Source of the DNA: Paenibacillus ottowii
GTDB taxonomy: Bacteria > Bacillota > Bacilli > Paenibacillales > Paenibacillaceae
Assembly (NCBI RefSeq): GCF_006874425.1
Contig: NZ_VIJZ01000001.1
Coordinates: 682,001 to 746,000 of the forward strand
Direction of reading: 5' to 3'
Length of the DNA: 64,000 bases
The notes beneath the pieces are model-generated. The model ran no database searches and had not been told where the DNA came from. It saw nothing but the letters and a program-made list of their open reading frames with translations. Below are positions 1-64,000 of this stretch, piece by piece. Both the position numbers and the translations under genes were made by a program. How positions within the stretch are numbered: position 1 is the stretch's first letter; every line of letters begins with the position of its first letter.

Positions 1-38
1 AATTTTTTGAAAAAAATAAATTTAAGATTATTTCTTAG
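1..38 (+). CDS. C-terminal end of an 88-aa early/pre-packaging protein (5' cut by window)
   Basis: The last eleven codons and the TAA stop of the gene seen whole at 37748-38014. The window opens inside this gene. Function unknown. Confidence 0.8.
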   Translation, partial: FFEKNKFKIIS

Positions 39-152
39 AAAAGGGGAAGGGGGGTCAAATTTCTAAAAACTTTTTTTGGAATAGACCGCGTCGGACTTTT
101 TTCGCGTAAAAACTCGTTTTATAAATTTTTCGGGATTTGGAGGTGCGCCCGG
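39..152. other. Non-coding gap before terminase; candidate cos region
   Basis: 114 bases without a gene, purine-rich then T-rich, with a small dyad CCG-CGT-CGG at 86-94 and a GGAGGT ribosome site at 139-144. It lies between an HNH-endonuclease cluster and the terminase small subunit, which is where cohesive-end sites usually lie in Gram-positive cos phages. No cut position can be read from the sequence. Confidence 0.3.
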
Positions 153-776
153 ATGGGGAGAAATGCAAAACCGATTGACCTTCACATCGCGGGGGGCAAT
201 CCGAACCGATTAACCAAAGCACAGATTCAGGCGCGTAAAGAAGGTGAGGTTAAGCTCGGAAAAACTGAGCTGGAAAAGCTGAAACCGCCTGTGTTTGTAA
301 AGGATGATACAGTTGCTTTCGCTCACTGGAAACAGTGCATGAAAGATTATAAAGCGGCGGCTGCTGAAGGTGTGAATTTGCTTTCTAGCTCCGATGTGGG
401 ACTATTGGCGATGTACTGCCGGACATATTCAGAGTACGAAAAGCTGCTGAAACAGTATCAAAAAATTGAGCGAATTTCCATTGAAGATTATGTATTTGAT
501 GAATATTTTGAAGAATTAACTCGCAAAGCTGAGGAAGCGGAAGAAGATTTGAACGAGTATGGTTTGAGGGCACAAAAGTACCTTTCCCAACTTGCTTCCT
601 TAGAAGGTGTATTAAAAATCGAAACGGCAATCAACAAGAAGATGGACATGCTTCTCAAAATGCAGGACCGTCTTTTCTTAAACCCTTTGTCTAAGGTAAA
701 GAATGTTCCGAAGCCGAAGGAACCGGAGAAGACCTCAAGCAAGTTCGGAAAGTTCGGGGGGAACCGTAGTGGCTAA
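153..776 (+). CDS. terS: Terminase small subunit (P27-like)
   Basis: A 207-aa protein likely to recognise viral DNA and recruit the large terminase to start packaging. The N-terminus (GRNAKPIDLHIAGGNPNRLT) resembles the start of P27-type small terminases, the middle is helical and acidic with coiled-coil character (about residues 85-165), and the tail is basic and proline-rich. The ATG follows GGAGGT (139-144) by eight bases. The stop overlaps the GTG start of the large subunit. Family assignment rests on pattern, length and position directly before the large terminase. Confidence 0.85.
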   Translation: MGRNAKPIDLHIAGGNPNRLTKAQIQARKEGEVKLGKTELEKLKPPVFVKDDTVAFAHWKQCMKDYKAAAAEGVNLLSSSDVGLLAMYCRTYSEYEKLLKQYQKIERISIEDYVFDEYFEELTRKAEEAEEDLNEYGLRAQKYLSQLASLEGVLKIETAINKKMDMLLKMQDRLFLNPLSKVKNVPKPKEPEKTSSKFGKFGGNRSG

Positions 777-2532
777 CCCGCAGATTTACCCTTACAACAC
801 TGTCGGTGAGACGGATCGGGTAACGGCCTATGCACTGGAAGTGGTGTCCGGTAGAATTGTTTCAGGACAGGCACAGCGACAGGCGTGTGAGCGCCACCTT
901 CGAGACTTGGATCGGCAGGGTACGGAAGATTTTCCTTACGTGTTCGATCCAGATAAGGCCCATGAGATTATAGAGTTTGCCGAGTCCCTCACGCTGGCAG
1001 AAGGCGAGGAACCTTTGCCGCTTGAACTATGGGGCTTTCAAGACTTTATGTTTGGGAGTTGGAATGGCTGGGTTACGTTGGATGGTTACCGTCGATTCCG
1101 CACCTCATATGTTCAGGTGGCCCGGCAAAACGGTAAATCTTTGGGCAACGCGGTCCCGGCCCTCTTTTATGGAAACTTTGACGGCTATAATTATCCCCAA
1201 GTATACTGCACCGCTACAAAAGAAGCTCAGGCAAGAATTGTCCTAAAGGAATGTATCAAATTCATTGATGCAGACCCCGAGCTTGGTGGTTCAGATTACG
1301 AGTCGGGGCTATTTGACGTTAAAGACTATAAGAGCACTATCCTTTGTTCTCTGACCAAGGGTGAAATCAGGGCGCTTGGTCGAGATACGAAAACGATAGA
1401 TGGATTCCGTCCATATTTTGCGAGCGTCGACGAATATCATTTACACAAAGACAATCAAATGTACAAGCTGCTTGCTGATGGAACCAAAAAATTAAAGCAA
1501 TGCCTTATTTCCGTTATTACAACCGCAGGCTTTAATATCAACGGTCCGTGCTATGAGTTGTACAAATATTGCAAGTTAATTCTATCCGGCGCACATGCCG
1601 ACGAAACTCAGTTCGTTTTTATCTGCGAGTTGGACAAAGACGACGATGTATGGGATGAAGCCAACTGGCCGAAAGCTAACCCGTTATGGACTCCTGAAAC
1701 TTTAGATAGTTTAAGGTCGGAAGCGATAAAGGCCAAAGTTCAGCAAGGGGAAGAACTGCGAAACTTCCTCACCAAGTCCTTGAATCGATGGGTTCAGTTC
1801 TCCGATACGCAGTATATGAACATGGAGCATTGGCAAGCCTGCGAATCTGACACGACCATAGAAGATATGGAGGGCAAAGAATGTTATTTAGGACTGGACC
1901 TTTCAAGCGGCGGCGACTTAACTTCTGGATGCTTGGAATTTCCTTTGGATGTGGATGGGCAGCGCAAATACTACATCCATTCTCACAGTTGGATTCCGGC
2001 AGCGCGGGTACAGGAGCATGTGCAGTCTGACCACGCGCCGTATGACATGTGGATTATGGAGGGGCTGCTTACTCCTACGGAGACAATGGGCGGCGTGAAG
2101 ACGGACTATAAGTACATCCTTACTTATTACCGGGATCTAATCAAAAAACATAAATTGAAATTAATAGGCATCGCTTATGACCCACATAATGCGGATGCCT
2201 TTTTGTCTGACCTTGAAGAGTTTGGTGTTGACCTGGTCGAGATAGTCCAAAGCGCCAAGAGCCTAAATGATGCAACGGTTGATTTTAGGCTGGAAGTTGA
2301 GGCAGGCAACGTCATTTATGATCGTCGCAATAAGTTGTTAACGTGGTCTATGGCGAACGCTAAGACCACCAGTAACAGTTTTGGGGAAATAAAGATAGAC
2401 AAGGACCCCACAGCGAAAACGAAGCGTATAGACCCCGTGGACGCTGTTATAGACAGTCACAAATTAACATTGTCCATGAACAAGAGTATTAACTTGAATG
2501 ATTACATCATGAGCGACGATTTTTCGTTGTAG
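769..2532 (+). CDS. terL: Terminase large subunit (Terminase_1/YmfN-like)
   Basis: A 587-aa ATPase-nuclease motor that pumps DNA into the prohead and cuts it. A Walker A variant ARQNGKS lies at about residues 118-124, a Walker B SVDEYH at about 219-224, and the RNase H-like nuclease begins near LGLDLSSGGD (about 375). A longer frame opens at 703, but the first 22 residues are only the shifted frame of terS. GTG 769 is preceded by a run of G (756-761) at normal spacing and overlaps the terS stop, so it is the better start. Confidence 0.93.
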   Translation: MANPQIYPYNTVGETDRVTAYALEVVSGRIVSGQAQRQACERHLRDLDRQGTEDFPYVFDPDKAHEIIEFAESLTLAEGEEPLPLELWGFQDFMFGSWNGWVTLDGYRRFRTSYVQVARQNGKSLGNAVPALFYGNFDGYNYPQVYCTATKEAQARIVLKECIKFIDADPELGGSDYESGLFDVKDYKSTILCSLTKGEIRALGRDTKTIDGFRPYFASVDEYHLHKDNQMYKLLADGTKKLKQCLISVITTAGFNINGPCYELYKYCKLILSGAHADETQFVFICELDKDDDVWDEANWPKANPLWTPETLDSLRSEAIKAKVQQGEELRNFLTKSLNRWVQFSDTQYMNMEHWQACESDTTIEDMEGKECYLGLDLSSGGDLTSGCLEFPLDVDGQRKYYIHSHSWIPAARVQEHVQSDHAPYDMWIMEGLLTPTETMGGVKTDYKYILTYYRDLIKKHKLKLIGIAYDPHNADAFLSDLEEFGVDLVEIVQSAKSLNDATVDFRLEVEAGNVIYDRRNKLLTWSMANAKTTSNSFGEIKIDKDPTAKTKRIDPVDAVIDSHKLTLSMNKSINLNDYIMSDDFSL

Positions 2533-2547
2533 ATTGGGGGTGATACT

Positions 2548-3894
2548 TTGGCAAAACGTAAAATGAAATGGTGGTCGCGGCGCTCAAATACAGATGTGCA
2601 GAAGTCGGATCTTAAAAATCCGGCAGGATGGTTTATGGATTGGCTGTTTGGTGAAAAAACGGCCAGTGGGAAAAGGGTGAGCAATGGGAATTCTATTATA
2701 AATTCAAATATCTATACGGTTTGTTCTGTATTGGGTGGAGATATCGGTAAATTACCCGTTCAAGTATTCCGGAAGCGTGGAGGGAAAATAACCAAGGATA
2801 CGGATCATCCAGTATCGTACTTGCTTGGGACCCGATCTAATCCACTTATGAGCGCCTATACATTCAAAGAATTATCTATGGTTCATCTTGCGACATGGGG
2901 GAATTTCTACGCCAACATCGAGTGGGACGAAATGGGATTACCAAAAGCTCTATGGCCTCTCAATCCTGCACAGACTGACGTTAAGATTGATTGGACTAAT
3001 AATGAAATTTGGTATATAACAACTCTTCCGAATGGAGTACAGCGCAAGTTACACATGTCTGATGTACTCCACTTAAAATTGATCAGCACCACCGGATTGA
3101 AGGGCATGAGTCCAATTGCTGCATTGCGTGAGAAGCTTGGTTCTCAGAACGCTATGGAAAAATTCACATCATCTTTTTATGAAAACGGCACGTCAATAGG
3201 CGGGATACTCAAGACGGAACAGAAGATTGACAAACCAGCAAAAGAGCGTACCCGTGAGGAATGGAATAGATTGCATACCGGACTAAACAATGCACATCGT
3301 ATTGCTGTGCTGGATGCTGGACTGGATTATAAAAGTATTGGTATGCCTCTTAAAGATGCTGAATTTATAGAGACTCAAAAATTTGGTATAAGTGAAGTTG
3401 CCAAGCTGTACAAAATTCCGCCTCATAAACTTGGACTTTTGGACAAGGCGACATTTTCCAATATAGAACATCAATCCATTGAGTATGTCAAAAACACGCT
3501 TCAGCCGCACATCACCAATTGGGAACAAGAGGCTAATTTCAAGTTATTTACTCAAAACGGAGCGCGAGACAAAGGGAGATACGCCAGATTTAATGTTACC
3601 AGTGAGCTGCGCGGAGACAGCCAAAGCCGCGCAGCGTACTACAAAGAAATGATCCAAATGGGTGTCTATTCTATTAACGAAGTTCGGGAACTGGAGGAAC
3701 GTGACAATATCGGGGAAATGGGCGATAAACATCTTATTCCGTTGAACTTCACAACTTTGGATAAATTGGAGCAAATACAAACCGGAGTCAATCCGACGAA
3801 GGGGGGTGAAGGAACTGAGCAGAAACAATCCGATGAAGGACAACAAGGAGAAACGGACGCTACCGATACAACTCCAAGTGAGGGAAGCGACTGA
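2548..3894 (+). CDS. Portal protein (HK97 family)
   Basis: A 448-aa protein expected to form the dodecameric portal at one capsid vertex through which DNA enters. The N-terminal NIYTVCSVLGGDIGKLPVQV block and the central GMSPI segment (near residue 190) are typical of HK97-type portals, as is the KIPPHKLG region near 290. The C-terminus is acidic and low complexity. TTG start with GGGGGTG (2536-2542) upstream. Its 3' end overlaps the protease frame by about 90 bases. Confidence 0.92.
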   Translation: MAKRKMKWWSRRSNTDVQKSDLKNPAGWFMDWLFGEKTASGKRVSNGNSIINSNIYTVCSVLGGDIGKLPVQVFRKRGGKITKDTDHPVSYLLGTRSNPLMSAYTFKELSMVHLATWGNFYANIEWDEMGLPKALWPLNPAQTDVKIDWTNNEIWYITTLPNGVQRKLHMSDVLHLKLISTTGLKGMSPIAALREKLGSQNAMEKFTSSFYENGTSIGGILKTEQKIDKPAKERTREEWNRLHTGLNNAHRIAVLDAGLDYKSIGMPLKDAEFIETQKFGISEVAKLYKIPPHKLGLLDKATFSNIEHQSIEYVKNTLQPHITNWEQEANFKLFTQNGARDKGRYARFNVTSELRGDSQSRAAYYKEMIQMGVYSINEVRELEERDNIGEMGDKHLIPLNFTTLDKLEQIQTGVNPTKGGEGTEQKQSDEGQQGETDATDTTPSEGSD

Positions 3895-4432
3895 GGAAGA
3901 CGGGACGAGAACCATCACTGGAGGAATCAAGTATGAGACTGACAGCGAAGTAATGCGGGACTGGTACGGAGACGAGTTTGTTGAACAAATTGCTCCTGGT
4001 GCTTTTGACGAAAGTATTAGAACGCGGGGCGTTGTAGGCTTGTGGTCACACGATACCTCTCAAGTGCTAGGTAACACTAAGAGCAGCACTTTACGTTTAT
4101 TTAGCGGGGATAAGGAATTGCGCTTTGAACTGGACATTCCTAACACAAGCTCCGGAAATGATGCCTGGGAATTGATTCAGCGCGGCGATGTGGACGGTGT
4201 TTCCTTTGGAATGCGAGTCACTAAGGAAAAATGGTCTTCGGAGGATAGAGAAGGTGGGACAAAGCTATATAAACGTTCAATTCTGAATGCTGAATTGTAT
4301 GAAATATCGCCCGTTGCTTTTCCTGCTTATCCATCCAATGAAGTGTCCTGCCGATCGTTAGATGAATTTAGAGCTGGAGACAAATTGAAAGTAGAAAAAT
4401 TATTGCTTGAAATCGACCTATTGGGATTGTAA
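3806..4432 (+). CDS. Prohead maturation protease (HK97 family, U35)
   Basis: Serine protease that trims the capsid protein during head maturation. The conserved His is in LWSHDTSQVLG (His82) and the nucleophile Ser in VDGVSFGM (Ser133, counted from the GTG). GAFDES near residue 66 and PVAFPAYPSNEV near 170 also fit the family. The start is uncertain: GTG 3806 sits on a G-run but too close, and ATG 3833 (nine residues shorter) lacks a good ribosome site. It overlaps the portal gene, so translation is probably coupled. Confidence 0.9.
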   Translation: MKELSRNNPMKDNKEKRTLPIQLQVREATEEDGTRTITGGIKYETDSEVMRDWYGDEFVEQIAPGAFDESIRTRGVVGLWSHDTSQVLGNTKSSTLRLFSGDKELRFELDIPNTSSGNDAWELIQRGDVDGVSFGMRVTKEKWSSEDREGGTKLYKRSILNAELYEISPVAFPAYPSNEVSCRSLDEFRAGDKLKVEKLLLEIDLLGL

Positions 4433-4475
4433 GGGTCGTTTTTTTATACCCAAATACTGAAAGCGAGGAATTTAA

Positions 4476-5687
4476 ATGGACCCGAAAGAAAGAGAACTAC
4501 GCCAACAATTGGCGGCAAAAAAAGAAGCAGCTCGCAAGCTGGTGGAAGAAGGAAAGATTGATGAAGCCCGTTCTTTGATTACGGAAGCAGAAACCATTTC
4601 TGCCAAGATTGAAGCTTACCGCAGTTTGGAAGGTATCGAAACGCCTCCCGTTGATCCTGATTCTGTAAAAGAACCGGGTGATGATGAAGAACGTAAAGCC
4701 GATACTTCCAAGGAATACCGCAGCGCCTATGAAAAATACTTGAAGTTTGGTCGAAATGCGGAAATGTCCGATGAAGAACGGGCTGCATTTAAGGCGAAGC
4801 AGAATGAAGCACGGTCAATGAACGAAGGTGAAAAAGGCAGCGGGGGAATTTTGGTCCCTGAAGATGATAGCAAGGATATTATTCTTCAGAAAAAATCTAA
4901 AACCTCTATTCGCAATTTGGTTGGAGTAAAACCAGTAGGAACGTTGTCCGGTAGCCGTCCGAAACGCCGTGGAACTGATTTGAAAATGAAGAACTACGAC
5001 GAAAAAACCAAGATTGACAAAATGGATACCCCACAATACGAGGAAATCAAATACAAGGTCCATAAATACGGCGGGATTTTTGAGGCTACTAATGAATTGA
5101 TAGCTGATAGCGCTGTTTCTATCAGTACAGAACTTCTTGACTGGTACACTGAAATTTCTCTCAATACAGAGAATGACGAAGTGTTTTATGGAATCGGTGG
5201 GGAAAATTCCACAGAGGGTATTTTCACAACTACAAAATACCGTACTTTGCCTACACCAACCTCAGGCGTTGATATCAAACTCCTAAGAAAGTTGAAAAAT
5301 ATGGTGGATGCAGGATATAGACGCGGAGCTAAATGGGTTATGAACACCGCTGCGACTGAAGCTCTGGCTGACATGAAATATGCAGACGGTAAAAGTGTTT
5401 TGGTTCCCGATCCAACGCAAGCAGACGTATTCACCTTGTTTAGTTATCCAGTCGCCGTTTTTGATGATATCAAAACAGAAACTGGCAAGACAAAAATTGC
5501 TTTTGGTAACTTTGAAGTCGGTTATTACTTCTTTGATCGTAAAACCTTAGAAGCTAAAACGACTGATGAAGGCGGAGACGCATTCGAGAATGATACTACT
5601 CTTACTCGTATCATTCAGCGTTTTGATGGCAAGCCAGCAAATGAGGATGCAATTGTTATCCTGACTGGTGTTCCGGTAGAAGCCTAA
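4476..5687 (+). CDS. Major capsid protein (HK97 fold)
   Basis: A 403-aa shell protein. Residues 1-60 are a highly charged helical stretch and residues up to about 110 look like a scaffolding delta domain removed by the upstream protease. The mature protein probably starts near GSGGILVPEDD (about 122). The rest has HK97-type features such as the KYGGIFEATNELIADS helix and GVPVEA C-terminus. ATG preceded by GCGAGGA. Follows the protease, as in all HK97-type head modules. Confidence 0.92.
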   Translation: MDPKERELRQQLAAKKEAARKLVEEGKIDEARSLITEAETISAKIEAYRSLEGIETPPVDPDSVKEPGDDEERKADTSKEYRSAYEKYLKFGRNAEMSDEERAAFKAKQNEARSMNEGEKGSGGILVPEDDSKDIILQKKSKTSIRNLVGVKPVGTLSGSRPKRRGTDLKMKNYDEKTKIDKMDTPQYEEIKYKVHKYGGIFEATNELIADSAVSISTELLDWYTEISLNTENDEVFYGIGGENSTEGIFTTTKYRTLPTPTSGVDIKLLRKLKNMVDAGYRRGAKWVMNTAATEALADMKYADGKSVLVPDPTQADVFTLFSYPVAVFDDIKTETGKTKIAFGNFEVGYYFFDRKTLEAKTTDEGGDAFENDTTLTRIIQRFDGKPANEDAIVILTGVPVEA

Positions 5688-5692
5688 TATTT

Positions 5693-5708
5693 AGGGGCCT
5701 AGGCCCCT
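5693..5708. repeat. Perfect 16-bp palindrome between capsid and fibre genes
   Basis: AGGGGCCTAGGCCCCT, a perfect dyad just after the capsid stop and immediately before the AAGGAGG ribosome site of the next gene. It could form a small hairpin that protects or processes the abundant capsid mRNA, or act as a protein-binding site. There is no T-run, so it is not an ordinary terminator. Confidence 0.5.
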
Positions 5709-5725
5709 GAAAGGAGGAAACAGCA

Positions 5726-6064
5726 TTGAGTTATTTGACAAAAAACCACGCAACGCCAGATAAGTTAACAATCGGCGGGGAAATAGCCGTTGTAGGTGAC
5801 GGAAAAATCACTAAGGATGGTGTGGCCGTTAACTTGGGCGGCTCCGCACAGTTGGTAGATGGTTCTGTTACTGCTGCAAAATTGGCAAACGGTGCTGTAA
5901 CAGTAGCCAAGCTGGATTCAAGTTTAACAAGTACCCTTAATGGCAAGCTAACAGCCACAAAAGCAGCAGCAGTACCGGACACAGCAGCAACGGACGCGGC
6001 TGGTGTGCTTGCCGAACTGCGTGATTTAAAAACTAAACTTCGCGCAGCAGGAATTTTAGCGTAA
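5726..6064 (+). CDS. Head fibre / capsid decoration protein
   Basis: A 112-aa protein with a beta-rich N-terminus (GGEIAVVGDGKI), a fibre-like repeat GSVTAAKLANGAVTVAKL (about residues 47-65) and an alanine-rich helical end finishing AAGILA. This composition and the place after the capsid gene match head fibre proteins of the phi29 gp8.5 type. TTG start with AAGGAGG at 5711-5717. The stop overlaps the next ATG by one base. Confidence 0.7.
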   Translation: MSYLTKNHATPDKLTIGGEIAVVGDGKITKDGVAVNLGGSAQLVDGSVTAAKLANGAVTVAKLDSSLTSTLNGKLTATKAAAVPDTAATDAAGVLAELRDLKTKLRAAGILA

Positions 6065-6618
6065 TGCTTACCACGATTGCAAAAGTAAAAGGCCAGCTAG
6101 GTATCCCGATTGAGGACACTAGCGAGGATAACAACCTTAACATGTACATTATGGCAGCGTCCCAAGCTATAGAAAGTTTTTGCCGAAGGTCTTTCAAAAA
6201 ACAAACATATACTGAAGTGCTGGACGGTTCTGGATCGTCCTTTTTGGTGTTGCGTAATTTTCCGGTATTTTCTGGTGTTGCGACTATGGATAAGGATCAA
6301 TTTGCAGTCGAGGCCAACGAGGACGGTATTTTATTTTTGCCCAAAGGATGGAATACAGGACAGCGTAGTATAACGGTTCGGTATGAGGCGGGGTATGTGC
6401 TTCCGGGCGATGATTCAGCCGATAATCCGCGCACCTTACCGGAGGCGGTTGAAGTGGCCTGTATATTTGTTGTGCAAGGAATGCTACAAAATCCCACAGC
6501 AATTGGGGTGAAGTCTGAACGTGTCGGGGATATATCTGTTACCTATGGGGATACAGACGCATTGTTTTCTTCAACCGTTCAGGCGCTTCTTTCTCCTTAT
6601 GTGGGGAGGTGGGTCTAA
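6064..6618 (+). CDS. Head-tail connector (gp6-like)
   Basis: A 184-aa protein expected to sit below the portal as the first connector ring. The pattern of an N-terminal helix pair with DNNLNMYIMAASQAIESFCRRSF and a later helical PEAVEVACIFVVQGML block is that of HK97 gp6/SPP1 gp15-type connectors. ATG overlaps the previous stop (TAATG), with no separate strong ribosome site, suggesting coupling. Confidence 0.8.
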   Translation: MLTTIAKVKGQLGIPIEDTSEDNNLNMYIMAASQAIESFCRRSFKKQTYTEVLDGSGSSFLVLRNFPVFSGVATMDKDQFAVEANEDGILFLPKGWNTGQRSITVRYEAGYVLPGDDSADNPRTLPEAVEVACIFVVQGMLQNPTAIGVKSERVGDISVTYGDTDALFSSTVQALLSPYVGRWV

Positions 6619-7088
6619 TGGCTGGAGCAAGACGGACACGCACTCGCCGCGCAAATGTGGAACTGGATGAAACGAGTTTCCTTCCGGCAATCATAGCCAA
6701 TTTAAACAAGCTCGCTAAAAAAGAGGTCCATATAGGTATGCAGGGTAATGCTGACCTTGCAATGATTGCCGGGGTCCATGAATACGGATCAGCCAAAATG
6801 AAAATCCCAGCTCGTTCATTTATCGGGACAGGAAAGAAAAAATCGGCTGCTGGTATCTCCAAGTGGGTCCGCACGAACATAACCCCTGTAGCTATGGGTA
6901 ATATGGACGTTATGGCCTTTCTTGAACAGATTGGAGTAATTGGGGAAACGAAGACGCTTGCTAATTTTAATAGGATTAAGCAGCCGCCACTTTCCCCGCT
7001 TTATGCCCGGCGTAAGAAAGGGAAGAAAATCCTTATTGCAGAGGCCGAACTTCGGGACTCTATTACCCATGTGATCGTGGACAAGTAG
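6618..7088 (+). CDS. HK97 gp10-like neck/tail completion protein
   Basis: A 156-aa basic protein. VHIGMQG, IAGVHEYGSAKMKIPARSFIG and the C-terminal AELRDSITHVI are hallmark segments of gp10/virion-morphogenesis proteins that join heads and tails. A frame opens upstream at GTG 6609, but ATG 6618 overlaps the previous stop and has GGGAGGTG (6603-6610) at correct spacing, so it is chosen. Confidence 0.8.
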   Translation: MAGARRTRTRRANVELDETSFLPAIIANLNKLAKKEVHIGMQGNADLAMIAGVHEYGSAKMKIPARSFIGTGKKKSAAGISKWVRTNITPVAMGNMDVMAFLEQIGVIGETKTLANFNRIKQPPLSPLYARRKKGKKILIAEAELRDSITHVIVDK

Positions 7089-7098
7089 GAGGTAGGTT

Positions 7099-7473
7099 AT
7101 GCGTAAGTTTGCTTTCGGGGGAGTCGTGCGGAAATATAACGTGCCTTACGTATTTGTCCGACCCGGTTCGGGGGAATGGGACGAAGACGGTGTATGGGTT
7201 CCGGGAAAAGAAGAACGAGTTTCGCTACAGGGTCATTTCCAGCCCGTTTCAGCCAAGCTCCAGCAGGAAGAAGGCGGTAACTACACCGAGGAAGATAGGA
7301 CACTGTACACGGCTTCCGTGCACTCTAACGGCGACCGGATAGAGTACCAGGGAAATCATTACACAGTTGATACCTCTGAGGTACGAGAGTACAGCGATAT
7401 TAATAAATACATGTTGAAAAAGGTGGTCAGAAATGATTCCATTCAGGGCGATTCGGTCAGCGATAGTTCGTAA
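7099..7473 (+). CDS. Head-closure / head-tail joining protein
   Basis: A 124-aa protein with a predicted small beta-barrel (VSLQGHFQPVSAKLQQEEGG, IEYQGNHYTVDTSEVREYS) like head-closure proteins in this neck position. Identity is inferred from position between gp10-like and terminator proteins. ATG after AGGAGGT (7087-7093). Its last 41 bases overlap the next gene in another frame. Confidence 0.6.
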   Translation: MRKFAFGGVVRKYNVPYVFVRPGSGEWDEDGVWVPGKEERVSLQGHFQPVSAKLQQEEGGNYTEEDRTLYTASVHSNGDRIEYQGNHYTVDTSEVREYSDINKYMLKKVVRNDSIQGDSVSDSS

Positions 7474-7918
7474 TCTATCGACCTATTTAGGTGTCAAGGT
7501 GGTGGAGTTGAACGGCGGGGGAGACATGCCGAAAGGCGCATTCCTGACCTACTCATTTACAGATGGTCCGGCAGAAGGACGAGGTTTCCCAGTAGTAACA
7601 CAGGAAAACGGAAAATTGGTGCAGCGGGAGACGGTGGAATTTACCGTCTCTTTTTTGTCCTATGCTTCGGATAGCGCTGACAGCATTACAAACGCGCTTA
7701 GGGCGCAGGACTGGCTTAAAACCATTGGACGGGATGTTCTCAAGGATTTGGACGTGATTGTTTTTAACATCGGTAACGTGGACAACCGAGATATTCTTAT
7801 TGCGGACGAGTGGGAACGACGATACGGGTTTGATGTAGATTTTCGCACCACCGCCGTTACTTCGCAGGACCTTGAATACATCGAAAAAGTGAAAATTGCA
7901 AACAAAATAATAACGTAA
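7433..7918 (+). CDS. Tail terminator / neck protein (LIC_12616-like)
   Basis: A 161-aa protein that probably caps the tail tube and joins it to the neck. The pattern GAFLTYSFTDGPAEGRG, ETVEFTVSFLSYASD, ERRYGFDVDFRTT is that of gp12-like neck terminator proteins of Gram-positive myophages. ATG after GGTGG. Directly upstream of the sheath gene. Confidence 0.7.
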   Translation: MIPFRAIRSAIVRNLSTYLGVKVVELNGGGDMPKGAFLTYSFTDGPAEGRGFPVVTQENGKLVQRETVEFTVSFLSYASDSADSITNALRAQDWLKTIGRDVLKDLDVIVFNIGNVDNRDILIADEWERRYGFDVDFRTTAVTSQDLEYIEKVKIANKIIT

Positions 7919-7931
7919 GGAGCTGATTGTT

Positions 7932-8933
7932 TTGGCGGTACGTGGAGACGTTCAAGTAATTATTAATATCCTTCGTCCTACTCCTAAAACCGGATTGGGT
8001 AGGCCGCTTATTATCGGTGCTGCTGCGGCGGCTACTGAGTTTAAATTGTACTATGATCTGGACGCTGTTCTGGAGGACTTTGCGAACACGTCACAGATTT
8101 ATAAAGCTGCTTATGCTCTGTTCAATCAAGGCAGCAATTCACCCGAATCCATTGCAGTAATGCAGTATAAAACAGGTGACCCACTTGCGGACTGGCTTCC
8201 AAAGATTTTTTCGAAAGACTGGTATTATCTTGTATCTACCAGCCGCACACTGGCAGATGTCACGGCGATAGGGGATGCGGTGGAACTGGATGATTCGCGG
8301 CTATTTTTCGTAGCATCAAGCAGTAAGACGGATCTGGCCACAATTAAAGCCAAGAAATACACCCGCACTATTTCCTTTTACCATGAGGATATAACCAATT
8401 ATCCTGACGCTGCTTGGATTGGTAGTGCAGGACAAAAGCCAGCTGGGTCATTGACTTGGAAGTTTCAACCGCTTAAAGGTATTGCGCCTATGGATATCAC
8501 TGAAACTGAGTTGCAAGCTATTCACGCGCTGGGAGCGAATACCTATGTTACTAAGGCTGGAGACGATCAAACATCCGAAGGGCTAACAGTATCAGGGGAA
8601 TACATTGATATTATGCAATGTCGGGACTGGCTCATACTTAACATTCAGTTGGGTGTTCAAAAATTGTTCTTCCGTCAGGACAAAGTAGGGTTTTCCAACA
8701 GCGGCATCGCTCAAATTGAAGCAGTTGTTAAAACCAATCTATTGCGAGCTGACCAACAGGAAATGATAGCCCACGATGATGATGGATTGCCGTTGTACTC
8801 AACGGATTTTAAACGTCGCTCTGAGGTAGATCCAGCAGACCGGGAAAAACGCCAGTACAATGATGCAAAGTTCACCTTTGAGCTGGACGGAGCAATTCAC
8901 CAGACAAAAGTCACAGGATTAATCCAAATTTAA
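7932..8933 (+). CDS. Contractile tail sheath protein (DUF3383-like)
   Basis: A 333-aa protein assigned as the contractile sheath, which makes this a myovirus. The start (VQVIINILRPTPKTGLGRPLIIG) and the central LADWLPKIFSKDWYYLV segment followed by SFYHEDITNYPDAAWIG are characteristic of DUF3383 sheath-like proteins. The C-terminus KFTFELDGAIHQTKVTGLIQ fits the sheath handshake region. TTG start after AAGGAG. The next gene is the tube protein. Confidence 0.82.
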   Translation: MAVRGDVQVIINILRPTPKTGLGRPLIIGAAAAATEFKLYYDLDAVLEDFANTSQIYKAAYALFNQGSNSPESIAVMQYKTGDPLADWLPKIFSKDWYYLVSTSRTLADVTAIGDAVELDDSRLFFVASSSKTDLATIKAKKYTRTISFYHEDITNYPDAAWIGSAGQKPAGSLTWKFQPLKGIAPMDITETELQAIHALGANTYVTKAGDDQTSEGLTVSGEYIDIMQCRDWLILNIQLGVQKLFFRQDKVGFSNSGIAQIEAVVKTNLLRADQQEMIAHDDDGLPLYSTDFKRRSEVDPADREKRQYNDAKFTFELDGAIHQTKVTGLIQI

Positions 8934-8946
8934 GGAGTTGATTTAA

Positions 8947-9345
8947 TTGCCTAAAACAACCACATATGATCCTATGGACCTCTCCGTATCAGTTGGAGGG
9001 GTTTTTCTTACGGGTTTTTCTGAGGACTTGGTAGAGTGGGAAAAAGACGAAGATTCAAATACTTTTAAGGTTGGCGCGCAGGGTGATGTACTCGTAACCA
9101 AGGTAAATAACCCACTTGCTACACTTAAAATCACATTGCTTGCAACAAGTCCGCAAGTAGCATATATGGACAAACTAGCCGTTACTGGTCAGGTAGTGGA
9201 TGTTAGTGTTATTTACAATGGCACCCCAAAGGAAACCATCACCAGTACAGCCGGGGTCGTCAAGAAGCCTGCTGCCCGTAAATATGGGAATGAGGCAGAT
9301 GACCGGGAATATGAAATTCAGTTAACAAACCACGAAATTCTTTAA
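8947..9345 (+). CDS. Tail tube protein (DUF3277-like)
   Basis: A 132-aa protein. TYDPMDLSVSVGGVFLTGFSEDLVEWEKDED and the closing DDREYEIQLTNHEIL are typical of DUF3277 tube proteins, a beta-barrel that stacks in hexameric rings inside the sheath. TTG start after AAGGAG. The position between sheath and tail chaperone supports the call. Confidence 0.82.
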   Translation: MPKTTTYDPMDLSVSVGGVFLTGFSEDLVEWEKDEDSNTFKVGAQGDVLVTKVNNPLATLKITLLATSPQVAYMDKLAVTGQVVDVSVIYNGTPKETITSTAGVVKKPAARKYGNEADDREYEIQLTNHEIL

Positions 9346-9378
9346 TCCAATAATCCAAATTTAAGGAGACGATAAATC

Positions 9379-9684
9379 ATGTCAAATTTCAAACAGAAAA
9401 AGTTCACTTCTACGTCAGGTAAAGAATATTTGTTCCAATTCCCAGGTATCCGTGCCGTTGCTCAAATTTCTGACCGGGTTAAAAACAAATTTGGTATTGC
9501 ATCGGATGAAAAATCAGCGGATGAAGTGCTGAAGCATGTTGTAGTTGAACCAAAAATGAAAATTGAAGACTTTGGTACGGATGTTAAGGAGTTTAACGAA
9601 GTTATTTTTGCCGCAATGCAGTTCATGAACGGAGTGGATGAAGATGATAAGTCAGAAGGAAGCGGAGCGACGAGCGAGGGCTAA
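9379..9684 (+). CDS. Tail assembly chaperone (short form)
   Basis: A 101-aa helical protein between tube and tape measure, where tail assembly chaperones lie in siphoviruses and myoviruses. It probably coats the tape measure during tube polymerisation. ATG after AAGGAGACG. A second frame opens inside its 3' end and continues past its stop (see next feature), the usual sign of a longer frameshifted or coupled chaperone. Confidence 0.75.
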   Translation: MSNFKQKKFTSTSGKEYLFQFPGIRAVAQISDRVKNKFGIASDEKSADEVLKHVVVEPKMKIEDFGTDVKEFNEVIFAAMQFMNGVDEDDKSEGSGATSEG

Positions 9685-9829
9685 TTGGCTTACTTGGAGA
9701 CTTCTCCTGTCAGATATGAACATAAATTATTCGGATCTGAACGAGATGGACCATGACGATATAGCAGAGGCAAATGCTGCTTTGGATATCTATTTGAAAC
9801 AGCAAGAAAGAGCAGCAAATAAAAAATGA
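9644..9829 (+). CDS. Tail assembly chaperone second frame (frameshift or coupled product)
   Basis: This frame is +1 relative to the chaperone and is open from 9629, overlapping it by about 55 bases. It ends NAALDIYLKQQERAANKK and carries a RARANWLTWRLLLSDMNINYSDL segment much like the C-terminal part of fused chaperones. It may be reached by a +1/-2 frameshift in 9629-9681 or by starting at ATG 9644 (GGAG at 9631-9634, nine bases away) or ATG 9638. No textbook slippery heptamer is visible. Confidence 0.65.
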   Translation: MISQKEAERRARANWLTWRLLLSDMNINYSDLNEMDHDDIAEANAALDIYLKQQERAANKK

Positions 9830-9832
9830 ATG

Positions 9833-9858
9833 GAGCGCCTATTTTGGGCGCTCTTTTT
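9833..9858 (+). terminator. Intrinsic terminator before the tape measure gene
   Basis: Stem GAGCGCC (9833-9839) / GGCGCTC (9847-9853), followed by five T. Only 16 bases separate it from the tape measure start, so it probably attenuates rather than stops late transcription. Confidence 0.75.
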
Positions 9859-9874
9859 GTTGTGAGGTGAATAT

Positions 9875-12304
9875 ATGGCTGGCGGCGTAATAGGTAACTT
9901 AATGTTTGCCGTTGGTTTCAAAGTGGCAGAAGGTCCATTGCGCCGGGCTGAGGACCAACTTAGCAGCTTACGCGGTGGGGTATTTGCTTTCGGGGCTGCC
10001 GCAACGGCGGCTATGGGGGCTTTTGCTGTGGCTTCTATTAGCGCTGCATCAAATTTTGAAAAGAATATGGCTCAAGTTCAAATGGCTACTGGGCAAACGG
10101 ATCAACAAATGTTGGCAACGAAAGAAATAGCCAAGAATTTGTATTCCCAAAACTTCGGGGAAAACTGGCAGGACTTGAGCGGCGCTATTAGCACCACGGC
10201 GCAGATAACCGGACAGACCGGAGCGGCGCTGGAGGGTACAACCAAAAATGCAATGCTTTTGGGTAGAGCCTTTAATTTTGAGGTTGGGGAGTCTGTAAGG
10301 ACCACCGATACCATGATGCGGCAATTTGGCATAACGTCAGAGCAATCCATGACATTGTTGGCGCAGGGGGCGCAAAAGGGGCTTGATAAAACGGGCGAGC
10401 TGCTTGACACAGCTAATGAGTATTCCGTTTCTTTTAAATCCTTGGGGTTCGGCGCTGATGATATGTTTGATACTCTGGCTGCTGGATCGCAAAACGGGGC
10501 TTTCAACCTGGACAAAGTCGGTGACGCGGTTAAAGAATTTAACATCCGGGCCAAAGACGGTAGCAAGACCACTACACAAGCCTTTGAAATGTTGGGGCTT
10601 AATGCGGATAAGATGATGCATACATTTGCCCAGGGGGGGCCGGAGGCTAAAAAGAGTTTTCAACAGGTTATGCAGATGATCGGTGACATTGAGGACCCGG
10701 TTCAACGTAACACCGTCGGGGTTGCTTTGATGGGTAGCCAGTTTGAAGACCTAGAGGCCAAGACGATAACTGCTATGGGGTCGGTGAAGTCGCAGTTTAA
10801 CTCTGCTGCCGATACGCTCAATGATATTAATAAGGTCAGGTTTAACAGTCCCGGCGAAGCACTTCAAATGTTTGGTAGGCAAATAGAAACTGGGATCTTA
10901 ATACCTGTTGGTCAAAAGCTGCTGCCGTACCTCAATCGGTTTGGACAGTGGGCGGCTGACCACAAGCCCCAAATAGAGGCGTTTGGCGCAGCTATAGGGG
11001 ATAAGATAGGCAAAGCGATTGAGTGGCTTACAACCAAAGCACAAGAGCTATGGCCCACACTTCAAAGTGTTGGCAGTACAATCGCGGGTGTCGTCCAGAA
11101 AATGACGAGCTTTGAGGGGTTCGCACCGAGAATCGCAGGCATCGCAGCCGCGTTGGTAGCTTATAAAGCTGTTGTAACTACTATTTCCGTCGCTACACGA
11201 ATATGGACAGCGTTCCAACTGGCATTAAACGTTGCAATGAGCCTCAACCCTATCGGGCTGGTGGTTGCTCTAATCGCTGGATTGGTTGTGGCCTTTGTGG
11301 TTGCATATAAAAAATCTGAGAAATTTAGAAATATCATTAACGGGGCATGGGCAGGAATTAAAATTGCGTTTGCTGCAACCATGAACTTTTTCACCACGAC
11401 AGTTCCAAATGTTTTTAATGCCATTGTTAATTTCATTGTTCAATGGGGGCCAACCTTCTTAATTTCTTTGACTGGACCGATTGGGTGGGCTGTAGCTGCT
11501 GTCGTTAAGTATTGGGATGAGATAAAGGCGTTCACTATATTAACCTTTATGACCATTCAAATGTGGTTGGTCACTTTATGGACAGGAATAACCGGGAGCA
11601 TTAGCGGGGCTGTATCGTCCATATGGAGCCGCATAACCAACGCTTGGAACAACGTAAAGACCACTACGTCCAATATATTTAATGGCGTAAAGTCGTTCCT
11701 TTCCAATGTGTGGAATAGTATTCTGTCCACCATTTCAACAACAGTCACCAACATTTGGAACAAGATAACGGGCATCTGGAATCAAATTATCAGTTACCTT
11801 CAAGGAATCAACCTATTTGAAGTAGGTAAGAACATAATCGAAGGCATGATTAACGGGATTATGTCTATGGCCAATGCCGTAGTGGACAAGGTTAAGGGTA
11901 TCGGTGACAGTATACAAAACAGTATCAAAAGCGCACTTGATATTCATTCCCCGTCTCGTGTAATGATGGAGCTTGGTTTCTTTACAGGCGAAGGCTTGGC
12001 GAGAGGGATTGAAGGAACTCAGGACCGTGTGGCTGCTGCTGCAACTGGCATGACGGACGAGATTATACCATCCACAAATAGCCCAACAAATGCGCCAGCC
12101 CGTAAATTAGCCCCAGCTCGTGTTGGCGGAGGGGGCAGCGCAGGCGGTGCGATGAACATTAGTGTGAATATCGACCTTCGGGCAGATGCTTCAAGCGCTA
12201 CGGTTGCCGGGGATGTAGCCGCCGAGGTTCGCCGCCAAGTTCAAAAGATTCTAGAAGAAACATTCCGGCGTGAGGGATTTGTTTCACCGGAGGTGAATAT
12301 GTAA
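9875..12304 (+). CDS. Tape measure protein
   Basis: An 809-aa protein that sets tail length and is ejected with the DNA. The N-terminus matches the TP901-type tape measure core (NFEKNMAQVQMATGQTDQ at about 60-80). Residues about 420-485 form hydrophobic helices including NPIGLVVALIAGLVVAFVVA. A tryptophan-rich repeat zone follows (about 560-640), and SPSRVMMELG near 690 is a conserved tape measure motif. It is short for the family, predicting a tail of roughly 120 nm by the usual rule. Stop overlaps the next ATG. Confidence 0.95.
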   Translation: MAGGVIGNLMFAVGFKVAEGPLRRAEDQLSSLRGGVFAFGAAATAAMGAFAVASISAASNFEKNMAQVQMATGQTDQQMLATKEIAKNLYSQNFGENWQDLSGAISTTAQITGQTGAALEGTTKNAMLLGRAFNFEVGESVRTTDTMMRQFGITSEQSMTLLAQGAQKGLDKTGELLDTANEYSVSFKSLGFGADDMFDTLAAGSQNGAFNLDKVGDAVKEFNIRAKDGSKTTTQAFEMLGLNADKMMHTFAQGGPEAKKSFQQVMQMIGDIEDPVQRNTVGVALMGSQFEDLEAKTITAMGSVKSQFNSAADTLNDINKVRFNSPGEALQMFGRQIETGILIPVGQKLLPYLNRFGQWAADHKPQIEAFGAAIGDKIGKAIEWLTTKAQELWPTLQSVGSTIAGVVQKMTSFEGFAPRIAGIAAALVAYKAVVTTISVATRIWTAFQLALNVAMSLNPIGLVVALIAGLVVAFVVAYKKSEKFRNIINGAWAGIKIAFAATMNFFTTTVPNVFNAIVNFIVQWGPTFLISLTGPIGWAVAAVVKYWDEIKAFTILTFMTIQMWLVTLWTGITGSISGAVSSIWSRITNAWNNVKTTTSNIFNGVKSFLSNVWNSILSTISTTVTNIWNKITGIWNQIISYLQGINLFEVGKNIIEGMINGIMSMANAVVDKVKGIGDSIQNSIKSALDIHSPSRVMMELGFFTGEGLARGIEGTQDRVAAAATGMTDEIIPSTNSPTNAPARKLAPARVGGGGSAGGAMNISVNIDLRADASSATVAGDVAAEVRRQVQKILEETFRREGFVSPEVNM

Positions 12305-12843
12305 TGGCAATGATAGATAGTCACTACATTTGGATTGAGAAAGAGTCACCCACATTCGATGTGGAGATTACTTCACAACCTGTTGAAAAAGGAATAGATA
12401 TGGTGGACCATGTGCAGCGAAAAGCCCGGACAATGCCCCTTAGTGGGGTTATATCCGGGTCGGATGCGGCGCGGGTGCTTACATATTTAAAAAAGGCATC
12501 TGACACGGGACAGATTGTAAAATATGTAGGCCGTACAGCTTTCACGGGAATTATATCCGGTTTAGCGACTGACCACGACTATACAATTGCTGACGGTTAC
12601 GCCGTGTCGTTCACGATAACAGAGGTCTTGGTCGCGCAAAGTTCATATGTGGGCAAACTCCCGCTTCCTGTTAAAGCGCAGGCGGCGAAAATAGTAAACA
12701 GTGGTGTGAAGCAGAAGAAGGACAAGAAGAAATCAGGCAAAAAGGACAAGACCAAGAAAGGTAAAAAGGGTAAGGGCAAGGGAAAAAAGGAGAAGGAAAA
12801 AGTCCAAAAGGTTAAATTCAAGAAGGGTAGCCCGTGGGCTTAG
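12304..12843 (+). CDS. Baseplate Dit-like protein with lysine-rich tail
   Basis: A 179-aa protein. Residues 1-120 (SHYIWIEKESPTFDVEITSQPVEKG, then GVISGSDAARVLTYLKKASDTG) resemble the N-terminal domain of Dit-like/baseplate hub proteins. Residues about 133-175 are almost entirely Lys, Gly, Glu and Asp, which is odd for a baseplate protein. A LysM-type domain expected in XkdP-like proteins is absent and may have been replaced by this stretch. Coupled to the tape measure gene by TAATG. Confidence 0.65.
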   Translation: MAMIDSHYIWIEKESPTFDVEITSQPVEKGIDMVDHVQRKARTMPLSGVISGSDAARVLTYLKKASDTGQIVKYVGRTAFTGIISGLATDHDYTIADGYAVSFTITEVLVAQSSYVGKLPLPVKAQAAKIVNSGVKQKKDKKKSGKKDKTKKGKKGKGKGKKEKEKVQKVKFKKGSPWA

Positions 12844-12855
12844 GGGTGAACGCTG

Positions 12856-13188
12856 ATGGACTATGAATATATAGAAATTGAAAAGGAAAACATTCCTTAC
12901 CGTTTCGATATTGAACTGGCTGAACAAATGTACACCTTCGAGATTCACTATAATGCTGAAAACGACTATTTCACCATTGATTTAGAACTGGATGGGGAAG
13001 TGCTAGTTTACGGGGAAAAGATCGTATACGGCATACCGCTGTTCTATGATGTGCAAGACGACAGATTCCCGAAAGTACCCATCGTTCCCTATGACGAATC
13101 TGAAAACAGTACAGCCGTAACATGGGACACGCTCGGTGTGAGCGTGTTTCTTTATGTTATAGAGGAAGAGGATGAGGACGATGCGTAA
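12856..13188 (+). CDS. Baseplate plug-like protein
   Basis: A 110-aa acidic beta-rich protein (YRFDIELAEQMYTFEIHYNAENDYFTIDL) ending in a Glu/Asp run. Size, sequence feel and position between the Dit-like protein and hub resemble the small baseplate plug proteins of simple myophages such as Pam3. The assignment is by resemblance only. Last 17 bases overlap the hub gene. Confidence 0.55.
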   Translation: MDYEYIEIEKENIPYRFDIELAEQMYTFEIHYNAENDYFTIDLELDGEVLVYGEKIVYGIPLFYDVQDDRFPKVPIVPYDESENSTAVTWDTLGVSVFLYVIEEEDEDDA

Positions 13189-13969
13189 TTTTGGACGTGT
13201 GATAGAGGTCTTGACCGCTGGTATGAAGTTTTCCAGCGATAAGTACAACATTGAGGGCAAAGTACCGTTTGACAATGATACCTTGCCGAACGAATCAGAA
13301 ATTAAAATCTGGAATTTGGCAGAGACAACCATAAACAATATCAAGCGCGGAAAGGTATTAATGCTTAATGCTGGATATAAGGGTGATGTGGGTCTACTGC
13401 TCCACGGCTACATATCCAACGTAGATACCGTTTGGGAGGGCGTGGACAAAATCACCACTATCCATGTACTGGACAGTGAAGACCTGGACAAACGCGAGGT
13501 AAAAGAAATTGCCTTTGCTGAAAACACACTCGCCAGCAAGATTATTAAACAGATGGCAAGCTATATTGGTCTACCTATTGCTCAATTTAATCTAAATCAG
13601 GATTACCGCTATCAGGACGGATATACCGCAAAAGGCAAAGTAACGGAAATAATCGCAAAGGTCGCTAAGGATTGCGGGACCAGCGTTTATATAAACAAAA
13701 ACAAGCTGTACGTTCGTAATCTGCGAAGCGGAGGGGATAATGTGTTTGCGGTCAATACCAAAACGGGATTGATCGGGACCCCGGGCCGATTTGAAAAGGA
13801 TGGGGCCAAGGGCTTTAACATAAAGATGCAGCTCCAGCACAGGGTAACGACGGCTAGTATGCTTAATCTGTCTTATTCCCGTTTTACCGGGAAAGCACAT
13901 GTCCGCAGTGGTTCTCATACTTTCAGCCGGACAGGTGATTTTGTAACGGAAGTGGAGGCGATTTTGTGA
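13172..13969 (+). CDS. Baseplate hub protein (gp27/gpD-like)
   Basis: A 265-aa protein likely to form the central hub under the tube. The N-terminal barrel (IWNLAETTINNIKRGKVLMLNAGYKGDVGLLLHGYI) and the middle section with TLASKIIKQMASYIGLPI and a GKVTEIIAKVAKDCGTSVYI block are seen in phage late-control/gp27-type hubs. ATG 13172 or ATG 13181 could start it. Its stop overlaps the next GTG by four bases (GTGA). Confidence 0.75.
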   Translation: MRTMRNFGRVIEVLTAGMKFSSDKYNIEGKVPFDNDTLPNESEIKIWNLAETTINNIKRGKVLMLNAGYKGDVGLLLHGYISNVDTVWEGVDKITTIHVLDSEDLDKREVKEIAFAENTLASKIIKQMASYIGLPIAQFNLNQDYRYQDGYTAKGKVTEIIAKVAKDCGTSVYINKNKLYVRNLRSGGDNVFAVNTKTGLIGTPGRFEKDGAKGFNIKMQLQHRVTTASMLNLSYSRFTGKAHVRSGSHTFSRTGDFVTEVEAIL

Positions 13970-14364
13970 GTAAGATTGATCCTGCCGCCGCTATGTCTGC
14001 TTTGTTGGATGGCTTTTTGTCGAAGCTGTATACAGATTTTAATGTGGCCTTCCCATGTAAGGTCGTTAAATTCGATCCTGTGAAAATGATTGCCAGCGTA
14101 CAGCCGCTTATCCGAACGGGCAGCGATCAGCCTGCTATGATTCAGGCTGTGCCGGGGCTGGGCTACCGATTAAAACCTAAAGACGGTGGCAGCGAACAAG
14201 AATATTTACCTGTATACAAGCCGGGAGACGTGGTTTATGTGGTCGTTGCAGACAGGGAAATACGTAACGGGCTTGCTGGTGCGGTGGCTGCGCCTGACAC
14301 GGCAAGGCAACATGATAGCAATGACGCGGTTATAGTCGGGATATTCCCGGCTTCTTTTAGTTAG
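13966..14364 (+). CDS. Baseplate spike protein (Gp138-like OB fold)
   Basis: A 132-aa protein. PCKVVKFDPVKMIASVQPLI, the short beta segments, and YKPGDVVYVVVADREIRNGL are the usual core of Gp138-type spikes, which pierce the host envelope at the tip of the tail tube. No C-terminal helix or iron-binding apex is visible, so a short blunt spike is expected. GTG start coupled to the hub gene. Confidence 0.75.
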   Translation: MSKIDPAAAMSALLDGFLSKLYTDFNVAFPCKVVKFDPVKMIASVQPLIRTGSDQPAMIQAVPGLGYRLKPKDGGSEQEYLPVYKPGDVVYVVVADREIRNGLAGAVAAPDTARQHDSNDAVIVGIFPASFS

Positions 14365-14377
14365 GGGGTATGAAAGC

Positions 14378-14746
14378 TTGCAATCATTCAAACTTTCCGC
14401 TGACGGAGATTTGGAGTTTGATAGCCGGGGGGACCTGGTCATGAACGAAGGTGACGAAGAACTAGCACAGTGTTGTCGAATTGCTATTGGGACCAACGCA
14501 GGGGAATGGTTTCTGAATCCTGATATCGGTCTTGCTTTTCGTTTGTTTCTCGGCAAGCTTGCCAGCGAGGAAGAAATGAGAAATGAGCTTACCCGTGCAT
14601 TGTTGCAGGAAGAACGAATAGAGAGCGTGGACGATGTTACATTTTCCGTTGACCGTGCGGCCCGGCTGCTAACAGTTACGTTCAAGGCAACCGGAACGAA
14701 TGGCGAGGTAATCCAGCAGGAAGGGGTGAGTATTAATGCTGGATGA
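14378..14746 (+). CDS. Baseplate wedge protein (gp25/DUF2634, XkdS-like)
   Basis: A 122-aa protein: FKLSADGDLEFDSRGDLVMNEGDEELAQ and GEWFLNPDIGLAFRLFLG are diagnostic of gp25/XkdS wedge proteins that link the baseplate and start sheath assembly. TTG start with GGGGG (14364-14368) nine bases upstream. Overlaps the J-like gene start. Confidence 0.85.
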   Translation: MQSFKLSADGDLEFDSRGDLVMNEGDEELAQCCRIAIGTNAGEWFLNPDIGLAFRLFLGKLASEEEMRNELTRALLQEERIESVDDVTFSVDRAARLLTVTFKATGTNGEVIQQEGVSINAG

Positions 14747-15923
14747 AAAGGGGTTTAAGCGTAAGAGATTCGACGATTTAATAGATGAAATGGAAGACAA
14801 GGCCAAAGAGGTATACGGCGACAAAATTAATACTTCCGCCCTCTCTCCGCTGGGTATTATCTTGCGGATTTTTGCGTGGTTTCTTGCCACGGTTTGGGGG
14901 CTTGCTGAAAAGGTATATTATAGCGCCTACGTAAACACCGCAGAGGGAAGCAGTTTAGACCGTCTCGGTCCTCATGTCGGTGTATCACGTGCTCTTTCGC
15001 AATATGCAACAGGCAACGTAACCCTTACAGGAACCCCCGGTTACACAGTGTCGGCGGGTTTTTTAGTGTCAACAGATACAGATGTGCAGTATGAAACTAC
15101 ATCTGATGCCACTTTCCCAGCCTCCGGTAGTATGACGGTTCCCGTGGAGGCGATGGAGGCGGGTTTATCTGGCAATACGCCAGAGGGTACAGTAACGATC
15201 ATCGTTAACCCGGTACCGGAAGTGACAGCAGTAAACAATCCCGCTGCTATTCTTGGCGGACGTGATAAGGAGACTGACCCGGAGTTCCGTGATAAGTTCA
15301 GTCTGTCGGTAGCTGGCGGCGGATCAGCGACAGGCGATGCTATACGGGGGGCGGTGCTGCGGGTAACTGGGGTACGTGCGGCGGCGGTGATTATAAACAA
15401 TAAAATCACTCCTGATGCTGCTGGTCGTCCTGCAAAATCATATCAGGTGTATGCTCTTGGTGGATCAGACACCGACATTGCCAACGCAATTTTATCTGTG
15501 GGCGCCGCGGGCATCGAGTCTTACGGTGACATATCCATGCAAGTTAAGGACCTTAGTGGGAACCTACAGCCGATTAAATTTAGTCGCGCCGTGGTTGTAC
15601 CTGTTCATATAAAAATTCAGGTTTATAAAAGTACGGCCTATCCTTCTGATGGAGACGATCAGGTTAAATCCAAATTGGTCAGGTTCATTGGCGGGGCTGA
15701 CTTAGACGGGACTGTATACGCTGGCTTGAGCATGGGGGAGGATGTGGTAATGATGCGCCTTGCTGCTGCTGCATATTCCATTGTTGGCGTGGAAGATGTG
15801 GTTATAGAGCTATCCACGAATGGAACAAGCTACGGGACACATAATTTAGTTGTGGACGTGCAGCAAGTGGCCCAAACAGCAGCGAATTGGATTGAGGTGA
15901 CGCATCATGATTTCTCCGGTTGA
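14736..15923 (+). CDS. Baseplate J-like protein (XkdT-like)
   Basis: A 395-aa wedge protein. N-terminal helical part (about 1-60), then EGSSLDRLGPHVGVSR, GTPGYTVSAGFLVSTDTDVQYETTSD and the NPAAILGGRDKETDPEFRDKF block are standard for Baseplate_J/gp47 proteins. ATG after AAGGGGTG and overlapping the gp25-like gene. Followed in order by the gp48-like gene, as in PBSX-type clusters. Confidence 0.92.
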   Translation: MLDEKGFKRKRFDDLIDEMEDKAKEVYGDKINTSALSPLGIILRIFAWFLATVWGLAEKVYYSAYVNTAEGSSLDRLGPHVGVSRALSQYATGNVTLTGTPGYTVSAGFLVSTDTDVQYETTSDATFPASGSMTVPVEAMEAGLSGNTPEGTVTIIVNPVPEVTAVNNPAAILGGRDKETDPEFRDKFSLSVAGGGSATGDAIRGAVLRVTGVRAAAVIINNKITPDAAGRPAKSYQVYALGGSDTDIANAILSVGAAGIESYGDISMQVKDLSGNLQPIKFSRAVVVPVHIKIQVYKSTAYPSDGDDQVKSKLVRFIGGADLDGTVYAGLSMGEDVVMMRLAAAAYSIVGVEDVVIELSTNGTSYGTHNLVVDVQQVAQTAANWIEVTHHDFSG

Positions 15924-16548
15924 CCTTATTAAAAAGCTGACGGATGTGTTTACCAAAAATCCGAACAGCAATATAGGAAAGCTTTTTACAATTGTAGCTG
16001 GCCCGATAAACGACTTAGAAACTACGTTCAAAACAATCGAAGAATGGCGAGATATCGACACTGCAAAGGGAACTACATTGGATCTTATCGGTGGAAATGT
16101 GGGACAACTTCGAGGTGTGGCCACTGATGAAATTTACCGGATAATGATTAAAAGCAAGATAGCCCGTAACCTATCCAAGGGTGACGTTAACACGATCATC
16201 CGGGTCATTGCTCTTGCGGTTGGTGCAGATTACAGCGAAATTAAGATTCAACAGAAATTTAGTGATCCGTTAGACCCGGAACCAGCGGCATTATCCCTCA
16301 TGCGCTTACCGCTTGATAAGTTGGACGAATCCGGTATTGAATTATCGCAGTTCGTGCAAATAATTCAAAAAACCGTGGCGGCTGGCGTTAGCGTCCAAAG
16401 TATTGAACTGGCTGGAACCTTTGAGTTTGGTAGCCTGCCAGAAGAAGCAGACCCAGAGCGCGGGTGGGGCAGTTTGGACGATTCAGTCATTGGCGGCAAG
16501 CTTGGCGCGGTTTATGAGCCAGGGAAAAATACAGATTTACCTATTTAG
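15907..16548 (+). CDS. Baseplate wedge / tail protein I-like (DUF2612/XkdU-like)
   Basis: A 213-aa protein. GTTLDLIGGNVGQLRGVATDEIYRIMIKSKIARNLSKGDVNTII is the defining pattern of DUF2612-type tail proteins. It likely closes the wedge and links baseplate to fibre. ATG after GAGGTG. Overlaps the J-like gene by 17 bases. Confidence 0.82.
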   Translation: MISPVDLIKKLTDVFTKNPNSNIGKLFTIVAGPINDLETTFKTIEEWRDIDTAKGTTLDLIGGNVGQLRGVATDEIYRIMIKSKIARNLSKGDVNTIIRVIALAVGADYSEIKIQQKFSDPLDPEPAALSLMRLPLDKLDESGIELSQFVQIIQKTVAAGVSVQSIELAGTFEFGSLPEEADPERGWGSLDDSVIGGKLGAVYEPGKNTDLPI

Positions 16549-16563
16549 GAAAGGAGTAATTTT

Positions 16564-19152
16564 ATGCCGTTTAAAGAGAAATTACCGGAATGGTTTGCGG
16601 CCGGAACGGAACCTACTACAACACAGAAAACAGCGGGTTACACACCAGGTTTGAAACCTCCGGCACAGTGGTTTAATTGGCATTTGAACACATCATATCT
16701 TGCTCTTAAAGAGCTACAAGAAAACGCAGTCCATAAAGAAGAAATAGAATCGCGCTTTAACACAATAAATACCAAAACGGTTACGCTGAATGCAGGTGTA
16801 CAGATACTTAACGCTGTGAAGGCAGCTCCGTTTTCATTGTCCGGCGTAACCGGGCGAATGTTGGTGAACTTGCTGGGTCGTATGGGAAACTGTGAAAGCG
16901 TGGGCCTATGGTCGTCCAATACTACAATCGCAACGGATACAGCTAATAAAACCAGCGGAACCAGCTCATTTAAGCTTACATTAGGTAGCATACCCGCTAC
17001 GGCCTCTGCAACCTTTTTGACCACACCAGGGCGCAAATACATCGCTGTTGCAGATGTGAAAAACGGCAATACCAGCAAAGTAGCCATGTCTATAAATGGT
17101 ATTGCTGGCGCAGTTGGAAATGAGGTTACATCTTCCTCTGTTTTTGCACCATCTGTTGTGCGGTTCGCCGCGACGGACTTTTTTCACATTGTTACGATCA
17201 CAGGCACAGGCAACAGCGGAAGCACTTTTAATATGGACAGTGTGCGTGTTTACGAGGTCAGCGAGGCGGACTATGCAGCAGCCGCGACCCTTACGCCTGC
17301 TCAGGTAGCAGCTAAATGGCCTTACGTAGACAGCGTAATGCCTGTACGTAATCCATATGCGATACGATACGGGGAAAATCTATTGCCAAGCTTTTATGAG
17401 TGGGCGGTCATCAACACAGGGATAGTCAATCTACAAGGTCCCTACAAAGCGAGTGCTTCAACAAGTAGCTATCCTGGTCCATTTCCTTTATCGCCCTTAA
17501 AAGTGGTTGTTCCTGTATTGCCGAATACAACATACACAATCTCAAGTGCAGGTGACGGAATACAGTACATTGAACGTCGGGATGAAAACGACTCTGATCC
17601 AAGTGGGGAGGTTGTGCCAGGCGTAATTGCTGTAGGTTCTAAAACATTCACCACATCGTCACAAACGCGATTTTTATCTGTGCGGCTTAGATACGCCGCT
17701 GCAGGTTCATTCACCCATGAAAATCCTATGCTTAACATCGGCAGTACAGCCAAGCCATTCAAACCGCGCGAAGATTCCATGTTGGCGTTGCAAACAGACT
17801 TGTACGCCGATCCAGTTACAGGAGCCAATGCCGATACGGTATTTGAACGTGATGGGCAATACTTTAAGTCCAAGAAGTGGCAAGGATTGACGATCGACGG
17901 TAACAGGGCGTGGGTACTTGGTGACGCTGCTGCTACTGCTGGAGTCAGACAAGTAAAAATAGTAGGTCTTGCGGCTGGCGCTGTGGCTGCAAGCGGGGTT
18001 GCCACGAAGTTTGATGGAAAAATAATGCCACAAGGCAGCACGGGCAACACAGCCGACACGAACGCAGTCACCGCAGCAGGAGACATCTATATTGGTATCA
18101 GTGTTGCTGACAGTGGATGGGATGATAAATACAGTCCATCACAAGATGACATCAAAGCCTATTTCTACGGCTACAAAGCCTATGATGCTAATACTATCAC
18201 GCCAGCACAGGCGCAGGCAGCGACAACAGCGACGTGGAACGGTACAGGTACTAAGTATTGGGTTCAGCGTATTGGCTTGCCTAACTTTACTCAATCAGCA
18301 CCACAGCAGTCCTATGCAGGGTATACACCATACCAACTCGTATACCAGCTTGCAACGCCTACAGTAGAGCCTATCGTATCTGAGGGGCAACTATCCTTCA
18401 ACGAGGGAGACAATCAGGTTGAAGTAGGTACGGGGATTGTGCTGCGTGAACGAAATGAGACGTATCAACAACCTGTGGAAAAATTATGGAACGTCAATAA
18501 CGCAAACTACACTACTACGGCGTGGCTTAAACAAAAAGCATCGGATATTTTGGCGATTTATAAAAATGGCAAACGCGATTCCACATGGATGATAACCAAC
18601 AAAATGGTTACAAGTGCGGGGGCGTTGGCGCAGCAATATGATACCGATCATGACGCAGCAGCAGCTTACAGCGTTACGTACCTTATGCTTGACCGTTCGC
18701 CAGTCGTACCGTTTACAGGTTCCTACGCAGCCAATGAAAAAACGCTACTTGCGGACTTGGTGGATAGTGTACAACAGAATACGGCGCGTGTGTCGGTGCT
18801 GGAGAACAAGAAGTCTGACAAGGATAACCCAGGTGTGTTAAGTCCGACCTTACTAAACGGGGTCATTGTTGAGGCGTCGTTTTCTCCTGTAGAATACGTG
18901 AAATCCTCAGATGGTTTGGTAACGTTTCAAGGGTCTATTAAACCACCTTCCGCTGGTACCTTTGTAATGTTCCGCTTGCCCGAAGGGTATAGACCTAAGC
19001 AACTCGTTGCCTTAATGTGTGCAGGCAACACAGGAGCCGCAGATGTGCCTGTAAAAGTCCTTGTATCTGAGAATGGCAATGTGCAAATGGAGTCTACTGT
19101 ATCCTTGGCTTGGTTGAGGTTAGACGGTATTAAGTTCTTAGCGAATAGATAA
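16564..19152 (+). CDS. Tail fibre / receptor-binding protein
   Basis: An 862-aa fibre. The N-terminus (LPEWFAAGTEPTTTQKTAGYTPGLKPPAQWFNWHLN) is a common baseplate-anchoring module. Residues about 100-240 look like a carbohydrate-binding beta-sandwich. A second similar module lies near 280-390, and a fibre zone with YQLATPTVEPIVSEGQLSF follows near 595. The C-terminal 100 residues form a probable globular head (VEYVKSSDGLVTFQGSIKPPSAG). ATG after AAAGGAG. Probably the main host-range determinant. Confidence 0.85.
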   Translation: MPFKEKLPEWFAAGTEPTTTQKTAGYTPGLKPPAQWFNWHLNTSYLALKELQENAVHKEEIESRFNTINTKTVTLNAGVQILNAVKAAPFSLSGVTGRMLVNLLGRMGNCESVGLWSSNTTIATDTANKTSGTSSFKLTLGSIPATASATFLTTPGRKYIAVADVKNGNTSKVAMSINGIAGAVGNEVTSSSVFAPSVVRFAATDFFHIVTITGTGNSGSTFNMDSVRVYEVSEADYAAAATLTPAQVAAKWPYVDSVMPVRNPYAIRYGENLLPSFYEWAVINTGIVNLQGPYKASASTSSYPGPFPLSPLKVVVPVLPNTTYTISSAGDGIQYIERRDENDSDPSGEVVPGVIAVGSKTFTTSSQTRFLSVRLRYAAAGSFTHENPMLNIGSTAKPFKPREDSMLALQTDLYADPVTGANADTVFERDGQYFKSKKWQGLTIDGNRAWVLGDAAATAGVRQVKIVGLAAGAVAASGVATKFDGKIMPQGSTGNTADTNAVTAAGDIYIGISVADSGWDDKYSPSQDDIKAYFYGYKAYDANTITPAQAQAATTATWNGTGTKYWVQRIGLPNFTQSAPQQSYAGYTPYQLVYQLATPTVEPIVSEGQLSFNEGDNQVEVGTGIVLRERNETYQQPVEKLWNVNNANYTTTAWLKQKASDILAIYKNGKRDSTWMITNKMVTSAGALAQQYDTDHDAAAAYSVTYLMLDRSPVVPFTGSYAANEKTLLADLVDSVQQNTARVSVLENKKSDKDNPGVLSPTLLNGVIVEASFSPVEYVKSSDGLVTFQGSIKPPSAGTFVMFRLPEGYRPKQLVALMCAGNTGAADVPVKVLVSENGNVQMESTVSLAWLRLDGIKFLANR

Positions 19153-19165
19153 AGGAGGTCACAAC

Positions 19166-19645
19166 ATGAAAGTAGTACCTAGAGTAACTACAGAGGGGTT
19201 CTATATTGAAGACAAACTAATGGACGATGCCTTTAATGGTGTCGTCCCTTTTTATGCCCAGCCGGACGATCAGGACGAGGATACTGAGCCGACAACGCCG
19301 GAACTAATAGGCTATACGGTTGGTGTACCGATTACAACACCGGGACTGTTCAAACCGCGTTTTGATCTTGCTGCATGGAAGGCTTATGAGAGTGCCGTAT
19401 ACGAGGCACAAGAGGCGTATATAGCCGCACTGGACGAATGGCAATCTAAGGGCAGGGCAGAAGGGGAACAGCCAGTATATGTTGCTCCTAAGCAGCCTGA
19501 TAACCTTTGGACAGAAGGACTCACACCGGAGCAAATAGCAGAGCTAACAAAGCCAGCTACGCCGGAACAAAGTGAAACTGATTTGCTCCGTCAACGTCTG
19601 TCCGACTTGGAGTTGGTGCTCACGGAAATTATGCTAGGTAAATGA
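19166..19645 (+). CDS. Tail fibre-associated protein / putative fibre chaperone
   Basis: A 159-aa acidic protein. The N-terminus (VTTEGFYIEDKLMDDAFNGVVPFY) and the AWKAYESAVYEAQEAYIAALDEWQ helix, then a C-terminal amphipathic LRQRLSDLELVLTEIMLG, resemble small proteins found after fibre genes in Paenibacillus and Bacillus prophages. The role (assembly factor or minor fibre part) is inferred from position. ATG after AAAGGAGG. Confidence 0.55.
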   Translation: MKVVPRVTTEGFYIEDKLMDDAFNGVVPFYAQPDDQDEDTEPTTPELIGYTVGVPITTPGLFKPRFDLAAWKAYESAVYEAQEAYIAALDEWQSKGRAEGEQPVYVAPKQPDNLWTEGLTPEQIAELTKPATPEQSETDLLRQRLSDLELVLTEIMLGK

Positions 19646-19656
19646 GGGGAGGTGAA

Positions 19657-19869
19657 ATGAATATGGCAGCTATGTCCATGCCGCGCGTTCGCATTTGCGC
19701 CAATGCTTGTATTACCCGGTATGAGCGTGGAGAACGAGGAATTGAAAATGTTGTTGATAGTTATCAGATGGATGATGAAAATCGCAACTTAGTTTTGGCC
19801 GAGATTTATTCAAAGCGTCCAGACCTTGCAGCCGATCCAGTACCTGAGCAACCGAAAGAACAAGTGTAA
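19657..19869 (+). CDS. Small XkdX-position protein
   Basis: A 70-aa protein (RICANACITRYERGERGIENVVDSYQMDDENRNLVLAEIYSKRPDL) directly after the fibre gene set, where Bacillus-type phages carry XkdX. The helix-rich pattern and the EIYSKRPDL ending fit such proteins but no firm family can be named. A frame opens at 19642, but GGGGAGGTG (19646-19654) lies inside it, so ATG 19657 (or 19663) is the likely start. Confidence 0.65.
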   Translation: MNMAAMSMPRVRICANACITRYERGERGIENVVDSYQMDDENRNLVLAEIYSKRPDLAADPVPEQPKEQV

Positions 19870-19871
19870 CC

Positions 19872-19899
19872 AGCGCACCCAAAGGGATGCGCTATTTTT
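19872..19899 (+). terminator. Terminator 1 at end of tail operon
   Basis: Stem AGCGCA-CCC / GGG-A-TGCGCT with one bulged A, followed by ATTTTTA. It lies three bases after the XkdX-position gene. Confidence 0.75.
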
Positions 19900-19901
19900 A
19901 T

Positions 19902-19926
19902 GCCCTCGGAGTGGACGAGGGCTTTT
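19902..19926 (+). terminator. Terminator 2 at end of tail operon
   Basis: Stem GCCCTCG (19902-19908) / CGAGGGC (19916-19922) followed by TTTT. Tandem with the previous terminator, so the lysis genes probably need their own promoter. Confidence 0.75.
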
Positions 19927-19934
19927 CTCTGCAC

Positions 19935-20009
19935 CGGAATAATTAAGAGAATATTTAACGGAATAATTTACGCAGATTTTGACAAAGGTCAGGAAAATTG
20001 TCCTGACCT
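19935..20009 (+). promoter_or_regulatory. Lysis-cassette control region: direct repeats and inverted repeat
   Basis: Direct repeat CGGAATAATT at 19935-19944 and 19959-19968, then TTGACA at 19979-19984, then inverted repeat AGGTCAGGA (19986-19994) / TCCTGACCT (20001-20009), which can fold into a 9-bp hairpin without a T-run. It lies between a double terminator and the holin gene. No convincing -10 at 17 bases from TTGACA is seen, so an activator-dependent promoter or RNA switch is possible. Confidence 0.5.
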
Positions 20010-20028
20010 ATAGAGACGGGGGAGAACG

Positions 20029-20499
20029 ATGGATGACAGATTAACACACATTTTTAAGGGAGCGGCGGCGGGGTTTGGAGCGGTAGCCGGCTACCTGCTT
20101 GGAGGGTTTAGCGTGTTCGTACATTTGCTGCTCATTATGGTTATTGTGGACTGGCTGACTGGCTGGGCGGCTGCTTGGATACGTGGGGAGTTACGCAGCC
20201 GAGTTGGTTTTCATGGGATCATTCGCAAGGTGGCAATCTTTTTGGTTGTAGTCGTTGCACATTTTATTGATGCAGCACTGGGCGGCCTTAATTATTTTCA
20301 AAATGCAGTCATCTGCTTTTACCTAGCAAATGAACTGTTGTCTATTACTGAGAATGTCGGACGGATGGGCGTACCTATGCCTACAGTATTACGAAACGCC
20401 GTAAAGATTTTCGAATCAAAAAGCGATCCAGCACCTAATCCGAACATGTCAGAGTCAGAGCCAGAAAATAAAGAGCAGGGGCAAAAGCCTGCTGTATAA
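20029..20499 (+). CDS. Holin (phage_holin_4 / toxin-secretion family)
   Basis: A 156-aa membrane protein that times lysis by permeabilising the membrane. Hydrophobic segments are at about residues 12-45 (including GAVAGYLLGG and LLLIMVIVDWLTGWAAAW) and 66-85, with the VDWLTGWAA motif typical of holin family 4. The C-terminus is charged and cytoplasmic. ATG after GGGGGAG. First gene of the lysis operon. Confidence 0.9.
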   Translation: MDDRLTHIFKGAAAGFGAVAGYLLGGFSVFVHLLLIMVIVDWLTGWAAAWIRGELRSRVGFHGIIRKVAIFLVVVVAHFIDAALGGLNYFQNAVICFYLANELLSITENVGRMGVPMPTVLRNAVKIFESKSDPAPNPNMSESEPENKEQGQKPAV

Positions 20500-20511
20500 G
20501 GGGGAGTTATT

Positions 20512-21462
20512 TTGCAATCACATAAAAAAGGTAACGCGCGGGGAATCGACGTATCCCGATATCAAGGAAACATTGACTGGAAGGCGGTTAAGGCTGACGG
20601 TATTTCATTTGCCTTCATCAAGGCCAGCCAGGGGCAACGTTACGTTGATCCTACATTCACTACGAATGCTAAAGGAGCCAGAGCAGCCGGGGTATTGTTG
20701 GGGGCATACCACTTTGTAGACGCAACCAGCGTTGAGGCAGCCAAAGCGGAAGCCCGGCATTTTGCCGAGGTATTGGAACAGGTAGGTGGTGGGAAATCTC
20801 TGGACTTGCCGCCTGTAATGGATTATGAAAACAATCCCGGCAACCTGTCTAAAACGCTTATTAGTGCTGTAGCGTTGGCCTTTCTGCTGGAGTTGGAGCG
20901 ACTTACAGGACGCAAGCCCATTATTTATACAGGCAATGCATTCGCAGCCAATTTTAACGCCTCATTGAGCGGGTACCCATTATGGATAGCCCGATATAGT
21001 GAAACGCGCGTACCGAGCGATACAGTGACGTGGAAACGTTGGGATATTTGGCAATACAGCGACAGCGGCAAGGTAGCAGGAATAAAAGGGAACGTGGATA
21101 TGAATGAGTATGATGGTACGGCGGACGAGCTACGTGAACGTTTCACAAAGCGCCCTGAGCAGCCGGAGACAGTCACGTCCGGTACGTTCATCGTAAATGG
21201 CAAACAGGTAGGGAAGACGCTGCTCTTTAGTGGCAGGACGTATGTTCCGTTGCGTGTGCTTGCTACTGTGTTGGGTTTATCGTGTCATTGGGACACCAGT
21301 CTCAAGGTCGCTTATTTAAATGGAGCCAAGCTGCAATTTATCCAACTGGTCGAAGGAGTGGCATATGTGCAGCTAAGACCCGTTGCGGAGGCATACGGCG
21401 CTGTAGTGTCCTGGGATTCAAAAAATAAAATCGCATCGTTGAAAACGAAAGGGGATAAATAA
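20512..21462 (+). CDS. Endolysin: GH25 muramidase with copper-amine-oxidase-like domain
   Basis: A 316-aa lysin that cleaves the peptidoglycan glycan chain. The GH25 domain spans about residues 8-200: GIDVSRYQG (Asp13), AFIKASQG, GAYHF, MDYE (Asp104, Glu106) and WQYSDSG. Residues about 225-312 form a copper-amine-oxidase N-terminal-like domain (GRTYVPLRVLATVLG, LRPVAEAYGA) frequent in Paenibacillus surface proteins and probably cell-wall binding. TTG start after GGGGGAG. No signal peptide, so export depends on the holin. Confidence 0.93.
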   Translation: MQSHKKGNARGIDVSRYQGNIDWKAVKADGISFAFIKASQGQRYVDPTFTTNAKGARAAGVLLGAYHFVDATSVEAAKAEARHFAEVLEQVGGGKSLDLPPVMDYENNPGNLSKTLISAVALAFLLELERLTGRKPIIYTGNAFAANFNASLSGYPLWIARYSETRVPSDTVTWKRWDIWQYSDSGKVAGIKGNVDMNEYDGTADELRERFTKRPEQPETVTSGTFIVNGKQVGKTLLFSGRTYVPLRVLATVLGLSCHWDTSLKVAYLNGAKLQFIQLVEGVAYVQLRPVAEAYGAVVSWDSKNKIASLKTKGDK

Positions 21463-21464
21463 TC

Positions 21465-22046
21465 ATGCAAACAATTATCGAAACCGTACAACCATATGTA
21501 AGTACCGTCGCTACAGCTATTCTAGGAGTCCTGACAGCCATTGTTATAGCTGGACTGAACACGATTAAGGTGAAGGCTAATGAGTGGATAAACGCCCGTA
21601 CAACGGAGTCACAGCGCGTCCTGTTGCACAAATTGGCGGAAGAAGGATTCTCTCTCTCTAAGACAGTTTTCAAAGAGGCAGACGGTCCGAAAAAGCTACA
21701 ACAGGCTTTATCCTATGTAACCAGACAACTACAACAAAGAGGTATTTACCTTACTGACATAGAGATTCAGGGGGCCATCGAAAAGGCGTACCTAGACTAC
21801 AAAGCCAAGCAAAAACCCATTAGTACAGAGGAAACTGCTATAGCGGTTGCAGGAGACGATATTAGCACAGAAGAAGCTGCACGAGTAGCGGCGAAAGAGG
21901 CTATGGTTGGTTTGGCAGCTAAAGTAAATGAGCTATTAGCCCAAGCTACAGCAGAAGCTGTACCCGCTGCTCCTGCTCCTATTCAGCCTGAGTCTGAGTC
22001 TGTTCCTGCACCAACAACAGAACAAATGCCTGTAACTGCGGAGTAA
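21465..22046 (+). CDS. Second holin-like protein (LLH family)
   Basis: A 193-aa protein with one N-terminal membrane segment (about 13-33, VSTVATAILGVLTAIVIAGL), a charged helical middle (about 40-115, GFSLSKTVFKEADGPKKLQQAL) and an Ala/Pro/Glu-rich tail. This is the layout of LLH-type holins (holin_6). It may be an antiholin or co-holin for the first holin. ATG two bases after the endolysin stop, so they are co-transcribed. Confidence 0.75.
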   Translation: MQTIIETVQPYVSTVATAILGVLTAIVIAGLNTIKVKANEWINARTTESQRVLLHKLAEEGFSLSKTVFKEADGPKKLQQALSYVTRQLQQRGIYLTDIEIQGAIEKAYLDYKAKQKPISTEETAIAVAGDDISTEEAARVAAKEAMVGLAAKVNELLAQATAEAVPAAPAPIQPESESVPAPTTEQMPVTAE

Positions 22047-22074
22047 AGACTAATACACATTGAGCAAGTAAGAA

Positions 22075-22113
22075 AAAGCTCTGCTAACCTTAATTGGTCG
22101 GCAGAGCTTTTTT
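22075..22113. terminator. Bidirectional terminator between lysis operon and minus-strand operon
   Basis: Ten-base stem AAAGCTCTGC (22075-22084) / GCAGAGCTTT (22101-22110) flanked by A-run on one side and T-run on the other. It can end both the lysis operon and the converging minus-strand operon. Confidence 0.85.
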
Positions 22114-22114
22114 G

Positions 22115-22207
22115 TTATTTAAAGTAATTACGAATACTTAACAATAGAGCAACAATACTTATTGCCCATCCAGATATAGATATGGTCCATAAGATGGCAT
22201 CATACAT
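22115..22207 (-). CDS. 30-aa single-pass membrane peptide
   Basis: ATG at 22207 is preceded (minus strand) by AGGAGGT six bases away, an excellent site. The product begins MYDAILWTISISGW and ends LLLSIRNYFK: a hydrophobic helix of about 22 residues with a short basic end. Last gene of a minus-strand set behind the 104-aa protein. The function is unknown; it could be a small toxin, a membrane regulator or a holin-like peptide. Confidence 0.65.
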   Translation of the reverse strand: MYDAILWTISISGWAISIVALLLSIRNYFK

Positions 22208-22243
22208 AGACTTACCTCCTATAATGGAGCATGGAATCCCGCG

Positions 22244-22558
22244 TTATACCTCATCATACTCTTCATATTCAGCCTTACGTAACAATTCCCAAAACTTCTG
22301 TACGTCCCCGCCTGATTCGAGATAGGTGTCAATCATGTGTTTTGCCTCAACAACTGAACAGGCCCATGCGCCTCCAGGCATTGCAAGACAACCATTCTCC
22401 ATAACGATGTAGCCACGCCGTATATCATTCCCCTTTATCCGCCAAGGATTTCGCCCCATATCCAACTTGGGTTGGATTATGAATCCTTTGTACTCAATAC
22501 GAATATCTGGAACATGAATTAATCCATTGCTGCGGTATTCTGCTTTTTTCTTTTCCAT
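22244..22558 (-). CDS. Hypothetical 104-aa protein
   Basis: Unrecognised. Basic N-terminus, then RIEYKGFIIQPKLDMG, GYIVMENGCLAMPGGAWACSVVEAKHMID and a charged helical end (LLRKAEYEEYDEV). It is soluble by composition. ATG after AAGGAG (minus strand). It lies between two small membrane peptides on the same strand, suggesting one short operon expressed from the prophage. Confidence 0.75.
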   Translation of the reverse strand: MEKKKAEYRSNGLIHVPDIRIEYKGFIIQPKLDMGRNPWRIKGNDIRRGYIVMENGCLAMPGGAWACSVVEAKHMIDTYLESGGDVQKFWELLRKAEYEEYDEV

Positions 22559-22660
22559 TTCACGTCTCCTTGCGTAAGGCCGCCGCCAATTGTATATATC
22601 AAACTGTTATGTTAAGATTGGGTGGAGATGGCGCTATACTAGCCGCCACCTCTGGTACTT

Positions 22661-22798
22661 TTAACGTTTACGCTGCCCGCGTCGTTTAGGTACCTTTTTC
22701 TTTTTCTTGCTCTCTTTAAACACTTTGACCAAACCGATAATTGCAGTTATCAGGTTTGTGAGTGCGGTGGAGAGCAAGACCCAATCTATTGCTCTCAA
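22661..22798 (-). CDS. 45-aa membrane peptide with basic tail
   Basis: TTG at 22798 with AAAGGGGTG eight bases upstream. The product has a hydrophobic helix (VLLSTALTNLITAIIGLVKVF) followed by a strongly basic Lys/Arg tail of about 18 residues. It is the first gene behind a minus-strand promoter at 22845-22874 whose operators are shared with the HTH gene at 22946. The layout resembles small phage toxins or holin-like peptides; function unproven. Confidence 0.6.
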   Translation of the reverse strand: MRAIDWVLLSTALTNLITAIIGLVKVFKESKKKKKVPKRRGQRKR

Positions 22799-22833
22799 AT
22801 TTCTTTCACCCCTTTCGGAAGCTTGTGTTTCAC

Positions 22834-22933
22834 TTCCTGTAAATAATATATCACATCCTGTAGTTTTTGGTCAAGCAAAAATGTTTGATTTTCTGTAATT
22901 AAAATATTATAATGCGTATATAAATTACAGGAA
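22834..22933. promoter_or_regulatory. Divergent promoter region with CCTGTA-type operators
   Basis: Four copies of a related site: TTCCTGTAAAT (22834-22844), ATCCTGTAGTT (22855-22865), TTCTGTAATT (22891-22900) and inverted AATTACAGGAA (22923-22933). Plus promoter: TTGATT (22885-22890), 17 bp, TATAAT (22908-22913), with one site inside the spacer. Minus promoter: TTGACC, 18 bp, TATATT (22874 down to 22845), also overlapped. The HTH protein encoded at 22946 is the obvious binder, repressing both directions. Confidence 0.7.
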
Positions 22934-22945
22934 AGGGGTCTTTCG

Positions 22946-23158
22946 ATGGCTATAACGTATAAGCCCTTGTTGAAATTGTTGGTTGAACGAGGAATGAAAA
23001 AAATGGATTTGCGTACAGAATTGAGTTTGGGACCGTCTACTATCGCAAAATTCGATAAAGGTGAGTACGTATCTTTGGAGGTCGTTGAAAAGCTGTGTGC
23101 ATATTTCGATGTGCAGCCCAACGATATTATTGAGTATGTAAAAGAGCAGGAGGGGTAA
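22946..23158 (+). CDS. Small XRE/HTH regulator
   Basis: A 70-aa protein that is essentially one helix-turn-helix domain: KMDLRTELSLGPSTIAKFDKGEYVSLEVVEKLCAYFDVQPNDII is the usual short XRE (HTH_26-like) layout, similar to YozG-type proteins. ATG after GGAAAGGGG. The gene has its own promoter with operator sites in and after it, so it probably represses itself and the divergent small-peptide operon. Confidence 0.85.
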   Translation: MAITYKPLLKLLVERGMKKMDLRTELSLGPSTIAKFDKGEYVSLEVVEKLCAYFDVQPNDIIEYVKEQEG

Positions 23159-23179
23159 AACCTCGCTGCTCTTTTTTTA
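23141..23179 (+). terminator. Terminator overlapping the HTH gene end
   Basis: Stem AAGAGCAG-GAGG / CCTC-G-CTGCTCTT followed by seven T. The left arm lies inside the last codons of the HTH gene. Confidence 0.8.
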
Positions 23180-23217
23180 TTGAACAAAATAAAAAGCCCT
23201 CAACATGAGGACTTGTG

Positions 23218-23226
23218 TGGTATAAT
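23218..23226 (+). promoter_or_regulatory. Extended -10 promoter of the 42-aa peptide
   Basis: TGG-TATAAT at 23218-23226, an extended -10 with no clear -35. Transcription would begin near 23233 and give a short leader of about 50 bases before the peptide gene. Confidence 0.55.
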
Positions 23227-23286
23227 CTGGATTGGACAACGGGTGGGGTCACGGCGCAGCCTTCTGTAAAGGAGGTGATTGACGCC

Positions 23287-23415
23287 ATGACTGCACTTGG
23301 TGCGTTTTACATGATCCTGAAAGTAATTTCAACGATTCTAAGCCTATGGTTTAGTTCACGGAAAGTTTACCGATGGATACGTAAAAGACGTAACAAGCGC
23401 AAAACCCACCGCTAA
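23287..23415 (+). CDS. 42-aa membrane peptide, candidate type I toxin
   Basis: ATG 23287 follows AAAGGAGGTGA (23268-23278), a near-perfect ribosome site. The product has a hydrophobic helix (LGAFYMILKVISTILSLWF) and a very basic C-terminus (WIRKRRNKRKTHR). A frame extends upstream to 23215 but lacks a ribosome site. The last codons form the left arm of a strong terminator. A possible convergent RNA starts from 23528-23551 on the other strand. This is the architecture of prophage type I toxins such as TxpA or BsrG; toxicity is inference. Confidence 0.6.
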   Translation: MTALGAFYMILKVISTILSLWFSSRKVYRWIRKRRNKRKTHR

Positions 23416-23439
23416 GGTTGACCGCCTACGGTGGGTTTT
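23401..23439. terminator. Shared bidirectional terminator
   Basis: Perfect 11-bp stem AAAACCCACCG (23401-23411) / CGGTGGGTTTT (23429-23439). A-run and T-run on both sides allow use from either strand. Confidence 0.85.
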
Positions 23440-23487
23440 GCTGTCTTAACAGTAATATAATGCGCGCCGTGAGGCACATCGTTGTTC

Positions 23488-23520
23488 AGGGGGAGCTAGC
23501 GACTCCCCTTATTTATATTA
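23488..23520. terminator. GC-rich hairpin with following T/A tract
   Basis: Stem AGGGGGAG (23488-23495) / CTCCCCTT (23503-23510), loop CTAGCGA, then ATTTATATTA. It could be a weak terminator or part of the candidate antisense RNA. Confidence 0.5.
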
Positions 23521-23565
23521 TTATGTTACCACACTGAAACTATACAGGCAATGGGATTGCCTTTG

Positions 23566-23579
23566 TTGACTATAGTCAA
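23566..23579. promoter_or_regulatory. 14-bp perfect palindrome, possible operator
   Basis: TTGACTATAGTCAA, a perfect dyad next to another short inverted repeat (GGCAAT-GGG-ATTGCC, 23547-23561). Lies between the candidate antisense promoter and the lipoprotein terminator. Confidence 0.4.
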
Positions 23580-23584
23580 ATATT

Positions 23585-23612
23585 AAAACCCCGGATTGCT
23601 CCGGGGCTTTAT
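23585..23612. terminator. Terminator of the lipoprotein gene
   Basis: Stem CCCCGGA (23589-23595) / TCCGGGG (23600-23606) flanked by AAAA and CTTTATTT. On the minus strand it follows the lipoprotein stop directly. Confidence 0.8.
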
Positions 23613-24248
23613 TTATTTAAGCTCAAGTTTAACTGAGTATTCTTTTTTATCTTGAGTAGGTTCCATACCGTTACCCTCAATGACATACCATTTCATTTTA
23701 ATCCATTTGATATCAGCAGCATGACCGCGTTTCAGGAACCAAATTATATTCCCATCTTTAATAACGCCTTCTTCAATTTCTCCGCCGATGTGATCAGAGG
23801 TCACCATGTCTGCTTGAACCTGTTCACCAGTAGAGGTAATCAATTCCGCTTGGTCAGGGTATGTAGTGAAAAGTTTTTTAGTGGTGTTTTCAACTTTGAA
23901 TTTCACTCCAACAGCAGAAGCTGTAAGATCATTTGTATTTCCATCTTTAGGAGCGCGGTCAGTAACAACTACTTTTTCAATAGTAGAAGTAACACCATTC
24001 CATGTATCTGTCCATTTTGCATCGTTATAGTAGGTCCAAATGTCGTCGGGCTTTTTCTCTGCTTCAACCGGCGCAGCCCCTTCTTTAGTAGTCGCTGGTT
24101 CAGCAGCCTTAGTTTCTTTAGCTGGTTGGCTTTCTACTTTTGCCTGCGTAGGTGTTTCGTCCTTAATAGCGGTCTTGTCAGCTCCACACCCAGCAAGCAG
24201 GCTAATCGCCGCGATAGCTGCAACCGTGAGACTTAAAGTTTTCTTCAA
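23613..24248 (-). CDS. Prophage-encoded surface lipoprotein
   Basis: A 211-aa lipoprotein: signal peptide MKKTLSLTVAAIAAISLLAG with the lipobox LAGC (Cys21), a Lys/Glu/Pro/Ala linker (about 25-68), then a beta-sandwich-like domain (about 75-211) with VGVKFKVENTTKK typical of DUF4352-like exported proteins. TTG start after AGGAGG seven bases away. It is transcribed away from the agr-like cassette and shares its intergenic region. Likely roles are lysogenic conversion or superinfection exclusion. Confidence 0.85.
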   Translation of the reverse strand: MKKTLSLTVAAIAAISLLAGCGADKTAIKDETPTQAKVESQPAKETKAAEPATTKEGAAPVEAEKKPDDIWTYYNDAKWTDTWNGVTSTIEKVVVTDRAPKDGNTNDLTASAVGVKFKVENTTKKLFTTYPDQAELITSTGEQVQADMVTSDHIGGEIEEGVIKDGNIIWFLKRGHAADIKWIKMKWYVIEGNGMEPTQDKKEYSVKLELK

Positions 24249-24260
24249 CTTACTTCCTCC

Positions 24261-24272
24261 TATTGATCAATA
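24261..24272. repeat. Palindrome in the lipoprotein 5' region
   Basis: TATTGATCAATA, a perfect 12-bp dyad just upstream of the lipoprotein ribosome site. It may be an operator. Confidence 0.35.
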
Positions 24273-24302
24273 ATATATGGATATAGTCTATCAGACCTAG
24301 GA

Positions 24303-24371
24303 AAATATTTCTACAAAAACATGAAATACTTCCCAATTTGGCTTGAGCAAAACCGCCGAAAATCGTATATT
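24303..24371 (+). promoter_or_regulatory. Promoter of the agr-like operon with LytTR-type direct repeat
   Basis: Promoter TTGAGC (24343-24348), 17-bp spacer, TATATT (24366-24371). Upstream are AAATATTTC (24303-24311) and AAATACTTC (24324-24332), eight of nine bases alike, period 21 bp with a 12-bp spacer, ending ten bases before the -35. LytTR proteins such as AgrA bind 9-bp direct repeats with this spacing next to weak -35 elements, so the stand-alone LytTR protein at 25714 may act here. Confidence 0.55.
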
Positions 24372-24411
24372 TACAGGGGAAGAAAGAAAAAATGCAGAGG
24401 ATGAGTAGTAG

Positions 24412-25041
24412 ATGTGGGATACGTCTATGTTTATAACTTTTTCAGTGGTTGAGAGTTTTGCGGCTTTTGTATTGACGTTGACTATTTTTAGGTTAAAAGC
24501 TTTGGACTTCCAATGGCAGGCCTTAGTAGTGACTCTACTAATGTCGTGCCAAAGTTTCGTTCTGCGGGAAGAATTACAATTGGCTTTTCTGGCTCCAGTA
24601 ATAAACATACTGTTAATGGTGCTACTAATAACAACGATAGTTAAAGTACCGCTGATATGGTCTTGTATACTGTCGGTGACTGGTTTTTTTGTCTATACAC
24701 TGTTCCAAACAATACTCTTATTGCTTATGTACTCTGATGTACCTATGAGCGAATTACAAGGGGGATCGGCAAAGGGGTCTTTGTTACAAGCCGTGACCAG
24801 TGCAGTCGTGTTGATCGTATCAGGACTGCTTTATAAATTCGGAATAGGTTTTATAGCCCCGTTTGACAAACTACGAATTAAATGGGAACAGAACATTGTC
24901 ATTATCGTAATCATAGGAGCGCTGGCAACCCTGACAGTAATAGCGTATGTAAACGATGTATGGCTTAATATAGCCTATTTTGCACTGGCAGCGGGGATGT
25001 TTCTATATTACGCGCTGCGGAAGGAGAGAGAATATGATTGA
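24412..25041 (+). CDS. AgrC-sensor-like membrane protein lacking a kinase domain
   Basis: A 209-aa polytopic protein with six or seven membrane segments (about 5-26, 34-50, 56-77, 82-107, 123-146, 161-180, 184-201). This is the size and pattern of the N-terminal sensor half of AgrC-type histidine kinases. The chain ends at LRKEREYD with no H-box or ATPase domain, and the next gene starts before its stop, so it is not a simple truncation with a lost remainder. It probably binds the peptide signal and controls the LytTR protein directly, as in HdrM/BrsM-type systems. First gene of the operon. Confidence 0.65.
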   Translation: MWDTSMFITFSVVESFAAFVLTLTIFRLKALDFQWQALVVTLLMSCQSFVLREELQLAFLAPVINILLMVLLITTIVKVPLIWSCILSVTGFFVYTLFQTILLLLMYSDVPMSELQGGSAKGSLLQAVTSAVVLIVSGLLYKFGIGFIAPFDKLRIKWEQNIVIIVIIGALATLTVIAYVNDVWLNIAYFALAAGMFLYYALRKEREYD

Positions 25042-25576
25042 GCCATTATCCTTACGAATGGCGCAACATATCAAAAGTGTTGTACCAGACCATCCGGCCT
25101 CAGTGCCAGTATTACAGCATGCATTGGCTGTCTTATTGAATATGGTGTTTATTACGGGCTTGACCCTCGTTATATCGGTTTTTACAGGCCGCACGAGGGA
25201 AGTGGTGACGATTATGGCGGCATTCGCCTTTCTCCGTCAAATGACTGGAGGTATACACCTTAAAAGTGGCATGGGCTGTGTAGCTGTTTCCACACTGTTG
25301 TTTACTGGCTTATCGTTCATCAGCTTGGATCACAACTGGACGATAGGTGCAACATTGGTCAGTATGCTTTTAATTCTAGCTTTTGCACCAGCGGGAATCG
25401 AAAACCAAACACGTATACCACCAAAATACTTTCCGTTGCTTAAAGTGCTGGCCTTGTGTGTGGTTGGGCTCAATTTTTACTTTGCTGATCCAATTACGGC
25501 AGTGAGCTTTTTGTCACAAACCATACTGTTAATTAACTTTAGGATAGGAGGTGAAACAACACATGAAGAAGCTTAA
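25034..25576 (+). CDS. agrB: AgrB-like cysteine peptidase
   Basis: A 180-aa membrane endopeptidase that cuts and cyclises the AgrD-like peptide. The key motif RQMTGGIHLKSGMGC holds the catalytic His75 and Cys82, and several membrane helices surround it (about 28-50, 58-70, 84-95, 105-120, 137-155, 158-170). ATG 25034 follows AAGGAGAGAG and overlaps the upstream stop by eight bases. A longer frame from 24980 is the out-of-frame end of the previous gene. Its stop overlaps the AgrD-like gene. Confidence 0.92.
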   Translation: MIEPLSLRMAQHIKSVVPDHPASVPVLQHALAVLLNMVFITGLTLVISVFTGRTREVVTIMAAFAFLRQMTGGIHLKSGMGCVAVSTLLFTGLSFISLDHNWTIGATLVSMLLILAFAPAGIENQTRIPPKYFPLLKVLALCVVGLNFYFADPITAVSFLSQTILLINFRIGGETTHEEA

Positions 25577-25700
25577 CATTAAAAGAAGCACCTACTACGC
25601 CCTGGCTACTTGCTTATCATCGTTTGCTGTAATGACTGTTGTGGTGGCTAGTTTATTTTACGTATACAATCCAAAGCCGCCAAAGGAACTAATGAAATAA
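25563..25700 (+). CDS. agrD: AgrD-like signal propeptide with Ser in the ring position
   Basis: A 45-aa peptide, ATG 25563 ten bases after AGGAGGTG (25545-25552), overlapping the agrB end by 14 bases. It has a basic N-terminal leader (KKLNIKRS), a hydrophobic segment (about 11-34) and the hallmark tail YNPKPPKELMK. Aligning PKEL with PKEL of Staphylococcus aureus AgrD places Ser30 where the thiolactone Cys lies, giving the ring Ser-Leu-Phe-Tyr-Val (30-34). Ser at this place is known from the S. intermedius group and yields a lactone. Cys17 is too far upstream. Confidence 0.85.
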   Translation: MKKLNIKRSTYYALATCLSSFAVMTVVVASLFYVYNPKPPKELMK

Positions 25701-25713
25701 GCTTGGAGGACAC

Positions 25714-26088
25714 ATGATAATTTCAGTCACCGTGGAGCACGACAGGGGCCCAAAACTACTGGATGTGGGTACGATCCTCTTTATTGAGAGCCAGAGCAGC
25801 ATCCAACGTATCGCAATGCATACGTTTGACGGCGTTTTTTACACAGTTGGACCATTGGGATATTGGGAAATGCTATTTAATAGCGAAGGGTACAGATTTT
25901 ACAATGTTGATCGTTCCTACACTATAAATGTAGATGAACTGACGGGGATAAACGAAAACTTGAAACTTGCTGAATTTCAAAGTAGCCAGAGCTACAAAAA
26001 AATGACCTGCACAATGGCAGGTCTGAGATATAAAAAAATAGCTGCAGCTTTGGCGAGATTAAAGCCAGATATTATATTTTATAATTAG
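25714..26088 (+). CDS. Stand-alone LytTR-type DNA-binding regulator
   Basis: A 124-aa protein that is one LytTR domain: DVGTILFIESQSSIQRIAMHTFDG, then GYRFYNVDRSYTINVDELTGI (about 58-80), matching the conserved 'F..v.RSy.VN...I' core of AgrA/LytR DNA-binding domains. No receiver domain precedes it. ATG after GGAGG, 13 bases from the agrD stop. Last gene of the operon. It probably binds the direct repeat at 24303-24332, and its activity would be set by the membrane protein. Confidence 0.8.
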   Translation: MIISVTVEHDRGPKLLDVGTILFIESQSSIQRIAMHTFDGVFYTVGPLGYWEMLFNSEGYRFYNVDRSYTINVDELTGINENLKLAEFQSSQSYKKMTCTMAGLRYKKIAAALARLKPDIIFYN

Positions 26089-26091
26089 TAG

Positions 26092-26123
26092 AGAGCCGCT
26101 AGGTTAACAGCGGCTCTTTTTTT
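26092..26123 (+). terminator. Terminator of the agr-like operon
   Basis: Nine-base stem AGAGCCGCT (26092-26100) / AGCGGCTCT (26109-26117) then a T-run to 26123. Confidence 0.9.
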
Positions 26124-26163
26124 ATGGAACATGTAACTATAACATATGTCTTAAGTAGGATGC

Positions 26164-26283
26164 TGTCGAAACTTGTTGTCGAAACTGTAAAATTCATATA
26201 TGAATTTGCTTTTACAAATGAGAGTATTTGGGATTTAATAAAAACATAAACCAGTCATTTGTTTGTTACCCATATGGGTGACA
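26164..26283. promoter_or_regulatory. Repeat cluster between agr-like operon and HTH gene
   Basis: About 185 bases without a convincing gene (26124-26308) that hold direct repeat TGTCGAAACT (26164-26173, 26177-26186), perfect palindrome AAATTCATATATGAATTT (26190-26207) and near-perfect palindrome TGTTACCCATATGGGTGACA (26264-26283). The density of dyads suggests regulator-binding sites, but there is no clear promoter. Confidence 0.4.
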
Positions 26284-26308
26284 ATAAGGCTGTGGGGGAG
26301 CAGAAAAA

Positions 26309-26536
26309 CTACTCCACCTGCTTGCGGACGACTTCAAGTACATATAGGTCGGTGATTCTGCAGTTAAGTCGATAAGCTGCATTAAAGGCGAATTCAAGGG
26401 ACATTTTACGTTCTCCAGTTATTAGCTTATTGACGAATTGCCTTGAAACCCCCATTACTCTAGCAAAATCAGCCTGATTCATTTTGTTCTCTTCAAGTCG
26501 CTCCAGCAAGAGGCAAGCCCCAAGCCGGTAATCCAT
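26309..26536 (-). CDS. XRE-family HTH regulator
   Basis: A 75-aa protein with an HTH_3 domain: ENKMNQADFARVMGVSRQFVNKLITGERKMSLEFAFNAAYRLN (about 15-58). ATG at 26536 after AGGAGA. Single gene on the minus strand next to the agr-like operon. The HigA/antitoxin-like layout (MNQADFARVMGVSRQFVNKLITGERK) is notable, but no toxin partner is next to it. It may be a second repressor. Confidence 0.85.
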   Translation of the reverse strand: MDYRLGACLLLERLEENKMNQADFARVMGVSRQFVNKLITGERKMSLEFAFNAAYRLNCRITDLYVLEVVRKQVE

Positions 26537-26572
26537 ACGGGTCTCCTCTCTATGTATTCCATTTTAATCAAG

Positions 26573-26607
26573 TGTTCGTATTTTTGTTCGTATTTTTGTG
26601 GTATACT
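26573..26607 (+). promoter_or_regulatory. Promoter with tandem 12-bp repeats upstream of 46-aa gene
   Basis: TGTTCGTATTTT twice head-to-tail (26573-26584, 26585-26596), then extended -10 TGG-TATACT (26599-26607). No standard -35 at 17 bp, since the repeats occupy that place. It lies between divergent genes (HTH at 26536 and the 46-aa gene), so the HTH protein may bind the repeats. Confidence 0.5.
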
Positions 26608-26656
26608 GATTCCAACCTCTCAAAAACGGACGTCATTTAATTTAGGAGTGTTGTTT

Positions 26657-26797
26657 ATGGATTCAAAAATTGATTTGAAATGTTACTTAGAAATGTTACA
26701 TAACCAATATCAAGGGATTGACACAACGGAAGTTGAACAGCGTTTAGAAGAGATCATTTCTTCCAACGTTTTAGAGCTGCCTCCAGAAGTTCGATAA
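26657..26797 (+). CDS. 46-aa protein convergent with the repressor gene
   Basis: ATG 26657 follows TTAGGAGTG at good spacing. The product is soluble and helical (MDSKIDLKCYLEML... VEQRLEEIISSNVLELPPEVR). Its 3' 44 bases overlap, tail to tail, the end of the repressor gene on the other strand. Unknown function. The arrangement suggests transcription interference with the repressor or a small partner protein. Confidence 0.55.
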   Translation: MDSKIDLKCYLEMLHNQYQGIDTTEVEQRLEEIISSNVLELPPEVR

Positions 26798-27143
26798 TAT
26801 CGTCAGCTTCTTCTTTACTCAGGTCATGACCTTTATAGCTCAATTTGTACTGGTTTAGTCTCTCTATAGGTATTTCAGCCAACTCCGATTCTTCGTGACT
26901 ATCGGGGTTGTTTGCATTTTTACCAATTTCAAATTGATTAACATCTGTTACTCCAATTAGATAATCAACAGTGGTTTGATATAAATTAGCCAATTTCCCG
27001 GCTATTTCGGTTGTTAATCGTCGTTCCCCTTTTTCAATATCGTAATAGTATTGAGGCGTAATCCCTAAAGCCTTCGCAACTGCTATACCGCTCATTTTCT
27101 TCTCTTTTCTTATTCTTTTTAATCTACTATCCGCACCAGACAT
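26754..27143 (-). CDS. CI-like lysogeny repressor
   Basis: A 129-aa protein: N-terminal HTH_3 (RLKRIRKEKKMSGIAVAKALGITPQYYYDIEKGERRLTTEIAGKLANLYQTT, about 6-57), acidic linker and C-terminal helical part (LSKEEADDIIELLEAALKRW). No S24 peptidase domain, so it is unlikely to self-cleave; release may come through the antirepressor. ATG 27143 has AAGGAGC upstream; a frame extending to 27239 crosses operator DNA and is rejected. Faces the Cro-like gene across five operators. Confidence 0.88.
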   Translation of the reverse strand: MSGADSRLKRIRKEKKMSGIAVAKALGITPQYYYDIEKGERRLTTEIAGKLANLYQTTVDYLIGVTDVNQFEIGKNANNPDSHEESELAEIPIERLNQYKLSYKGHDLSKEEADDIIELLEAALKRWKK

Positions 27144-27165
27144 TAGTTTACCGCTCCTTCTATTT

Positions 27166-27331
27166 AAGCATTTTGCTGTAATGATAATAACATTCCCCAT
27201 GTTTTTAAACAATAAGCAAAATGCTGAAAAAATGAGCAATTTGAAGCATAATGCTGATAATATCAGAGAAATGCTCCATATTTAAGCATAATGCTTAAAT
27301 TTGCTCATTTACATATGTAAGCATAATGCTT
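27166..27331. promoter_or_regulatory. Lysogeny operator array (five AAGCATAATGCTT sites)
   Basis: Sites at 27166-27178, 27214-27226, 27244-27256, 27284-27296 and 27319-27331, consensus palindrome AAGCA-n3-TGCTT. Two perfect copies lie nearest the Cro-like gene and weaker ones (ending TGCTG) nearer the repressor gene. Half-sites occur near 27233 and 27270. This grading suggests ordered occupancy as in lambda-type switches. Confidence 0.85.
27184..27212 (-). promoter_or_regulatory. Repressor maintenance promoter
   Basis: Minus-strand TTGTTT (27212-27207), 17-bp spacer, TATTAT (27189-27184). One operator lies at the start point (27166-27178), one just upstream of the -35 (27214-27226), consistent with self-regulation. 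Confidence 0.7.
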
Positions 27332-27336
27332 ATTAT
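27308..27336 (+). promoter_or_regulatory. Early lytic promoter
   Basis: TTTACA (27308-27313), 17-bp spacer, TATTAT (27331-27336), with a perfect operator (27319-27331) filling the spacer. Repressor binding would block it. Confidence 0.7.
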
Positions 27337-27358
27337 TTAGTCATGGAGGTGAACAACA

Positions 27359-27553
27359 ATGAATTTCACAGAAGCTGTTGAGGCTGCTATGGAAGCAAAG
27401 GGAATGAGTAAAGCTGACTTAGCCCGGGCCACACACCGAAGTTACCAGTACATTAGTGATTTATTAAAAGGTGAGCGGAGGTGGCATGAAGGCATTATCA
27501 ACGAGGTCTGCGCTGCTCTCGGTATTCAAATTGAGTTCAATCATCAGCCTTAA
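27359..27553 (+). CDS. Cro-like HTH protein
   Basis: A 64-aa HTH domain protein: EAKGMSKADLARATHRSYQYISDLLKGERRWHEGIINEVCAALGI. ATG after GGAGGTG (27345-27351). It lies opposite the repressor across the operators and is the first gene of the early lytic direction, as Cro is. Confidence 0.82.
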   Translation: MNFTEAVEAAMEAKGMSKADLARATHRSYQYISDLLKGERRWHEGIINEVCAALGIQIEFNHQP

Positions 27554-27588
27554 CTATCAGTGACCAAATTATACAAGGGAGCCACAAT

Positions 27589-27636
27589 ATGAACATAATT
27601 AGCTTTGTATTCAGTAGGGAGGGAAGGCATGGATAA
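27589..27636 (+). CDS. 15-codon leader ORF before the antirepressor
   Basis: ATG 27589 with AAGGGAG at 27576-27582, encoding a 15-residue peptide (MNIISFVFSREGRHG) whose end overlaps the antirepressor start by eight bases. It could couple or pace translation of the antirepressor. It may be chance. Confidence 0.3.
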   Translation: MNIISFVFSREGRHG

Positions 27637-28399
27637 CATTCAACCAATTGAACAAAAAATGGTTCCTTTCAATGGAACTGAATTGCTTGGAGTCAAAGCG
27701 AATGATGGGAAGGTTTATATCGGAGTCTCATATGTTTGTAATGGAATTGGTCTAAGTGAAAAACAAAAGGATCGGCAAGTAAGCAATATTCAGGAAGATG
27801 CCACTCTAAAACAGGGGGCAAAAAAACTACCCCTCAAATTTGGGGGGCAGCAAAGAGAGGTGCTAGGGATTGAGCTTGACTATCTACCGCTCTGGCTTGC
27901 GAAAATCTCTATCACACCCAATATGCAAGTAAACCAACCGGAAGTTGCGGATAAGTTGGTTCAATACCAATTGAAAGCCAAAGATATTTTGGCAGAGGCA
28001 TTTATTCCAAAGGGGTTTGACTTTGATAGCCTTAGTCCTGAACTTAAAGCCATTTTTATAACAGATGCCAAGGTTCAACAGCTTGATTCTCGCGTGGAAC
28101 ATCTGGAAAATCACACCACTATTGACTATGGTCAACAACGCGAATTAAGGAAAGCAGGCAATGCCAGAATCGTCGGACTGCTTGGCGGAAAGAAATCGGC
28201 CGCCTACAAGAATAGTAGCCTACGCAATAAAGCTTATCAGGCTATGTGGAATGACTATCAAGACTTTTTTGGGATCAACTCTTACAGCAATACTTTCACG
28301 AAGGATTTTGACCGTGGATTGCAATATGTCCCACATTGGACTCCACCTAATAACCTTATGAGGGAGATTGAAGAAGCTAATGGACAAACATTGTTCTGA
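27629..28399 (+). CDS. Phage antirepressor (P22_AR_N + ORF6C)
   Basis: A 256-aa protein expected to bind and inactivate the lysogeny repressor, helping induction. Residues about 8-115 (VPFNGTELLGVKANDGKVYIGVSYVCNGIGLSEKQKDRQVSNI, then LDYLPLWLAKI) are the P22_AR_N-type domain. Residues about 140-250 (LDSRVEHLENHTTIDYGQQRELRKAGNARI) form the ORF6C domain. ATG 27629 after GGGAGGGAAGG. Because the repressor has no cleavable domain, this gene is probably central to switching. Confidence 0.9.
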   Translation: MDNIQPIEQKMVPFNGTELLGVKANDGKVYIGVSYVCNGIGLSEKQKDRQVSNIQEDATLKQGAKKLPLKFGGQQREVLGIELDYLPLWLAKISITPNMQVNQPEVADKLVQYQLKAKDILAEAFIPKGFDFDSLSPELKAIFITDAKVQQLDSRVEHLENHTTIDYGQQRELRKAGNARIVGLLGGKKSAAYKNSSLRNKAYQAMWNDYQDFFGINSYSNTFTKDFDRGLQYVPHWTPPNNLMREIEEANGQTLF

Positions 28400-28496
28400 T
28401 TTATCATTACCAGAACTGGCCCGTATGTGGTTTGGTAATCCGTTACAACATGCCGTACTTGTCAAAAACCTAATCAGAAAGGAACGAAACAAATGA
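28380..28496 (+). CDS. 38-aa coupled small protein
   Basis: ATG 28380 starts inside the antirepressor 3' end and the TGA overlaps the ATG of the next gene (ATGA). Product MDKHCSDLSLPELARMW... ends in a basic helix (LVKNLIRKERNK). The ribosome site is weak. The two-sided overlap suggests translational coupling. Confidence 0.45.
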   Translation: MDKHCSDLSLPELARMWFGNPLQHAVLVKNLIRKERNK

Positions 28497-29104
28497 ATAA
28501 AAATTATGAGAATATGGGGAAAAAGTACGACAAATTACAATCAGCTAGCCATGGGATCTTAGAACGTTTTATCGAAGCTGGTACAGAAGGTGATTTTAAA
28601 ACTCGTGAACGAAAGGCATGGACCCAAAATATTATTATTTCTAAAATGAAAGCCCGGATTTTGGATGATATGATTTCCAAAGCCAAAAAAATCATAAAAA
28701 CAATTGATGAAATTAGAGTCATGCGGAATGATCCTTACTATGAACAGGATGATTACATTTTCATGCAATCTTGCTTAATGGAATGTGAAGATCACGCTCG
28801 CCATAATGCCAAATACGTTCTTGAATATGCTATGTACGTAGATGAGACAAGTGGTTATTACAGTGAAGCGGAAATTCGCAGTATGTTATCAATCGGTTAT
28901 GAGGATTGGAAACGCTGGGTAGATCGAAATAAACCGTTAATGTCGATGTTGGTCACGAAGGTAGGAAATGAACCTTTAACCCATCATTGTATGGATTATA
29001 TGATGGATGAATTAACGAAAAATCCCCAAACTCGGGAAATGATGCGGAGAAAGACAGAAGAGTTATTTGGCCCGTTTATGGATTTTGAAGGTGGCGACCT
29101 ATGA
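28493..29104 (+). CDS. Hypothetical early protein (203 aa)
   Basis: Unrecognised helical, charged protein (ARILDDMISKAKKIIKTIDEIRVMRNDPYYEQDDYIFMQ; C-terminal MMRRKTEELFGPFMDF). ATG after AAAGGAACG. The stop overlaps the following ATG by four bases. Early operon position suggests host takeover or regulation, but nothing in the sequence proves it. Confidence 0.8.
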   Translation: MNKNYENMGKKYDKLQSASHGILERFIEAGTEGDFKTRERKAWTQNIIISKMKARILDDMISKAKKIIKTIDEIRVMRNDPYYEQDDYIFMQSCLMECEDHARHNAKYVLEYAMYVDETSGYYSEAEIRSMLSIGYEDWKRWVDRNKPLMSMLVTKVGNEPLTHHCMDYMMDELTKNPQTREMMRRKTEELFGPFMDFEGGDL

Positions 29105-29754
29105 AAATGCATGAAGAATTGAAAGCAAGAGCTGCTGATATGCATAAGCGTCTAGGAGGTACTATATTCGCTTTCCCGATAGAAGAAGAAAACCCTTTGT
29201 CTAAATATGCAGTGGCTGTGTTTAACGGGAAAGATTACTCTGTTTACCCTAATGCTATGACCATTGAAGAAGCGGCTGCTGGCATTTTAGAAGTTTTGAA
29301 TGGATTTAAAGAAGAGGGTTGGGATCATGACTATGAACGCAATGTACGTTTTGCTTTGTATCAATCACAAGTTGATGCGCCCAGCGTAACTATGCGGAGA
29401 CTAAAGAAAGGAAAAGGAAATTACACTATTCCAGCTTATGAAAGTGATATAGACGTTATGGACAATCCTGACGATCCAGAAGGCAAGCTCTTTTCTGCGC
29501 GTGGGCTAATTAAATTCAGTTACTTGACCATGATTGATGAGAAAAACCCTGTAGCTATCAGTTTTATGAATGAATATTACAAATTGCTTGCCTCTTTCAG
29601 ATATGGGAAAACAGCAGCGGCTATCAAACAAGAAGTACGGCGTATGGGGAGAGATGAAGCTATCCGTTGGATTGAACACACTTATGAACGGTATATCAAG
29701 GATAGTAGAACCATAACGGACATTTTAAATGCCGTAGGGAAGGGGCAGCGATAA
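29101..29754 (+). CDS. Hypothetical early protein (217 aa)
   Basis: Unrecognised. Mixed alpha/beta N-terminus (GTIFAFPIEEENPLSKYAVAVFNGKDYSVYPN), a middle basic segment and a C-terminal helical end (MGRDEAIRWIEHTYERYIKDSRTITDIL). ATGA overlap with the previous gene and TAATG overlap with the next, so the three are read as one block. Confidence 0.8.
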   Translation: MKMHEELKARAADMHKRLGGTIFAFPIEEENPLSKYAVAVFNGKDYSVYPNAMTIEEAAAGILEVLNGFKEEGWDHDYERNVRFALYQSQVDAPSVTMRRLKKGKGNYTIPAYESDIDVMDNPDDPEGKLFSARGLIKFSYLTMIDEKNPVAISFMNEYYKLLASFRYGKTAAAIKQEVRRMGRDEAIRWIEHTYERYIKDSRTITDILNAVGKGQR

Positions 29755-29999
29755 TGAGTCTTGCTAATCATTTAACTCTGAAGCAAGTTCGCGAGAACTG
29801 CAAGAAGTCAATCGAACAGGTTAGTGATGAAACGGGGATTTCAGTTGCTAAGTTAAAACGCTGGGAGAAAGATGCATCAAGAGCGGAAACGTACGAGTTC
29901 TTTCGTCTGTTGCAATACTACAAAATATCTTTCAATCATGTTCATGCAGGAAAAGCAGAAGACGTATACAAAGCTCGTAGAGAGGCGGTGAGCGTGTAA
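29754..29999 (+). CDS. HTH protein of the early operon
   Basis: An 81-aa HTH_3-like protein: LTLKQVRENCKKSIEQVSDETGISVAKLKRWEKDASRAETYEFFRLLQYYKIS. It has no obvious nearby operator of its own. Coupled by overlap with both neighbours. Possibly a modulator of early transcription. Confidence 0.8.
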   Translation: MSLANHLTLKQVRENCKKSIEQVSDETGISVAKLKRWEKDASRAETYEFFRLLQYYKISFNHVHAGKAEDVYKARREAVSV

Positions 30000-30247
30000 T
30001 GGGAATGGACCCTATGGTAATTGATCATTTGAATTGTCATGATAATGTGACGCAAATCAAAAAGGATTTAATCGAATTACTTTGCATTGTTCAGCAGGAT
30101 GAAGTGTTCACTAGAGAAATGATTTCAGAAAAGATATTTAAAGCTGTTCAAGATCTAACATATGCAGAAGAAATCCATTTTGGTGTAATCAAGGGTTTCT
30201 ATGATGAACAAACAAAAAGCCTTAACAATACCTTGGCCGGGCGTTAA
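29999..30247 (+). CDS. Hypothetical early protein (82 aa)
   Basis: Unrecognised soluble helical protein (IKKDLIELLCIVQQDEVFTREMISEKIFKAVQDLTY). ATG overlaps the previous stop (TAATG). Ends just before a long RNA hairpin. Confidence 0.7.
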   Translation: MGMDPMVIDHLNCHDNVTQIKKDLIELLCIVQQDEVFTREMISEKIFKAVQDLTYAEEIHFGVIKGFYDEQTKSLNNTLAGR

Positions 30248-30262
30248 GGCGACATAAATCAA

Positions 30263-30320
30263 GGGACAAGCCCACGCGCACATTATAAGTCATGTCATCA
30301 TAAAGCGCAAGGGCTGTCCC
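30263..30320 (+). promoter_or_regulatory. Long RNA hairpin before the DUF6809-like gene
   Basis: GGGACAAGCCC (30263-30273) pairs with GGGCTGTCCC (30311-30320) with one bulged A. A second short GCGC/GCGC pairing lies inside. The 37-base apical part is AT-rich. It ends 21 bases before the next start, close to the ribosome site, so it may control translation or be an RNase III site. Confidence 0.5.
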
Positions 30321-30341
30321 CAAAAATGGGGAGAGTTGAAC

Positions 30342-30734
30342 ATGAACAGATGCCAGATGGTTTCTTTTAGAGCAATTGAGCCTGATTTCAGAAGACTTCA
30401 AGGTAAAGACCCTATGGATAGTGAACCCGTGTTAACGGATGTATTCGAAAACGGAATGATTGAGGTTCTTCGTGAACTGGCTACACATAAATTTTTAACC
30501 CGTAACACTTCCCGGGATATGCTCCCACACATCGAAGAAGCCAATAAAATTCTTTGTGATAATTTTTCTGCCTTACGCGATAAATTGCCTAAAAAGGAAA
30601 AAGAAGCATTAGGCGATCTGGAAGGCGATTTCAATATTGTTGCTGGATATGAAGAAGAAGAAGCCTTTGTTAAAGGGTTCATTGAGGGATATCGCTTTTT
30701 AAAAACATTACATGTGTCAACGGGGAAAGATTGA
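30342..30734 (+). CDS. DUF6809-like hypothetical protein
   Basis: A 130-aa protein ending EEEEAFVKGFIEGYRFLKTL, the pattern seen in small DUF6809-type proteins of Gram-positive mobile elements. ATG 30342 after GGGGAGAG; TTG 30336 in frame is less likely. No known function. Confidence 0.6.
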   Translation: MNRCQMVSFRAIEPDFRRLQGKDPMDSEPVLTDVFENGMIEVLRELATHKFLTRNTSRDMLPHIEEANKILCDNFSALRDKLPKKEKEALGDLEGDFNIVAGYEEEEAFVKGFIEGYRFLKTLHVSTGKD

Positions 30735-30787
30735 AACAATCGGTCCAAGCAAATGACACTTAAGTCACAGAATAGTGTGGTGGTGAA

Positions 30788-31705
30788 ATGAATGACTTTA
30801 TCCCTAATGGATATATCATCTTAGCGCGAAAAATTAGGAAGTCTAATCTTTGGCTTTCTCTCAAGGCTACTCATAGATTGGTAATGATTGAACTGCTTTT
30901 GCAAGCCGCATATCAAGATTGTGAGGTTGTTAGAAATGGTGAGATTATCCCCCTTAAACGGGGGCAAATTGCAACCTCTTATCAAATGATAGCGGATGAT
31001 ATTGGAGACAAGCAAGTAACAGTAAAAGTTGTGCGTAACGCGATTGAAAAATTAGAAAAACATGATTTTTTGGCAAAGGATGAGGCAAAAGCACGGGCAA
31101 AGCGTGGATTGCTCTTAACCATTGTTAATTACGGGGTTTATCAGGATTCCGATAACTACAAGGGCAAAGCAGAGGGCAATGAAACGGGCATTACAAGGGC
31201 AAAGCAAGGGCAAAGTGAGGGCAAAGCAGGGGCAATACACAATAAGTTAAAGAACTTAAATAAATCTAATAATGTTTTAAAAGATATATATGATTATTGG
31301 AATTCGCTTGAAATTATCAAGCATCGAGAACTAACTCAAAAAATGCAATCCAGTATAAACGCCAGATTAAAAAATATGAGCTTCGAGGAAATGAAAGAAG
31401 CCATAAGCAATTACAACACCATCATTAAAAGTGATTTATATTGGTACACCTACAAATTCACTTTGGAAAAATTCATGAATGCTAAAAACATTGATCAGTT
31501 CTTGAGTGAGAACAATCCATTTGAAACGTTCAAAAAACAACAGGGAGGTGGAGGACGTGGACAGCGTAAAACCAGTCATGCGGGATCTTCTCAAGAGAGT
31601 AGAAACTATGAAAGCCCAACAGAAGACCTCATCCTTGGAAAGCCAAAGGAAGGAGAAGACGGAATTCTTTCCGAAGAGCTATTACAGCGAATTAGAAGCA
31701 CATGA
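30788..31705 (+). CDS. Replication initiator (DnaD-like/phage replisome organiser)
   Basis: A 305-aa protein. An N-terminal winged-helix part (residues about 1-115: NGYIILARKIRKSNLWLSLKATHRLVMIELLLQA, then DIGDKQVTVKVVRNAIEKLEKHDFL) is typical of phage replication initiators. A repeat-rich linker follows (about 120-155), then a DnaD-like C-terminal part (KDIYDYWNSLEIIKHRELTQKM and YWYTYKFTLEKFMNAKN). The linker is encoded by the iterons below. ATG after GGTGGTGA. Next gene is the helicase loader. Confidence 0.82.
   Translation: MNDFIPNGYIILARKIRKSNLWLSLKATHRLVMIELLLQAAYQDCEVVRNGEIIPLKRGQIATSYQMIADDIGDKQVTVKVVRNAIEKLEKHDFLAKDEAKARAKRGLLLTIVNYGVYQDSDNYKGKAEGNETGITRAKQGQSEGKAGAIHNKLKNLNKSNNVLKDIYDYWNSLEIIKHRELTQKMQSSINARLKNMSFEEMKEAISNYNTIIKSDLYWYTYKFTLEKFMNAKNIDQFLSENNPFETFKKQQGGGGRGQRKTSHAGSSQESRNYESPTEDLILGKPKEGEDGILSEELLQRIRST
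31095..31303 (+). other. Putative replication origin (iterons plus AT-rich tract) inside the initiator gene
   Basis: GGGCAAAG-type iterons begin at 31095, 31162, 31174, 31186, 31197, 31208, 31219 and 31230. The last seven are spaced 11-12 bp, about one helical turn. A tract from about 31237 to 31303 is very AT-rich, as expected of a melting region. Origins inside initiator genes are common in phages of this kind. Confidence 0.65.
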
Positions 31706-32498
31706 GGGATGTCCAAAGTGTGATTATACCGGAACCATTAATACATTCCGCTGGGTAGAGAAAGAGGGGTATACGGACAAACATGGGGCGCCTATGAAGG
31801 TGCAGGTGGCGCAAGTGGAGCCCTGCTCATGCTTGCTGGATCGGCAGCTAACAAAATATACGGCAAATAGCAGCTTTAATTATGAGCAAAAGCAGCATAC
31901 TTTCAAAAATGCTGATATTGACGCGAAGAATGCCCAGCACTTTGCTATGGTTACGAAATTCGTTGATAACATCGAAGCCCACCAAGAGAAAGGAACGTGG
32001 CTTTATATCTTTGGGGATGAAACCCGGATTAAAGGAAATCAGAGTGCATACGGCACTGGCAAAACGTATTTGATGGATTGTATAGCTAACGCGTTGGCTG
32101 AAAGACGCATACCGGGCCTCTATGTTACCGAGGAAACACTTTTCGGGGATATCAGGTCTACCTATAGTCGGAACAGTGAAGAGAGTGAAACAGAAGTTTT
32201 GAGCCGCTACTATAACGTTCCTGTGCTAATGATAGATGATTTGTTCACCGCTTCATATTCTGAATGGGCTGAAGGTAAGCTGTACAGCATCCTAAATGAA
32301 CGCATGGATAAAAACAAGATTACAATTATCACCAGCAATTACGCAACGGAACGTATACATCTGCGCTTGCCTCTGAATGGCAGGAAGATTGCCAGCCGGA
32401 TTATTGGACAAGCTCAGCGAATTGAAATGATTGGTCCCGATCGGCGGGAGAAGAAAGCACGAGATAGATTTCAACTGGAAACGGGGAACGAGTTATGA
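31557..32498 (+). CDS. DnaC/DnaI-like helicase loader
   Basis: A 313-aa AAA+ ATPase that loads the replicative helicase. A cysteine cluster lies near residues 55-95 (CPKCDYTG, later CSC). Walker A GTGKT (about 171-175) and Walker B VLMIDDLF (about 224-231) are clear. The C-terminus is arginine-rich. A frame opens at 31506, but GTG 31557 has GGAGGTG (31544-31550) and is the better start. Overlaps the initiator 3' end. No phage helicase is seen, so it probably recruits the host DnaB/DnaC helicase. Confidence 0.88.
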   Translation: MDSVKPVMRDLLKRVETMKAQQKTSSLESQRKEKTEFFPKSYYSELEAHEGCPKCDYTGTINTFRWVEKEGYTDKHGAPMKVQVAQVEPCSCLLDRQLTKYTANSSFNYEQKQHTFKNADIDAKNAQHFAMVTKFVDNIEAHQEKGTWLYIFGDETRIKGNQSAYGTGKTYLMDCIANALAERRIPGLYVTEETLFGDIRSTYSRNSEESETEVLSRYYNVPVLMIDDLFTASYSEWAEGKLYSILNERMDKNKITIITSNYATERIHLRLPLNGRKIASRIIGQAQRIEMIGPDRREKKARDRFQLETGNEL

Positions 32499-32767
32499 AG
32501 ATAATTGTACGTTCAGCTCCAGTAGGAGCGCCATATGAAAAATTGGTCGGTAAAGAAGTGGAAGTTATGTATAACGATCCAGCATGGGGGCCAAATGATT
32601 TCATAGTGAAAAACGGGCCTTACTATGAGGGTCAAAATAACCTCCTTACTATTCCTTTTGGGGACGCTGTAATTACAGATATGAGCGGATCTGAATTTGA
32701 GGACGGACTTGAGCTAGGAATGAAGGTTGGAAAACATGATAAAGCCCCTATAAAAAAGGGGAGATGA
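32495..32767 (+). CDS. Hypothetical protein (90 aa)
   Basis: Unrecognised small beta-rich protein (MKIIVRSAPVGAPYEKLVGKEVEVMYNDPAWGPNDFIV). ATGA overlap with the helicase loader. Confidence 0.7.
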   Translation: MKIIVRSAPVGAPYEKLVGKEVEVMYNDPAWGPNDFIVKNGPYYEGQNNLLTIPFGDAVITDMSGSEFEDGLELGMKVGKHDKAPIKKGR

Positions 32768-32770
32768 AAA

Positions 32771-33187
32771 TTGAGGATAGAAGCCGCAGAAGTAGCCCAA
32801 CAGCTTAGTGATATTTTGAAAGGTATCAAAACAGAGTATGAACACCTTGACCGTGAAGTTCGATATTACGATTTGGAATGTACGGACCTGCTTCACGCTT
32901 TAGAGTTCATGGAGATTGATAACGATATGCGATTAAATATCTCTCAGCAGCTTCAAGATAACCGGAGGAAACGTAGAGTAATCAAAAACGAAAGAGAGCG
33001 CCTACAGCCCTTGTACGATGTCTCAGAAGGACATCCGCATTTAGTCTATGAATTTGAAAAAGCGAAATGGAGAGCTGAAAAGATTGAGTGCATACAGAAG
33101 CATCGTATGTACACACCGCGTATTAGAACGGATATGCAGCAGGCTTTTGACAAGGCCAACCGCAGGAATGATATAGCAGGGGGTTGA
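32771..33187 (+). CDS. Hypothetical coiled-coil protein (138 aa)
   Basis: Helical, highly charged protein with coiled-coil character through most of its length (QLSDILKGIKTEYEHLDREVRYYDLE, QQLQDNRRKRRVIKNERERLQPLY). TTG start after GGGGAG. Similar small proteins occur before late regulators in phages of Gram-positives. Confidence 0.7.
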   Translation: MRIEAAEVAQQLSDILKGIKTEYEHLDREVRYYDLECTDLLHALEFMEIDNDMRLNISQQLQDNRRKRRVIKNERERLQPLYDVSEGHPHLVYEFEKAKWRAEKIECIQKHRMYTPRIRTDMQQAFDKANRRNDIAGG

Positions 33188-33189
33188 GT

Positions 33190-33690
33190 ATGAGCCAACC
33201 AACAACCGATTTACCAAAGCTAGATAATAAGAAGACAAAAAATGCAATAGTAGGTGTTTTTGAAAAATATCAAATATTTAAGAATACGATAATTGAACAG
33301 AGAGAGGCAACCATAACGGCCAGTTATCAAGATCGTCCGAGTGGTCCAACCAATGTAACAAGCGATTCAACTGCGAATGTTGCAATATTTAATGTGTTCG
33401 AGCCTGAACACCGCAGACAATTTTGTGAAAACGTTGAACTGGCTGTCAGTTACCTGTATCCAAAGTATAGAGAGATAATCGAATTAAAATATTTGGGTGA
33501 CGACATGCCAACTGATTACGCAGTTTACAATTTCAAAATGGATCATCCCATTAGTAAGGACACTTACGCAAAATTGCGAAGAAAAGCATTTCAAAATTTA
33601 GCATATAGCTTTCATGCTTTTGGGATTATCAACATACAGAGCTTAATAGACACAAAACGCGCGAACATACGGACAAGCAGCTTCGAATAA
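33190..33690 (+). CDS. ArpU/RinA-like late gene regulator
   Basis: A 166-aa protein with a sigma-region-4-like pattern: CENVELAVSYLYPKYREIIELKYLGDDMPTDYAVYNFKMDHPISKDTYAKLRRKAFQNLAYSF. ArpU-type proteins activate late operons, so the target may lie upstream of terminase or the small genes at 35948. ATG 33190 after GGGGG; TTG 33184 in frame sits on the G-run. Confidence 0.75.
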   Translation: MSQPTTDLPKLDNKKTKNAIVGVFEKYQIFKNTIIEQREATITASYQDRPSGPTNVTSDSTANVAIFNVFEPEHRRQFCENVELAVSYLYPKYREIIELKYLGDDMPTDYAVYNFKMDHPISKDTYAKLRRKAFQNLAYSFHAFGIINIQSLIDTKRANIRTSSFE

Positions 33691-33722
33691 ACTATACAAC
33701 CAAGATCGGAGGGGAGGGAACA

Positions 33723-33935
33723 ATGTTAAGTCCAGGGGATTATGGCGACTCACACGCACATAAAAAAGTGGAAATTGAAAGTAAGGTCACAACGTACATT
33801 CAAGGCAAAAACGGACTCATTGGAATTATAATCCCGCCCTGTGAGGGGCCGACAAACGCATTAGAAGACCTTCACCGTACAATCGCTGAAATAGCAATTA
33901 AACAAGCCATAAAGAAAGAAGCCACTCCAGAATAA
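33723..33935 (+). CDS. Hypothetical protein (70 aa)
   Basis: Unrecognised small protein (HKKVEIESKVTTYIQGKNGLIGIIIPPCEGPTNALEDLHRTIAEIAIKQ). ATG after GGAGGGGAGGG. Its end forms the left arm of a terminator. Confidence 0.65.
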   Translation: MLSPGDYGDSHAHKKVEIESKVTTYIQGKNGLIGIIIPPCEGPTNALEDLHRTIAEIAIKQAIKKEATPE

Positions 33936-33955
33936 GGGGTGGCTTCTTTCTTTAT
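33912..33955 (+). terminator. Terminator of the early operon
   Basis: Long stem AAGAAAGAAGCCAC / GTGGCTTCTTTCTT around 33912-33925 and 33939-33952, followed by TTA. It closes the early operon before the convergent integrase gene. Confidence 0.8.
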
Positions 33956-34033
33956 AGATAAGTAGCTTATGAAAAAAGGCTGCTACACCAACGTTTTTCT
34001 TTTGCATATATCATGACATAACAGATGAATAGG

Positions 34034-35683
34034 TTATATACTCATAAGACTAAAGAAATCACGCGTAACCAAACCCGGCTTTAAAACTGGGTACAATACA
34101 TATTTAGCAGGAATACGGCCCCGACCTCGTTCCGTTAATTCCACAATAACACGATCAAAGACACTTCTCAGTATTTTATTACGATCAGATTTATCTTCTG
34201 CTGCTTGGTACGCCTCAAGAACAGATGTTAGATTATTCTTCACCACATCAATATCAATTTGGTTTCTCTCCGTAGGAAGTGGTTTACTTGCTTCTGCTTC
34301 TAGAAGGGCAAGCTCCTGTAACTCCGAATCAATCTCCGCTTTTCTTTCGTCAAACATTTCATCTGTATACTTGCCAGTTTCATATTTTTCATATATGAAA
34401 TTCATCCGCTTCTTTAGTTCTTTGCTTCGCGACTCAATATATGAAGAAACGTCTTCTTTATAATTAACCTTTTTATCTTCTGCAATAAGTTGGGAGAGTT
34501 GTTCTTGTAGAATATCCTTATCTAAATTTGAAAAATGCCGCAACACTTCCAGTAAGTCTTCTTCTATAGATCTATATTTCAAAAATGTACAGCCGGAAGT
34601 AGTACACCACAAAAATTCTTTGTGATATTTATTTATAGTCCCCGATTTTGTTTTGTAGTTTTGAACGCTGTATTGTCTAACCATTCTCCGGCCGCATTTC
34701 TGGCACACGCATAGGCCAGCAAGTTCACAAGGGGAAAAATCCATCTTGTTACGCGGTTTATGAGCAGAGTCAATTAATTTGCCCTGTGCCTGTAACCATG
34801 TGGTAGGGCTAATGATAGCCGGGAATGCATCCGGTACGATTATATGTTCTTCTTCTGGACGCTGGACCATTTTCCCATTGATTCTCTGTGTAGTTCGGAA
34901 ACGCAATGTTCCTATATACCGCTCGTTGCTTATTAGCTGTAATAGTTGATTTGGATGCCATTCTTTTTTTCCTTTAGGTGTCCGTATCAATGTCTTTTTG
35001 CTTATATATGTAGCCAAAGCCCGGAAGCTAACAGCACGTCTTGTTCCGTCAGATTCTGGCACACCATTTACATAATAATCAAAAATCATACGCACAATAC
35101 TAGCTTCCTCTTCATTTATAACTAGCTTTTTCGAATCCTTATCATAATCGAATCCGAACGGAGCAGGACCAGCAACCCAACGGCCTGCAATTGCGTTGTT
35201 CACTCTCCCTCCAAATAGACGTTCTCTAGTTGTTTCAAATTCTTCACGAGACATAAAGAGTTCAAATCGGATTTGCCGTAGGTCAGACGGGTTACGAGGA
35301 TCATATAACTTGTAAGGAGTTAAAATGAAAATCCGATTATCAACTATTAAATCATAAATAACACCCATATCAGTATAAGAGCCACGGCCCATACGTGATA
35401 TCTCTTTAACTGCAATAGCCTGGTATTTCTTCATGCGAAGATCATCAATGACACCTTGGAAAACTGGCCGTGTTGATATTTTGTCACCGGACCCGACTTC
35501 GGGCCGCTGAGTATAAGGGATTCCCAAAGGTTCAAGGACTCTGTCCATTAACTCTTTTTGGGCTTTTAGAACATCTTCGCCTGTTCTTCTTTCGTGTTCT
35601 TCATCTGCTCTGGATTTACGCAGGTAGTTAATTATGTTTTCAATTCCTAAACTAAGTAGAAAATCAGCACTTACAGGAGCCAT
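34034..35683 (-). CDS. int: Large serine integrase
   Basis: A 549-aa serine recombinase. Residues about 18-150 are the resolvase domain (catalytic Ser in YLRKSRADEE, then SGDKISTRPVFQGVIDDL and EISRMGRGSY). Residues about 190-290 are the recombinase domain (PFGFDYDKDSKKLVINEEEASIVRMIF). A zinc ribbon with CVCQKCGRRM and WCTTSGC lies near 345-385, then a coiled coil. ATG 35683 has AAAGG nine bases upstream; ATG 35692 is three codons longer but has no room for a ribosome site. Catalyses attP-attB integration. Confidence 0.95.
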   Translation of the reverse strand: MAPVSADFLLSLGIENIINYLRKSRADEEHERRTGEDVLKAQKELMDRVLEPLGIPYTQRPEVGSGDKISTRPVFQGVIDDLRMKKYQAIAVKEISRMGRGSYTDMGVIYDLIVDNRIFILTPYKLYDPRNPSDLRQIRFELFMSREEFETTRERLFGGRVNNAIAGRWVAGPAPFGFDYDKDSKKLVINEEEASIVRMIFDYYVNGVPESDGTRRAVSFRALATYISKKTLIRTPKGKKEWHPNQLLQLISNERYIGTLRFRTTQRINGKMVQRPEEEHIIVPDAFPAIISPTTWLQAQGKLIDSAHKPRNKMDFSPCELAGLCVCQKCGRRMVRQYSVQNYKTKSGTINKYHKEFLWCTTSGCTFLKYRSIEEDLLEVLRHFSNLDKDILQEQLSQLIAEDKKVNYKEDVSSYIESRSKELKKRMNFIYEKYETGKYTDEMFDERKAEIDSELQELALLEAEASKPLPTERNQIDIDVVKNNLTSVLEAYQAAEDKSDRNKILRSVFDRVIVELTERGRGRIPAKYVLYPVLKPGLVTRDFFSLMSI

Positions 35684-35723
35684 ATACAACATCCTTTAGT
35701 TTTTATTTTGGTATGTGTAATGT

Positions 35724-35729
35724 ATTATA
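35724..35729 (-). promoter_or_regulatory. -10 element upstream of integrase
   Basis: Minus-strand TATAAT at 35729-35724, about 40 bases before the integrase start. The -35 region is weak (TTCTTT-like). Confidence 0.45.
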
Positions 35730-35840
35730 TCCCAAACAAAAAAGTAAAAGAACGAAAATCTTAGAAAAATAATAGTAAAATGATAGAAGATAGTTATCAC
35801 ATTTTTGATTTTTGATCTGATATATTTATAACATCGAAAT

Positions 35841-35875
35841 TTGGTGATCAGGAAACTTTTCCTTAGCTTCACCAA
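35841..35875. other. attP: Candidate attP of the serine integrase
   Basis: Nested inverted repeat TTGGTGA (35841-35847) / TCACCAA (35869-35875) with inner AGGAA / TTCCT, not perfectly symmetric in length. It lies about 160 bases upstream of the integrase start, where serine integrases keep attP. The crossover dinucleotide cannot be named. Confidence 0.5.
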
Positions 35876-35892
35876 TCCATAAGCAAGCATGA

Positions 35893-35919
35893 GGGGAACG
35901 AAAATTCGTTCTCCTTTTT
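35893..35919 (+). terminator. Terminator next to candidate attP
   Basis: Stem GGGGAACGAA / TTCGTTCTCC with one G-T pair, then five T. In a prophage integrated at the neighbouring candidate attP it would shield phage genes from host read-through. Confidence 0.75.
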
Positions 35920-35947
35920 GCTATGCCATAACAAGGAGGAAACTAGC

Positions 35948-36205
35948 ATGTCTGTAAAACCACGTTTCGCATTTCTCAGCTCTGATGGTATTTTACATCT
36001 GCATGATGAAGAACACGCAGCACAGCACGGCAAGCACGTTCAAACATCCCTGACGGATGATGAAAGCGGCTTTCCGATCGTCGAGGGTCAAGGCGTTGTT
36101 TATTATGCCCGAGAAGATAAAGCCTACGTTAACGGTAACAAGTCGGACGGTAAACTTATTGCCACCCCACCAGTGCTCAAGCAACTTGCAACAGAGCTAT
36201 TGTAA
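35948..36205 (+). CDS. Hypothetical 85-aa protein
   Basis: Unrecognised soluble protein (VKPRFAFLSSDGILHLHDEEHAAQHGKHVQTSLTDD). ATG 35948 after AAGGAGGAA; a frame opens further upstream at 35918 without support. First gene of the short block running to terminase. Confidence 0.75.
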   Translation: MSVKPRFAFLSSDGILHLHDEEHAAQHGKHVQTSLTDDESGFPIVEGQGVVYYAREDKAYVNGNKSDGKLIATPPVLKQLATELL

Positions 36206-36212
36206 CACCTTA

Positions 36213-36228
36213 CCCGGCTTATGCCGGG
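36213..36228 (+). terminator. GC-rich hairpin after the 85-aa gene
   Basis: CCCGGC-ttat-GCCGGG followed by CTTGTGG. Weak as a terminator, since no T-run follows. It lies directly before the tRNA-like element. Confidence 0.4.
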
Positions 36229-36233
36229 CTTGT

Positions 36234-36276
36234 GGTGCATACAGGACTATGGGCGGTTCGATTCCGCTGTGCGCCA
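36234..36276 (+). ncRNA. tRNA-like acceptor/T-arm minihelix
   Basis: A perfect T-arm, GGCGG-TTCGATT-CCGCT (36252-36268), is followed by GTGCGCC-A (36269-36276) that pairs as a seven-base acceptor stem with GGTGCAT (36234-36240). Only eleven bases replace the D and anticodon arms. No CCA is encoded. It may be a tRNA relic, an old tRNA-type att core or a functional RNA mimic. Confidence 0.4.
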
Positions 36277-36301
36277 TTTATTATTATCCGGGGGAACATA
36301 C

Positions 36302-36439
36302 ATGATTAAGTCAACCAAGCGCCCACCGCCTGTGCCTGCTGTTTCGCCTCTACAGCCGATCAAGTGTCAAGGCTGCGTATGGGGTAACTGGACAGGAACA
36401 AAACAAACATGCATGTGGGTGAATTGTAGAAAGGGATGA
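36302..36439 (+). CDS. 45-aa zinc-ribbon-like protein
   Basis: ATG 36302 after a GGGGG site. The product has a proline-rich start (KRPPPVPAVSPL) and the pattern C-x2-C ... C-x4-C (QPIKCQGCVWGNW, TCMWVNC), which suggests a small metal-binding protein. Confidence 0.65.
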   Translation: MIKSTKRPPPVPAVSPLQPIKCQGCVWGNWTGTKQTCMWVNCRKG

Positions 36440-36443
36440 TGTT

Positions 36444-36716
36444 ATGAACGGACTGACCAAAGAGCAGCGAGAAACATTTGAGGACACTATTCGCAAGCTA
36501 CATGAAGCTGCTGCCGCTATGTGGAAAAGCATCAAAGAATCATTTGCCCCACTGATTGAAGCGTTCAGAAAAATTACAGTCGACGATCTGAAATGGCTAT
36601 ATGAATACAGCCCACACATTTCTCCTACATACATGAAGCTTAATTATCGGCAAAGGCTACAGTCTCAGGTAATTGATCGTCGCCCTGTACGCATTGTGGC
36701 AAGGACGCGGTGTTAA
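36444..36716 (+). CDS. Hypothetical protein (90 aa)
   Basis: Unrecognised helical protein (MNGLTKEQRETFEDTIRKLHEAAAAMWKSIKESFAPLIEAFRKIT), with a basic C-terminal end. ATG after AAAGGGATGATG. Its stop overlaps the HNH gene start. Confidence 0.7.
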   Translation: MNGLTKEQRETFEDTIRKLHEAAAAMWKSIKESFAPLIEAFRKITVDDLKWLYEYSPHISPTYMKLNYRQRLQSQVIDRRPVRIVARTRC

Positions 36717-37078
36717 TGGCTCTTAAACGATTCTGCGGTAAGCAGGGATGCAAGGAACTGGTCGCAGGCAATGAGAGGTACTGTGAGGCTCACCAAGAGC
36801 AAGTACGCAGCTATGACCAGCAGAGAGGCACAGCAGCCGAGCGCGGCTATGATAGCAAATGGCGCAAGGCACGTGAAGGCTACCTACGTAAGCACCCATT
36901 ATGTACCTACTGTTTCCAACGTGGGTACTTGGCTGCTGCGACAGTAGTCGATCATATCATCCCGCACCGGGGAGACAAGCAACTGTTTTGGGATAGGGAT
37001 AACTGGCAACCGCTGTGTAAGCAATGCCACGATACCAAGACAGCAAAAGAAGATGGGGGTTTTGGGAATGGGAGCTAG
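36716..37078 (+). CDS. HNH endonuclease (terminase-associated type)
   Basis: A 120-aa protein with a zinc-coordinated HNH core: CTYCFQRGYLAAATVVDHIIPHRGDKQLFWDRDNWQPLCKQCHDTKTAKE, with the first His in DHIIPHR and the last in CHDTKT. HNH genes just before terminase are needed for DNA cutting and packaging in HK97-type cos phages. ATG 36716 overlaps the previous stop (TAATG); an upstream GTG (36710) is in frame. Confidence 0.92.
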   Translation: MALKRFCGKQGCKELVAGNERYCEAHQEQVRSYDQQRGTAAERGYDSKWRKAREGYLRKHPLCTYCFQRGYLAAATVVDHIIPHRGDKQLFWDRDNWQPLCKQCHDTKTAKEDGGFGNGS

Positions 37079-37328
37079 CTATGATCCTATAACGGTTGTA
37101 TACAATAGCGTTGTTAGTGTAACTGTGTCTGCGGATGGATTCCAAGCAGTCATAAACGCTGACGCATTTTTGACGGCGAAACAAGCCGAGTATTTCAGAA
37201 CAGAGGTTGACGCCGCAACAAGCAATTACATAGGTCTTCCAAAGACCTACTATAACCTGTTTAAGGTGGCTAACGATGTGCATATTTTGATTAGTAAGTT
37301 TAAATCTGTGGGGTGGATCATCGTATGA
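37068..37328 (+). CDS. Hypothetical protein (86 aa)
   Basis: Unrecognised beta-rich protein (SYDPITVVYNSVVSVTVSADGFQAVINADAFLTAKQAEYFR). ATG 37068 has GGGGG eight bases upstream; ATG 37053 is in frame and also possible. Overlaps the HNH gene end. Confidence 0.6.
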   Translation: MGASYDPITVVYNSVVSVTVSADGFQAVINADAFLTAKQAEYFRTEVDAATSNYIGLPKTYYNLFKVANDVHILISKFKSVGWIIV

Positions 37329-37531
37329 TAAAGAAGACTGTAGACGCGCCACCTAAGCCGCCAGAAGGATGGCGAGAGGCTGTAAGTAGGCAAGATGAGC
37401 GTATAGGATATATTCTGCGTAATTTGGAGAGGCGTTGTGACATTAGCCTTGAGCATGAGGAAGTATTCCAAGTGTTAAGGTTGAACGCTGAGTACGATAA
37501 GGCTAAGCAGGAGGGTAATTATCATGCCTGA
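37325..37531 (+). CDS. Hypothetical protein (68 aa)
   Basis: Unrecognised (MIKKTVDAPPKPPEGWREAVSRQDERIGYILRNLERRCDISLEHE). ATG 37325 after GGGGTGG. Overlaps the previous stop and the following start. Confidence 0.6.
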   Translation: MIKKTVDAPPKPPEGWREAVSRQDERIGYILRNLERRCDISLEHEEVFQVLRLNAEYDKAKQEGNYHA

Positions 37532-37751
37532 TTTCTATTTGCACCACATACAGCCTATAGACAACCGGACAAACCATATCATATTAGGCCGTAGATCAAC
37601 AGGGCGCTTCACTGCTGTAGCGGTACGGTTGCGTTGGTGGGATAGGCTGCTAGGACGTTCTCTGTTTGATAAGACTATCGCCAAGGCTGCACGTACTCAA
37701 CGTGTGTGCGATATAGTCAATAAGCACGGAAGAGAGAGGGATAACGCATGA
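37524..37751 (+). CDS. Hypothetical protein (75 aa)
   Basis: Unrecognised basic protein (MPDFYLHHIQPIDNRTNHIILGRRSTGRFTAVAVRLRWWDRLLGR). ATG after AGGAGGGT. Overlaps both neighbours. Confidence 0.6.
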   Translation: MPDFYLHHIQPIDNRTNHIILGRRSTGRFTAVAVRLRWWDRLLGRSLFDKTIAKAARTQRVCDIVNKHGRERDNA

Positions 37752-38014
37752 TCATTAGAATGGGAATCTATGAGTTGGAAGGTACACCGCAGGAATTAGT
37801 AGAGTATGACCGATTGACTGATGAGTACGAGGAAGCGAAGAGGTTAGCCGCAGCCACCAAGGATGTAACAGTTAATGCACAGCTACACGGTAGACACTAC
37901 ATGCGAGTGGAGATAGACCTTGACCAGACGTGTACAACGCAGGACGTGCAACAGAAGGTTAGGCAGGTACTGAATGAATTTTTTGAAAAAAATAAATTTA
38001 AGATTATTTCTTAG
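37748..38014 (+). CDS. 88-aa protein crossing the unit seam
   Basis: A whole gene, ATG 37748, that runs across the 37976/37977 junction and ends 11 codons after it. Mixed helical protein (EGTPQELVEYDRLTDEYEEAKRLAAATKDVTV). Its intact frame shows that the junction is a true continuous join. It ends about 115 bases before terminase small subunit. Confidence 0.7.
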   Translation: MIIRMGIYELEGTPQELVEYDRLTDEYEEAKRLAAATKDVTVNAQLHGRHYMRVEIDLDQTCTTQDVQQKVRQVLNEFFEKNKFKIIS

Positions 38015-38128
38015 AAAAGGGGAAGGGGGGTCAAATTTCTAAAAACTTTTTTTGGAATAGACCGCGTCGGACTTTTTTCGCGTAAAAACTCGTTTTATAA
38101 ATTTTTCGGGATTTGGAGGTGCGCCCGG

Positions 38129-38752
38129 ATGGGGAGAAATGCAAAACCGATTGACCTTCACATCGCGGGGGGCAATCCGAACCGATTAACCAAAGCACAG
38201 ATTCAGGCGCGTAAAGAAGGTGAGGTTAAGCTCGGAAAAACTGAGCTGGAAAAGCTGAAACCGCCTGTGTTTGTAAAGGATGATACAGTTGCTTTCGCTC
38301 ACTGGAAACAGTGCATGAAAGATTATAAAGCGGCGGCTGCTGAAGGTGTGAATTTGCTTTCTAGCTCCGATGTGGGACTATTGGCGATGTACTGCCGGAC
38401 ATATTCAGAGTACGAAAAGCTGCTGAAACAGTATCAAAAAATTGAGCGAATTTCCATTGAAGATTATGTATTTGATGAATATTTTGAAGAATTAACTCGC
38501 AAAGCTGAGGAAGCGGAAGAAGATTTGAACGAGTATGGTTTGAGGGCACAAAAGTACCTTTCCCAACTTGCTTCCTTAGAAGGTGTATTAAAAATCGAAA
38601 CGGCAATCAACAAGAAGATGGACATGCTTCTCAAAATGCAGGACCGTCTTTTCTTAAACCCTTTGTCTAAGGTAAAGAATGTTCCGAAGCCGAAGGAACC
38701 GGAGAAGACCTCAAGCAAGTTCGGAAAGTTCGGGGGGAACCGTAGTGGCTAA
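38129..38752 (+). CDS. terS: Terminase small subunit (second copy)
   Basis: Identical 207-aa P27-like protein to the gene at 153; GGAGGT upstream. Confidence 0.85.
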   Translation: MGRNAKPIDLHIAGGNPNRLTKAQIQARKEGEVKLGKTELEKLKPPVFVKDDTVAFAHWKQCMKDYKAAAAEGVNLLSSSDVGLLAMYCRTYSEYEKLLKQYQKIERISIEDYVFDEYFEELTRKAEEAEEDLNEYGLRAQKYLSQLASLEGVLKIETAINKKMDMLLKMQDRLFLNPLSKVKNVPKPKEPEKTSSKFGKFGGNRSG

Positions 38753-40508
38753 CCCGCAGATTTACCCTTACAACACTGTCGGTGAGACGGATCGGGTAAC
38801 GGCCTATGCACTGGAAGTGGTGTCCGGTAGAATTGTTTCAGGACAGGCACAGCGACAGGCGTGTGAGCGCCACCTTCGAGACTTGGATCGGCAGGGTACG
38901 GAAGATTTTCCTTACGTGTTCGATCCAGATAAGGCCCATGAGATTATAGAGTTTGCCGAGTCCCTCACGCTGGCAGAAGGCGAGGAACCTTTGCCGCTTG
39001 AACTATGGGGCTTTCAAGACTTTATGTTTGGGAGTTGGAATGGCTGGGTTACGTTGGATGGTTACCGTCGATTCCGCACCTCATATGTTCAGGTGGCCCG
39101 GCAAAACGGTAAATCTTTGGGCAACGCGGTCCCGGCCCTCTTTTATGGAAACTTTGACGGCTATAATTATCCCCAAGTATACTGCACCGCTACAAAAGAA
39201 GCTCAGGCAAGAATTGTCCTAAAGGAATGTATCAAATTCATTGATGCAGACCCCGAGCTTGGTGGTTCAGATTACGAGTCGGGGCTATTTGACGTTAAAG
39301 ACTATAAGAGCACTATCCTTTGTTCTCTGACCAAGGGTGAAATCAGGGCGCTTGGTCGAGATACGAAAACGATAGATGGATTCCGTCCATATTTTGCGAG
39401 CGTCGACGAATATCATTTACACAAAGACAATCAAATGTACAAGCTGCTTGCTGATGGAACCAAAAAATTAAAGCAATGCCTTATTTCCGTTATTACAACC
39501 GCAGGCTTTAATATCAACGGTCCGTGCTATGAGTTGTACAAATATTGCAAGTTAATTCTATCCGGCGCACATGCCGACGAAACTCAGTTCGTTTTTATCT
39601 GCGAGTTGGACAAAGACGACGATGTATGGGATGAAGCCAACTGGCCGAAAGCTAACCCGTTATGGACTCCTGAAACTTTAGATAGTTTAAGGTCGGAAGC
39701 GATAAAGGCCAAAGTTCAGCAAGGGGAAGAACTGCGAAACTTCCTCACCAAGTCCTTGAATCGATGGGTTCAGTTCTCCGATACGCAGTATATGAACATG
39801 GAGCATTGGCAAGCCTGCGAATCTGACACGACCATAGAAGATATGGAGGGCAAAGAATGTTATTTAGGACTGGACCTTTCAAGCGGCGGCGACTTAACTT
39901 CTGGATGCTTGGAATTTCCTTTGGATGTGGATGGGCAGCGCAAATACTACATCCATTCTCACAGTTGGATTCCGGCAGCGCGGGTACAGGAGCATGTGCA
40001 GTCTGACCACGCGCCGTATGACATGTGGATTATGGAGGGGCTGCTTACTCCTACGGAGACAATGGGCGGCGTGAAGACGGACTATAAGTACATCCTTACT
40101 TATTACCGGGATCTAATCAAAAAACATAAATTGAAATTAATAGGCATCGCTTATGACCCACATAATGCGGATGCCTTTTTGTCTGACCTTGAAGAGTTTG
40201 GTGTTGACCTGGTCGAGATAGTCCAAAGCGCCAAGAGCCTAAATGATGCAACGGTTGATTTTAGGCTGGAAGTTGAGGCAGGCAACGTCATTTATGATCG
40301 TCGCAATAAGTTGTTAACGTGGTCTATGGCGAACGCTAAGACCACCAGTAACAGTTTTGGGGAAATAAAGATAGACAAGGACCCCACAGCGAAAACGAAG
40401 CGTATAGACCCCGTGGACGCTGTTATAGACAGTCACAAATTAACATTGTCCATGAACAAGAGTATTAACTTGAATGATTACATCATGAGCGACGATTTTT
40501 CGTTGTAG
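38745..40508 (+). CDS. terL: Terminase large subunit (second copy)
   Basis: Identical to the gene at 769; Walker A ARQNGKS and Walker B SVDE present. GTG start overlapping terS. Confidence 0.93.
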   Translation: MANPQIYPYNTVGETDRVTAYALEVVSGRIVSGQAQRQACERHLRDLDRQGTEDFPYVFDPDKAHEIIEFAESLTLAEGEEPLPLELWGFQDFMFGSWNGWVTLDGYRRFRTSYVQVARQNGKSLGNAVPALFYGNFDGYNYPQVYCTATKEAQARIVLKECIKFIDADPELGGSDYESGLFDVKDYKSTILCSLTKGEIRALGRDTKTIDGFRPYFASVDEYHLHKDNQMYKLLADGTKKLKQCLISVITTAGFNINGPCYELYKYCKLILSGAHADETQFVFICELDKDDDVWDEANWPKANPLWTPETLDSLRSEAIKAKVQQGEELRNFLTKSLNRWVQFSDTQYMNMEHWQACESDTTIEDMEGKECYLGLDLSSGGDLTSGCLEFPLDVDGQRKYYIHSHSWIPAARVQEHVQSDHAPYDMWIMEGLLTPTETMGGVKTDYKYILTYYRDLIKKHKLKLIGIAYDPHNADAFLSDLEEFGVDLVEIVQSAKSLNDATVDFRLEVEAGNVIYDRRNKLLTWSMANAKTTSNSFGEIKIDKDPTAKTKRIDPVDAVIDSHKLTLSMNKSINLNDYIMSDDFSL

Positions 40509-40523
40509 ATTGGGGGTGATACT

Positions 40524-41870
40524 TTGGCAAAACGTAAAATGAAATGGTGGTCGCGGCGCTCAAATACAGATGTGCAGAAGTCGGATCTTAAAAATCCGGC
40601 AGGATGGTTTATGGATTGGCTGTTTGGTGAAAAAACGGCCAGTGGGAAAAGGGTGAGCAATGGGAATTCTATTATAAATTCAAATATCTATACGGTTTGT
40701 TCTGTATTGGGTGGAGATATCGGTAAATTACCCGTTCAAGTATTCCGGAAGCGTGGAGGGAAAATAACCAAGGATACGGATCATCCAGTATCGTACTTGC
40801 TTGGGACCCGATCTAATCCACTTATGAGCGCCTATACATTCAAAGAATTATCTATGGTTCATCTTGCGACATGGGGGAATTTCTACGCCAACATCGAGTG
40901 GGACGAAATGGGATTACCAAAAGCTCTATGGCCTCTCAATCCTGCACAGACTGACGTTAAGATTGATTGGACTAATAATGAAATTTGGTATATAACAACT
41001 CTTCCGAATGGAGTACAGCGCAAGTTACACATGTCTGATGTACTCCACTTAAAATTGATCAGCACCACCGGATTGAAGGGCATGAGTCCAATTGCTGCAT
41101 TGCGTGAGAAGCTTGGTTCTCAGAACGCTATGGAAAAATTCACATCATCTTTTTATGAAAACGGCACGTCAATAGGCGGGATACTCAAGACGGAACAGAA
41201 GATTGACAAACCAGCAAAAGAGCGTACCCGTGAGGAATGGAATAGATTGCATACCGGACTAAACAATGCACATCGTATTGCTGTGCTGGATGCTGGACTG
41301 GATTATAAAAGTATTGGTATGCCTCTTAAAGATGCTGAATTTATAGAGACTCAAAAATTTGGTATAAGTGAAGTTGCCAAGCTGTACAAAATTCCGCCTC
41401 ATAAACTTGGACTTTTGGACAAGGCGACATTTTCCAATATAGAACATCAATCCATTGAGTATGTCAAAAACACGCTTCAGCCGCACATCACCAATTGGGA
41501 ACAAGAGGCTAATTTCAAGTTATTTACTCAAAACGGAGCGCGAGACAAAGGGAGATACGCCAGATTTAATGTTACCAGTGAGCTGCGCGGAGACAGCCAA
41601 AGCCGCGCAGCGTACTACAAAGAAATGATCCAAATGGGTGTCTATTCTATTAACGAAGTTCGGGAACTGGAGGAACGTGACAATATCGGGGAAATGGGCG
41701 ATAAACATCTTATTCCGTTGAACTTCACAACTTTGGATAAATTGGAGCAAATACAAACCGGAGTCAATCCGACGAAGGGGGGTGAAGGAACTGAGCAGAA
41801 ACAATCCGATGAAGGACAACAAGGAGAAACGGACGCTACCGATACAACTCCAAGTGAGGGAAGCGACTGA
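40524..41870 (+). CDS. Portal protein (second copy)
   Basis: Identical 448-aa HK97-type portal; TTG start. Confidence 0.92.
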   Translation: MAKRKMKWWSRRSNTDVQKSDLKNPAGWFMDWLFGEKTASGKRVSNGNSIINSNIYTVCSVLGGDIGKLPVQVFRKRGGKITKDTDHPVSYLLGTRSNPLMSAYTFKELSMVHLATWGNFYANIEWDEMGLPKALWPLNPAQTDVKIDWTNNEIWYITTLPNGVQRKLHMSDVLHLKLISTTGLKGMSPIAALREKLGSQNAMEKFTSSFYENGTSIGGILKTEQKIDKPAKERTREEWNRLHTGLNNAHRIAVLDAGLDYKSIGMPLKDAEFIETQKFGISEVAKLYKIPPHKLGLLDKATFSNIEHQSIEYVKNTLQPHITNWEQEANFKLFTQNGARDKGRYARFNVTSELRGDSQSRAAYYKEMIQMGVYSINEVRELEERDNIGEMGDKHLIPLNFTTLDKLEQIQTGVNPTKGGEGTEQKQSDEGQQGETDATDTTPSEGSD

Positions 41871-42408
41871 GGAAGACGGGACGAGAACCATCACTGGAGG
41901 AATCAAGTATGAGACTGACAGCGAAGTAATGCGGGACTGGTACGGAGACGAGTTTGTTGAACAAATTGCTCCTGGTGCTTTTGACGAAAGTATTAGAACG
42001 CGGGGCGTTGTAGGCTTGTGGTCACACGATACCTCTCAAGTGCTAGGTAACACTAAGAGCAGCACTTTACGTTTATTTAGCGGGGATAAGGAATTGCGCT
42101 TTGAACTGGACATTCCTAACACAAGCTCCGGAAATGATGCCTGGGAATTGATTCAGCGCGGCGATGTGGACGGTGTTTCCTTTGGAATGCGAGTCACTAA
42201 GGAAAAATGGTCTTCGGAGGATAGAGAAGGTGGGACAAAGCTATATAAACGTTCAATTCTGAATGCTGAATTGTATGAAATATCGCCCGTTGCTTTTCCT
42301 GCTTATCCATCCAATGAAGTGTCCTGCCGATCGTTAGATGAATTTAGAGCTGGAGACAAATTGAAAGTAGAAAAATTATTGCTTGAAATCGACCTATTGG
42401 GATTGTAA
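41782..42408 (+). CDS. Prohead protease (second copy)
   Basis: Identical U35-type protease with LWSHD and VDGVSFGM; start ambiguous between GTG 41782 and ATG 41809. Confidence 0.9.
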   Translation: MKELSRNNPMKDNKEKRTLPIQLQVREATEEDGTRTITGGIKYETDSEVMRDWYGDEFVEQIAPGAFDESIRTRGVVGLWSHDTSQVLGNTKSSTLRLFSGDKELRFELDIPNTSSGNDAWELIQRGDVDGVSFGMRVTKEKWSSEDREGGTKLYKRSILNAELYEISPVAFPAYPSNEVSCRSLDEFRAGDKLKVEKLLLEIDLLGL

Positions 42409-42451
42409 GGGTCGTTTTTTTATACCCAAATACTGAAAGCGAGGAATTTAA

Positions 42452-43663
42452 ATGGACCCGAAAGAAAGAGAACTACGCCAACAATTGGCGGCAAAAAAAG
42501 AAGCAGCTCGCAAGCTGGTGGAAGAAGGAAAGATTGATGAAGCCCGTTCTTTGATTACGGAAGCAGAAACCATTTCTGCCAAGATTGAAGCTTACCGCAG
42601 TTTGGAAGGTATCGAAACGCCTCCCGTTGATCCTGATTCTGTAAAAGAACCGGGTGATGATGAAGAACGTAAAGCCGATACTTCCAAGGAATACCGCAGC
42701 GCCTATGAAAAATACTTGAAGTTTGGTCGAAATGCGGAAATGTCCGATGAAGAACGGGCTGCATTTAAGGCGAAGCAGAATGAAGCACGGTCAATGAACG
42801 AAGGTGAAAAAGGCAGCGGGGGAATTTTGGTCCCTGAAGATGATAGCAAGGATATTATTCTTCAGAAAAAATCTAAAACCTCTATTCGCAATTTGGTTGG
42901 AGTAAAACCAGTAGGAACGTTGTCCGGTAGCCGTCCGAAACGCCGTGGAACTGATTTGAAAATGAAGAACTACGACGAAAAAACCAAGATTGACAAAATG
43001 GATACCCCACAATACGAGGAAATCAAATACAAGGTCCATAAATACGGCGGGATTTTTGAGGCTACTAATGAATTGATAGCTGATAGCGCTGTTTCTATCA
43101 GTACAGAACTTCTTGACTGGTACACTGAAATTTCTCTCAATACAGAGAATGACGAAGTGTTTTATGGAATCGGTGGGGAAAATTCCACAGAGGGTATTTT
43201 CACAACTACAAAATACCGTACTTTGCCTACACCAACCTCAGGCGTTGATATCAAACTCCTAAGAAAGTTGAAAAATATGGTGGATGCAGGATATAGACGC
43301 GGAGCTAAATGGGTTATGAACACCGCTGCGACTGAAGCTCTGGCTGACATGAAATATGCAGACGGTAAAAGTGTTTTGGTTCCCGATCCAACGCAAGCAG
43401 ACGTATTCACCTTGTTTAGTTATCCAGTCGCCGTTTTTGATGATATCAAAACAGAAACTGGCAAGACAAAAATTGCTTTTGGTAACTTTGAAGTCGGTTA
43501 TTACTTCTTTGATCGTAAAACCTTAGAAGCTAAAACGACTGATGAAGGCGGAGACGCATTCGAGAATGATACTACTCTTACTCGTATCATTCAGCGTTTT
43601 GATGGCAAGCCAGCAAATGAGGATGCAATTGTTATCCTGACTGGTGTTCCGGTAGAAGCCTAA
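42452..43663 (+). CDS. Major capsid protein (second copy)
   Basis: Identical 403-aa HK97-fold protein with charged delta domain. Confidence 0.92.
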   Translation: MDPKERELRQQLAAKKEAARKLVEEGKIDEARSLITEAETISAKIEAYRSLEGIETPPVDPDSVKEPGDDEERKADTSKEYRSAYEKYLKFGRNAEMSDEERAAFKAKQNEARSMNEGEKGSGGILVPEDDSKDIILQKKSKTSIRNLVGVKPVGTLSGSRPKRRGTDLKMKNYDEKTKIDKMDTPQYEEIKYKVHKYGGIFEATNELIADSAVSISTELLDWYTEISLNTENDEVFYGIGGENSTEGIFTTTKYRTLPTPTSGVDIKLLRKLKNMVDAGYRRGAKWVMNTAATEALADMKYADGKSVLVPDPTQADVFTLFSYPVAVFDDIKTETGKTKIAFGNFEVGYYFFDRKTLEAKTTDEGGDAFENDTTLTRIIQRFDGKPANEDAIVILTGVPVEA

Positions 43664-43668
43664 TATTT

Positions 43669-43684
43669 AGGGGCCTAGGCCCCT
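43669..43684. repeat. Palindrome AGGGGCCTAGGCCCCT (second copy)
   Basis: Same 16-bp dyad after the capsid stop. Confidence 0.5.
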
Positions 43685-43701
43685 GAAAGGAGGAAACAGC
43701 A

Positions 43702-44040
43702 TTGAGTTATTTGACAAAAAACCACGCAACGCCAGATAAGTTAACAATCGGCGGGGAAATAGCCGTTGTAGGTGACGGAAAAATCACTAAGGATGGTGTG
43801 GCCGTTAACTTGGGCGGCTCCGCACAGTTGGTAGATGGTTCTGTTACTGCTGCAAAATTGGCAAACGGTGCTGTAACAGTAGCCAAGCTGGATTCAAGTT
43901 TAACAAGTACCCTTAATGGCAAGCTAACAGCCACAAAAGCAGCAGCAGTACCGGACACAGCAGCAACGGACGCGGCTGGTGTGCTTGCCGAACTGCGTGA
44001 TTTAAAAACTAAACTTCGCGCAGCAGGAATTTTAGCGTAA
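43702..44040 (+). CDS. Head fibre protein (second copy)
   Basis: Identical 112-aa protein; AAGGAGG upstream, TTG start. Confidence 0.7.
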   Translation: MSYLTKNHATPDKLTIGGEIAVVGDGKITKDGVAVNLGGSAQLVDGSVTAAKLANGAVTVAKLDSSLTSTLNGKLTATKAAAVPDTAATDAAGVLAELRDLKTKLRAAGILA

Positions 44041-44594
44041 TGCTTACCACGATTGCAAAAGTAAAAGGCCAGCTAGGTATCCCGATTGAGGACACTAGCG
44101 AGGATAACAACCTTAACATGTACATTATGGCAGCGTCCCAAGCTATAGAAAGTTTTTGCCGAAGGTCTTTCAAAAAACAAACATATACTGAAGTGCTGGA
44201 CGGTTCTGGATCGTCCTTTTTGGTGTTGCGTAATTTTCCGGTATTTTCTGGTGTTGCGACTATGGATAAGGATCAATTTGCAGTCGAGGCCAACGAGGAC
44301 GGTATTTTATTTTTGCCCAAAGGATGGAATACAGGACAGCGTAGTATAACGGTTCGGTATGAGGCGGGGTATGTGCTTCCGGGCGATGATTCAGCCGATA
44401 ATCCGCGCACCTTACCGGAGGCGGTTGAAGTGGCCTGTATATTTGTTGTGCAAGGAATGCTACAAAATCCCACAGCAATTGGGGTGAAGTCTGAACGTGT
44501 CGGGGATATATCTGTTACCTATGGGGATACAGACGCATTGTTTTCTTCAACCGTTCAGGCGCTTCTTTCTCCTTATGTGGGGAGGTGGGTCTAA
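44040..44594 (+). CDS. gp6-like connector (second copy)
   Basis: Identical 184-aa connector, coupled by TAATG. Confidence 0.8.
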   Translation: MLTTIAKVKGQLGIPIEDTSEDNNLNMYIMAASQAIESFCRRSFKKQTYTEVLDGSGSSFLVLRNFPVFSGVATMDKDQFAVEANEDGILFLPKGWNTGQRSITVRYEAGYVLPGDDSADNPRTLPEAVEVACIFVVQGMLQNPTAIGVKSERVGDISVTYGDTDALFSSTVQALLSPYVGRWV

Positions 44595-45064
44595 TGGCTG
44601 GAGCAAGACGGACACGCACTCGCCGCGCAAATGTGGAACTGGATGAAACGAGTTTCCTTCCGGCAATCATAGCCAATTTAAACAAGCTCGCTAAAAAAGA
44701 GGTCCATATAGGTATGCAGGGTAATGCTGACCTTGCAATGATTGCCGGGGTCCATGAATACGGATCAGCCAAAATGAAAATCCCAGCTCGTTCATTTATC
44801 GGGACAGGAAAGAAAAAATCGGCTGCTGGTATCTCCAAGTGGGTCCGCACGAACATAACCCCTGTAGCTATGGGTAATATGGACGTTATGGCCTTTCTTG
44901 AACAGATTGGAGTAATTGGGGAAACGAAGACGCTTGCTAATTTTAATAGGATTAAGCAGCCGCCACTTTCCCCGCTTTATGCCCGGCGTAAGAAAGGGAA
45001 GAAAATCCTTATTGCAGAGGCCGAACTTCGGGACTCTATTACCCATGTGATCGTGGACAAGTAG
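44594..45064 (+). CDS. gp10-like neck protein (second copy)
   Basis: Identical 156-aa protein with KIPARSFIG; ATG chosen over upstream GTG. Confidence 0.8.
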   Translation: MAGARRTRTRRANVELDETSFLPAIIANLNKLAKKEVHIGMQGNADLAMIAGVHEYGSAKMKIPARSFIGTGKKKSAAGISKWVRTNITPVAMGNMDVMAFLEQIGVIGETKTLANFNRIKQPPLSPLYARRKKGKKILIAEAELRDSITHVIVDK

Positions 45065-45074
45065 GAGGTAGGTT

Positions 45075-45449
45075 ATGCGTAAGTTTGCTTTCGGGGGAGT
45101 CGTGCGGAAATATAACGTGCCTTACGTATTTGTCCGACCCGGTTCGGGGGAATGGGACGAAGACGGTGTATGGGTTCCGGGAAAAGAAGAACGAGTTTCG
45201 CTACAGGGTCATTTCCAGCCCGTTTCAGCCAAGCTCCAGCAGGAAGAAGGCGGTAACTACACCGAGGAAGATAGGACACTGTACACGGCTTCCGTGCACT
45301 CTAACGGCGACCGGATAGAGTACCAGGGAAATCATTACACAGTTGATACCTCTGAGGTACGAGAGTACAGCGATATTAATAAATACATGTTGAAAAAGGT
45401 GGTCAGAAATGATTCCATTCAGGGCGATTCGGTCAGCGATAGTTCGTAA
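45075..45449 (+). CDS. Head-closure protein (second copy)
   Basis: Identical 124-aa protein; AGGAGGT upstream. Confidence 0.6.
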   Translation: MRKFAFGGVVRKYNVPYVFVRPGSGEWDEDGVWVPGKEERVSLQGHFQPVSAKLQQEEGGNYTEEDRTLYTASVHSNGDRIEYQGNHYTVDTSEVREYSDINKYMLKKVVRNDSIQGDSVSDSS

Positions 45450-45894
45450 TCTATCGACCTATTTAGGTGTCAAGGTGGTGGAGTTGAACGGCGGGGGAGA
45501 CATGCCGAAAGGCGCATTCCTGACCTACTCATTTACAGATGGTCCGGCAGAAGGACGAGGTTTCCCAGTAGTAACACAGGAAAACGGAAAATTGGTGCAG
45601 CGGGAGACGGTGGAATTTACCGTCTCTTTTTTGTCCTATGCTTCGGATAGCGCTGACAGCATTACAAACGCGCTTAGGGCGCAGGACTGGCTTAAAACCA
45701 TTGGACGGGATGTTCTCAAGGATTTGGACGTGATTGTTTTTAACATCGGTAACGTGGACAACCGAGATATTCTTATTGCGGACGAGTGGGAACGACGATA
45801 CGGGTTTGATGTAGATTTTCGCACCACCGCCGTTACTTCGCAGGACCTTGAATACATCGAAAAAGTGAAAATTGCAAACAAAATAATAACGTAA
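45409..45894 (+). CDS. Tail terminator protein (second copy)
   Basis: Identical 161-aa LIC_12616-like protein. Confidence 0.7.
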   Translation: MIPFRAIRSAIVRNLSTYLGVKVVELNGGGDMPKGAFLTYSFTDGPAEGRGFPVVTQENGKLVQRETVEFTVSFLSYASDSADSITNALRAQDWLKTIGRDVLKDLDVIVFNIGNVDNRDILIADEWERRYGFDVDFRTTAVTSQDLEYIEKVKIANKIIT

Positions 45895-45907
45895 GGAGCT
45901 GATTGTT

Positions 45908-46909
45908 TTGGCGGTACGTGGAGACGTTCAAGTAATTATTAATATCCTTCGTCCTACTCCTAAAACCGGATTGGGTAGGCCGCTTATTATCGGTGCTGCT
46001 GCGGCGGCTACTGAGTTTAAATTGTACTATGATCTGGACGCTGTTCTGGAGGACTTTGCGAACACGTCACAGATTTATAAAGCTGCTTATGCTCTGTTCA
46101 ATCAAGGCAGCAATTCACCCGAATCCATTGCAGTAATGCAGTATAAAACAGGTGACCCACTTGCGGACTGGCTTCCAAAGATTTTTTCGAAAGACTGGTA
46201 TTATCTTGTATCTACCAGCCGCACACTGGCAGATGTCACGGCGATAGGGGATGCGGTGGAACTGGATGATTCGCGGCTATTTTTCGTAGCATCAAGCAGT
46301 AAGACGGATCTGGCCACAATTAAAGCCAAGAAATACACCCGCACTATTTCCTTTTACCATGAGGATATAACCAATTATCCTGACGCTGCTTGGATTGGTA
46401 GTGCAGGACAAAAGCCAGCTGGGTCATTGACTTGGAAGTTTCAACCGCTTAAAGGTATTGCGCCTATGGATATCACTGAAACTGAGTTGCAAGCTATTCA
46501 CGCGCTGGGAGCGAATACCTATGTTACTAAGGCTGGAGACGATCAAACATCCGAAGGGCTAACAGTATCAGGGGAATACATTGATATTATGCAATGTCGG
46601 GACTGGCTCATACTTAACATTCAGTTGGGTGTTCAAAAATTGTTCTTCCGTCAGGACAAAGTAGGGTTTTCCAACAGCGGCATCGCTCAAATTGAAGCAG
46701 TTGTTAAAACCAATCTATTGCGAGCTGACCAACAGGAAATGATAGCCCACGATGATGATGGATTGCCGTTGTACTCAACGGATTTTAAACGTCGCTCTGA
46801 GGTAGATCCAGCAGACCGGGAAAAACGCCAGTACAATGATGCAAAGTTCACCTTTGAGCTGGACGGAGCAATTCACCAGACAAAAGTCACAGGATTAATC
46901 CAAATTTAA
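45908..46909 (+). CDS. Tail sheath protein (second copy)
   Basis: Identical 333-aa DUF3383-like sheath; TTG start. Confidence 0.82.
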   Translation: MAVRGDVQVIINILRPTPKTGLGRPLIIGAAAAATEFKLYYDLDAVLEDFANTSQIYKAAYALFNQGSNSPESIAVMQYKTGDPLADWLPKIFSKDWYYLVSTSRTLADVTAIGDAVELDDSRLFFVASSSKTDLATIKAKKYTRTISFYHEDITNYPDAAWIGSAGQKPAGSLTWKFQPLKGIAPMDITETELQAIHALGANTYVTKAGDDQTSEGLTVSGEYIDIMQCRDWLILNIQLGVQKLFFRQDKVGFSNSGIAQIEAVVKTNLLRADQQEMIAHDDDGLPLYSTDFKRRSEVDPADREKRQYNDAKFTFELDGAIHQTKVTGLIQI

Positions 46910-46922
46910 GGAGTTGATTTAA

Positions 46923-47321
46923 TTGCCTAAAACAACCACATATGATCCTATGGACCTCTCCGTATCAGTTGGAGGGGTTTTTCTTACGGGTTTTTCTGAG
47001 GACTTGGTAGAGTGGGAAAAAGACGAAGATTCAAATACTTTTAAGGTTGGCGCGCAGGGTGATGTACTCGTAACCAAGGTAAATAACCCACTTGCTACAC
47101 TTAAAATCACATTGCTTGCAACAAGTCCGCAAGTAGCATATATGGACAAACTAGCCGTTACTGGTCAGGTAGTGGATGTTAGTGTTATTTACAATGGCAC
47201 CCCAAAGGAAACCATCACCAGTACAGCCGGGGTCGTCAAGAAGCCTGCTGCCCGTAAATATGGGAATGAGGCAGATGACCGGGAATATGAAATTCAGTTA
47301 ACAAACCACGAAATTCTTTAA
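46923..47321 (+). CDS. Tail tube protein (second copy)
   Basis: Identical 132-aa DUF3277-like tube protein; TTG start. Confidence 0.82.
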   Translation: MPKTTTYDPMDLSVSVGGVFLTGFSEDLVEWEKDEDSNTFKVGAQGDVLVTKVNNPLATLKITLLATSPQVAYMDKLAVTGQVVDVSVIYNGTPKETITSTAGVVKKPAARKYGNEADDREYEIQLTNHEIL

Positions 47322-47354
47322 TCCAATAATCCAAATTTAAGGAGACGATAAATC

Positions 47355-47660
47355 ATGTCAAATTTCAAACAGAAAAAGTTCACTTCTACGTCAGGTAAAG
47401 AATATTTGTTCCAATTCCCAGGTATCCGTGCCGTTGCTCAAATTTCTGACCGGGTTAAAAACAAATTTGGTATTGCATCGGATGAAAAATCAGCGGATGA
47501 AGTGCTGAAGCATGTTGTAGTTGAACCAAAAATGAAAATTGAAGACTTTGGTACGGATGTTAAGGAGTTTAACGAAGTTATTTTTGCCGCAATGCAGTTC
47601 ATGAACGGAGTGGATGAAGATGATAAGTCAGAAGGAAGCGGAGCGACGAGCGAGGGCTAA
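47355..47660 (+). CDS. Tail assembly chaperone (second copy)
   Basis: Identical 101-aa short chaperone. Confidence 0.75.
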   Translation: MSNFKQKKFTSTSGKEYLFQFPGIRAVAQISDRVKNKFGIASDEKSADEVLKHVVVEPKMKIEDFGTDVKEFNEVIFAAMQFMNGVDEDDKSEGSGATSEG

Positions 47661-47805
47661 TTGGCTTACTTGGAGACTTCTCCTGTCAGATATGAACATA
47701 AATTATTCGGATCTGAACGAGATGGACCATGACGATATAGCAGAGGCAAATGCTGCTTTGGATATCTATTTGAAACAGCAAGAAAGAGCAGCAAATAAAA
47801 AATGA
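47620..47805 (+). CDS. Tail chaperone second frame (second copy)
   Basis: Identical overlapping +1 frame; frameshift or coupled start. Confidence 0.65.
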   Translation: MISQKEAERRARANWLTWRLLLSDMNINYSDLNEMDHDDIAEANAALDIYLKQQERAANKK

Positions 47806-47808
47806 ATG

Positions 47809-47834
47809 GAGCGCCTATTTTGGGCGCTCTTTTT
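47809..47834 (+). terminator. Terminator before tape measure (second copy)
   Basis: Stem GAGCGCC/GGCGCTC plus five T. Confidence 0.75.
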
Positions 47835-47850
47835 GTTGTGAGGTGAATAT

Positions 47851-50280
47851 ATGGCTGGCGGCGTAATAGGTAACTTAATGTTTGCCGTTGGTTTCAAAGT
47901 GGCAGAAGGTCCATTGCGCCGGGCTGAGGACCAACTTAGCAGCTTACGCGGTGGGGTATTTGCTTTCGGGGCTGCCGCAACGGCGGCTATGGGGGCTTTT
48001 GCTGTGGCTTCTATTAGCGCTGCATCAAATTTTGAAAAGAATATGGCTCAAGTTCAAATGGCTACTGGGCAAACGGATCAACAAATGTTGGCAACGAAAG
48101 AAATAGCCAAGAATTTGTATTCCCAAAACTTCGGGGAAAACTGGCAGGACTTGAGCGGCGCTATTAGCACCACGGCGCAGATAACCGGACAGACCGGAGC
48201 GGCGCTGGAGGGTACAACCAAAAATGCAATGCTTTTGGGTAGAGCCTTTAATTTTGAGGTTGGGGAGTCTGTAAGGACCACCGATACCATGATGCGGCAA
48301 TTTGGCATAACGTCAGAGCAATCCATGACATTGTTGGCGCAGGGGGCGCAAAAGGGGCTTGATAAAACGGGCGAGCTGCTTGACACAGCTAATGAGTATT
48401 CCGTTTCTTTTAAATCCTTGGGGTTCGGCGCTGATGATATGTTTGATACTCTGGCTGCTGGATCGCAAAACGGGGCTTTCAACCTGGACAAAGTCGGTGA
48501 CGCGGTTAAAGAATTTAACATCCGGGCCAAAGACGGTAGCAAGACCACTACACAAGCCTTTGAAATGTTGGGGCTTAATGCGGATAAGATGATGCATACA
48601 TTTGCCCAGGGGGGGCCGGAGGCTAAAAAGAGTTTTCAACAGGTTATGCAGATGATCGGTGACATTGAGGACCCGGTTCAACGTAACACCGTCGGGGTTG
48701 CTTTGATGGGTAGCCAGTTTGAAGACCTAGAGGCCAAGACGATAACTGCTATGGGGTCGGTGAAGTCGCAGTTTAACTCTGCTGCCGATACGCTCAATGA
48801 TATTAATAAGGTCAGGTTTAACAGTCCCGGCGAAGCACTTCAAATGTTTGGTAGGCAAATAGAAACTGGGATCTTAATACCTGTTGGTCAAAAGCTGCTG
48901 CCGTACCTCAATCGGTTTGGACAGTGGGCGGCTGACCACAAGCCCCAAATAGAGGCGTTTGGCGCAGCTATAGGGGATAAGATAGGCAAAGCGATTGAGT
49001 GGCTTACAACCAAAGCACAAGAGCTATGGCCCACACTTCAAAGTGTTGGCAGTACAATCGCGGGTGTCGTCCAGAAAATGACGAGCTTTGAGGGGTTCGC
49101 ACCGAGAATCGCAGGCATCGCAGCCGCGTTGGTAGCTTATAAAGCTGTTGTAACTACTATTTCCGTCGCTACACGAATATGGACAGCGTTCCAACTGGCA
49201 TTAAACGTTGCAATGAGCCTCAACCCTATCGGGCTGGTGGTTGCTCTAATCGCTGGATTGGTTGTGGCCTTTGTGGTTGCATATAAAAAATCTGAGAAAT
49301 TTAGAAATATCATTAACGGGGCATGGGCAGGAATTAAAATTGCGTTTGCTGCAACCATGAACTTTTTCACCACGACAGTTCCAAATGTTTTTAATGCCAT
49401 TGTTAATTTCATTGTTCAATGGGGGCCAACCTTCTTAATTTCTTTGACTGGACCGATTGGGTGGGCTGTAGCTGCTGTCGTTAAGTATTGGGATGAGATA
49501 AAGGCGTTCACTATATTAACCTTTATGACCATTCAAATGTGGTTGGTCACTTTATGGACAGGAATAACCGGGAGCATTAGCGGGGCTGTATCGTCCATAT
49601 GGAGCCGCATAACCAACGCTTGGAACAACGTAAAGACCACTACGTCCAATATATTTAATGGCGTAAAGTCGTTCCTTTCCAATGTGTGGAATAGTATTCT
49701 GTCCACCATTTCAACAACAGTCACCAACATTTGGAACAAGATAACGGGCATCTGGAATCAAATTATCAGTTACCTTCAAGGAATCAACCTATTTGAAGTA
49801 GGTAAGAACATAATCGAAGGCATGATTAACGGGATTATGTCTATGGCCAATGCCGTAGTGGACAAGGTTAAGGGTATCGGTGACAGTATACAAAACAGTA
49901 TCAAAAGCGCACTTGATATTCATTCCCCGTCTCGTGTAATGATGGAGCTTGGTTTCTTTACAGGCGAAGGCTTGGCGAGAGGGATTGAAGGAACTCAGGA
50001 CCGTGTGGCTGCTGCTGCAACTGGCATGACGGACGAGATTATACCATCCACAAATAGCCCAACAAATGCGCCAGCCCGTAAATTAGCCCCAGCTCGTGTT
50101 GGCGGAGGGGGCAGCGCAGGCGGTGCGATGAACATTAGTGTGAATATCGACCTTCGGGCAGATGCTTCAAGCGCTACGGTTGCCGGGGATGTAGCCGCCG
50201 AGGTTCGCCGCCAAGTTCAAAAGATTCTAGAAGAAACATTCCGGCGTGAGGGATTTGTTTCACCGGAGGTGAATATGTAA
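47851..50280 (+). CDS. Tape measure protein (second copy)
   Basis: Identical 809-aa TP901-type tape measure. Confidence 0.95.
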   Translation: MAGGVIGNLMFAVGFKVAEGPLRRAEDQLSSLRGGVFAFGAAATAAMGAFAVASISAASNFEKNMAQVQMATGQTDQQMLATKEIAKNLYSQNFGENWQDLSGAISTTAQITGQTGAALEGTTKNAMLLGRAFNFEVGESVRTTDTMMRQFGITSEQSMTLLAQGAQKGLDKTGELLDTANEYSVSFKSLGFGADDMFDTLAAGSQNGAFNLDKVGDAVKEFNIRAKDGSKTTTQAFEMLGLNADKMMHTFAQGGPEAKKSFQQVMQMIGDIEDPVQRNTVGVALMGSQFEDLEAKTITAMGSVKSQFNSAADTLNDINKVRFNSPGEALQMFGRQIETGILIPVGQKLLPYLNRFGQWAADHKPQIEAFGAAIGDKIGKAIEWLTTKAQELWPTLQSVGSTIAGVVQKMTSFEGFAPRIAGIAAALVAYKAVVTTISVATRIWTAFQLALNVAMSLNPIGLVVALIAGLVVAFVVAYKKSEKFRNIINGAWAGIKIAFAATMNFFTTTVPNVFNAIVNFIVQWGPTFLISLTGPIGWAVAAVVKYWDEIKAFTILTFMTIQMWLVTLWTGITGSISGAVSSIWSRITNAWNNVKTTTSNIFNGVKSFLSNVWNSILSTISTTVTNIWNKITGIWNQIISYLQGINLFEVGKNIIEGMINGIMSMANAVVDKVKGIGDSIQNSIKSALDIHSPSRVMMELGFFTGEGLARGIEGTQDRVAAAATGMTDEIIPSTNSPTNAPARKLAPARVGGGGSAGGAMNISVNIDLRADASSATVAGDVAAEVRRQVQKILEETFRREGFVSPEVNM

Positions 50281-50819
50281 TGGCAATGATAGATAGTCAC
50301 TACATTTGGATTGAGAAAGAGTCACCCACATTCGATGTGGAGATTACTTCACAACCTGTTGAAAAAGGAATAGATATGGTGGACCATGTGCAGCGAAAAG
50401 CCCGGACAATGCCCCTTAGTGGGGTTATATCCGGGTCGGATGCGGCGCGGGTGCTTACATATTTAAAAAAGGCATCTGACACGGGACAGATTGTAAAATA
50501 TGTAGGCCGTACAGCTTTCACGGGAATTATATCCGGTTTAGCGACTGACCACGACTATACAATTGCTGACGGTTACGCCGTGTCGTTCACGATAACAGAG
50601 GTCTTGGTCGCGCAAAGTTCATATGTGGGCAAACTCCCGCTTCCTGTTAAAGCGCAGGCGGCGAAAATAGTAAACAGTGGTGTGAAGCAGAAGAAGGACA
50701 AGAAGAAATCAGGCAAAAAGGACAAGACCAAGAAAGGTAAAAAGGGTAAGGGCAAGGGAAAAAAGGAGAAGGAAAAAGTCCAAAAGGTTAAATTCAAGAA
50801 GGGTAGCCCGTGGGCTTAG
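50280..50819 (+). CDS. Dit-like baseplate protein (second copy)
   Basis: Identical 179-aa protein with Lys-rich tail. Confidence 0.65.
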   Translation: MAMIDSHYIWIEKESPTFDVEITSQPVEKGIDMVDHVQRKARTMPLSGVISGSDAARVLTYLKKASDTGQIVKYVGRTAFTGIISGLATDHDYTIADGYAVSFTITEVLVAQSSYVGKLPLPVKAQAAKIVNSGVKQKKDKKKSGKKDKTKKGKKGKGKGKKEKEKVQKVKFKKGSPWA

Positions 50820-50831
50820 GGGTGAACGCTG

Positions 50832-51164
50832 ATGGACTATGAATATATAGAAATTGAAAAGGAAAACATTCCTTACCGTTTCGATATTGAACTGGCTGAA
50901 CAAATGTACACCTTCGAGATTCACTATAATGCTGAAAACGACTATTTCACCATTGATTTAGAACTGGATGGGGAAGTGCTAGTTTACGGGGAAAAGATCG
51001 TATACGGCATACCGCTGTTCTATGATGTGCAAGACGACAGATTCCCGAAAGTACCCATCGTTCCCTATGACGAATCTGAAAACAGTACAGCCGTAACATG
51101 GGACACGCTCGGTGTGAGCGTGTTTCTTTATGTTATAGAGGAAGAGGATGAGGACGATGCGTAA
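50832..51164 (+). CDS. Baseplate plug-like protein (second copy)
   Basis: Identical 110-aa acidic protein. Confidence 0.55.
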   Translation: MDYEYIEIEKENIPYRFDIELAEQMYTFEIHYNAENDYFTIDLELDGEVLVYGEKIVYGIPLFYDVQDDRFPKVPIVPYDESENSTAVTWDTLGVSVFLYVIEEEDEDDA

Positions 51165-51945
51165 TTTTGGACGTGTGATAGAGGTCTTGACCGCTGGTAT
51201 GAAGTTTTCCAGCGATAAGTACAACATTGAGGGCAAAGTACCGTTTGACAATGATACCTTGCCGAACGAATCAGAAATTAAAATCTGGAATTTGGCAGAG
51301 ACAACCATAAACAATATCAAGCGCGGAAAGGTATTAATGCTTAATGCTGGATATAAGGGTGATGTGGGTCTACTGCTCCACGGCTACATATCCAACGTAG
51401 ATACCGTTTGGGAGGGCGTGGACAAAATCACCACTATCCATGTACTGGACAGTGAAGACCTGGACAAACGCGAGGTAAAAGAAATTGCCTTTGCTGAAAA
51501 CACACTCGCCAGCAAGATTATTAAACAGATGGCAAGCTATATTGGTCTACCTATTGCTCAATTTAATCTAAATCAGGATTACCGCTATCAGGACGGATAT
51601 ACCGCAAAAGGCAAAGTAACGGAAATAATCGCAAAGGTCGCTAAGGATTGCGGGACCAGCGTTTATATAAACAAAAACAAGCTGTACGTTCGTAATCTGC
51701 GAAGCGGAGGGGATAATGTGTTTGCGGTCAATACCAAAACGGGATTGATCGGGACCCCGGGCCGATTTGAAAAGGATGGGGCCAAGGGCTTTAACATAAA
51801 GATGCAGCTCCAGCACAGGGTAACGACGGCTAGTATGCTTAATCTGTCTTATTCCCGTTTTACCGGGAAAGCACATGTCCGCAGTGGTTCTCATACTTTC
51901 AGCCGGACAGGTGATTTTGTAACGGAAGTGGAGGCGATTTTGTGA
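51148..51945 (+). CDS. Baseplate hub (second copy)
   Basis: Identical 265-aa gp27-like hub. Confidence 0.75.
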   Translation: MRTMRNFGRVIEVLTAGMKFSSDKYNIEGKVPFDNDTLPNESEIKIWNLAETTINNIKRGKVLMLNAGYKGDVGLLLHGYISNVDTVWEGVDKITTIHVLDSEDLDKREVKEIAFAENTLASKIIKQMASYIGLPIAQFNLNQDYRYQDGYTAKGKVTEIIAKVAKDCGTSVYINKNKLYVRNLRSGGDNVFAVNTKTGLIGTPGRFEKDGAKGFNIKMQLQHRVTTASMLNLSYSRFTGKAHVRSGSHTFSRTGDFVTEVEAIL

Positions 51946-52340
51946 GTAAGATTGATCCTGCCGCCGCTATGTCTGCTTTGTTGGATGGCTTTTTGTCGAA
52001 GCTGTATACAGATTTTAATGTGGCCTTCCCATGTAAGGTCGTTAAATTCGATCCTGTGAAAATGATTGCCAGCGTACAGCCGCTTATCCGAACGGGCAGC
52101 GATCAGCCTGCTATGATTCAGGCTGTGCCGGGGCTGGGCTACCGATTAAAACCTAAAGACGGTGGCAGCGAACAAGAATATTTACCTGTATACAAGCCGG
52201 GAGACGTGGTTTATGTGGTCGTTGCAGACAGGGAAATACGTAACGGGCTTGCTGGTGCGGTGGCTGCGCCTGACACGGCAAGGCAACATGATAGCAATGA
52301 CGCGGTTATAGTCGGGATATTCCCGGCTTCTTTTAGTTAG
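51942..52340 (+). CDS. Baseplate spike (second copy)
   Basis: Identical 132-aa Gp138-like protein; GTGA overlap. Confidence 0.75.
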   Translation: MSKIDPAAAMSALLDGFLSKLYTDFNVAFPCKVVKFDPVKMIASVQPLIRTGSDQPAMIQAVPGLGYRLKPKDGGSEQEYLPVYKPGDVVYVVVADREIRNGLAGAVAAPDTARQHDSNDAVIVGIFPASFS

Positions 52341-52353
52341 GGGGTATGAAAGC

Positions 52354-52722
52354 TTGCAATCATTCAAACTTTCCGCTGACGGAGATTTGGAGTTTGATAG
52401 CCGGGGGGACCTGGTCATGAACGAAGGTGACGAAGAACTAGCACAGTGTTGTCGAATTGCTATTGGGACCAACGCAGGGGAATGGTTTCTGAATCCTGAT
52501 ATCGGTCTTGCTTTTCGTTTGTTTCTCGGCAAGCTTGCCAGCGAGGAAGAAATGAGAAATGAGCTTACCCGTGCATTGTTGCAGGAAGAACGAATAGAGA
52601 GCGTGGACGATGTTACATTTTCCGTTGACCGTGCGGCCCGGCTGCTAACAGTTACGTTCAAGGCAACCGGAACGAATGGCGAGGTAATCCAGCAGGAAGG
52701 GGTGAGTATTAATGCTGGATGA
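52354..52722 (+). CDS. gp25/XkdS-like wedge (second copy)
   Basis: Identical 122-aa protein; TTG start. Confidence 0.85.
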   Translation: MQSFKLSADGDLEFDSRGDLVMNEGDEELAQCCRIAIGTNAGEWFLNPDIGLAFRLFLGKLASEEEMRNELTRALLQEERIESVDDVTFSVDRAARLLTVTFKATGTNGEVIQQEGVSINAG

Positions 52723-53899
52723 AAAGGGGTTTAAGCGTAAGAGATTCGACGATTTAATAGATGAAATGGAAGACAAGGCCAAAGAGGTATACGGCGACAA
52801 AATTAATACTTCCGCCCTCTCTCCGCTGGGTATTATCTTGCGGATTTTTGCGTGGTTTCTTGCCACGGTTTGGGGGCTTGCTGAAAAGGTATATTATAGC
52901 GCCTACGTAAACACCGCAGAGGGAAGCAGTTTAGACCGTCTCGGTCCTCATGTCGGTGTATCACGTGCTCTTTCGCAATATGCAACAGGCAACGTAACCC
53001 TTACAGGAACCCCCGGTTACACAGTGTCGGCGGGTTTTTTAGTGTCAACAGATACAGATGTGCAGTATGAAACTACATCTGATGCCACTTTCCCAGCCTC
53101 CGGTAGTATGACGGTTCCCGTGGAGGCGATGGAGGCGGGTTTATCTGGCAATACGCCAGAGGGTACAGTAACGATCATCGTTAACCCGGTACCGGAAGTG
53201 ACAGCAGTAAACAATCCCGCTGCTATTCTTGGCGGACGTGATAAGGAGACTGACCCGGAGTTCCGTGATAAGTTCAGTCTGTCGGTAGCTGGCGGCGGAT
53301 CAGCGACAGGCGATGCTATACGGGGGGCGGTGCTGCGGGTAACTGGGGTACGTGCGGCGGCGGTGATTATAAACAATAAAATCACTCCTGATGCTGCTGG
53401 TCGTCCTGCAAAATCATATCAGGTGTATGCTCTTGGTGGATCAGACACCGACATTGCCAACGCAATTTTATCTGTGGGCGCCGCGGGCATCGAGTCTTAC
53501 GGTGACATATCCATGCAAGTTAAGGACCTTAGTGGGAACCTACAGCCGATTAAATTTAGTCGCGCCGTGGTTGTACCTGTTCATATAAAAATTCAGGTTT
53601 ATAAAAGTACGGCCTATCCTTCTGATGGAGACGATCAGGTTAAATCCAAATTGGTCAGGTTCATTGGCGGGGCTGACTTAGACGGGACTGTATACGCTGG
53701 CTTGAGCATGGGGGAGGATGTGGTAATGATGCGCCTTGCTGCTGCTGCATATTCCATTGTTGGCGTGGAAGATGTGGTTATAGAGCTATCCACGAATGGA
53801 ACAAGCTACGGGACACATAATTTAGTTGTGGACGTGCAGCAAGTGGCCCAAACAGCAGCGAATTGGATTGAGGTGACGCATCATGATTTCTCCGGTTGA
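52712..53899 (+). CDS. Baseplate J-like protein (second copy)
   Basis: Identical 395-aa XkdT-like protein. Confidence 0.92.
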   Translation: MLDEKGFKRKRFDDLIDEMEDKAKEVYGDKINTSALSPLGIILRIFAWFLATVWGLAEKVYYSAYVNTAEGSSLDRLGPHVGVSRALSQYATGNVTLTGTPGYTVSAGFLVSTDTDVQYETTSDATFPASGSMTVPVEAMEAGLSGNTPEGTVTIIVNPVPEVTAVNNPAAILGGRDKETDPEFRDKFSLSVAGGGSATGDAIRGAVLRVTGVRAAAVIINNKITPDAAGRPAKSYQVYALGGSDTDIANAILSVGAAGIESYGDISMQVKDLSGNLQPIKFSRAVVVPVHIKIQVYKSTAYPSDGDDQVKSKLVRFIGGADLDGTVYAGLSMGEDVVMMRLAAAAYSIVGVEDVVIELSTNGTSYGTHNLVVDVQQVAQTAANWIEVTHHDFSG

Positions 53900-54524
53900 C
53901 CTTATTAAAAAGCTGACGGATGTGTTTACCAAAAATCCGAACAGCAATATAGGAAAGCTTTTTACAATTGTAGCTGGCCCGATAAACGACTTAGAAACTA
54001 CGTTCAAAACAATCGAAGAATGGCGAGATATCGACACTGCAAAGGGAACTACATTGGATCTTATCGGTGGAAATGTGGGACAACTTCGAGGTGTGGCCAC
54101 TGATGAAATTTACCGGATAATGATTAAAAGCAAGATAGCCCGTAACCTATCCAAGGGTGACGTTAACACGATCATCCGGGTCATTGCTCTTGCGGTTGGT
54201 GCAGATTACAGCGAAATTAAGATTCAACAGAAATTTAGTGATCCGTTAGACCCGGAACCAGCGGCATTATCCCTCATGCGCTTACCGCTTGATAAGTTGG
54301 ACGAATCCGGTATTGAATTATCGCAGTTCGTGCAAATAATTCAAAAAACCGTGGCGGCTGGCGTTAGCGTCCAAAGTATTGAACTGGCTGGAACCTTTGA
54401 GTTTGGTAGCCTGCCAGAAGAAGCAGACCCAGAGCGCGGGTGGGGCAGTTTGGACGATTCAGTCATTGGCGGCAAGCTTGGCGCGGTTTATGAGCCAGGG
54501 AAAAATACAGATTTACCTATTTAG
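53883..54524 (+). CDS. DUF2612-like baseplate protein (second copy)
   Basis: Identical 213-aa protein. Confidence 0.82.
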   Translation: MISPVDLIKKLTDVFTKNPNSNIGKLFTIVAGPINDLETTFKTIEEWRDIDTAKGTTLDLIGGNVGQLRGVATDEIYRIMIKSKIARNLSKGDVNTIIRVIALAVGADYSEIKIQQKFSDPLDPEPAALSLMRLPLDKLDESGIELSQFVQIIQKTVAAGVSVQSIELAGTFEFGSLPEEADPERGWGSLDDSVIGGKLGAVYEPGKNTDLPI

Positions 54525-54539
54525 GAAAGGAGTAATTTT

Positions 54540-57128
54540 ATGCCGTTTAAAGAGAAATTACCGGAATGGTTTGCGGCCGGAACGGAACCTACTACAACAC
54601 AGAAAACAGCGGGTTACACACCAGGTTTGAAACCTCCGGCACAGTGGTTTAATTGGCATTTGAACACATCATATCTTGCTCTTAAAGAGCTACAAGAAAA
54701 CGCAGTCCATAAAGAAGAAATAGAATCGCGCTTTAACACAATAAATACCAAAACGGTTACGCTGAATGCAGGTGTACAGATACTTAACGCTGTGAAGGCA
54801 GCTCCGTTTTCATTGTCCGGCGTAACCGGGCGAATGTTGGTGAACTTGCTGGGTCGTATGGGAAACTGTGAAAGCGTGGGCCTATGGTCGTCCAATACTA
54901 CAATCGCAACGGATACAGCTAATAAAACCAGCGGAACCAGCTCATTTAAGCTTACATTAGGTAGCATACCCGCTACGGCCTCTGCAACCTTTTTGACCAC
55001 ACCAGGGCGCAAATACATCGCTGTTGCAGATGTGAAAAACGGCAATACCAGCAAAGTAGCCATGTCTATAAATGGTATTGCTGGCGCAGTTGGAAATGAG
55101 GTTACATCTTCCTCTGTTTTTGCACCATCTGTTGTGCGGTTCGCCGCGACGGACTTTTTTCACATTGTTACGATCACAGGCACAGGCAACAGCGGAAGCA
55201 CTTTTAATATGGACAGTGTGCGTGTTTACGAGGTCAGCGAGGCGGACTATGCAGCAGCCGCGACCCTTACGCCTGCTCAGGTAGCAGCTAAATGGCCTTA
55301 CGTAGACAGCGTAATGCCTGTACGTAATCCATATGCGATACGATACGGGGAAAATCTATTGCCAAGCTTTTATGAGTGGGCGGTCATCAACACAGGGATA
55401 GTCAATCTACAAGGTCCCTACAAAGCGAGTGCTTCAACAAGTAGCTATCCTGGTCCATTTCCTTTATCGCCCTTAAAAGTGGTTGTTCCTGTATTGCCGA
55501 ATACAACATACACAATCTCAAGTGCAGGTGACGGAATACAGTACATTGAACGTCGGGATGAAAACGACTCTGATCCAAGTGGGGAGGTTGTGCCAGGCGT
55601 AATTGCTGTAGGTTCTAAAACATTCACCACATCGTCACAAACGCGATTTTTATCTGTGCGGCTTAGATACGCCGCTGCAGGTTCATTCACCCATGAAAAT
55701 CCTATGCTTAACATCGGCAGTACAGCCAAGCCATTCAAACCGCGCGAAGATTCCATGTTGGCGTTGCAAACAGACTTGTACGCCGATCCAGTTACAGGAG
55801 CCAATGCCGATACGGTATTTGAACGTGATGGGCAATACTTTAAGTCCAAGAAGTGGCAAGGATTGACGATCGACGGTAACAGGGCGTGGGTACTTGGTGA
55901 CGCTGCTGCTACTGCTGGAGTCAGACAAGTAAAAATAGTAGGTCTTGCGGCTGGCGCTGTGGCTGCAAGCGGGGTTGCCACGAAGTTTGATGGAAAAATA
56001 ATGCCACAAGGCAGCACGGGCAACACAGCCGACACGAACGCAGTCACCGCAGCAGGAGACATCTATATTGGTATCAGTGTTGCTGACAGTGGATGGGATG
56101 ATAAATACAGTCCATCACAAGATGACATCAAAGCCTATTTCTACGGCTACAAAGCCTATGATGCTAATACTATCACGCCAGCACAGGCGCAGGCAGCGAC
56201 AACAGCGACGTGGAACGGTACAGGTACTAAGTATTGGGTTCAGCGTATTGGCTTGCCTAACTTTACTCAATCAGCACCACAGCAGTCCTATGCAGGGTAT
56301 ACACCATACCAACTCGTATACCAGCTTGCAACGCCTACAGTAGAGCCTATCGTATCTGAGGGGCAACTATCCTTCAACGAGGGAGACAATCAGGTTGAAG
56401 TAGGTACGGGGATTGTGCTGCGTGAACGAAATGAGACGTATCAACAACCTGTGGAAAAATTATGGAACGTCAATAACGCAAACTACACTACTACGGCGTG
56501 GCTTAAACAAAAAGCATCGGATATTTTGGCGATTTATAAAAATGGCAAACGCGATTCCACATGGATGATAACCAACAAAATGGTTACAAGTGCGGGGGCG
56601 TTGGCGCAGCAATATGATACCGATCATGACGCAGCAGCAGCTTACAGCGTTACGTACCTTATGCTTGACCGTTCGCCAGTCGTACCGTTTACAGGTTCCT
56701 ACGCAGCCAATGAAAAAACGCTACTTGCGGACTTGGTGGATAGTGTACAACAGAATACGGCGCGTGTGTCGGTGCTGGAGAACAAGAAGTCTGACAAGGA
56801 TAACCCAGGTGTGTTAAGTCCGACCTTACTAAACGGGGTCATTGTTGAGGCGTCGTTTTCTCCTGTAGAATACGTGAAATCCTCAGATGGTTTGGTAACG
56901 TTTCAAGGGTCTATTAAACCACCTTCCGCTGGTACCTTTGTAATGTTCCGCTTGCCCGAAGGGTATAGACCTAAGCAACTCGTTGCCTTAATGTGTGCAG
57001 GCAACACAGGAGCCGCAGATGTGCCTGTAAAAGTCCTTGTATCTGAGAATGGCAATGTGCAAATGGAGTCTACTGTATCCTTGGCTTGGTTGAGGTTAGA
57101 CGGTATTAAGTTCTTAGCGAATAGATAA
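54540..57128 (+). CDS. Tail fibre (second copy)
   Basis: Identical 862-aa receptor-binding protein. Confidence 0.85.
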   Translation: MPFKEKLPEWFAAGTEPTTTQKTAGYTPGLKPPAQWFNWHLNTSYLALKELQENAVHKEEIESRFNTINTKTVTLNAGVQILNAVKAAPFSLSGVTGRMLVNLLGRMGNCESVGLWSSNTTIATDTANKTSGTSSFKLTLGSIPATASATFLTTPGRKYIAVADVKNGNTSKVAMSINGIAGAVGNEVTSSSVFAPSVVRFAATDFFHIVTITGTGNSGSTFNMDSVRVYEVSEADYAAAATLTPAQVAAKWPYVDSVMPVRNPYAIRYGENLLPSFYEWAVINTGIVNLQGPYKASASTSSYPGPFPLSPLKVVVPVLPNTTYTISSAGDGIQYIERRDENDSDPSGEVVPGVIAVGSKTFTTSSQTRFLSVRLRYAAAGSFTHENPMLNIGSTAKPFKPREDSMLALQTDLYADPVTGANADTVFERDGQYFKSKKWQGLTIDGNRAWVLGDAAATAGVRQVKIVGLAAGAVAASGVATKFDGKIMPQGSTGNTADTNAVTAAGDIYIGISVADSGWDDKYSPSQDDIKAYFYGYKAYDANTITPAQAQAATTATWNGTGTKYWVQRIGLPNFTQSAPQQSYAGYTPYQLVYQLATPTVEPIVSEGQLSFNEGDNQVEVGTGIVLRERNETYQQPVEKLWNVNNANYTTTAWLKQKASDILAIYKNGKRDSTWMITNKMVTSAGALAQQYDTDHDAAAAYSVTYLMLDRSPVVPFTGSYAANEKTLLADLVDSVQQNTARVSVLENKKSDKDNPGVLSPTLLNGVIVEASFSPVEYVKSSDGLVTFQGSIKPPSAGTFVMFRLPEGYRPKQLVALMCAGNTGAADVPVKVLVSENGNVQMESTVSLAWLRLDGIKFLANR

Positions 57129-57141
57129 AGGAGGTCACAAC

Positions 57142-57621
57142 ATGAAAGTAGTACCTAGAGTAACTACAGAGGGGTTCTATATTGAAGACAAACTAATGGA
57201 CGATGCCTTTAATGGTGTCGTCCCTTTTTATGCCCAGCCGGACGATCAGGACGAGGATACTGAGCCGACAACGCCGGAACTAATAGGCTATACGGTTGGT
57301 GTACCGATTACAACACCGGGACTGTTCAAACCGCGTTTTGATCTTGCTGCATGGAAGGCTTATGAGAGTGCCGTATACGAGGCACAAGAGGCGTATATAG
57401 CCGCACTGGACGAATGGCAATCTAAGGGCAGGGCAGAAGGGGAACAGCCAGTATATGTTGCTCCTAAGCAGCCTGATAACCTTTGGACAGAAGGACTCAC
57501 ACCGGAGCAAATAGCAGAGCTAACAAAGCCAGCTACGCCGGAACAAAGTGAAACTGATTTGCTCCGTCAACGTCTGTCCGACTTGGAGTTGGTGCTCACG
57601 GAAATTATGCTAGGTAAATGA
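57142..57621 (+). CDS. Fibre-associated protein (second copy)
   Basis: Identical 159-aa protein. Confidence 0.55.
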   Translation: MKVVPRVTTEGFYIEDKLMDDAFNGVVPFYAQPDDQDEDTEPTTPELIGYTVGVPITTPGLFKPRFDLAAWKAYESAVYEAQEAYIAALDEWQSKGRAEGEQPVYVAPKQPDNLWTEGLTPEQIAELTKPATPEQSETDLLRQRLSDLELVLTEIMLGK

Positions 57622-57632
57622 GGGGAGGTGAA

Positions 57633-57845
57633 ATGAATATGGCAGCTATGTCCATGCCGCGCGTTCGCATTTGCGCCAATGCTTGTATTACCCGGTATGA
57701 GCGTGGAGAACGAGGAATTGAAAATGTTGTTGATAGTTATCAGATGGATGATGAAAATCGCAACTTAGTTTTGGCCGAGATTTATTCAAAGCGTCCAGAC
57801 CTTGCAGCCGATCCAGTACCTGAGCAACCGAAAGAACAAGTGTAA
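57633..57845 (+). CDS. XkdX-position protein (second copy)
   Basis: Identical 70-aa protein after GGGGAGGTG. Confidence 0.65.
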   Translation: MNMAAMSMPRVRICANACITRYERGERGIENVVDSYQMDDENRNLVLAEIYSKRPDLAADPVPEQPKEQV

Positions 57846-57847
57846 CC

Positions 57848-57902
57848 AGCGCACCCAAAGGGATGCGCTATTTTTATGCCCTCGGAGTGGACGAGGGCTT
57901 TT
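57848..57902 (+). terminator. Tandem terminators of tail operon (second copy)
   Basis: The same two stems as at 19872-19899 and 19902-19926. Confidence 0.75.
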
Positions 57903-57910
57903 CTCTGCAC

Positions 57911-57985
57911 CGGAATAATTAAGAGAATATTTAACGGAATAATTTACGCAGATTTTGACAAAGGTCAGGAAAATTGTCCTGACCT
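57911..57985 (+). promoter_or_regulatory. Lysis control region (second copy)
   Basis: Same CGGAATAATT direct repeats and AGGTCAGGA/TCCTGACCT inverted repeat. Confidence 0.5.
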
Positions 57986-58004
57986 ATAGAGACGGGGGAG
58001 AACG

Positions 58005-58475
58005 ATGGATGACAGATTAACACACATTTTTAAGGGAGCGGCGGCGGGGTTTGGAGCGGTAGCCGGCTACCTGCTTGGAGGGTTTAGCGTGTTCGTACAT
58101 TTGCTGCTCATTATGGTTATTGTGGACTGGCTGACTGGCTGGGCGGCTGCTTGGATACGTGGGGAGTTACGCAGCCGAGTTGGTTTTCATGGGATCATTC
58201 GCAAGGTGGCAATCTTTTTGGTTGTAGTCGTTGCACATTTTATTGATGCAGCACTGGGCGGCCTTAATTATTTTCAAAATGCAGTCATCTGCTTTTACCT
58301 AGCAAATGAACTGTTGTCTATTACTGAGAATGTCGGACGGATGGGCGTACCTATGCCTACAGTATTACGAAACGCCGTAAAGATTTTCGAATCAAAAAGC
58401 GATCCAGCACCTAATCCGAACATGTCAGAGTCAGAGCCAGAAAATAAAGAGCAGGGGCAAAAGCCTGCTGTATAA
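58005..58475 (+). CDS. Holin (second copy)
   Basis: Identical 156-aa family-4 holin. Confidence 0.9.
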   Translation: MDDRLTHIFKGAAAGFGAVAGYLLGGFSVFVHLLLIMVIVDWLTGWAAAWIRGELRSRVGFHGIIRKVAIFLVVVVAHFIDAALGGLNYFQNAVICFYLANELLSITENVGRMGVPMPTVLRNAVKIFESKSDPAPNPNMSESEPENKEQGQKPAV

Positions 58476-58487
58476 GGGGGAGTTATT

Positions 58488-59438
58488 TTGCAATCACATA
58501 AAAAAGGTAACGCGCGGGGAATCGACGTATCCCGATATCAAGGAAACATTGACTGGAAGGCGGTTAAGGCTGACGGTATTTCATTTGCCTTCATCAAGGC
58601 CAGCCAGGGGCAACGTTACGTTGATCCTACATTCACTACGAATGCTAAAGGAGCCAGAGCAGCCGGGGTATTGTTGGGGGCATACCACTTTGTAGACGCA
58701 ACCAGCGTTGAGGCAGCCAAAGCGGAAGCCCGGCATTTTGCCGAGGTATTGGAACAGGTAGGTGGTGGGAAATCTCTGGACTTGCCGCCTGTAATGGATT
58801 ATGAAAACAATCCCGGCAACCTGTCTAAAACGCTTATTAGTGCTGTAGCGTTGGCCTTTCTGCTGGAGTTGGAGCGACTTACAGGACGCAAGCCCATTAT
58901 TTATACAGGCAATGCATTCGCAGCCAATTTTAACGCCTCATTGAGCGGGTACCCATTATGGATAGCCCGATATAGTGAAACGCGCGTACCGAGCGATACA
59001 GTGACGTGGAAACGTTGGGATATTTGGCAATACAGCGACAGCGGCAAGGTAGCAGGAATAAAAGGGAACGTGGATATGAATGAGTATGATGGTACGGCGG
59101 ACGAGCTACGTGAACGTTTCACAAAGCGCCCTGAGCAGCCGGAGACAGTCACGTCCGGTACGTTCATCGTAAATGGCAAACAGGTAGGGAAGACGCTGCT
59201 CTTTAGTGGCAGGACGTATGTTCCGTTGCGTGTGCTTGCTACTGTGTTGGGTTTATCGTGTCATTGGGACACCAGTCTCAAGGTCGCTTATTTAAATGGA
59301 GCCAAGCTGCAATTTATCCAACTGGTCGAAGGAGTGGCATATGTGCAGCTAAGACCCGTTGCGGAGGCATACGGCGCTGTAGTGTCCTGGGATTCAAAAA
59401 ATAAAATCGCATCGTTGAAAACGAAAGGGGATAAATAA
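58488..59438 (+). CDS. GH25 endolysin (second copy)
   Basis: Identical 316-aa lysin; TTG start. Confidence 0.93.
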   Translation: MQSHKKGNARGIDVSRYQGNIDWKAVKADGISFAFIKASQGQRYVDPTFTTNAKGARAAGVLLGAYHFVDATSVEAAKAEARHFAEVLEQVGGGKSLDLPPVMDYENNPGNLSKTLISAVALAFLLELERLTGRKPIIYTGNAFAANFNASLSGYPLWIARYSETRVPSDTVTWKRWDIWQYSDSGKVAGIKGNVDMNEYDGTADELRERFTKRPEQPETVTSGTFIVNGKQVGKTLLFSGRTYVPLRVLATVLGLSCHWDTSLKVAYLNGAKLQFIQLVEGVAYVQLRPVAEAYGAVVSWDSKNKIASLKTKGDK

Positions 59439-59440
59439 TC

Positions 59441-60022
59441 ATGCAAACAATTATCGAAACCGTACAACCATATGTAAGTACCGTCGCTACAGCTATTCTA
59501 GGAGTCCTGACAGCCATTGTTATAGCTGGACTGAACACGATTAAGGTGAAGGCTAATGAGTGGATAAACGCCCGTACAACGGAGTCACAGCGCGTCCTGT
59601 TGCACAAATTGGCGGAAGAAGGATTCTCTCTCTCTAAGACAGTTTTCAAAGAGGCAGACGGTCCGAAAAAGCTACAACAGGCTTTATCCTATGTAACCAG
59701 ACAACTACAACAAAGAGGTATTTACCTTACTGACATAGAGATTCAGGGGGCCATCGAAAAGGCGTACCTAGACTACAAAGCCAAGCAAAAACCCATTAGT
59801 ACAGAGGAAACTGCTATAGCGGTTGCAGGAGACGATATTAGCACAGAAGAAGCTGCACGAGTAGCGGCGAAAGAGGCTATGGTTGGTTTGGCAGCTAAAG
59901 TAAATGAGCTATTAGCCCAAGCTACAGCAGAAGCTGTACCCGCTGCTCCTGCTCCTATTCAGCCTGAGTCTGAGTCTGTTCCTGCACCAACAACAGAACA
60001 AATGCCTGTAACTGCGGAGTAA
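59441..60022 (+). CDS. LLH holin (second copy)
   Basis: Identical 193-aa protein. Confidence 0.75.
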   Translation: MQTIIETVQPYVSTVATAILGVLTAIVIAGLNTIKVKANEWINARTTESQRVLLHKLAEEGFSLSKTVFKEADGPKKLQQALSYVTRQLQQRGIYLTDIEIQGAIEKAYLDYKAKQKPISTEETAIAVAGDDISTEEAARVAAKEAMVGLAAKVNELLAQATAEAVPAAPAPIQPESESVPAPTTEQMPVTAE

Positions 60023-60050
60023 AGACTAATACACATTGAGCAAGTAAGAA

Positions 60051-60089
60051 AAAGCTCTGCTAACCTTAATTGGTCGGCAGAGCTTTTTT
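60051..60089. terminator. Bidirectional terminator (second copy)
   Basis: Stem AAAGCTCTGC/GCAGAGCTTT. Confidence 0.85.
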
Positions 60090-60090
60090 G

Positions 60091-60183
60091 TTATTTAAAG
60101 TAATTACGAATACTTAACAATAGAGCAACAATACTTATTGCCCATCCAGATATAGATATGGTCCATAAGATGGCATCATACAT
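60091..60183 (-). CDS. 30-aa membrane peptide (second copy)
   Basis: Identical; AGGAGGT six bases before ATG. Confidence 0.65.
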   Translation of the reverse strand: MYDAILWTISISGWAISIVALLLSIRNYFK

Positions 60184-60219
60184 AGACTTACCTCCTATAA
60201 TGGAGCATGGAATCCCGCG

Positions 60220-60534
60220 TTATACCTCATCATACTCTTCATATTCAGCCTTACGTAACAATTCCCAAAACTTCTGTACGTCCCCGCCTGATTCGAGATA
60301 GGTGTCAATCATGTGTTTTGCCTCAACAACTGAACAGGCCCATGCGCCTCCAGGCATTGCAAGACAACCATTCTCCATAACGATGTAGCCACGCCGTATA
60401 TCATTCCCCTTTATCCGCCAAGGATTTCGCCCCATATCCAACTTGGGTTGGATTATGAATCCTTTGTACTCAATACGAATATCTGGAACATGAATTAATC
60501 CATTGCTGCGGTATTCTGCTTTTTTCTTTTCCAT
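60220..60534 (-). CDS. Hypothetical 104-aa protein (second copy)
   Basis: Identical to 22244-22558. Confidence 0.75.
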   Translation of the reverse strand: MEKKKAEYRSNGLIHVPDIRIEYKGFIIQPKLDMGRNPWRIKGNDIRRGYIVMENGCLAMPGGAWACSVVEAKHMIDTYLESGGDVQKFWELLRKAEYEEYDEV

Positions 60535-60636
60535 TTCACGTCTCCTTGCGTAAGGCCGCCGCCAATTGTATATATCAAACTGTTATGTTAAGATTGGGTG
60601 GAGATGGCGCTATACTAGCCGCCACCTCTGGTACTT

Positions 60637-60774
60637 TTAACGTTTACGCTGCCCGCGTCGTTTAGGTACCTTTTTCTTTTTCTTGCTCTCTTTAAACACT
60701 TTGACCAAACCGATAATTGCAGTTATCAGGTTTGTGAGTGCGGTGGAGAGCAAGACCCAATCTATTGCTCTCAA
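60637..60774 (-). CDS. 45-aa membrane peptide (second copy)
   Basis: Identical; TTG start after AAAGGGGTG. Confidence 0.6.
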   Translation of the reverse strand: MRAIDWVLLSTALTNLITAIIGLVKVFKESKKKKKVPKRRGQRKR

Positions 60775-60809
60775 ATTTCTTTCACCCCTTTCGGAAGCTT
60801 GTGTTTCAC

Positions 60810-60909
60810 TTCCTGTAAATAATATATCACATCCTGTAGTTTTTGGTCAAGCAAAAATGTTTGATTTTCTGTAATTAAAATATTATAATGCGTATATAAA
60901 TTACAGGAA
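60810..60909. promoter_or_regulatory. Divergent promoters with CCTGTA operators (second copy)
   Basis: Same promoter pair and four sites as at 22834-22933. Confidence 0.7.
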
Positions 60910-60921
60910 AGGGGTCTTTCG

Positions 60922-61134
60922 ATGGCTATAACGTATAAGCCCTTGTTGAAATTGTTGGTTGAACGAGGAATGAAAAAAATGGATTTGCGTACAGAATTGA
61001 GTTTGGGACCGTCTACTATCGCAAAATTCGATAAAGGTGAGTACGTATCTTTGGAGGTCGTTGAAAAGCTGTGTGCATATTTCGATGTGCAGCCCAACGA
61101 TATTATTGAGTATGTAAAAGAGCAGGAGGGGTAA
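60922..61134 (+). CDS. Small HTH regulator (second copy)
   Basis: Identical 70-aa XRE protein. Confidence 0.85.
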   Translation: MAITYKPLLKLLVERGMKKMDLRTELSLGPSTIAKFDKGEYVSLEVVEKLCAYFDVQPNDIIEYVKEQEG

Positions 61135-61155
61135 AACCTCGCTGCTCTTTTTTTA
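61117..61155 (+). terminator. Terminator of HTH gene (second copy)
   Basis: Same stem with seven T. Confidence 0.8.
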
Positions 61156-61262
61156 TTGAACAAAATAAAAAGCCCTCAACATGAGGACTTGTGTGGTATA
61201 ATCTGGATTGGACAACGGGTGGGGTCACGGCGCAGCCTTCTGTAAAGGAGGTGATTGACGCC

Positions 61263-61391
61263 ATGACTGCACTTGGTGCGTTTTACATGATCCTGAAAGT
61301 AATTTCAACGATTCTAAGCCTATGGTTTAGTTCACGGAAAGTTTACCGATGGATACGTAAAAGACGTAACAAGCGCAAAACCCACCGCTAA
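61263..61391 (+). CDS. 42-aa candidate toxin peptide (second copy)
   Basis: Identical; AAAGGAGGTGA upstream, extended -10 at 61194-61202. Confidence 0.6.
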   Translation: MTALGAFYMILKVISTILSLWFSSRKVYRWIRKRRNKRKTHR

Positions 61392-61415
61392 GGTTGACCG
61401 CCTACGGTGGGTTTT
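61377..61415. terminator. Shared bidirectional terminator (second copy)
   Basis: Perfect 11-bp stem. Confidence 0.85.
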
Positions 61416-61560
61416 GCTGTCTTAACAGTAATATAATGCGCGCCGTGAGGCACATCGTTGTTCAGGGGGAGCTAGCGACTCCCCTTATTTATATTATTAT
61501 GTTACCACACTGAAACTATACAGGCAATGGGATTGCCTTTGTTGACTATAGTCAAATATT

Positions 61561-61588
61561 AAAACCCCGGATTGCTCCGGGGCTTTAT
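61561..61588. terminator. Lipoprotein terminator (second copy)
   Basis: Stem CCCCGGA/TCCGGGG. Confidence 0.8.
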
Positions 61589-62224
61589 TTATTTAAGCTC
61601 AAGTTTAACTGAGTATTCTTTTTTATCTTGAGTAGGTTCCATACCGTTACCCTCAATGACATACCATTTCATTTTAATCCATTTGATATCAGCAGCATGA
61701 CCGCGTTTCAGGAACCAAATTATATTCCCATCTTTAATAACGCCTTCTTCAATTTCTCCGCCGATGTGATCAGAGGTCACCATGTCTGCTTGAACCTGTT
61801 CACCAGTAGAGGTAATCAATTCCGCTTGGTCAGGGTATGTAGTGAAAAGTTTTTTAGTGGTGTTTTCAACTTTGAATTTCACTCCAACAGCAGAAGCTGT
61901 AAGATCATTTGTATTTCCATCTTTAGGAGCGCGGTCAGTAACAACTACTTTTTCAATAGTAGAAGTAACACCATTCCATGTATCTGTCCATTTTGCATCG
62001 TTATAGTAGGTCCAAATGTCGTCGGGCTTTTTCTCTGCTTCAACCGGCGCAGCCCCTTCTTTAGTAGTCGCTGGTTCAGCAGCCTTAGTTTCTTTAGCTG
62101 GTTGGCTTTCTACTTTTGCCTGCGTAGGTGTTTCGTCCTTAATAGCGGTCTTGTCAGCTCCACACCCAGCAAGCAGGCTAATCGCCGCGATAGCTGCAAC
62201 CGTGAGACTTAAAGTTTTCTTCAA
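61589..62224 (-). CDS. Prophage lipoprotein (second copy)
   Basis: Identical 211-aa lipoprotein with lipobox LAGC. Confidence 0.85.
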   Translation of the reverse strand: MKKTLSLTVAAIAAISLLAGCGADKTAIKDETPTQAKVESQPAKETKAAEPATTKEGAAPVEAEKKPDDIWTYYNDAKWTDTWNGVTSTIEKVVVTDRAPKDGNTNDLTASAVGVKFKVENTTKKLFTTYPDQAELITSTGEQVQADMVTSDHIGGEIEEGVIKDGNIIWFLKRGHAADIKWIKMKWYVIEGNGMEPTQDKKEYSVKLELK

Positions 62225-62278
62225 CTTACTTCCTCCTATTGATCAATAATATATGGATATAGTCTATCAGACCTAGGA

Positions 62279-62347
62279 AAATATTTCTACAAAAACATGA
62301 AATACTTCCCAATTTGGCTTGAGCAAAACCGCCGAAAATCGTATATT
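62279..62347 (+). promoter_or_regulatory. agr-like operon promoter with LytTR-type repeat (second copy)
   Basis: Same AAATATTTC/AAATACTTC repeats and TTGAGC-17-TATATT. Confidence 0.55.
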
Positions 62348-62387
62348 TACAGGGGAAGAAAGAAAAAATGCAGAGGATGAGTAGTAG

Positions 62388-63017
62388 ATGTGGGATACGT
62401 CTATGTTTATAACTTTTTCAGTGGTTGAGAGTTTTGCGGCTTTTGTATTGACGTTGACTATTTTTAGGTTAAAAGCTTTGGACTTCCAATGGCAGGCCTT
62501 AGTAGTGACTCTACTAATGTCGTGCCAAAGTTTCGTTCTGCGGGAAGAATTACAATTGGCTTTTCTGGCTCCAGTAATAAACATACTGTTAATGGTGCTA
62601 CTAATAACAACGATAGTTAAAGTACCGCTGATATGGTCTTGTATACTGTCGGTGACTGGTTTTTTTGTCTATACACTGTTCCAAACAATACTCTTATTGC
62701 TTATGTACTCTGATGTACCTATGAGCGAATTACAAGGGGGATCGGCAAAGGGGTCTTTGTTACAAGCCGTGACCAGTGCAGTCGTGTTGATCGTATCAGG
62801 ACTGCTTTATAAATTCGGAATAGGTTTTATAGCCCCGTTTGACAAACTACGAATTAAATGGGAACAGAACATTGTCATTATCGTAATCATAGGAGCGCTG
62901 GCAACCCTGACAGTAATAGCGTATGTAAACGATGTATGGCTTAATATAGCCTATTTTGCACTGGCAGCGGGGATGTTTCTATATTACGCGCTGCGGAAGG
63001 AGAGAGAATATGATTGA
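62388..63017 (+). CDS. AgrC-sensor-like membrane protein (second copy)
   Basis: Identical 209-aa kinase-less polytopic protein. Confidence 0.65.
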   Translation: MWDTSMFITFSVVESFAAFVLTLTIFRLKALDFQWQALVVTLLMSCQSFVLREELQLAFLAPVINILLMVLLITTIVKVPLIWSCILSVTGFFVYTLFQTILLLLMYSDVPMSELQGGSAKGSLLQAVTSAVVLIVSGLLYKFGIGFIAPFDKLRIKWEQNIVIIVIIGALATLTVIAYVNDVWLNIAYFALAAGMFLYYALRKEREYD

Positions 63018-63552
63018 GCCATTATCCTTACGAATGGCGCAACATATCAAAAGTGTTGTACCAGACCATCCGGCCTCAGTGCCAGTATTACAGCATGCAT
63101 TGGCTGTCTTATTGAATATGGTGTTTATTACGGGCTTGACCCTCGTTATATCGGTTTTTACAGGCCGCACGAGGGAAGTGGTGACGATTATGGCGGCATT
63201 CGCCTTTCTCCGTCAAATGACTGGAGGTATACACCTTAAAAGTGGCATGGGCTGTGTAGCTGTTTCCACACTGTTGTTTACTGGCTTATCGTTCATCAGC
63301 TTGGATCACAACTGGACGATAGGTGCAACATTGGTCAGTATGCTTTTAATTCTAGCTTTTGCACCAGCGGGAATCGAAAACCAAACACGTATACCACCAA
63401 AATACTTTCCGTTGCTTAAAGTGCTGGCCTTGTGTGTGGTTGGGCTCAATTTTTACTTTGCTGATCCAATTACGGCAGTGAGCTTTTTGTCACAAACCAT
63501 ACTGTTAATTAACTTTAGGATAGGAGGTGAAACAACACATGAAGAAGCTTAA
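63010..63552 (+). CDS. agrB: AgrB-like peptidase (second copy)
   Basis: Identical 180-aa protein with GGIH...C motif. Confidence 0.92.
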   Translation: MIEPLSLRMAQHIKSVVPDHPASVPVLQHALAVLLNMVFITGLTLVISVFTGRTREVVTIMAAFAFLRQMTGGIHLKSGMGCVAVSTLLFTGLSFISLDHNWTIGATLVSMLLILAFAPAGIENQTRIPPKYFPLLKVLALCVVGLNFYFADPITAVSFLSQTILLINFRIGGETTHEEA

Positions 63553-63676
63553 CATTAAAAGAAGCACCTACTACGCCCTGGCTACTTGCTTATCATCGTT
63601 TGCTGTAATGACTGTTGTGGTGGCTAGTTTATTTTACGTATACAATCCAAAGCCGCCAAAGGAACTAATGAAATAA
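63539..63676 (+). CDS. agrD: AgrD-like propeptide (second copy)
   Basis: Identical 45-aa peptide with Ser30 and PKEL tail. Confidence 0.85.
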   Translation: MKKLNIKRSTYYALATCLSSFAVMTVVVASLFYVYNPKPPKELMK

Positions 63677-63689
63677 GCTTGGAGGACAC

Positions 63690-64000
63690 ATGATAATTTC
63701 AGTCACCGTGGAGCACGACAGGGGCCCAAAACTACTGGATGTGGGTACGATCCTCTTTATTGAGAGCCAGAGCAGCATCCAACGTATCGCAATGCATACG
63801 TTTGACGGCGTTTTTTACACAGTTGGACCATTGGGATATTGGGAAATGCTATTTAATAGCGAAGGGTACAGATTTTACAATGTTGATCGTTCCTACACTA
63901 TAAATGTAGATGAACTGACGGGGATAAACGAAAACTTGAAACTTGCTGAATTTCAAAGTAGCCAGAGCTACAAAAAAATGACCTGCACAATGGCAGGTCT
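63690..64000 (+). CDS. LytTR regulator, cut by window end (second copy)
   Basis: First 103 codons of the 124-aa LytTR protein; the rest is seen in the copy at 25714-26088. Confidence 0.8.
   Translation, partial: MIISVTVEHDRGPKLLDVGTILFIESQSSIQRIAMHTFDGVFYTVGPLGYWEMLFNSEGYRFYNVDRSYTINVDELTGINENLKLAEFQSSQSYKKMTCTMAG

Follow-up and report, generated by a model that had tools for sequence, protein, structure and literature searches.

An AgrB peptidase and an AgrD propeptide carried by a prophage raise the question of how their peptide signal could be read when no histidine kinase stands beside them. We examined this question in a four-gene operon of Paenibacillus ottowii, within a window of 64,000 nucleotides (G000:C11:682001-746000) of the 5.5-Mb genome; positions are those of the window unless a contig or locus is named. 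The initial annotation had called the operon a phage-borne quorum-sensing system. The results showed that the region is indeed a prophage, 37,976 bp long, with PHROGs matches to terminase, integrase and endolysin. The assembly holds two tandem copies of it with one mismatch between them, which are either a real tandem lysogen or an assembly artefact. Because the prophage is tandemly duplicated, a second operon copy starts at 62388. We found that the cassette is real, complete and conserved, and that it should work like quorum sensing. Our favoured and, in our judgement, probable reading is a self-contained, kinase-free peptide quorum-sensing cassette, in which an agr front end is joined to a LytTR regulatory system.

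All four genes lie on the + strand, with neighbours overlapping or 13 bp apart, and their annotated order was confirmed, together with the promoter-like and terminator-like elements (Table 1). Terminator-like sites were well in excess of chance (22 observed against 5.0), while promoter-like sites were barely above it (22 against 16.3). A direct repeat has its first arm at the annotated start of the region, 24303. The proposed position between lysis and immunity modules also held, with the endolysin gene on one side and HTH regulator genes (26309-27553) on the other. The first gene had been described as encoding a polytopic sensor-like protein; seven long helices were predicted in it, but Pfam found no kinase domain.

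Table 1. Positions of the prophage, its cassette and related features.
Feature	Position	Strand	Evidence or remark
Prophage pair	G000:C11:678048-754006		7-bp core GATGAAT at either end and at the junction, window 34023/34024
Endolysin	20512-21462		PHROGs match
Proposed LytTR site, 9-bp direct repeat	24303..24332	+	Arms 8/9 alike, 12 bp apart
Promoter-like TTGAGC-17-TATATT	24343..24371	+	10 bp past the repeat
Membrane protein, 209 aa, proposed peptide receptor	24412-25041	+	AlphaFold, phrog_15604, kinase-fused homologue, co-variation
AgrB peptidase, 180 aa, H75 and C82	25034-25576	+	PF04647
AgrD propeptide, 45 aa	25563-25700	+	TIGR04223
Predicted signal core SLFYV, Ser at -5	25650..25664	+	Register from P-x-E-L motif
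Single-domain LytTR protein, 124 aa, without receiver	25714-26088	+	LytTR profile, AlphaFold/PDB
Terminator-like hairpin with T run	26090-26119	+	
Two perfect Spo0A boxes TGTCGAA, 13 bp apart	26164..26183	+	Sequence match
Small XRE-type HTH protein	26309..26536	-	HTH_3 E 2.5e-8; convergent with cassette
Second copy, repeat and operon	62279..64000	+	Exact repeat at +37,976; window end cuts LytTR gene
C21 prophage	G000:C21:81325-200872 (L016-L021, L272, L273)		Cassette at prophage edge
Lys-type AgrD examples	L022:18455-18583; L007-L010		Lys at -4

The peptidase matched Pfam PF04647 above the cut-off (E 2e-17), and its His75 and Cys82 were invariant among the first 8 AgrBs aligned, in agreement with the annotation. 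The closest named relatives in the genome scan were AgrBs of Paenibacillus terrae, farraposensis and brasilensis. The annotated AgrD-like propeptide scored 28.3 bits against NCBIfam TIGR04223 (cut-off 19) and has the two features of an agr propeptide, a Ser in the core and a C-terminal P-x-E-L. With both proteins above curated cut-offs, signal production by AgrB and AgrD appears well supported at the level of sequence, and the predicted signal is SLFYV, with the ring closed by Ser.

In the fetched loci we read 153 distinct membrane gene/AgrB pairs. An HMM detected AgrD in 140 of them (125 distinct sequences), and some of the 13 remaining cassettes show a Lys-type AgrD by eye. With the register set by a motif score blind to the tested columns, 72 distinct AgrDs had Ser or Cys at -5 without Lys at -4, and 53 had Lys at -4 without Ser or Cys at -5; not one of the 125 had both closing residues, and not one had neither. 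A single Ser-type entry (L086) is a frameshifted gene with a false register, and its removal left 71 and 53, so that Ser/Cys was absent and an invariant Lys present in 53 of 124 AgrDs, nearly half. Many of these AgrDs are closely related to one another; once redundancy is removed, 29 (Ser-type) and 23 (Lys-type) different cores remain. Gly directly follows the cut in 52 of the 53 Lys-type sequences. Candidates picked by eye from other families of the order agreed with the two types in 9/9 cases (4 Ser/Cys, 5 Lys), one of the nine repeating the sequence of phage Harrison and 11 of the 20 loci there yielding no candidate. The NCBIfam AgrD model passed 2/2 further Ser-type and 0/4 Lys-type AgrDs.

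By paper count, a five-residue ring closed by Ser/Cys and a four-residue ring closed by Lys both contain 16 atoms, and one AgrB-type enzyme could therefore serve both. The invariant Lys could thus close a ring of the same size as Ser/Cys does. The plainer reading is that Lys and Gly merely guide AgrB and that the product is linear. A literature search aimed at the Lys-type ring chemistry met none in the texts accessible to it.

The annotated LytTR protein scored 20.6 bits in Pfam, under the cut-off of 22.6, and a PF04397 search of its own genome, which returned 5 places, missed it for this reason. A LytTR match at E up to 0.1 was obtained for 20/20 aligned homologues, the window protein included (best E 8.8e-12). 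Its AlphaFold model (pLDDT 95.1) shows a LytTR fold: the first PDB match was 4g4k, the AgrA LytTR domain (E 7.4e-6), and all 13 matches at E <= 0.001 were LytTR domains of AgrA, ComE or a Bacillus cereus protein. Neither Pfam nor the PDB matches of the model revealed a receiver domain in the window regulator, and none was found in the aligned homologues. The regulator was about 120 aa long in 60 of 84 Ser-type cassettes and was not found in 24; of the 56 Lys-type cassettes, 24 have a regulator of about 120 aa and 21 one of about 240 aa, and in 11 none was found. The cassettes without an adjacent LytTR gene indicate that the pair is not obligate or that the gene was missed. In two of the long regulators the LytTR match fell at different places (residues 45-107 in one and 142-237 in the other), which suggests that these proteins have two domains.

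The direct repeat upstream of the operon has the layout AAATATTTC-12-AAATACTTC and ends 10 bp before the predicted -35 element. This layout outscored all 40 shuffles of its own upstream sequence. Within the prophage, the repeat occurred without mismatch only at the operon promoter and its second copy, and one further match, with 3 mismatches, was located at 28300. The host genome gave 9 matches at <= 2 mismatches against 5 for the reversed control, 4 of the 9 coming from the two operon copies, each read in both orientations; no exact copy was present elsewhere in the host, and the 5 two-mismatch matches outside the operon equalled the 5 of the control. Further targets of the repeat were thus not evident in the phage, or in the host at <= 2 mismatches. 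As a family-wide feature the direct repeat was rejected, with a weak excess of 12/112 non-redundant upstreams at p <= 0.05 where about 5.6 were expected. An operator shared by the operon promoter and the 3' gap was likewise discarded, since promoter and gap of the same cassette resembled each other no more than pairs from different cassettes did (z -0.4 and -1.1 for 42 Ser-type, 1.2 and 1.3 for 32 Lys-type cassettes).

We compared the cassette with the two known systems that it resembles. With agrBDCA of Staphylococcus aureus, which is also found in the genus, it shares AgrB, AgrD and the LytTR DNA-binding domain; it differs in having neither the kinase (AgrC) nor the receiver (of AgrA) and in placing the membrane gene first. 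With no kinase and no receiver, it is therefore not agrBDCA, and the label "agr-type", used for it at first, had to be given up in the strict sense; hhalign also detected no resemblance between the membrane protein and AgrC from the same genus (probability 0.2). True agr loci, with a GHKL kinase and a receiver-LytTR regulator, co-occur in the genus, indicating that the kinase-free form is a separate kind. With the LytTR regulatory systems HdrRM and BrsRM of Streptococcus mutans, the cassette shares a receiver-less LytTR protein, a membrane protein in the operon and 12-bp-spaced repeats 10 bp before -35, a layout that rests on a predicted promoter in the window and is not general among its relatives. 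Unlike these systems, it adds AgrB and AgrD and has no DUF3021 or DUF2154 match, and its gene order is reversed, as the regulator gene precedes the membrane gene in the S. mutans type. The cassette thus falls outside both the textbook LytTR regulatory systems and strict agr. According to the accessible part of one report, LytTR regulatory system-like operons with the membrane gene first also exist, and LytTR regulatory systems have the same repeat layout and activate themselves through the repeats once the membrane inhibitor is lost (PMC6193735).

This layout and self-activation led us to a mechanism in which the peptide would free the LytTR protein from the membrane protein. We infer that AgrB would cut AgrD and close the five-residue Ser lactone SLFYV, which would then exit the cell. 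The membrane protein would bind the peptide and control the lone LytTR protein through direct protein contact, without phosphorylation; in the simplest form, it would keep the LytTR protein inactive until the peptide is bound. The freed LytTR protein would bind the direct repeats and activate the operon, giving positive feedback. In a prophage, such a circuit could allow a lysogen to sense cells carrying the same allele.

A tblastn search with AgrB returned nine phage records. One is a contig, and the others belong to five named phages, three of which appear twice; the five are Brevibacillus phages Abouo, Davies and Emery and Paenibacillus phages Harrison and Paisley. The gene order was read in Abouo, Davies, Emery and Harrison. 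The order in each was that of the window: membrane protein, AgrB, an AgrD-size ORF and a LytTR-size ORF. Davies and Emery each carry a second membrane protein of the family. The phage cassettes read have a Lys-type signal, unlike the Ser-type signal of the window, and their membrane protein and regulator are only 15-21% identical to those of the window. The phage relatives were found through AgrB; tblastn at 0.01 with the membrane protein or with the LytTR protein returned none from phages, and at the DNA level there were none for the operon (distant search) or for window positions 1-25000 (near search). As the same gene order occurs in four phages and in many other loci, the arrangement exceeds chance. 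Loss of AgrB and AgrD among related phages had been named in the initial annotation as a point of refutation; both are retained in other phages, and this objection therefore falls away. Arbitrium is another form of peptide signalling by temperate phages. The operon differs from it in encoding no AimR-type receptor and in relying on AgrB for processing; AimR matches stayed under the cut-off of 70 bits, at 10.2 bits for AgrB and 21.8 bits for the HTH portion of the neighbouring XRE protein.

The use of such cassettes by phages has been known in part since 2014, when those of Davies, Emery and Abouo were noted, without mention of a LytTR gene in the accessible text (PMC3901668). The phage phiCDHM1 of Clostridioides difficile, to which the operon had been compared, carries AgrB and AgrD (agr3) as the window does, but the same text describes a histidine kinase and no regulator in it (PMC3901668), and Davies, Emery and Abouo are the closer relatives. 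In its available part, a 2025 review describes phage agr genes without a response regulator, which may use that of the host (PMC11945551); unlike in that picture, the phages here carry their own regulator and would have no need of a phosphorelay. For P. polymyxa ATCC 842, an agr-like cassette is mentioned without detail in the portion available to us (PMC7425212). In the literature searched, as far as its texts were accessible and with subscription papers outside the search, we found no description of a kinase-free circuit with its own LytTR protein, of the two signal types or of the Spo0A link.

Beyond the named phages, IMG/VR yielded 31 loci (19, 2 and 10), GTDB contigs 25 loci (one weak), and five plasmid records carried an AgrB relative. 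The membrane-protein HMM matched 40/75 genomes of the genus, at least 251/394 of the family and at least 180/296 drawn from the order; these counts refer to the membrane gene alone, the last two being lower bounds, with some candidates per genome scored, and the whole cassette was read in the 153 pairs of the fetched loci. At one locus (L283, G396:C1), a run of several membrane-protein family genes surrounds a single AgrB and a single LytTR gene, and the searches counted 10 matches in that genome.

In two prophages (L212 and L214) and one genome locus (L138), window-like DNA runs up to 24313 and is followed by Lys-type cassettes; the flank of L212 is about 91% alike over 1.7 kb. A Ser-type locus, L169, has just 42 bp in common at that flank. 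An extra gene of about 110 aa, which we take to be YolD-like, lies between the common flank and the cassette in L212, L214 and L169. Related prophages thus differ in signal type at a single site, which is what a specificity locus would be expected to show. The same observation of varying alleles in one slot among related prophages would also suit a passenger or lysogenic-conversion set that serves the host and has no part in phage decisions, as would the abundance of membrane-protein relatives in bacterial genomes and the lack of a second close repeat copy in the prophage. We regard this as somewhat unlikely, given that in the distant phages opened the cassette again has integrase or HTH regulator genes close by; it concerns the benefit of the cassette and not its mechanism.

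The host genome contains four distinct cassettes, in this prophage, in the C21 prophage (period 59,740 bp, likewise twice in tandem in the assembly) and on the chromosome at C2 and C38. Their predicted cores are SLFYV, SLSWI, KTIF and SYVYV, and the other three all differ from the SLFYV of the window prophage. The C2 cassette has a Lys-type signal, predicted core KTIF and a 244-aa regulator. The C38 cassette (L024, L025; G000:C38:318650-319918) has the membrane protein, AgrB and AgrD; a LytTR gene was looked for 3' of it and none was found. Chromosomal cassettes of the C38 kind, with no LytTR gene found, were also seen at L095, L099, L100 and L117, and in this type a 216-217-aa ORF stands about 300 bp further on. 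Cross-inhibiting signals often differ in the core. The phage cassette could accordingly act mainly by meddling with the host's own, its peptide either activating or jamming the systems on the chromosome or in the co-resident prophage, or its LytTR protein serving a host membrane sensor that has none. The three other host cassettes, the differing cores and the composition of C38 point in this direction. The phage cassette is, however, complete by itself, and the repeat has no exact copy elsewhere in the host and no excess of two-mismatch matches over the reversed control; we consider meddling as its main role unlikely.

The favoured reading of a self-contained cassette makes the membrane protein the receptor. 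Its AlphaFold model (pLDDT 87) has seven helices of >= 18 residues, and it matched the phrog_15604 entry "membrane protein" (E 1.1e-10). It had no Pfam match, DUF3021 and DUF2154 included, and a kinase domain was found in 0/28 aligned homologues at E up to 1. Foldseek gave no match at E <= 0.001, and the best VIA-align match reached Z 7.0 with an rmsd of 6.8 over 117 residues, which is described as common for VIA-align. Neither sequence nor fold comparison linked the protein to AgrC. If the membrane protein binds the peptide, the core and the membrane protein are expected to change together. We performed partial Mantel tests on non-redundant sets (45 Ser-type, 38 Lys-type; permutation floor 0.0005). 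The core was correlated with the membrane protein given AgrB in both types (r 0.33 for Ser-type and 0.42 for Lys-type, both p 0.0005). The values for the core and AgrB given the membrane protein were 0.10 (p 0.013) and -0.16, and those for the core and the regulator given the membrane protein were 0.04 and 0.11 (p 0.17 and 0.015). These p-values ignore ancestry, which inflates them, and the contrast between proteins weighs more.

In one distant homologue (G415, L282:1266-4219), the membrane module makes up the front part of a protein of 458 aa that also contains HATPase_c (E 2.4e-21); genes for AgrB, a Lys-type AgrD and a receiver protein (E 2.4e-11) lie beside it. Together with the co-variation of the core, this single fusion favours the membrane protein as the putative receptor. 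It could also mean that the membrane protein of the window lost its own kinase and recruits a histidine kinase of the host, so that signalling would still proceed by phosphate; this is very improbable, as the cassette regulator has no receiver to accept the phosphate. Least credible of all is a cyclic antimicrobial peptide matured by AgrB with the membrane protein as its immunity protein: the latter adjoins a peptide maturation pair and has no solved relative, but the fusion of the same module to a histidine kinase in one case, the LytTR partner and the short, AgrD-type cores argue against it.

We also examined the gap 3' of the cassette. A perfect Spo0A box (consensus TGTCGAA, from the accessible part of PMC3485338) occurred within 160 bp after the LytTR gene in 50/80 non-redundant gaps, compared with 141/6074 (2.3%) GC-matched stretches of the same loci, and it was the commonest heptamer of the 3' gaps. 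In Ser-type cassettes the box pointed along the cassette in 22/43 and in the opposite direction alone in 5, and in Lys-type cassettes it was opposite to the cassette in 20/30. A promoter-like pair 34-53 bp past the box, in the same direction, was present in 13 of the 50 gaps listed; the window gap had no such pair after its boxes. No conserved small ORF was evident by eye in the 3' gaps of the loci listed, and Rfam gave no match at gathering score in 21000-29000. A small convergent XRE gene lay within 1.5 kb in 52/153 distinct cassettes. The wider proposal that follows is tentative, and we rate it as possible: a kinase-free class would extend across the Paenibacillus order and its phages, with signals closed either by Ser/Cys at -5 (lactone or thiolactone) or by Lys at -4 (isopeptide lactam), both of 16 atoms; either kind would occupy the same prophage locus, and the Spo0A box would tie the cassette to sporulation.

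If the proposed mechanism is true, the four genes would be a very small complete cyclic-peptide quorum-sensing circuit, ready for use as a genetic part, and a direct test case for membrane receptor signalling without a kinase. The Lys-type signals, if cyclic, would represent a ring chemistry that the literature accessible to our search did not contain. The Spo0A boxes, if confirmed, would link density sensing by prophage and host with sporulation. Other phages and many related bacteria have similar kits, which may represent a widespread, barely studied form of communication.
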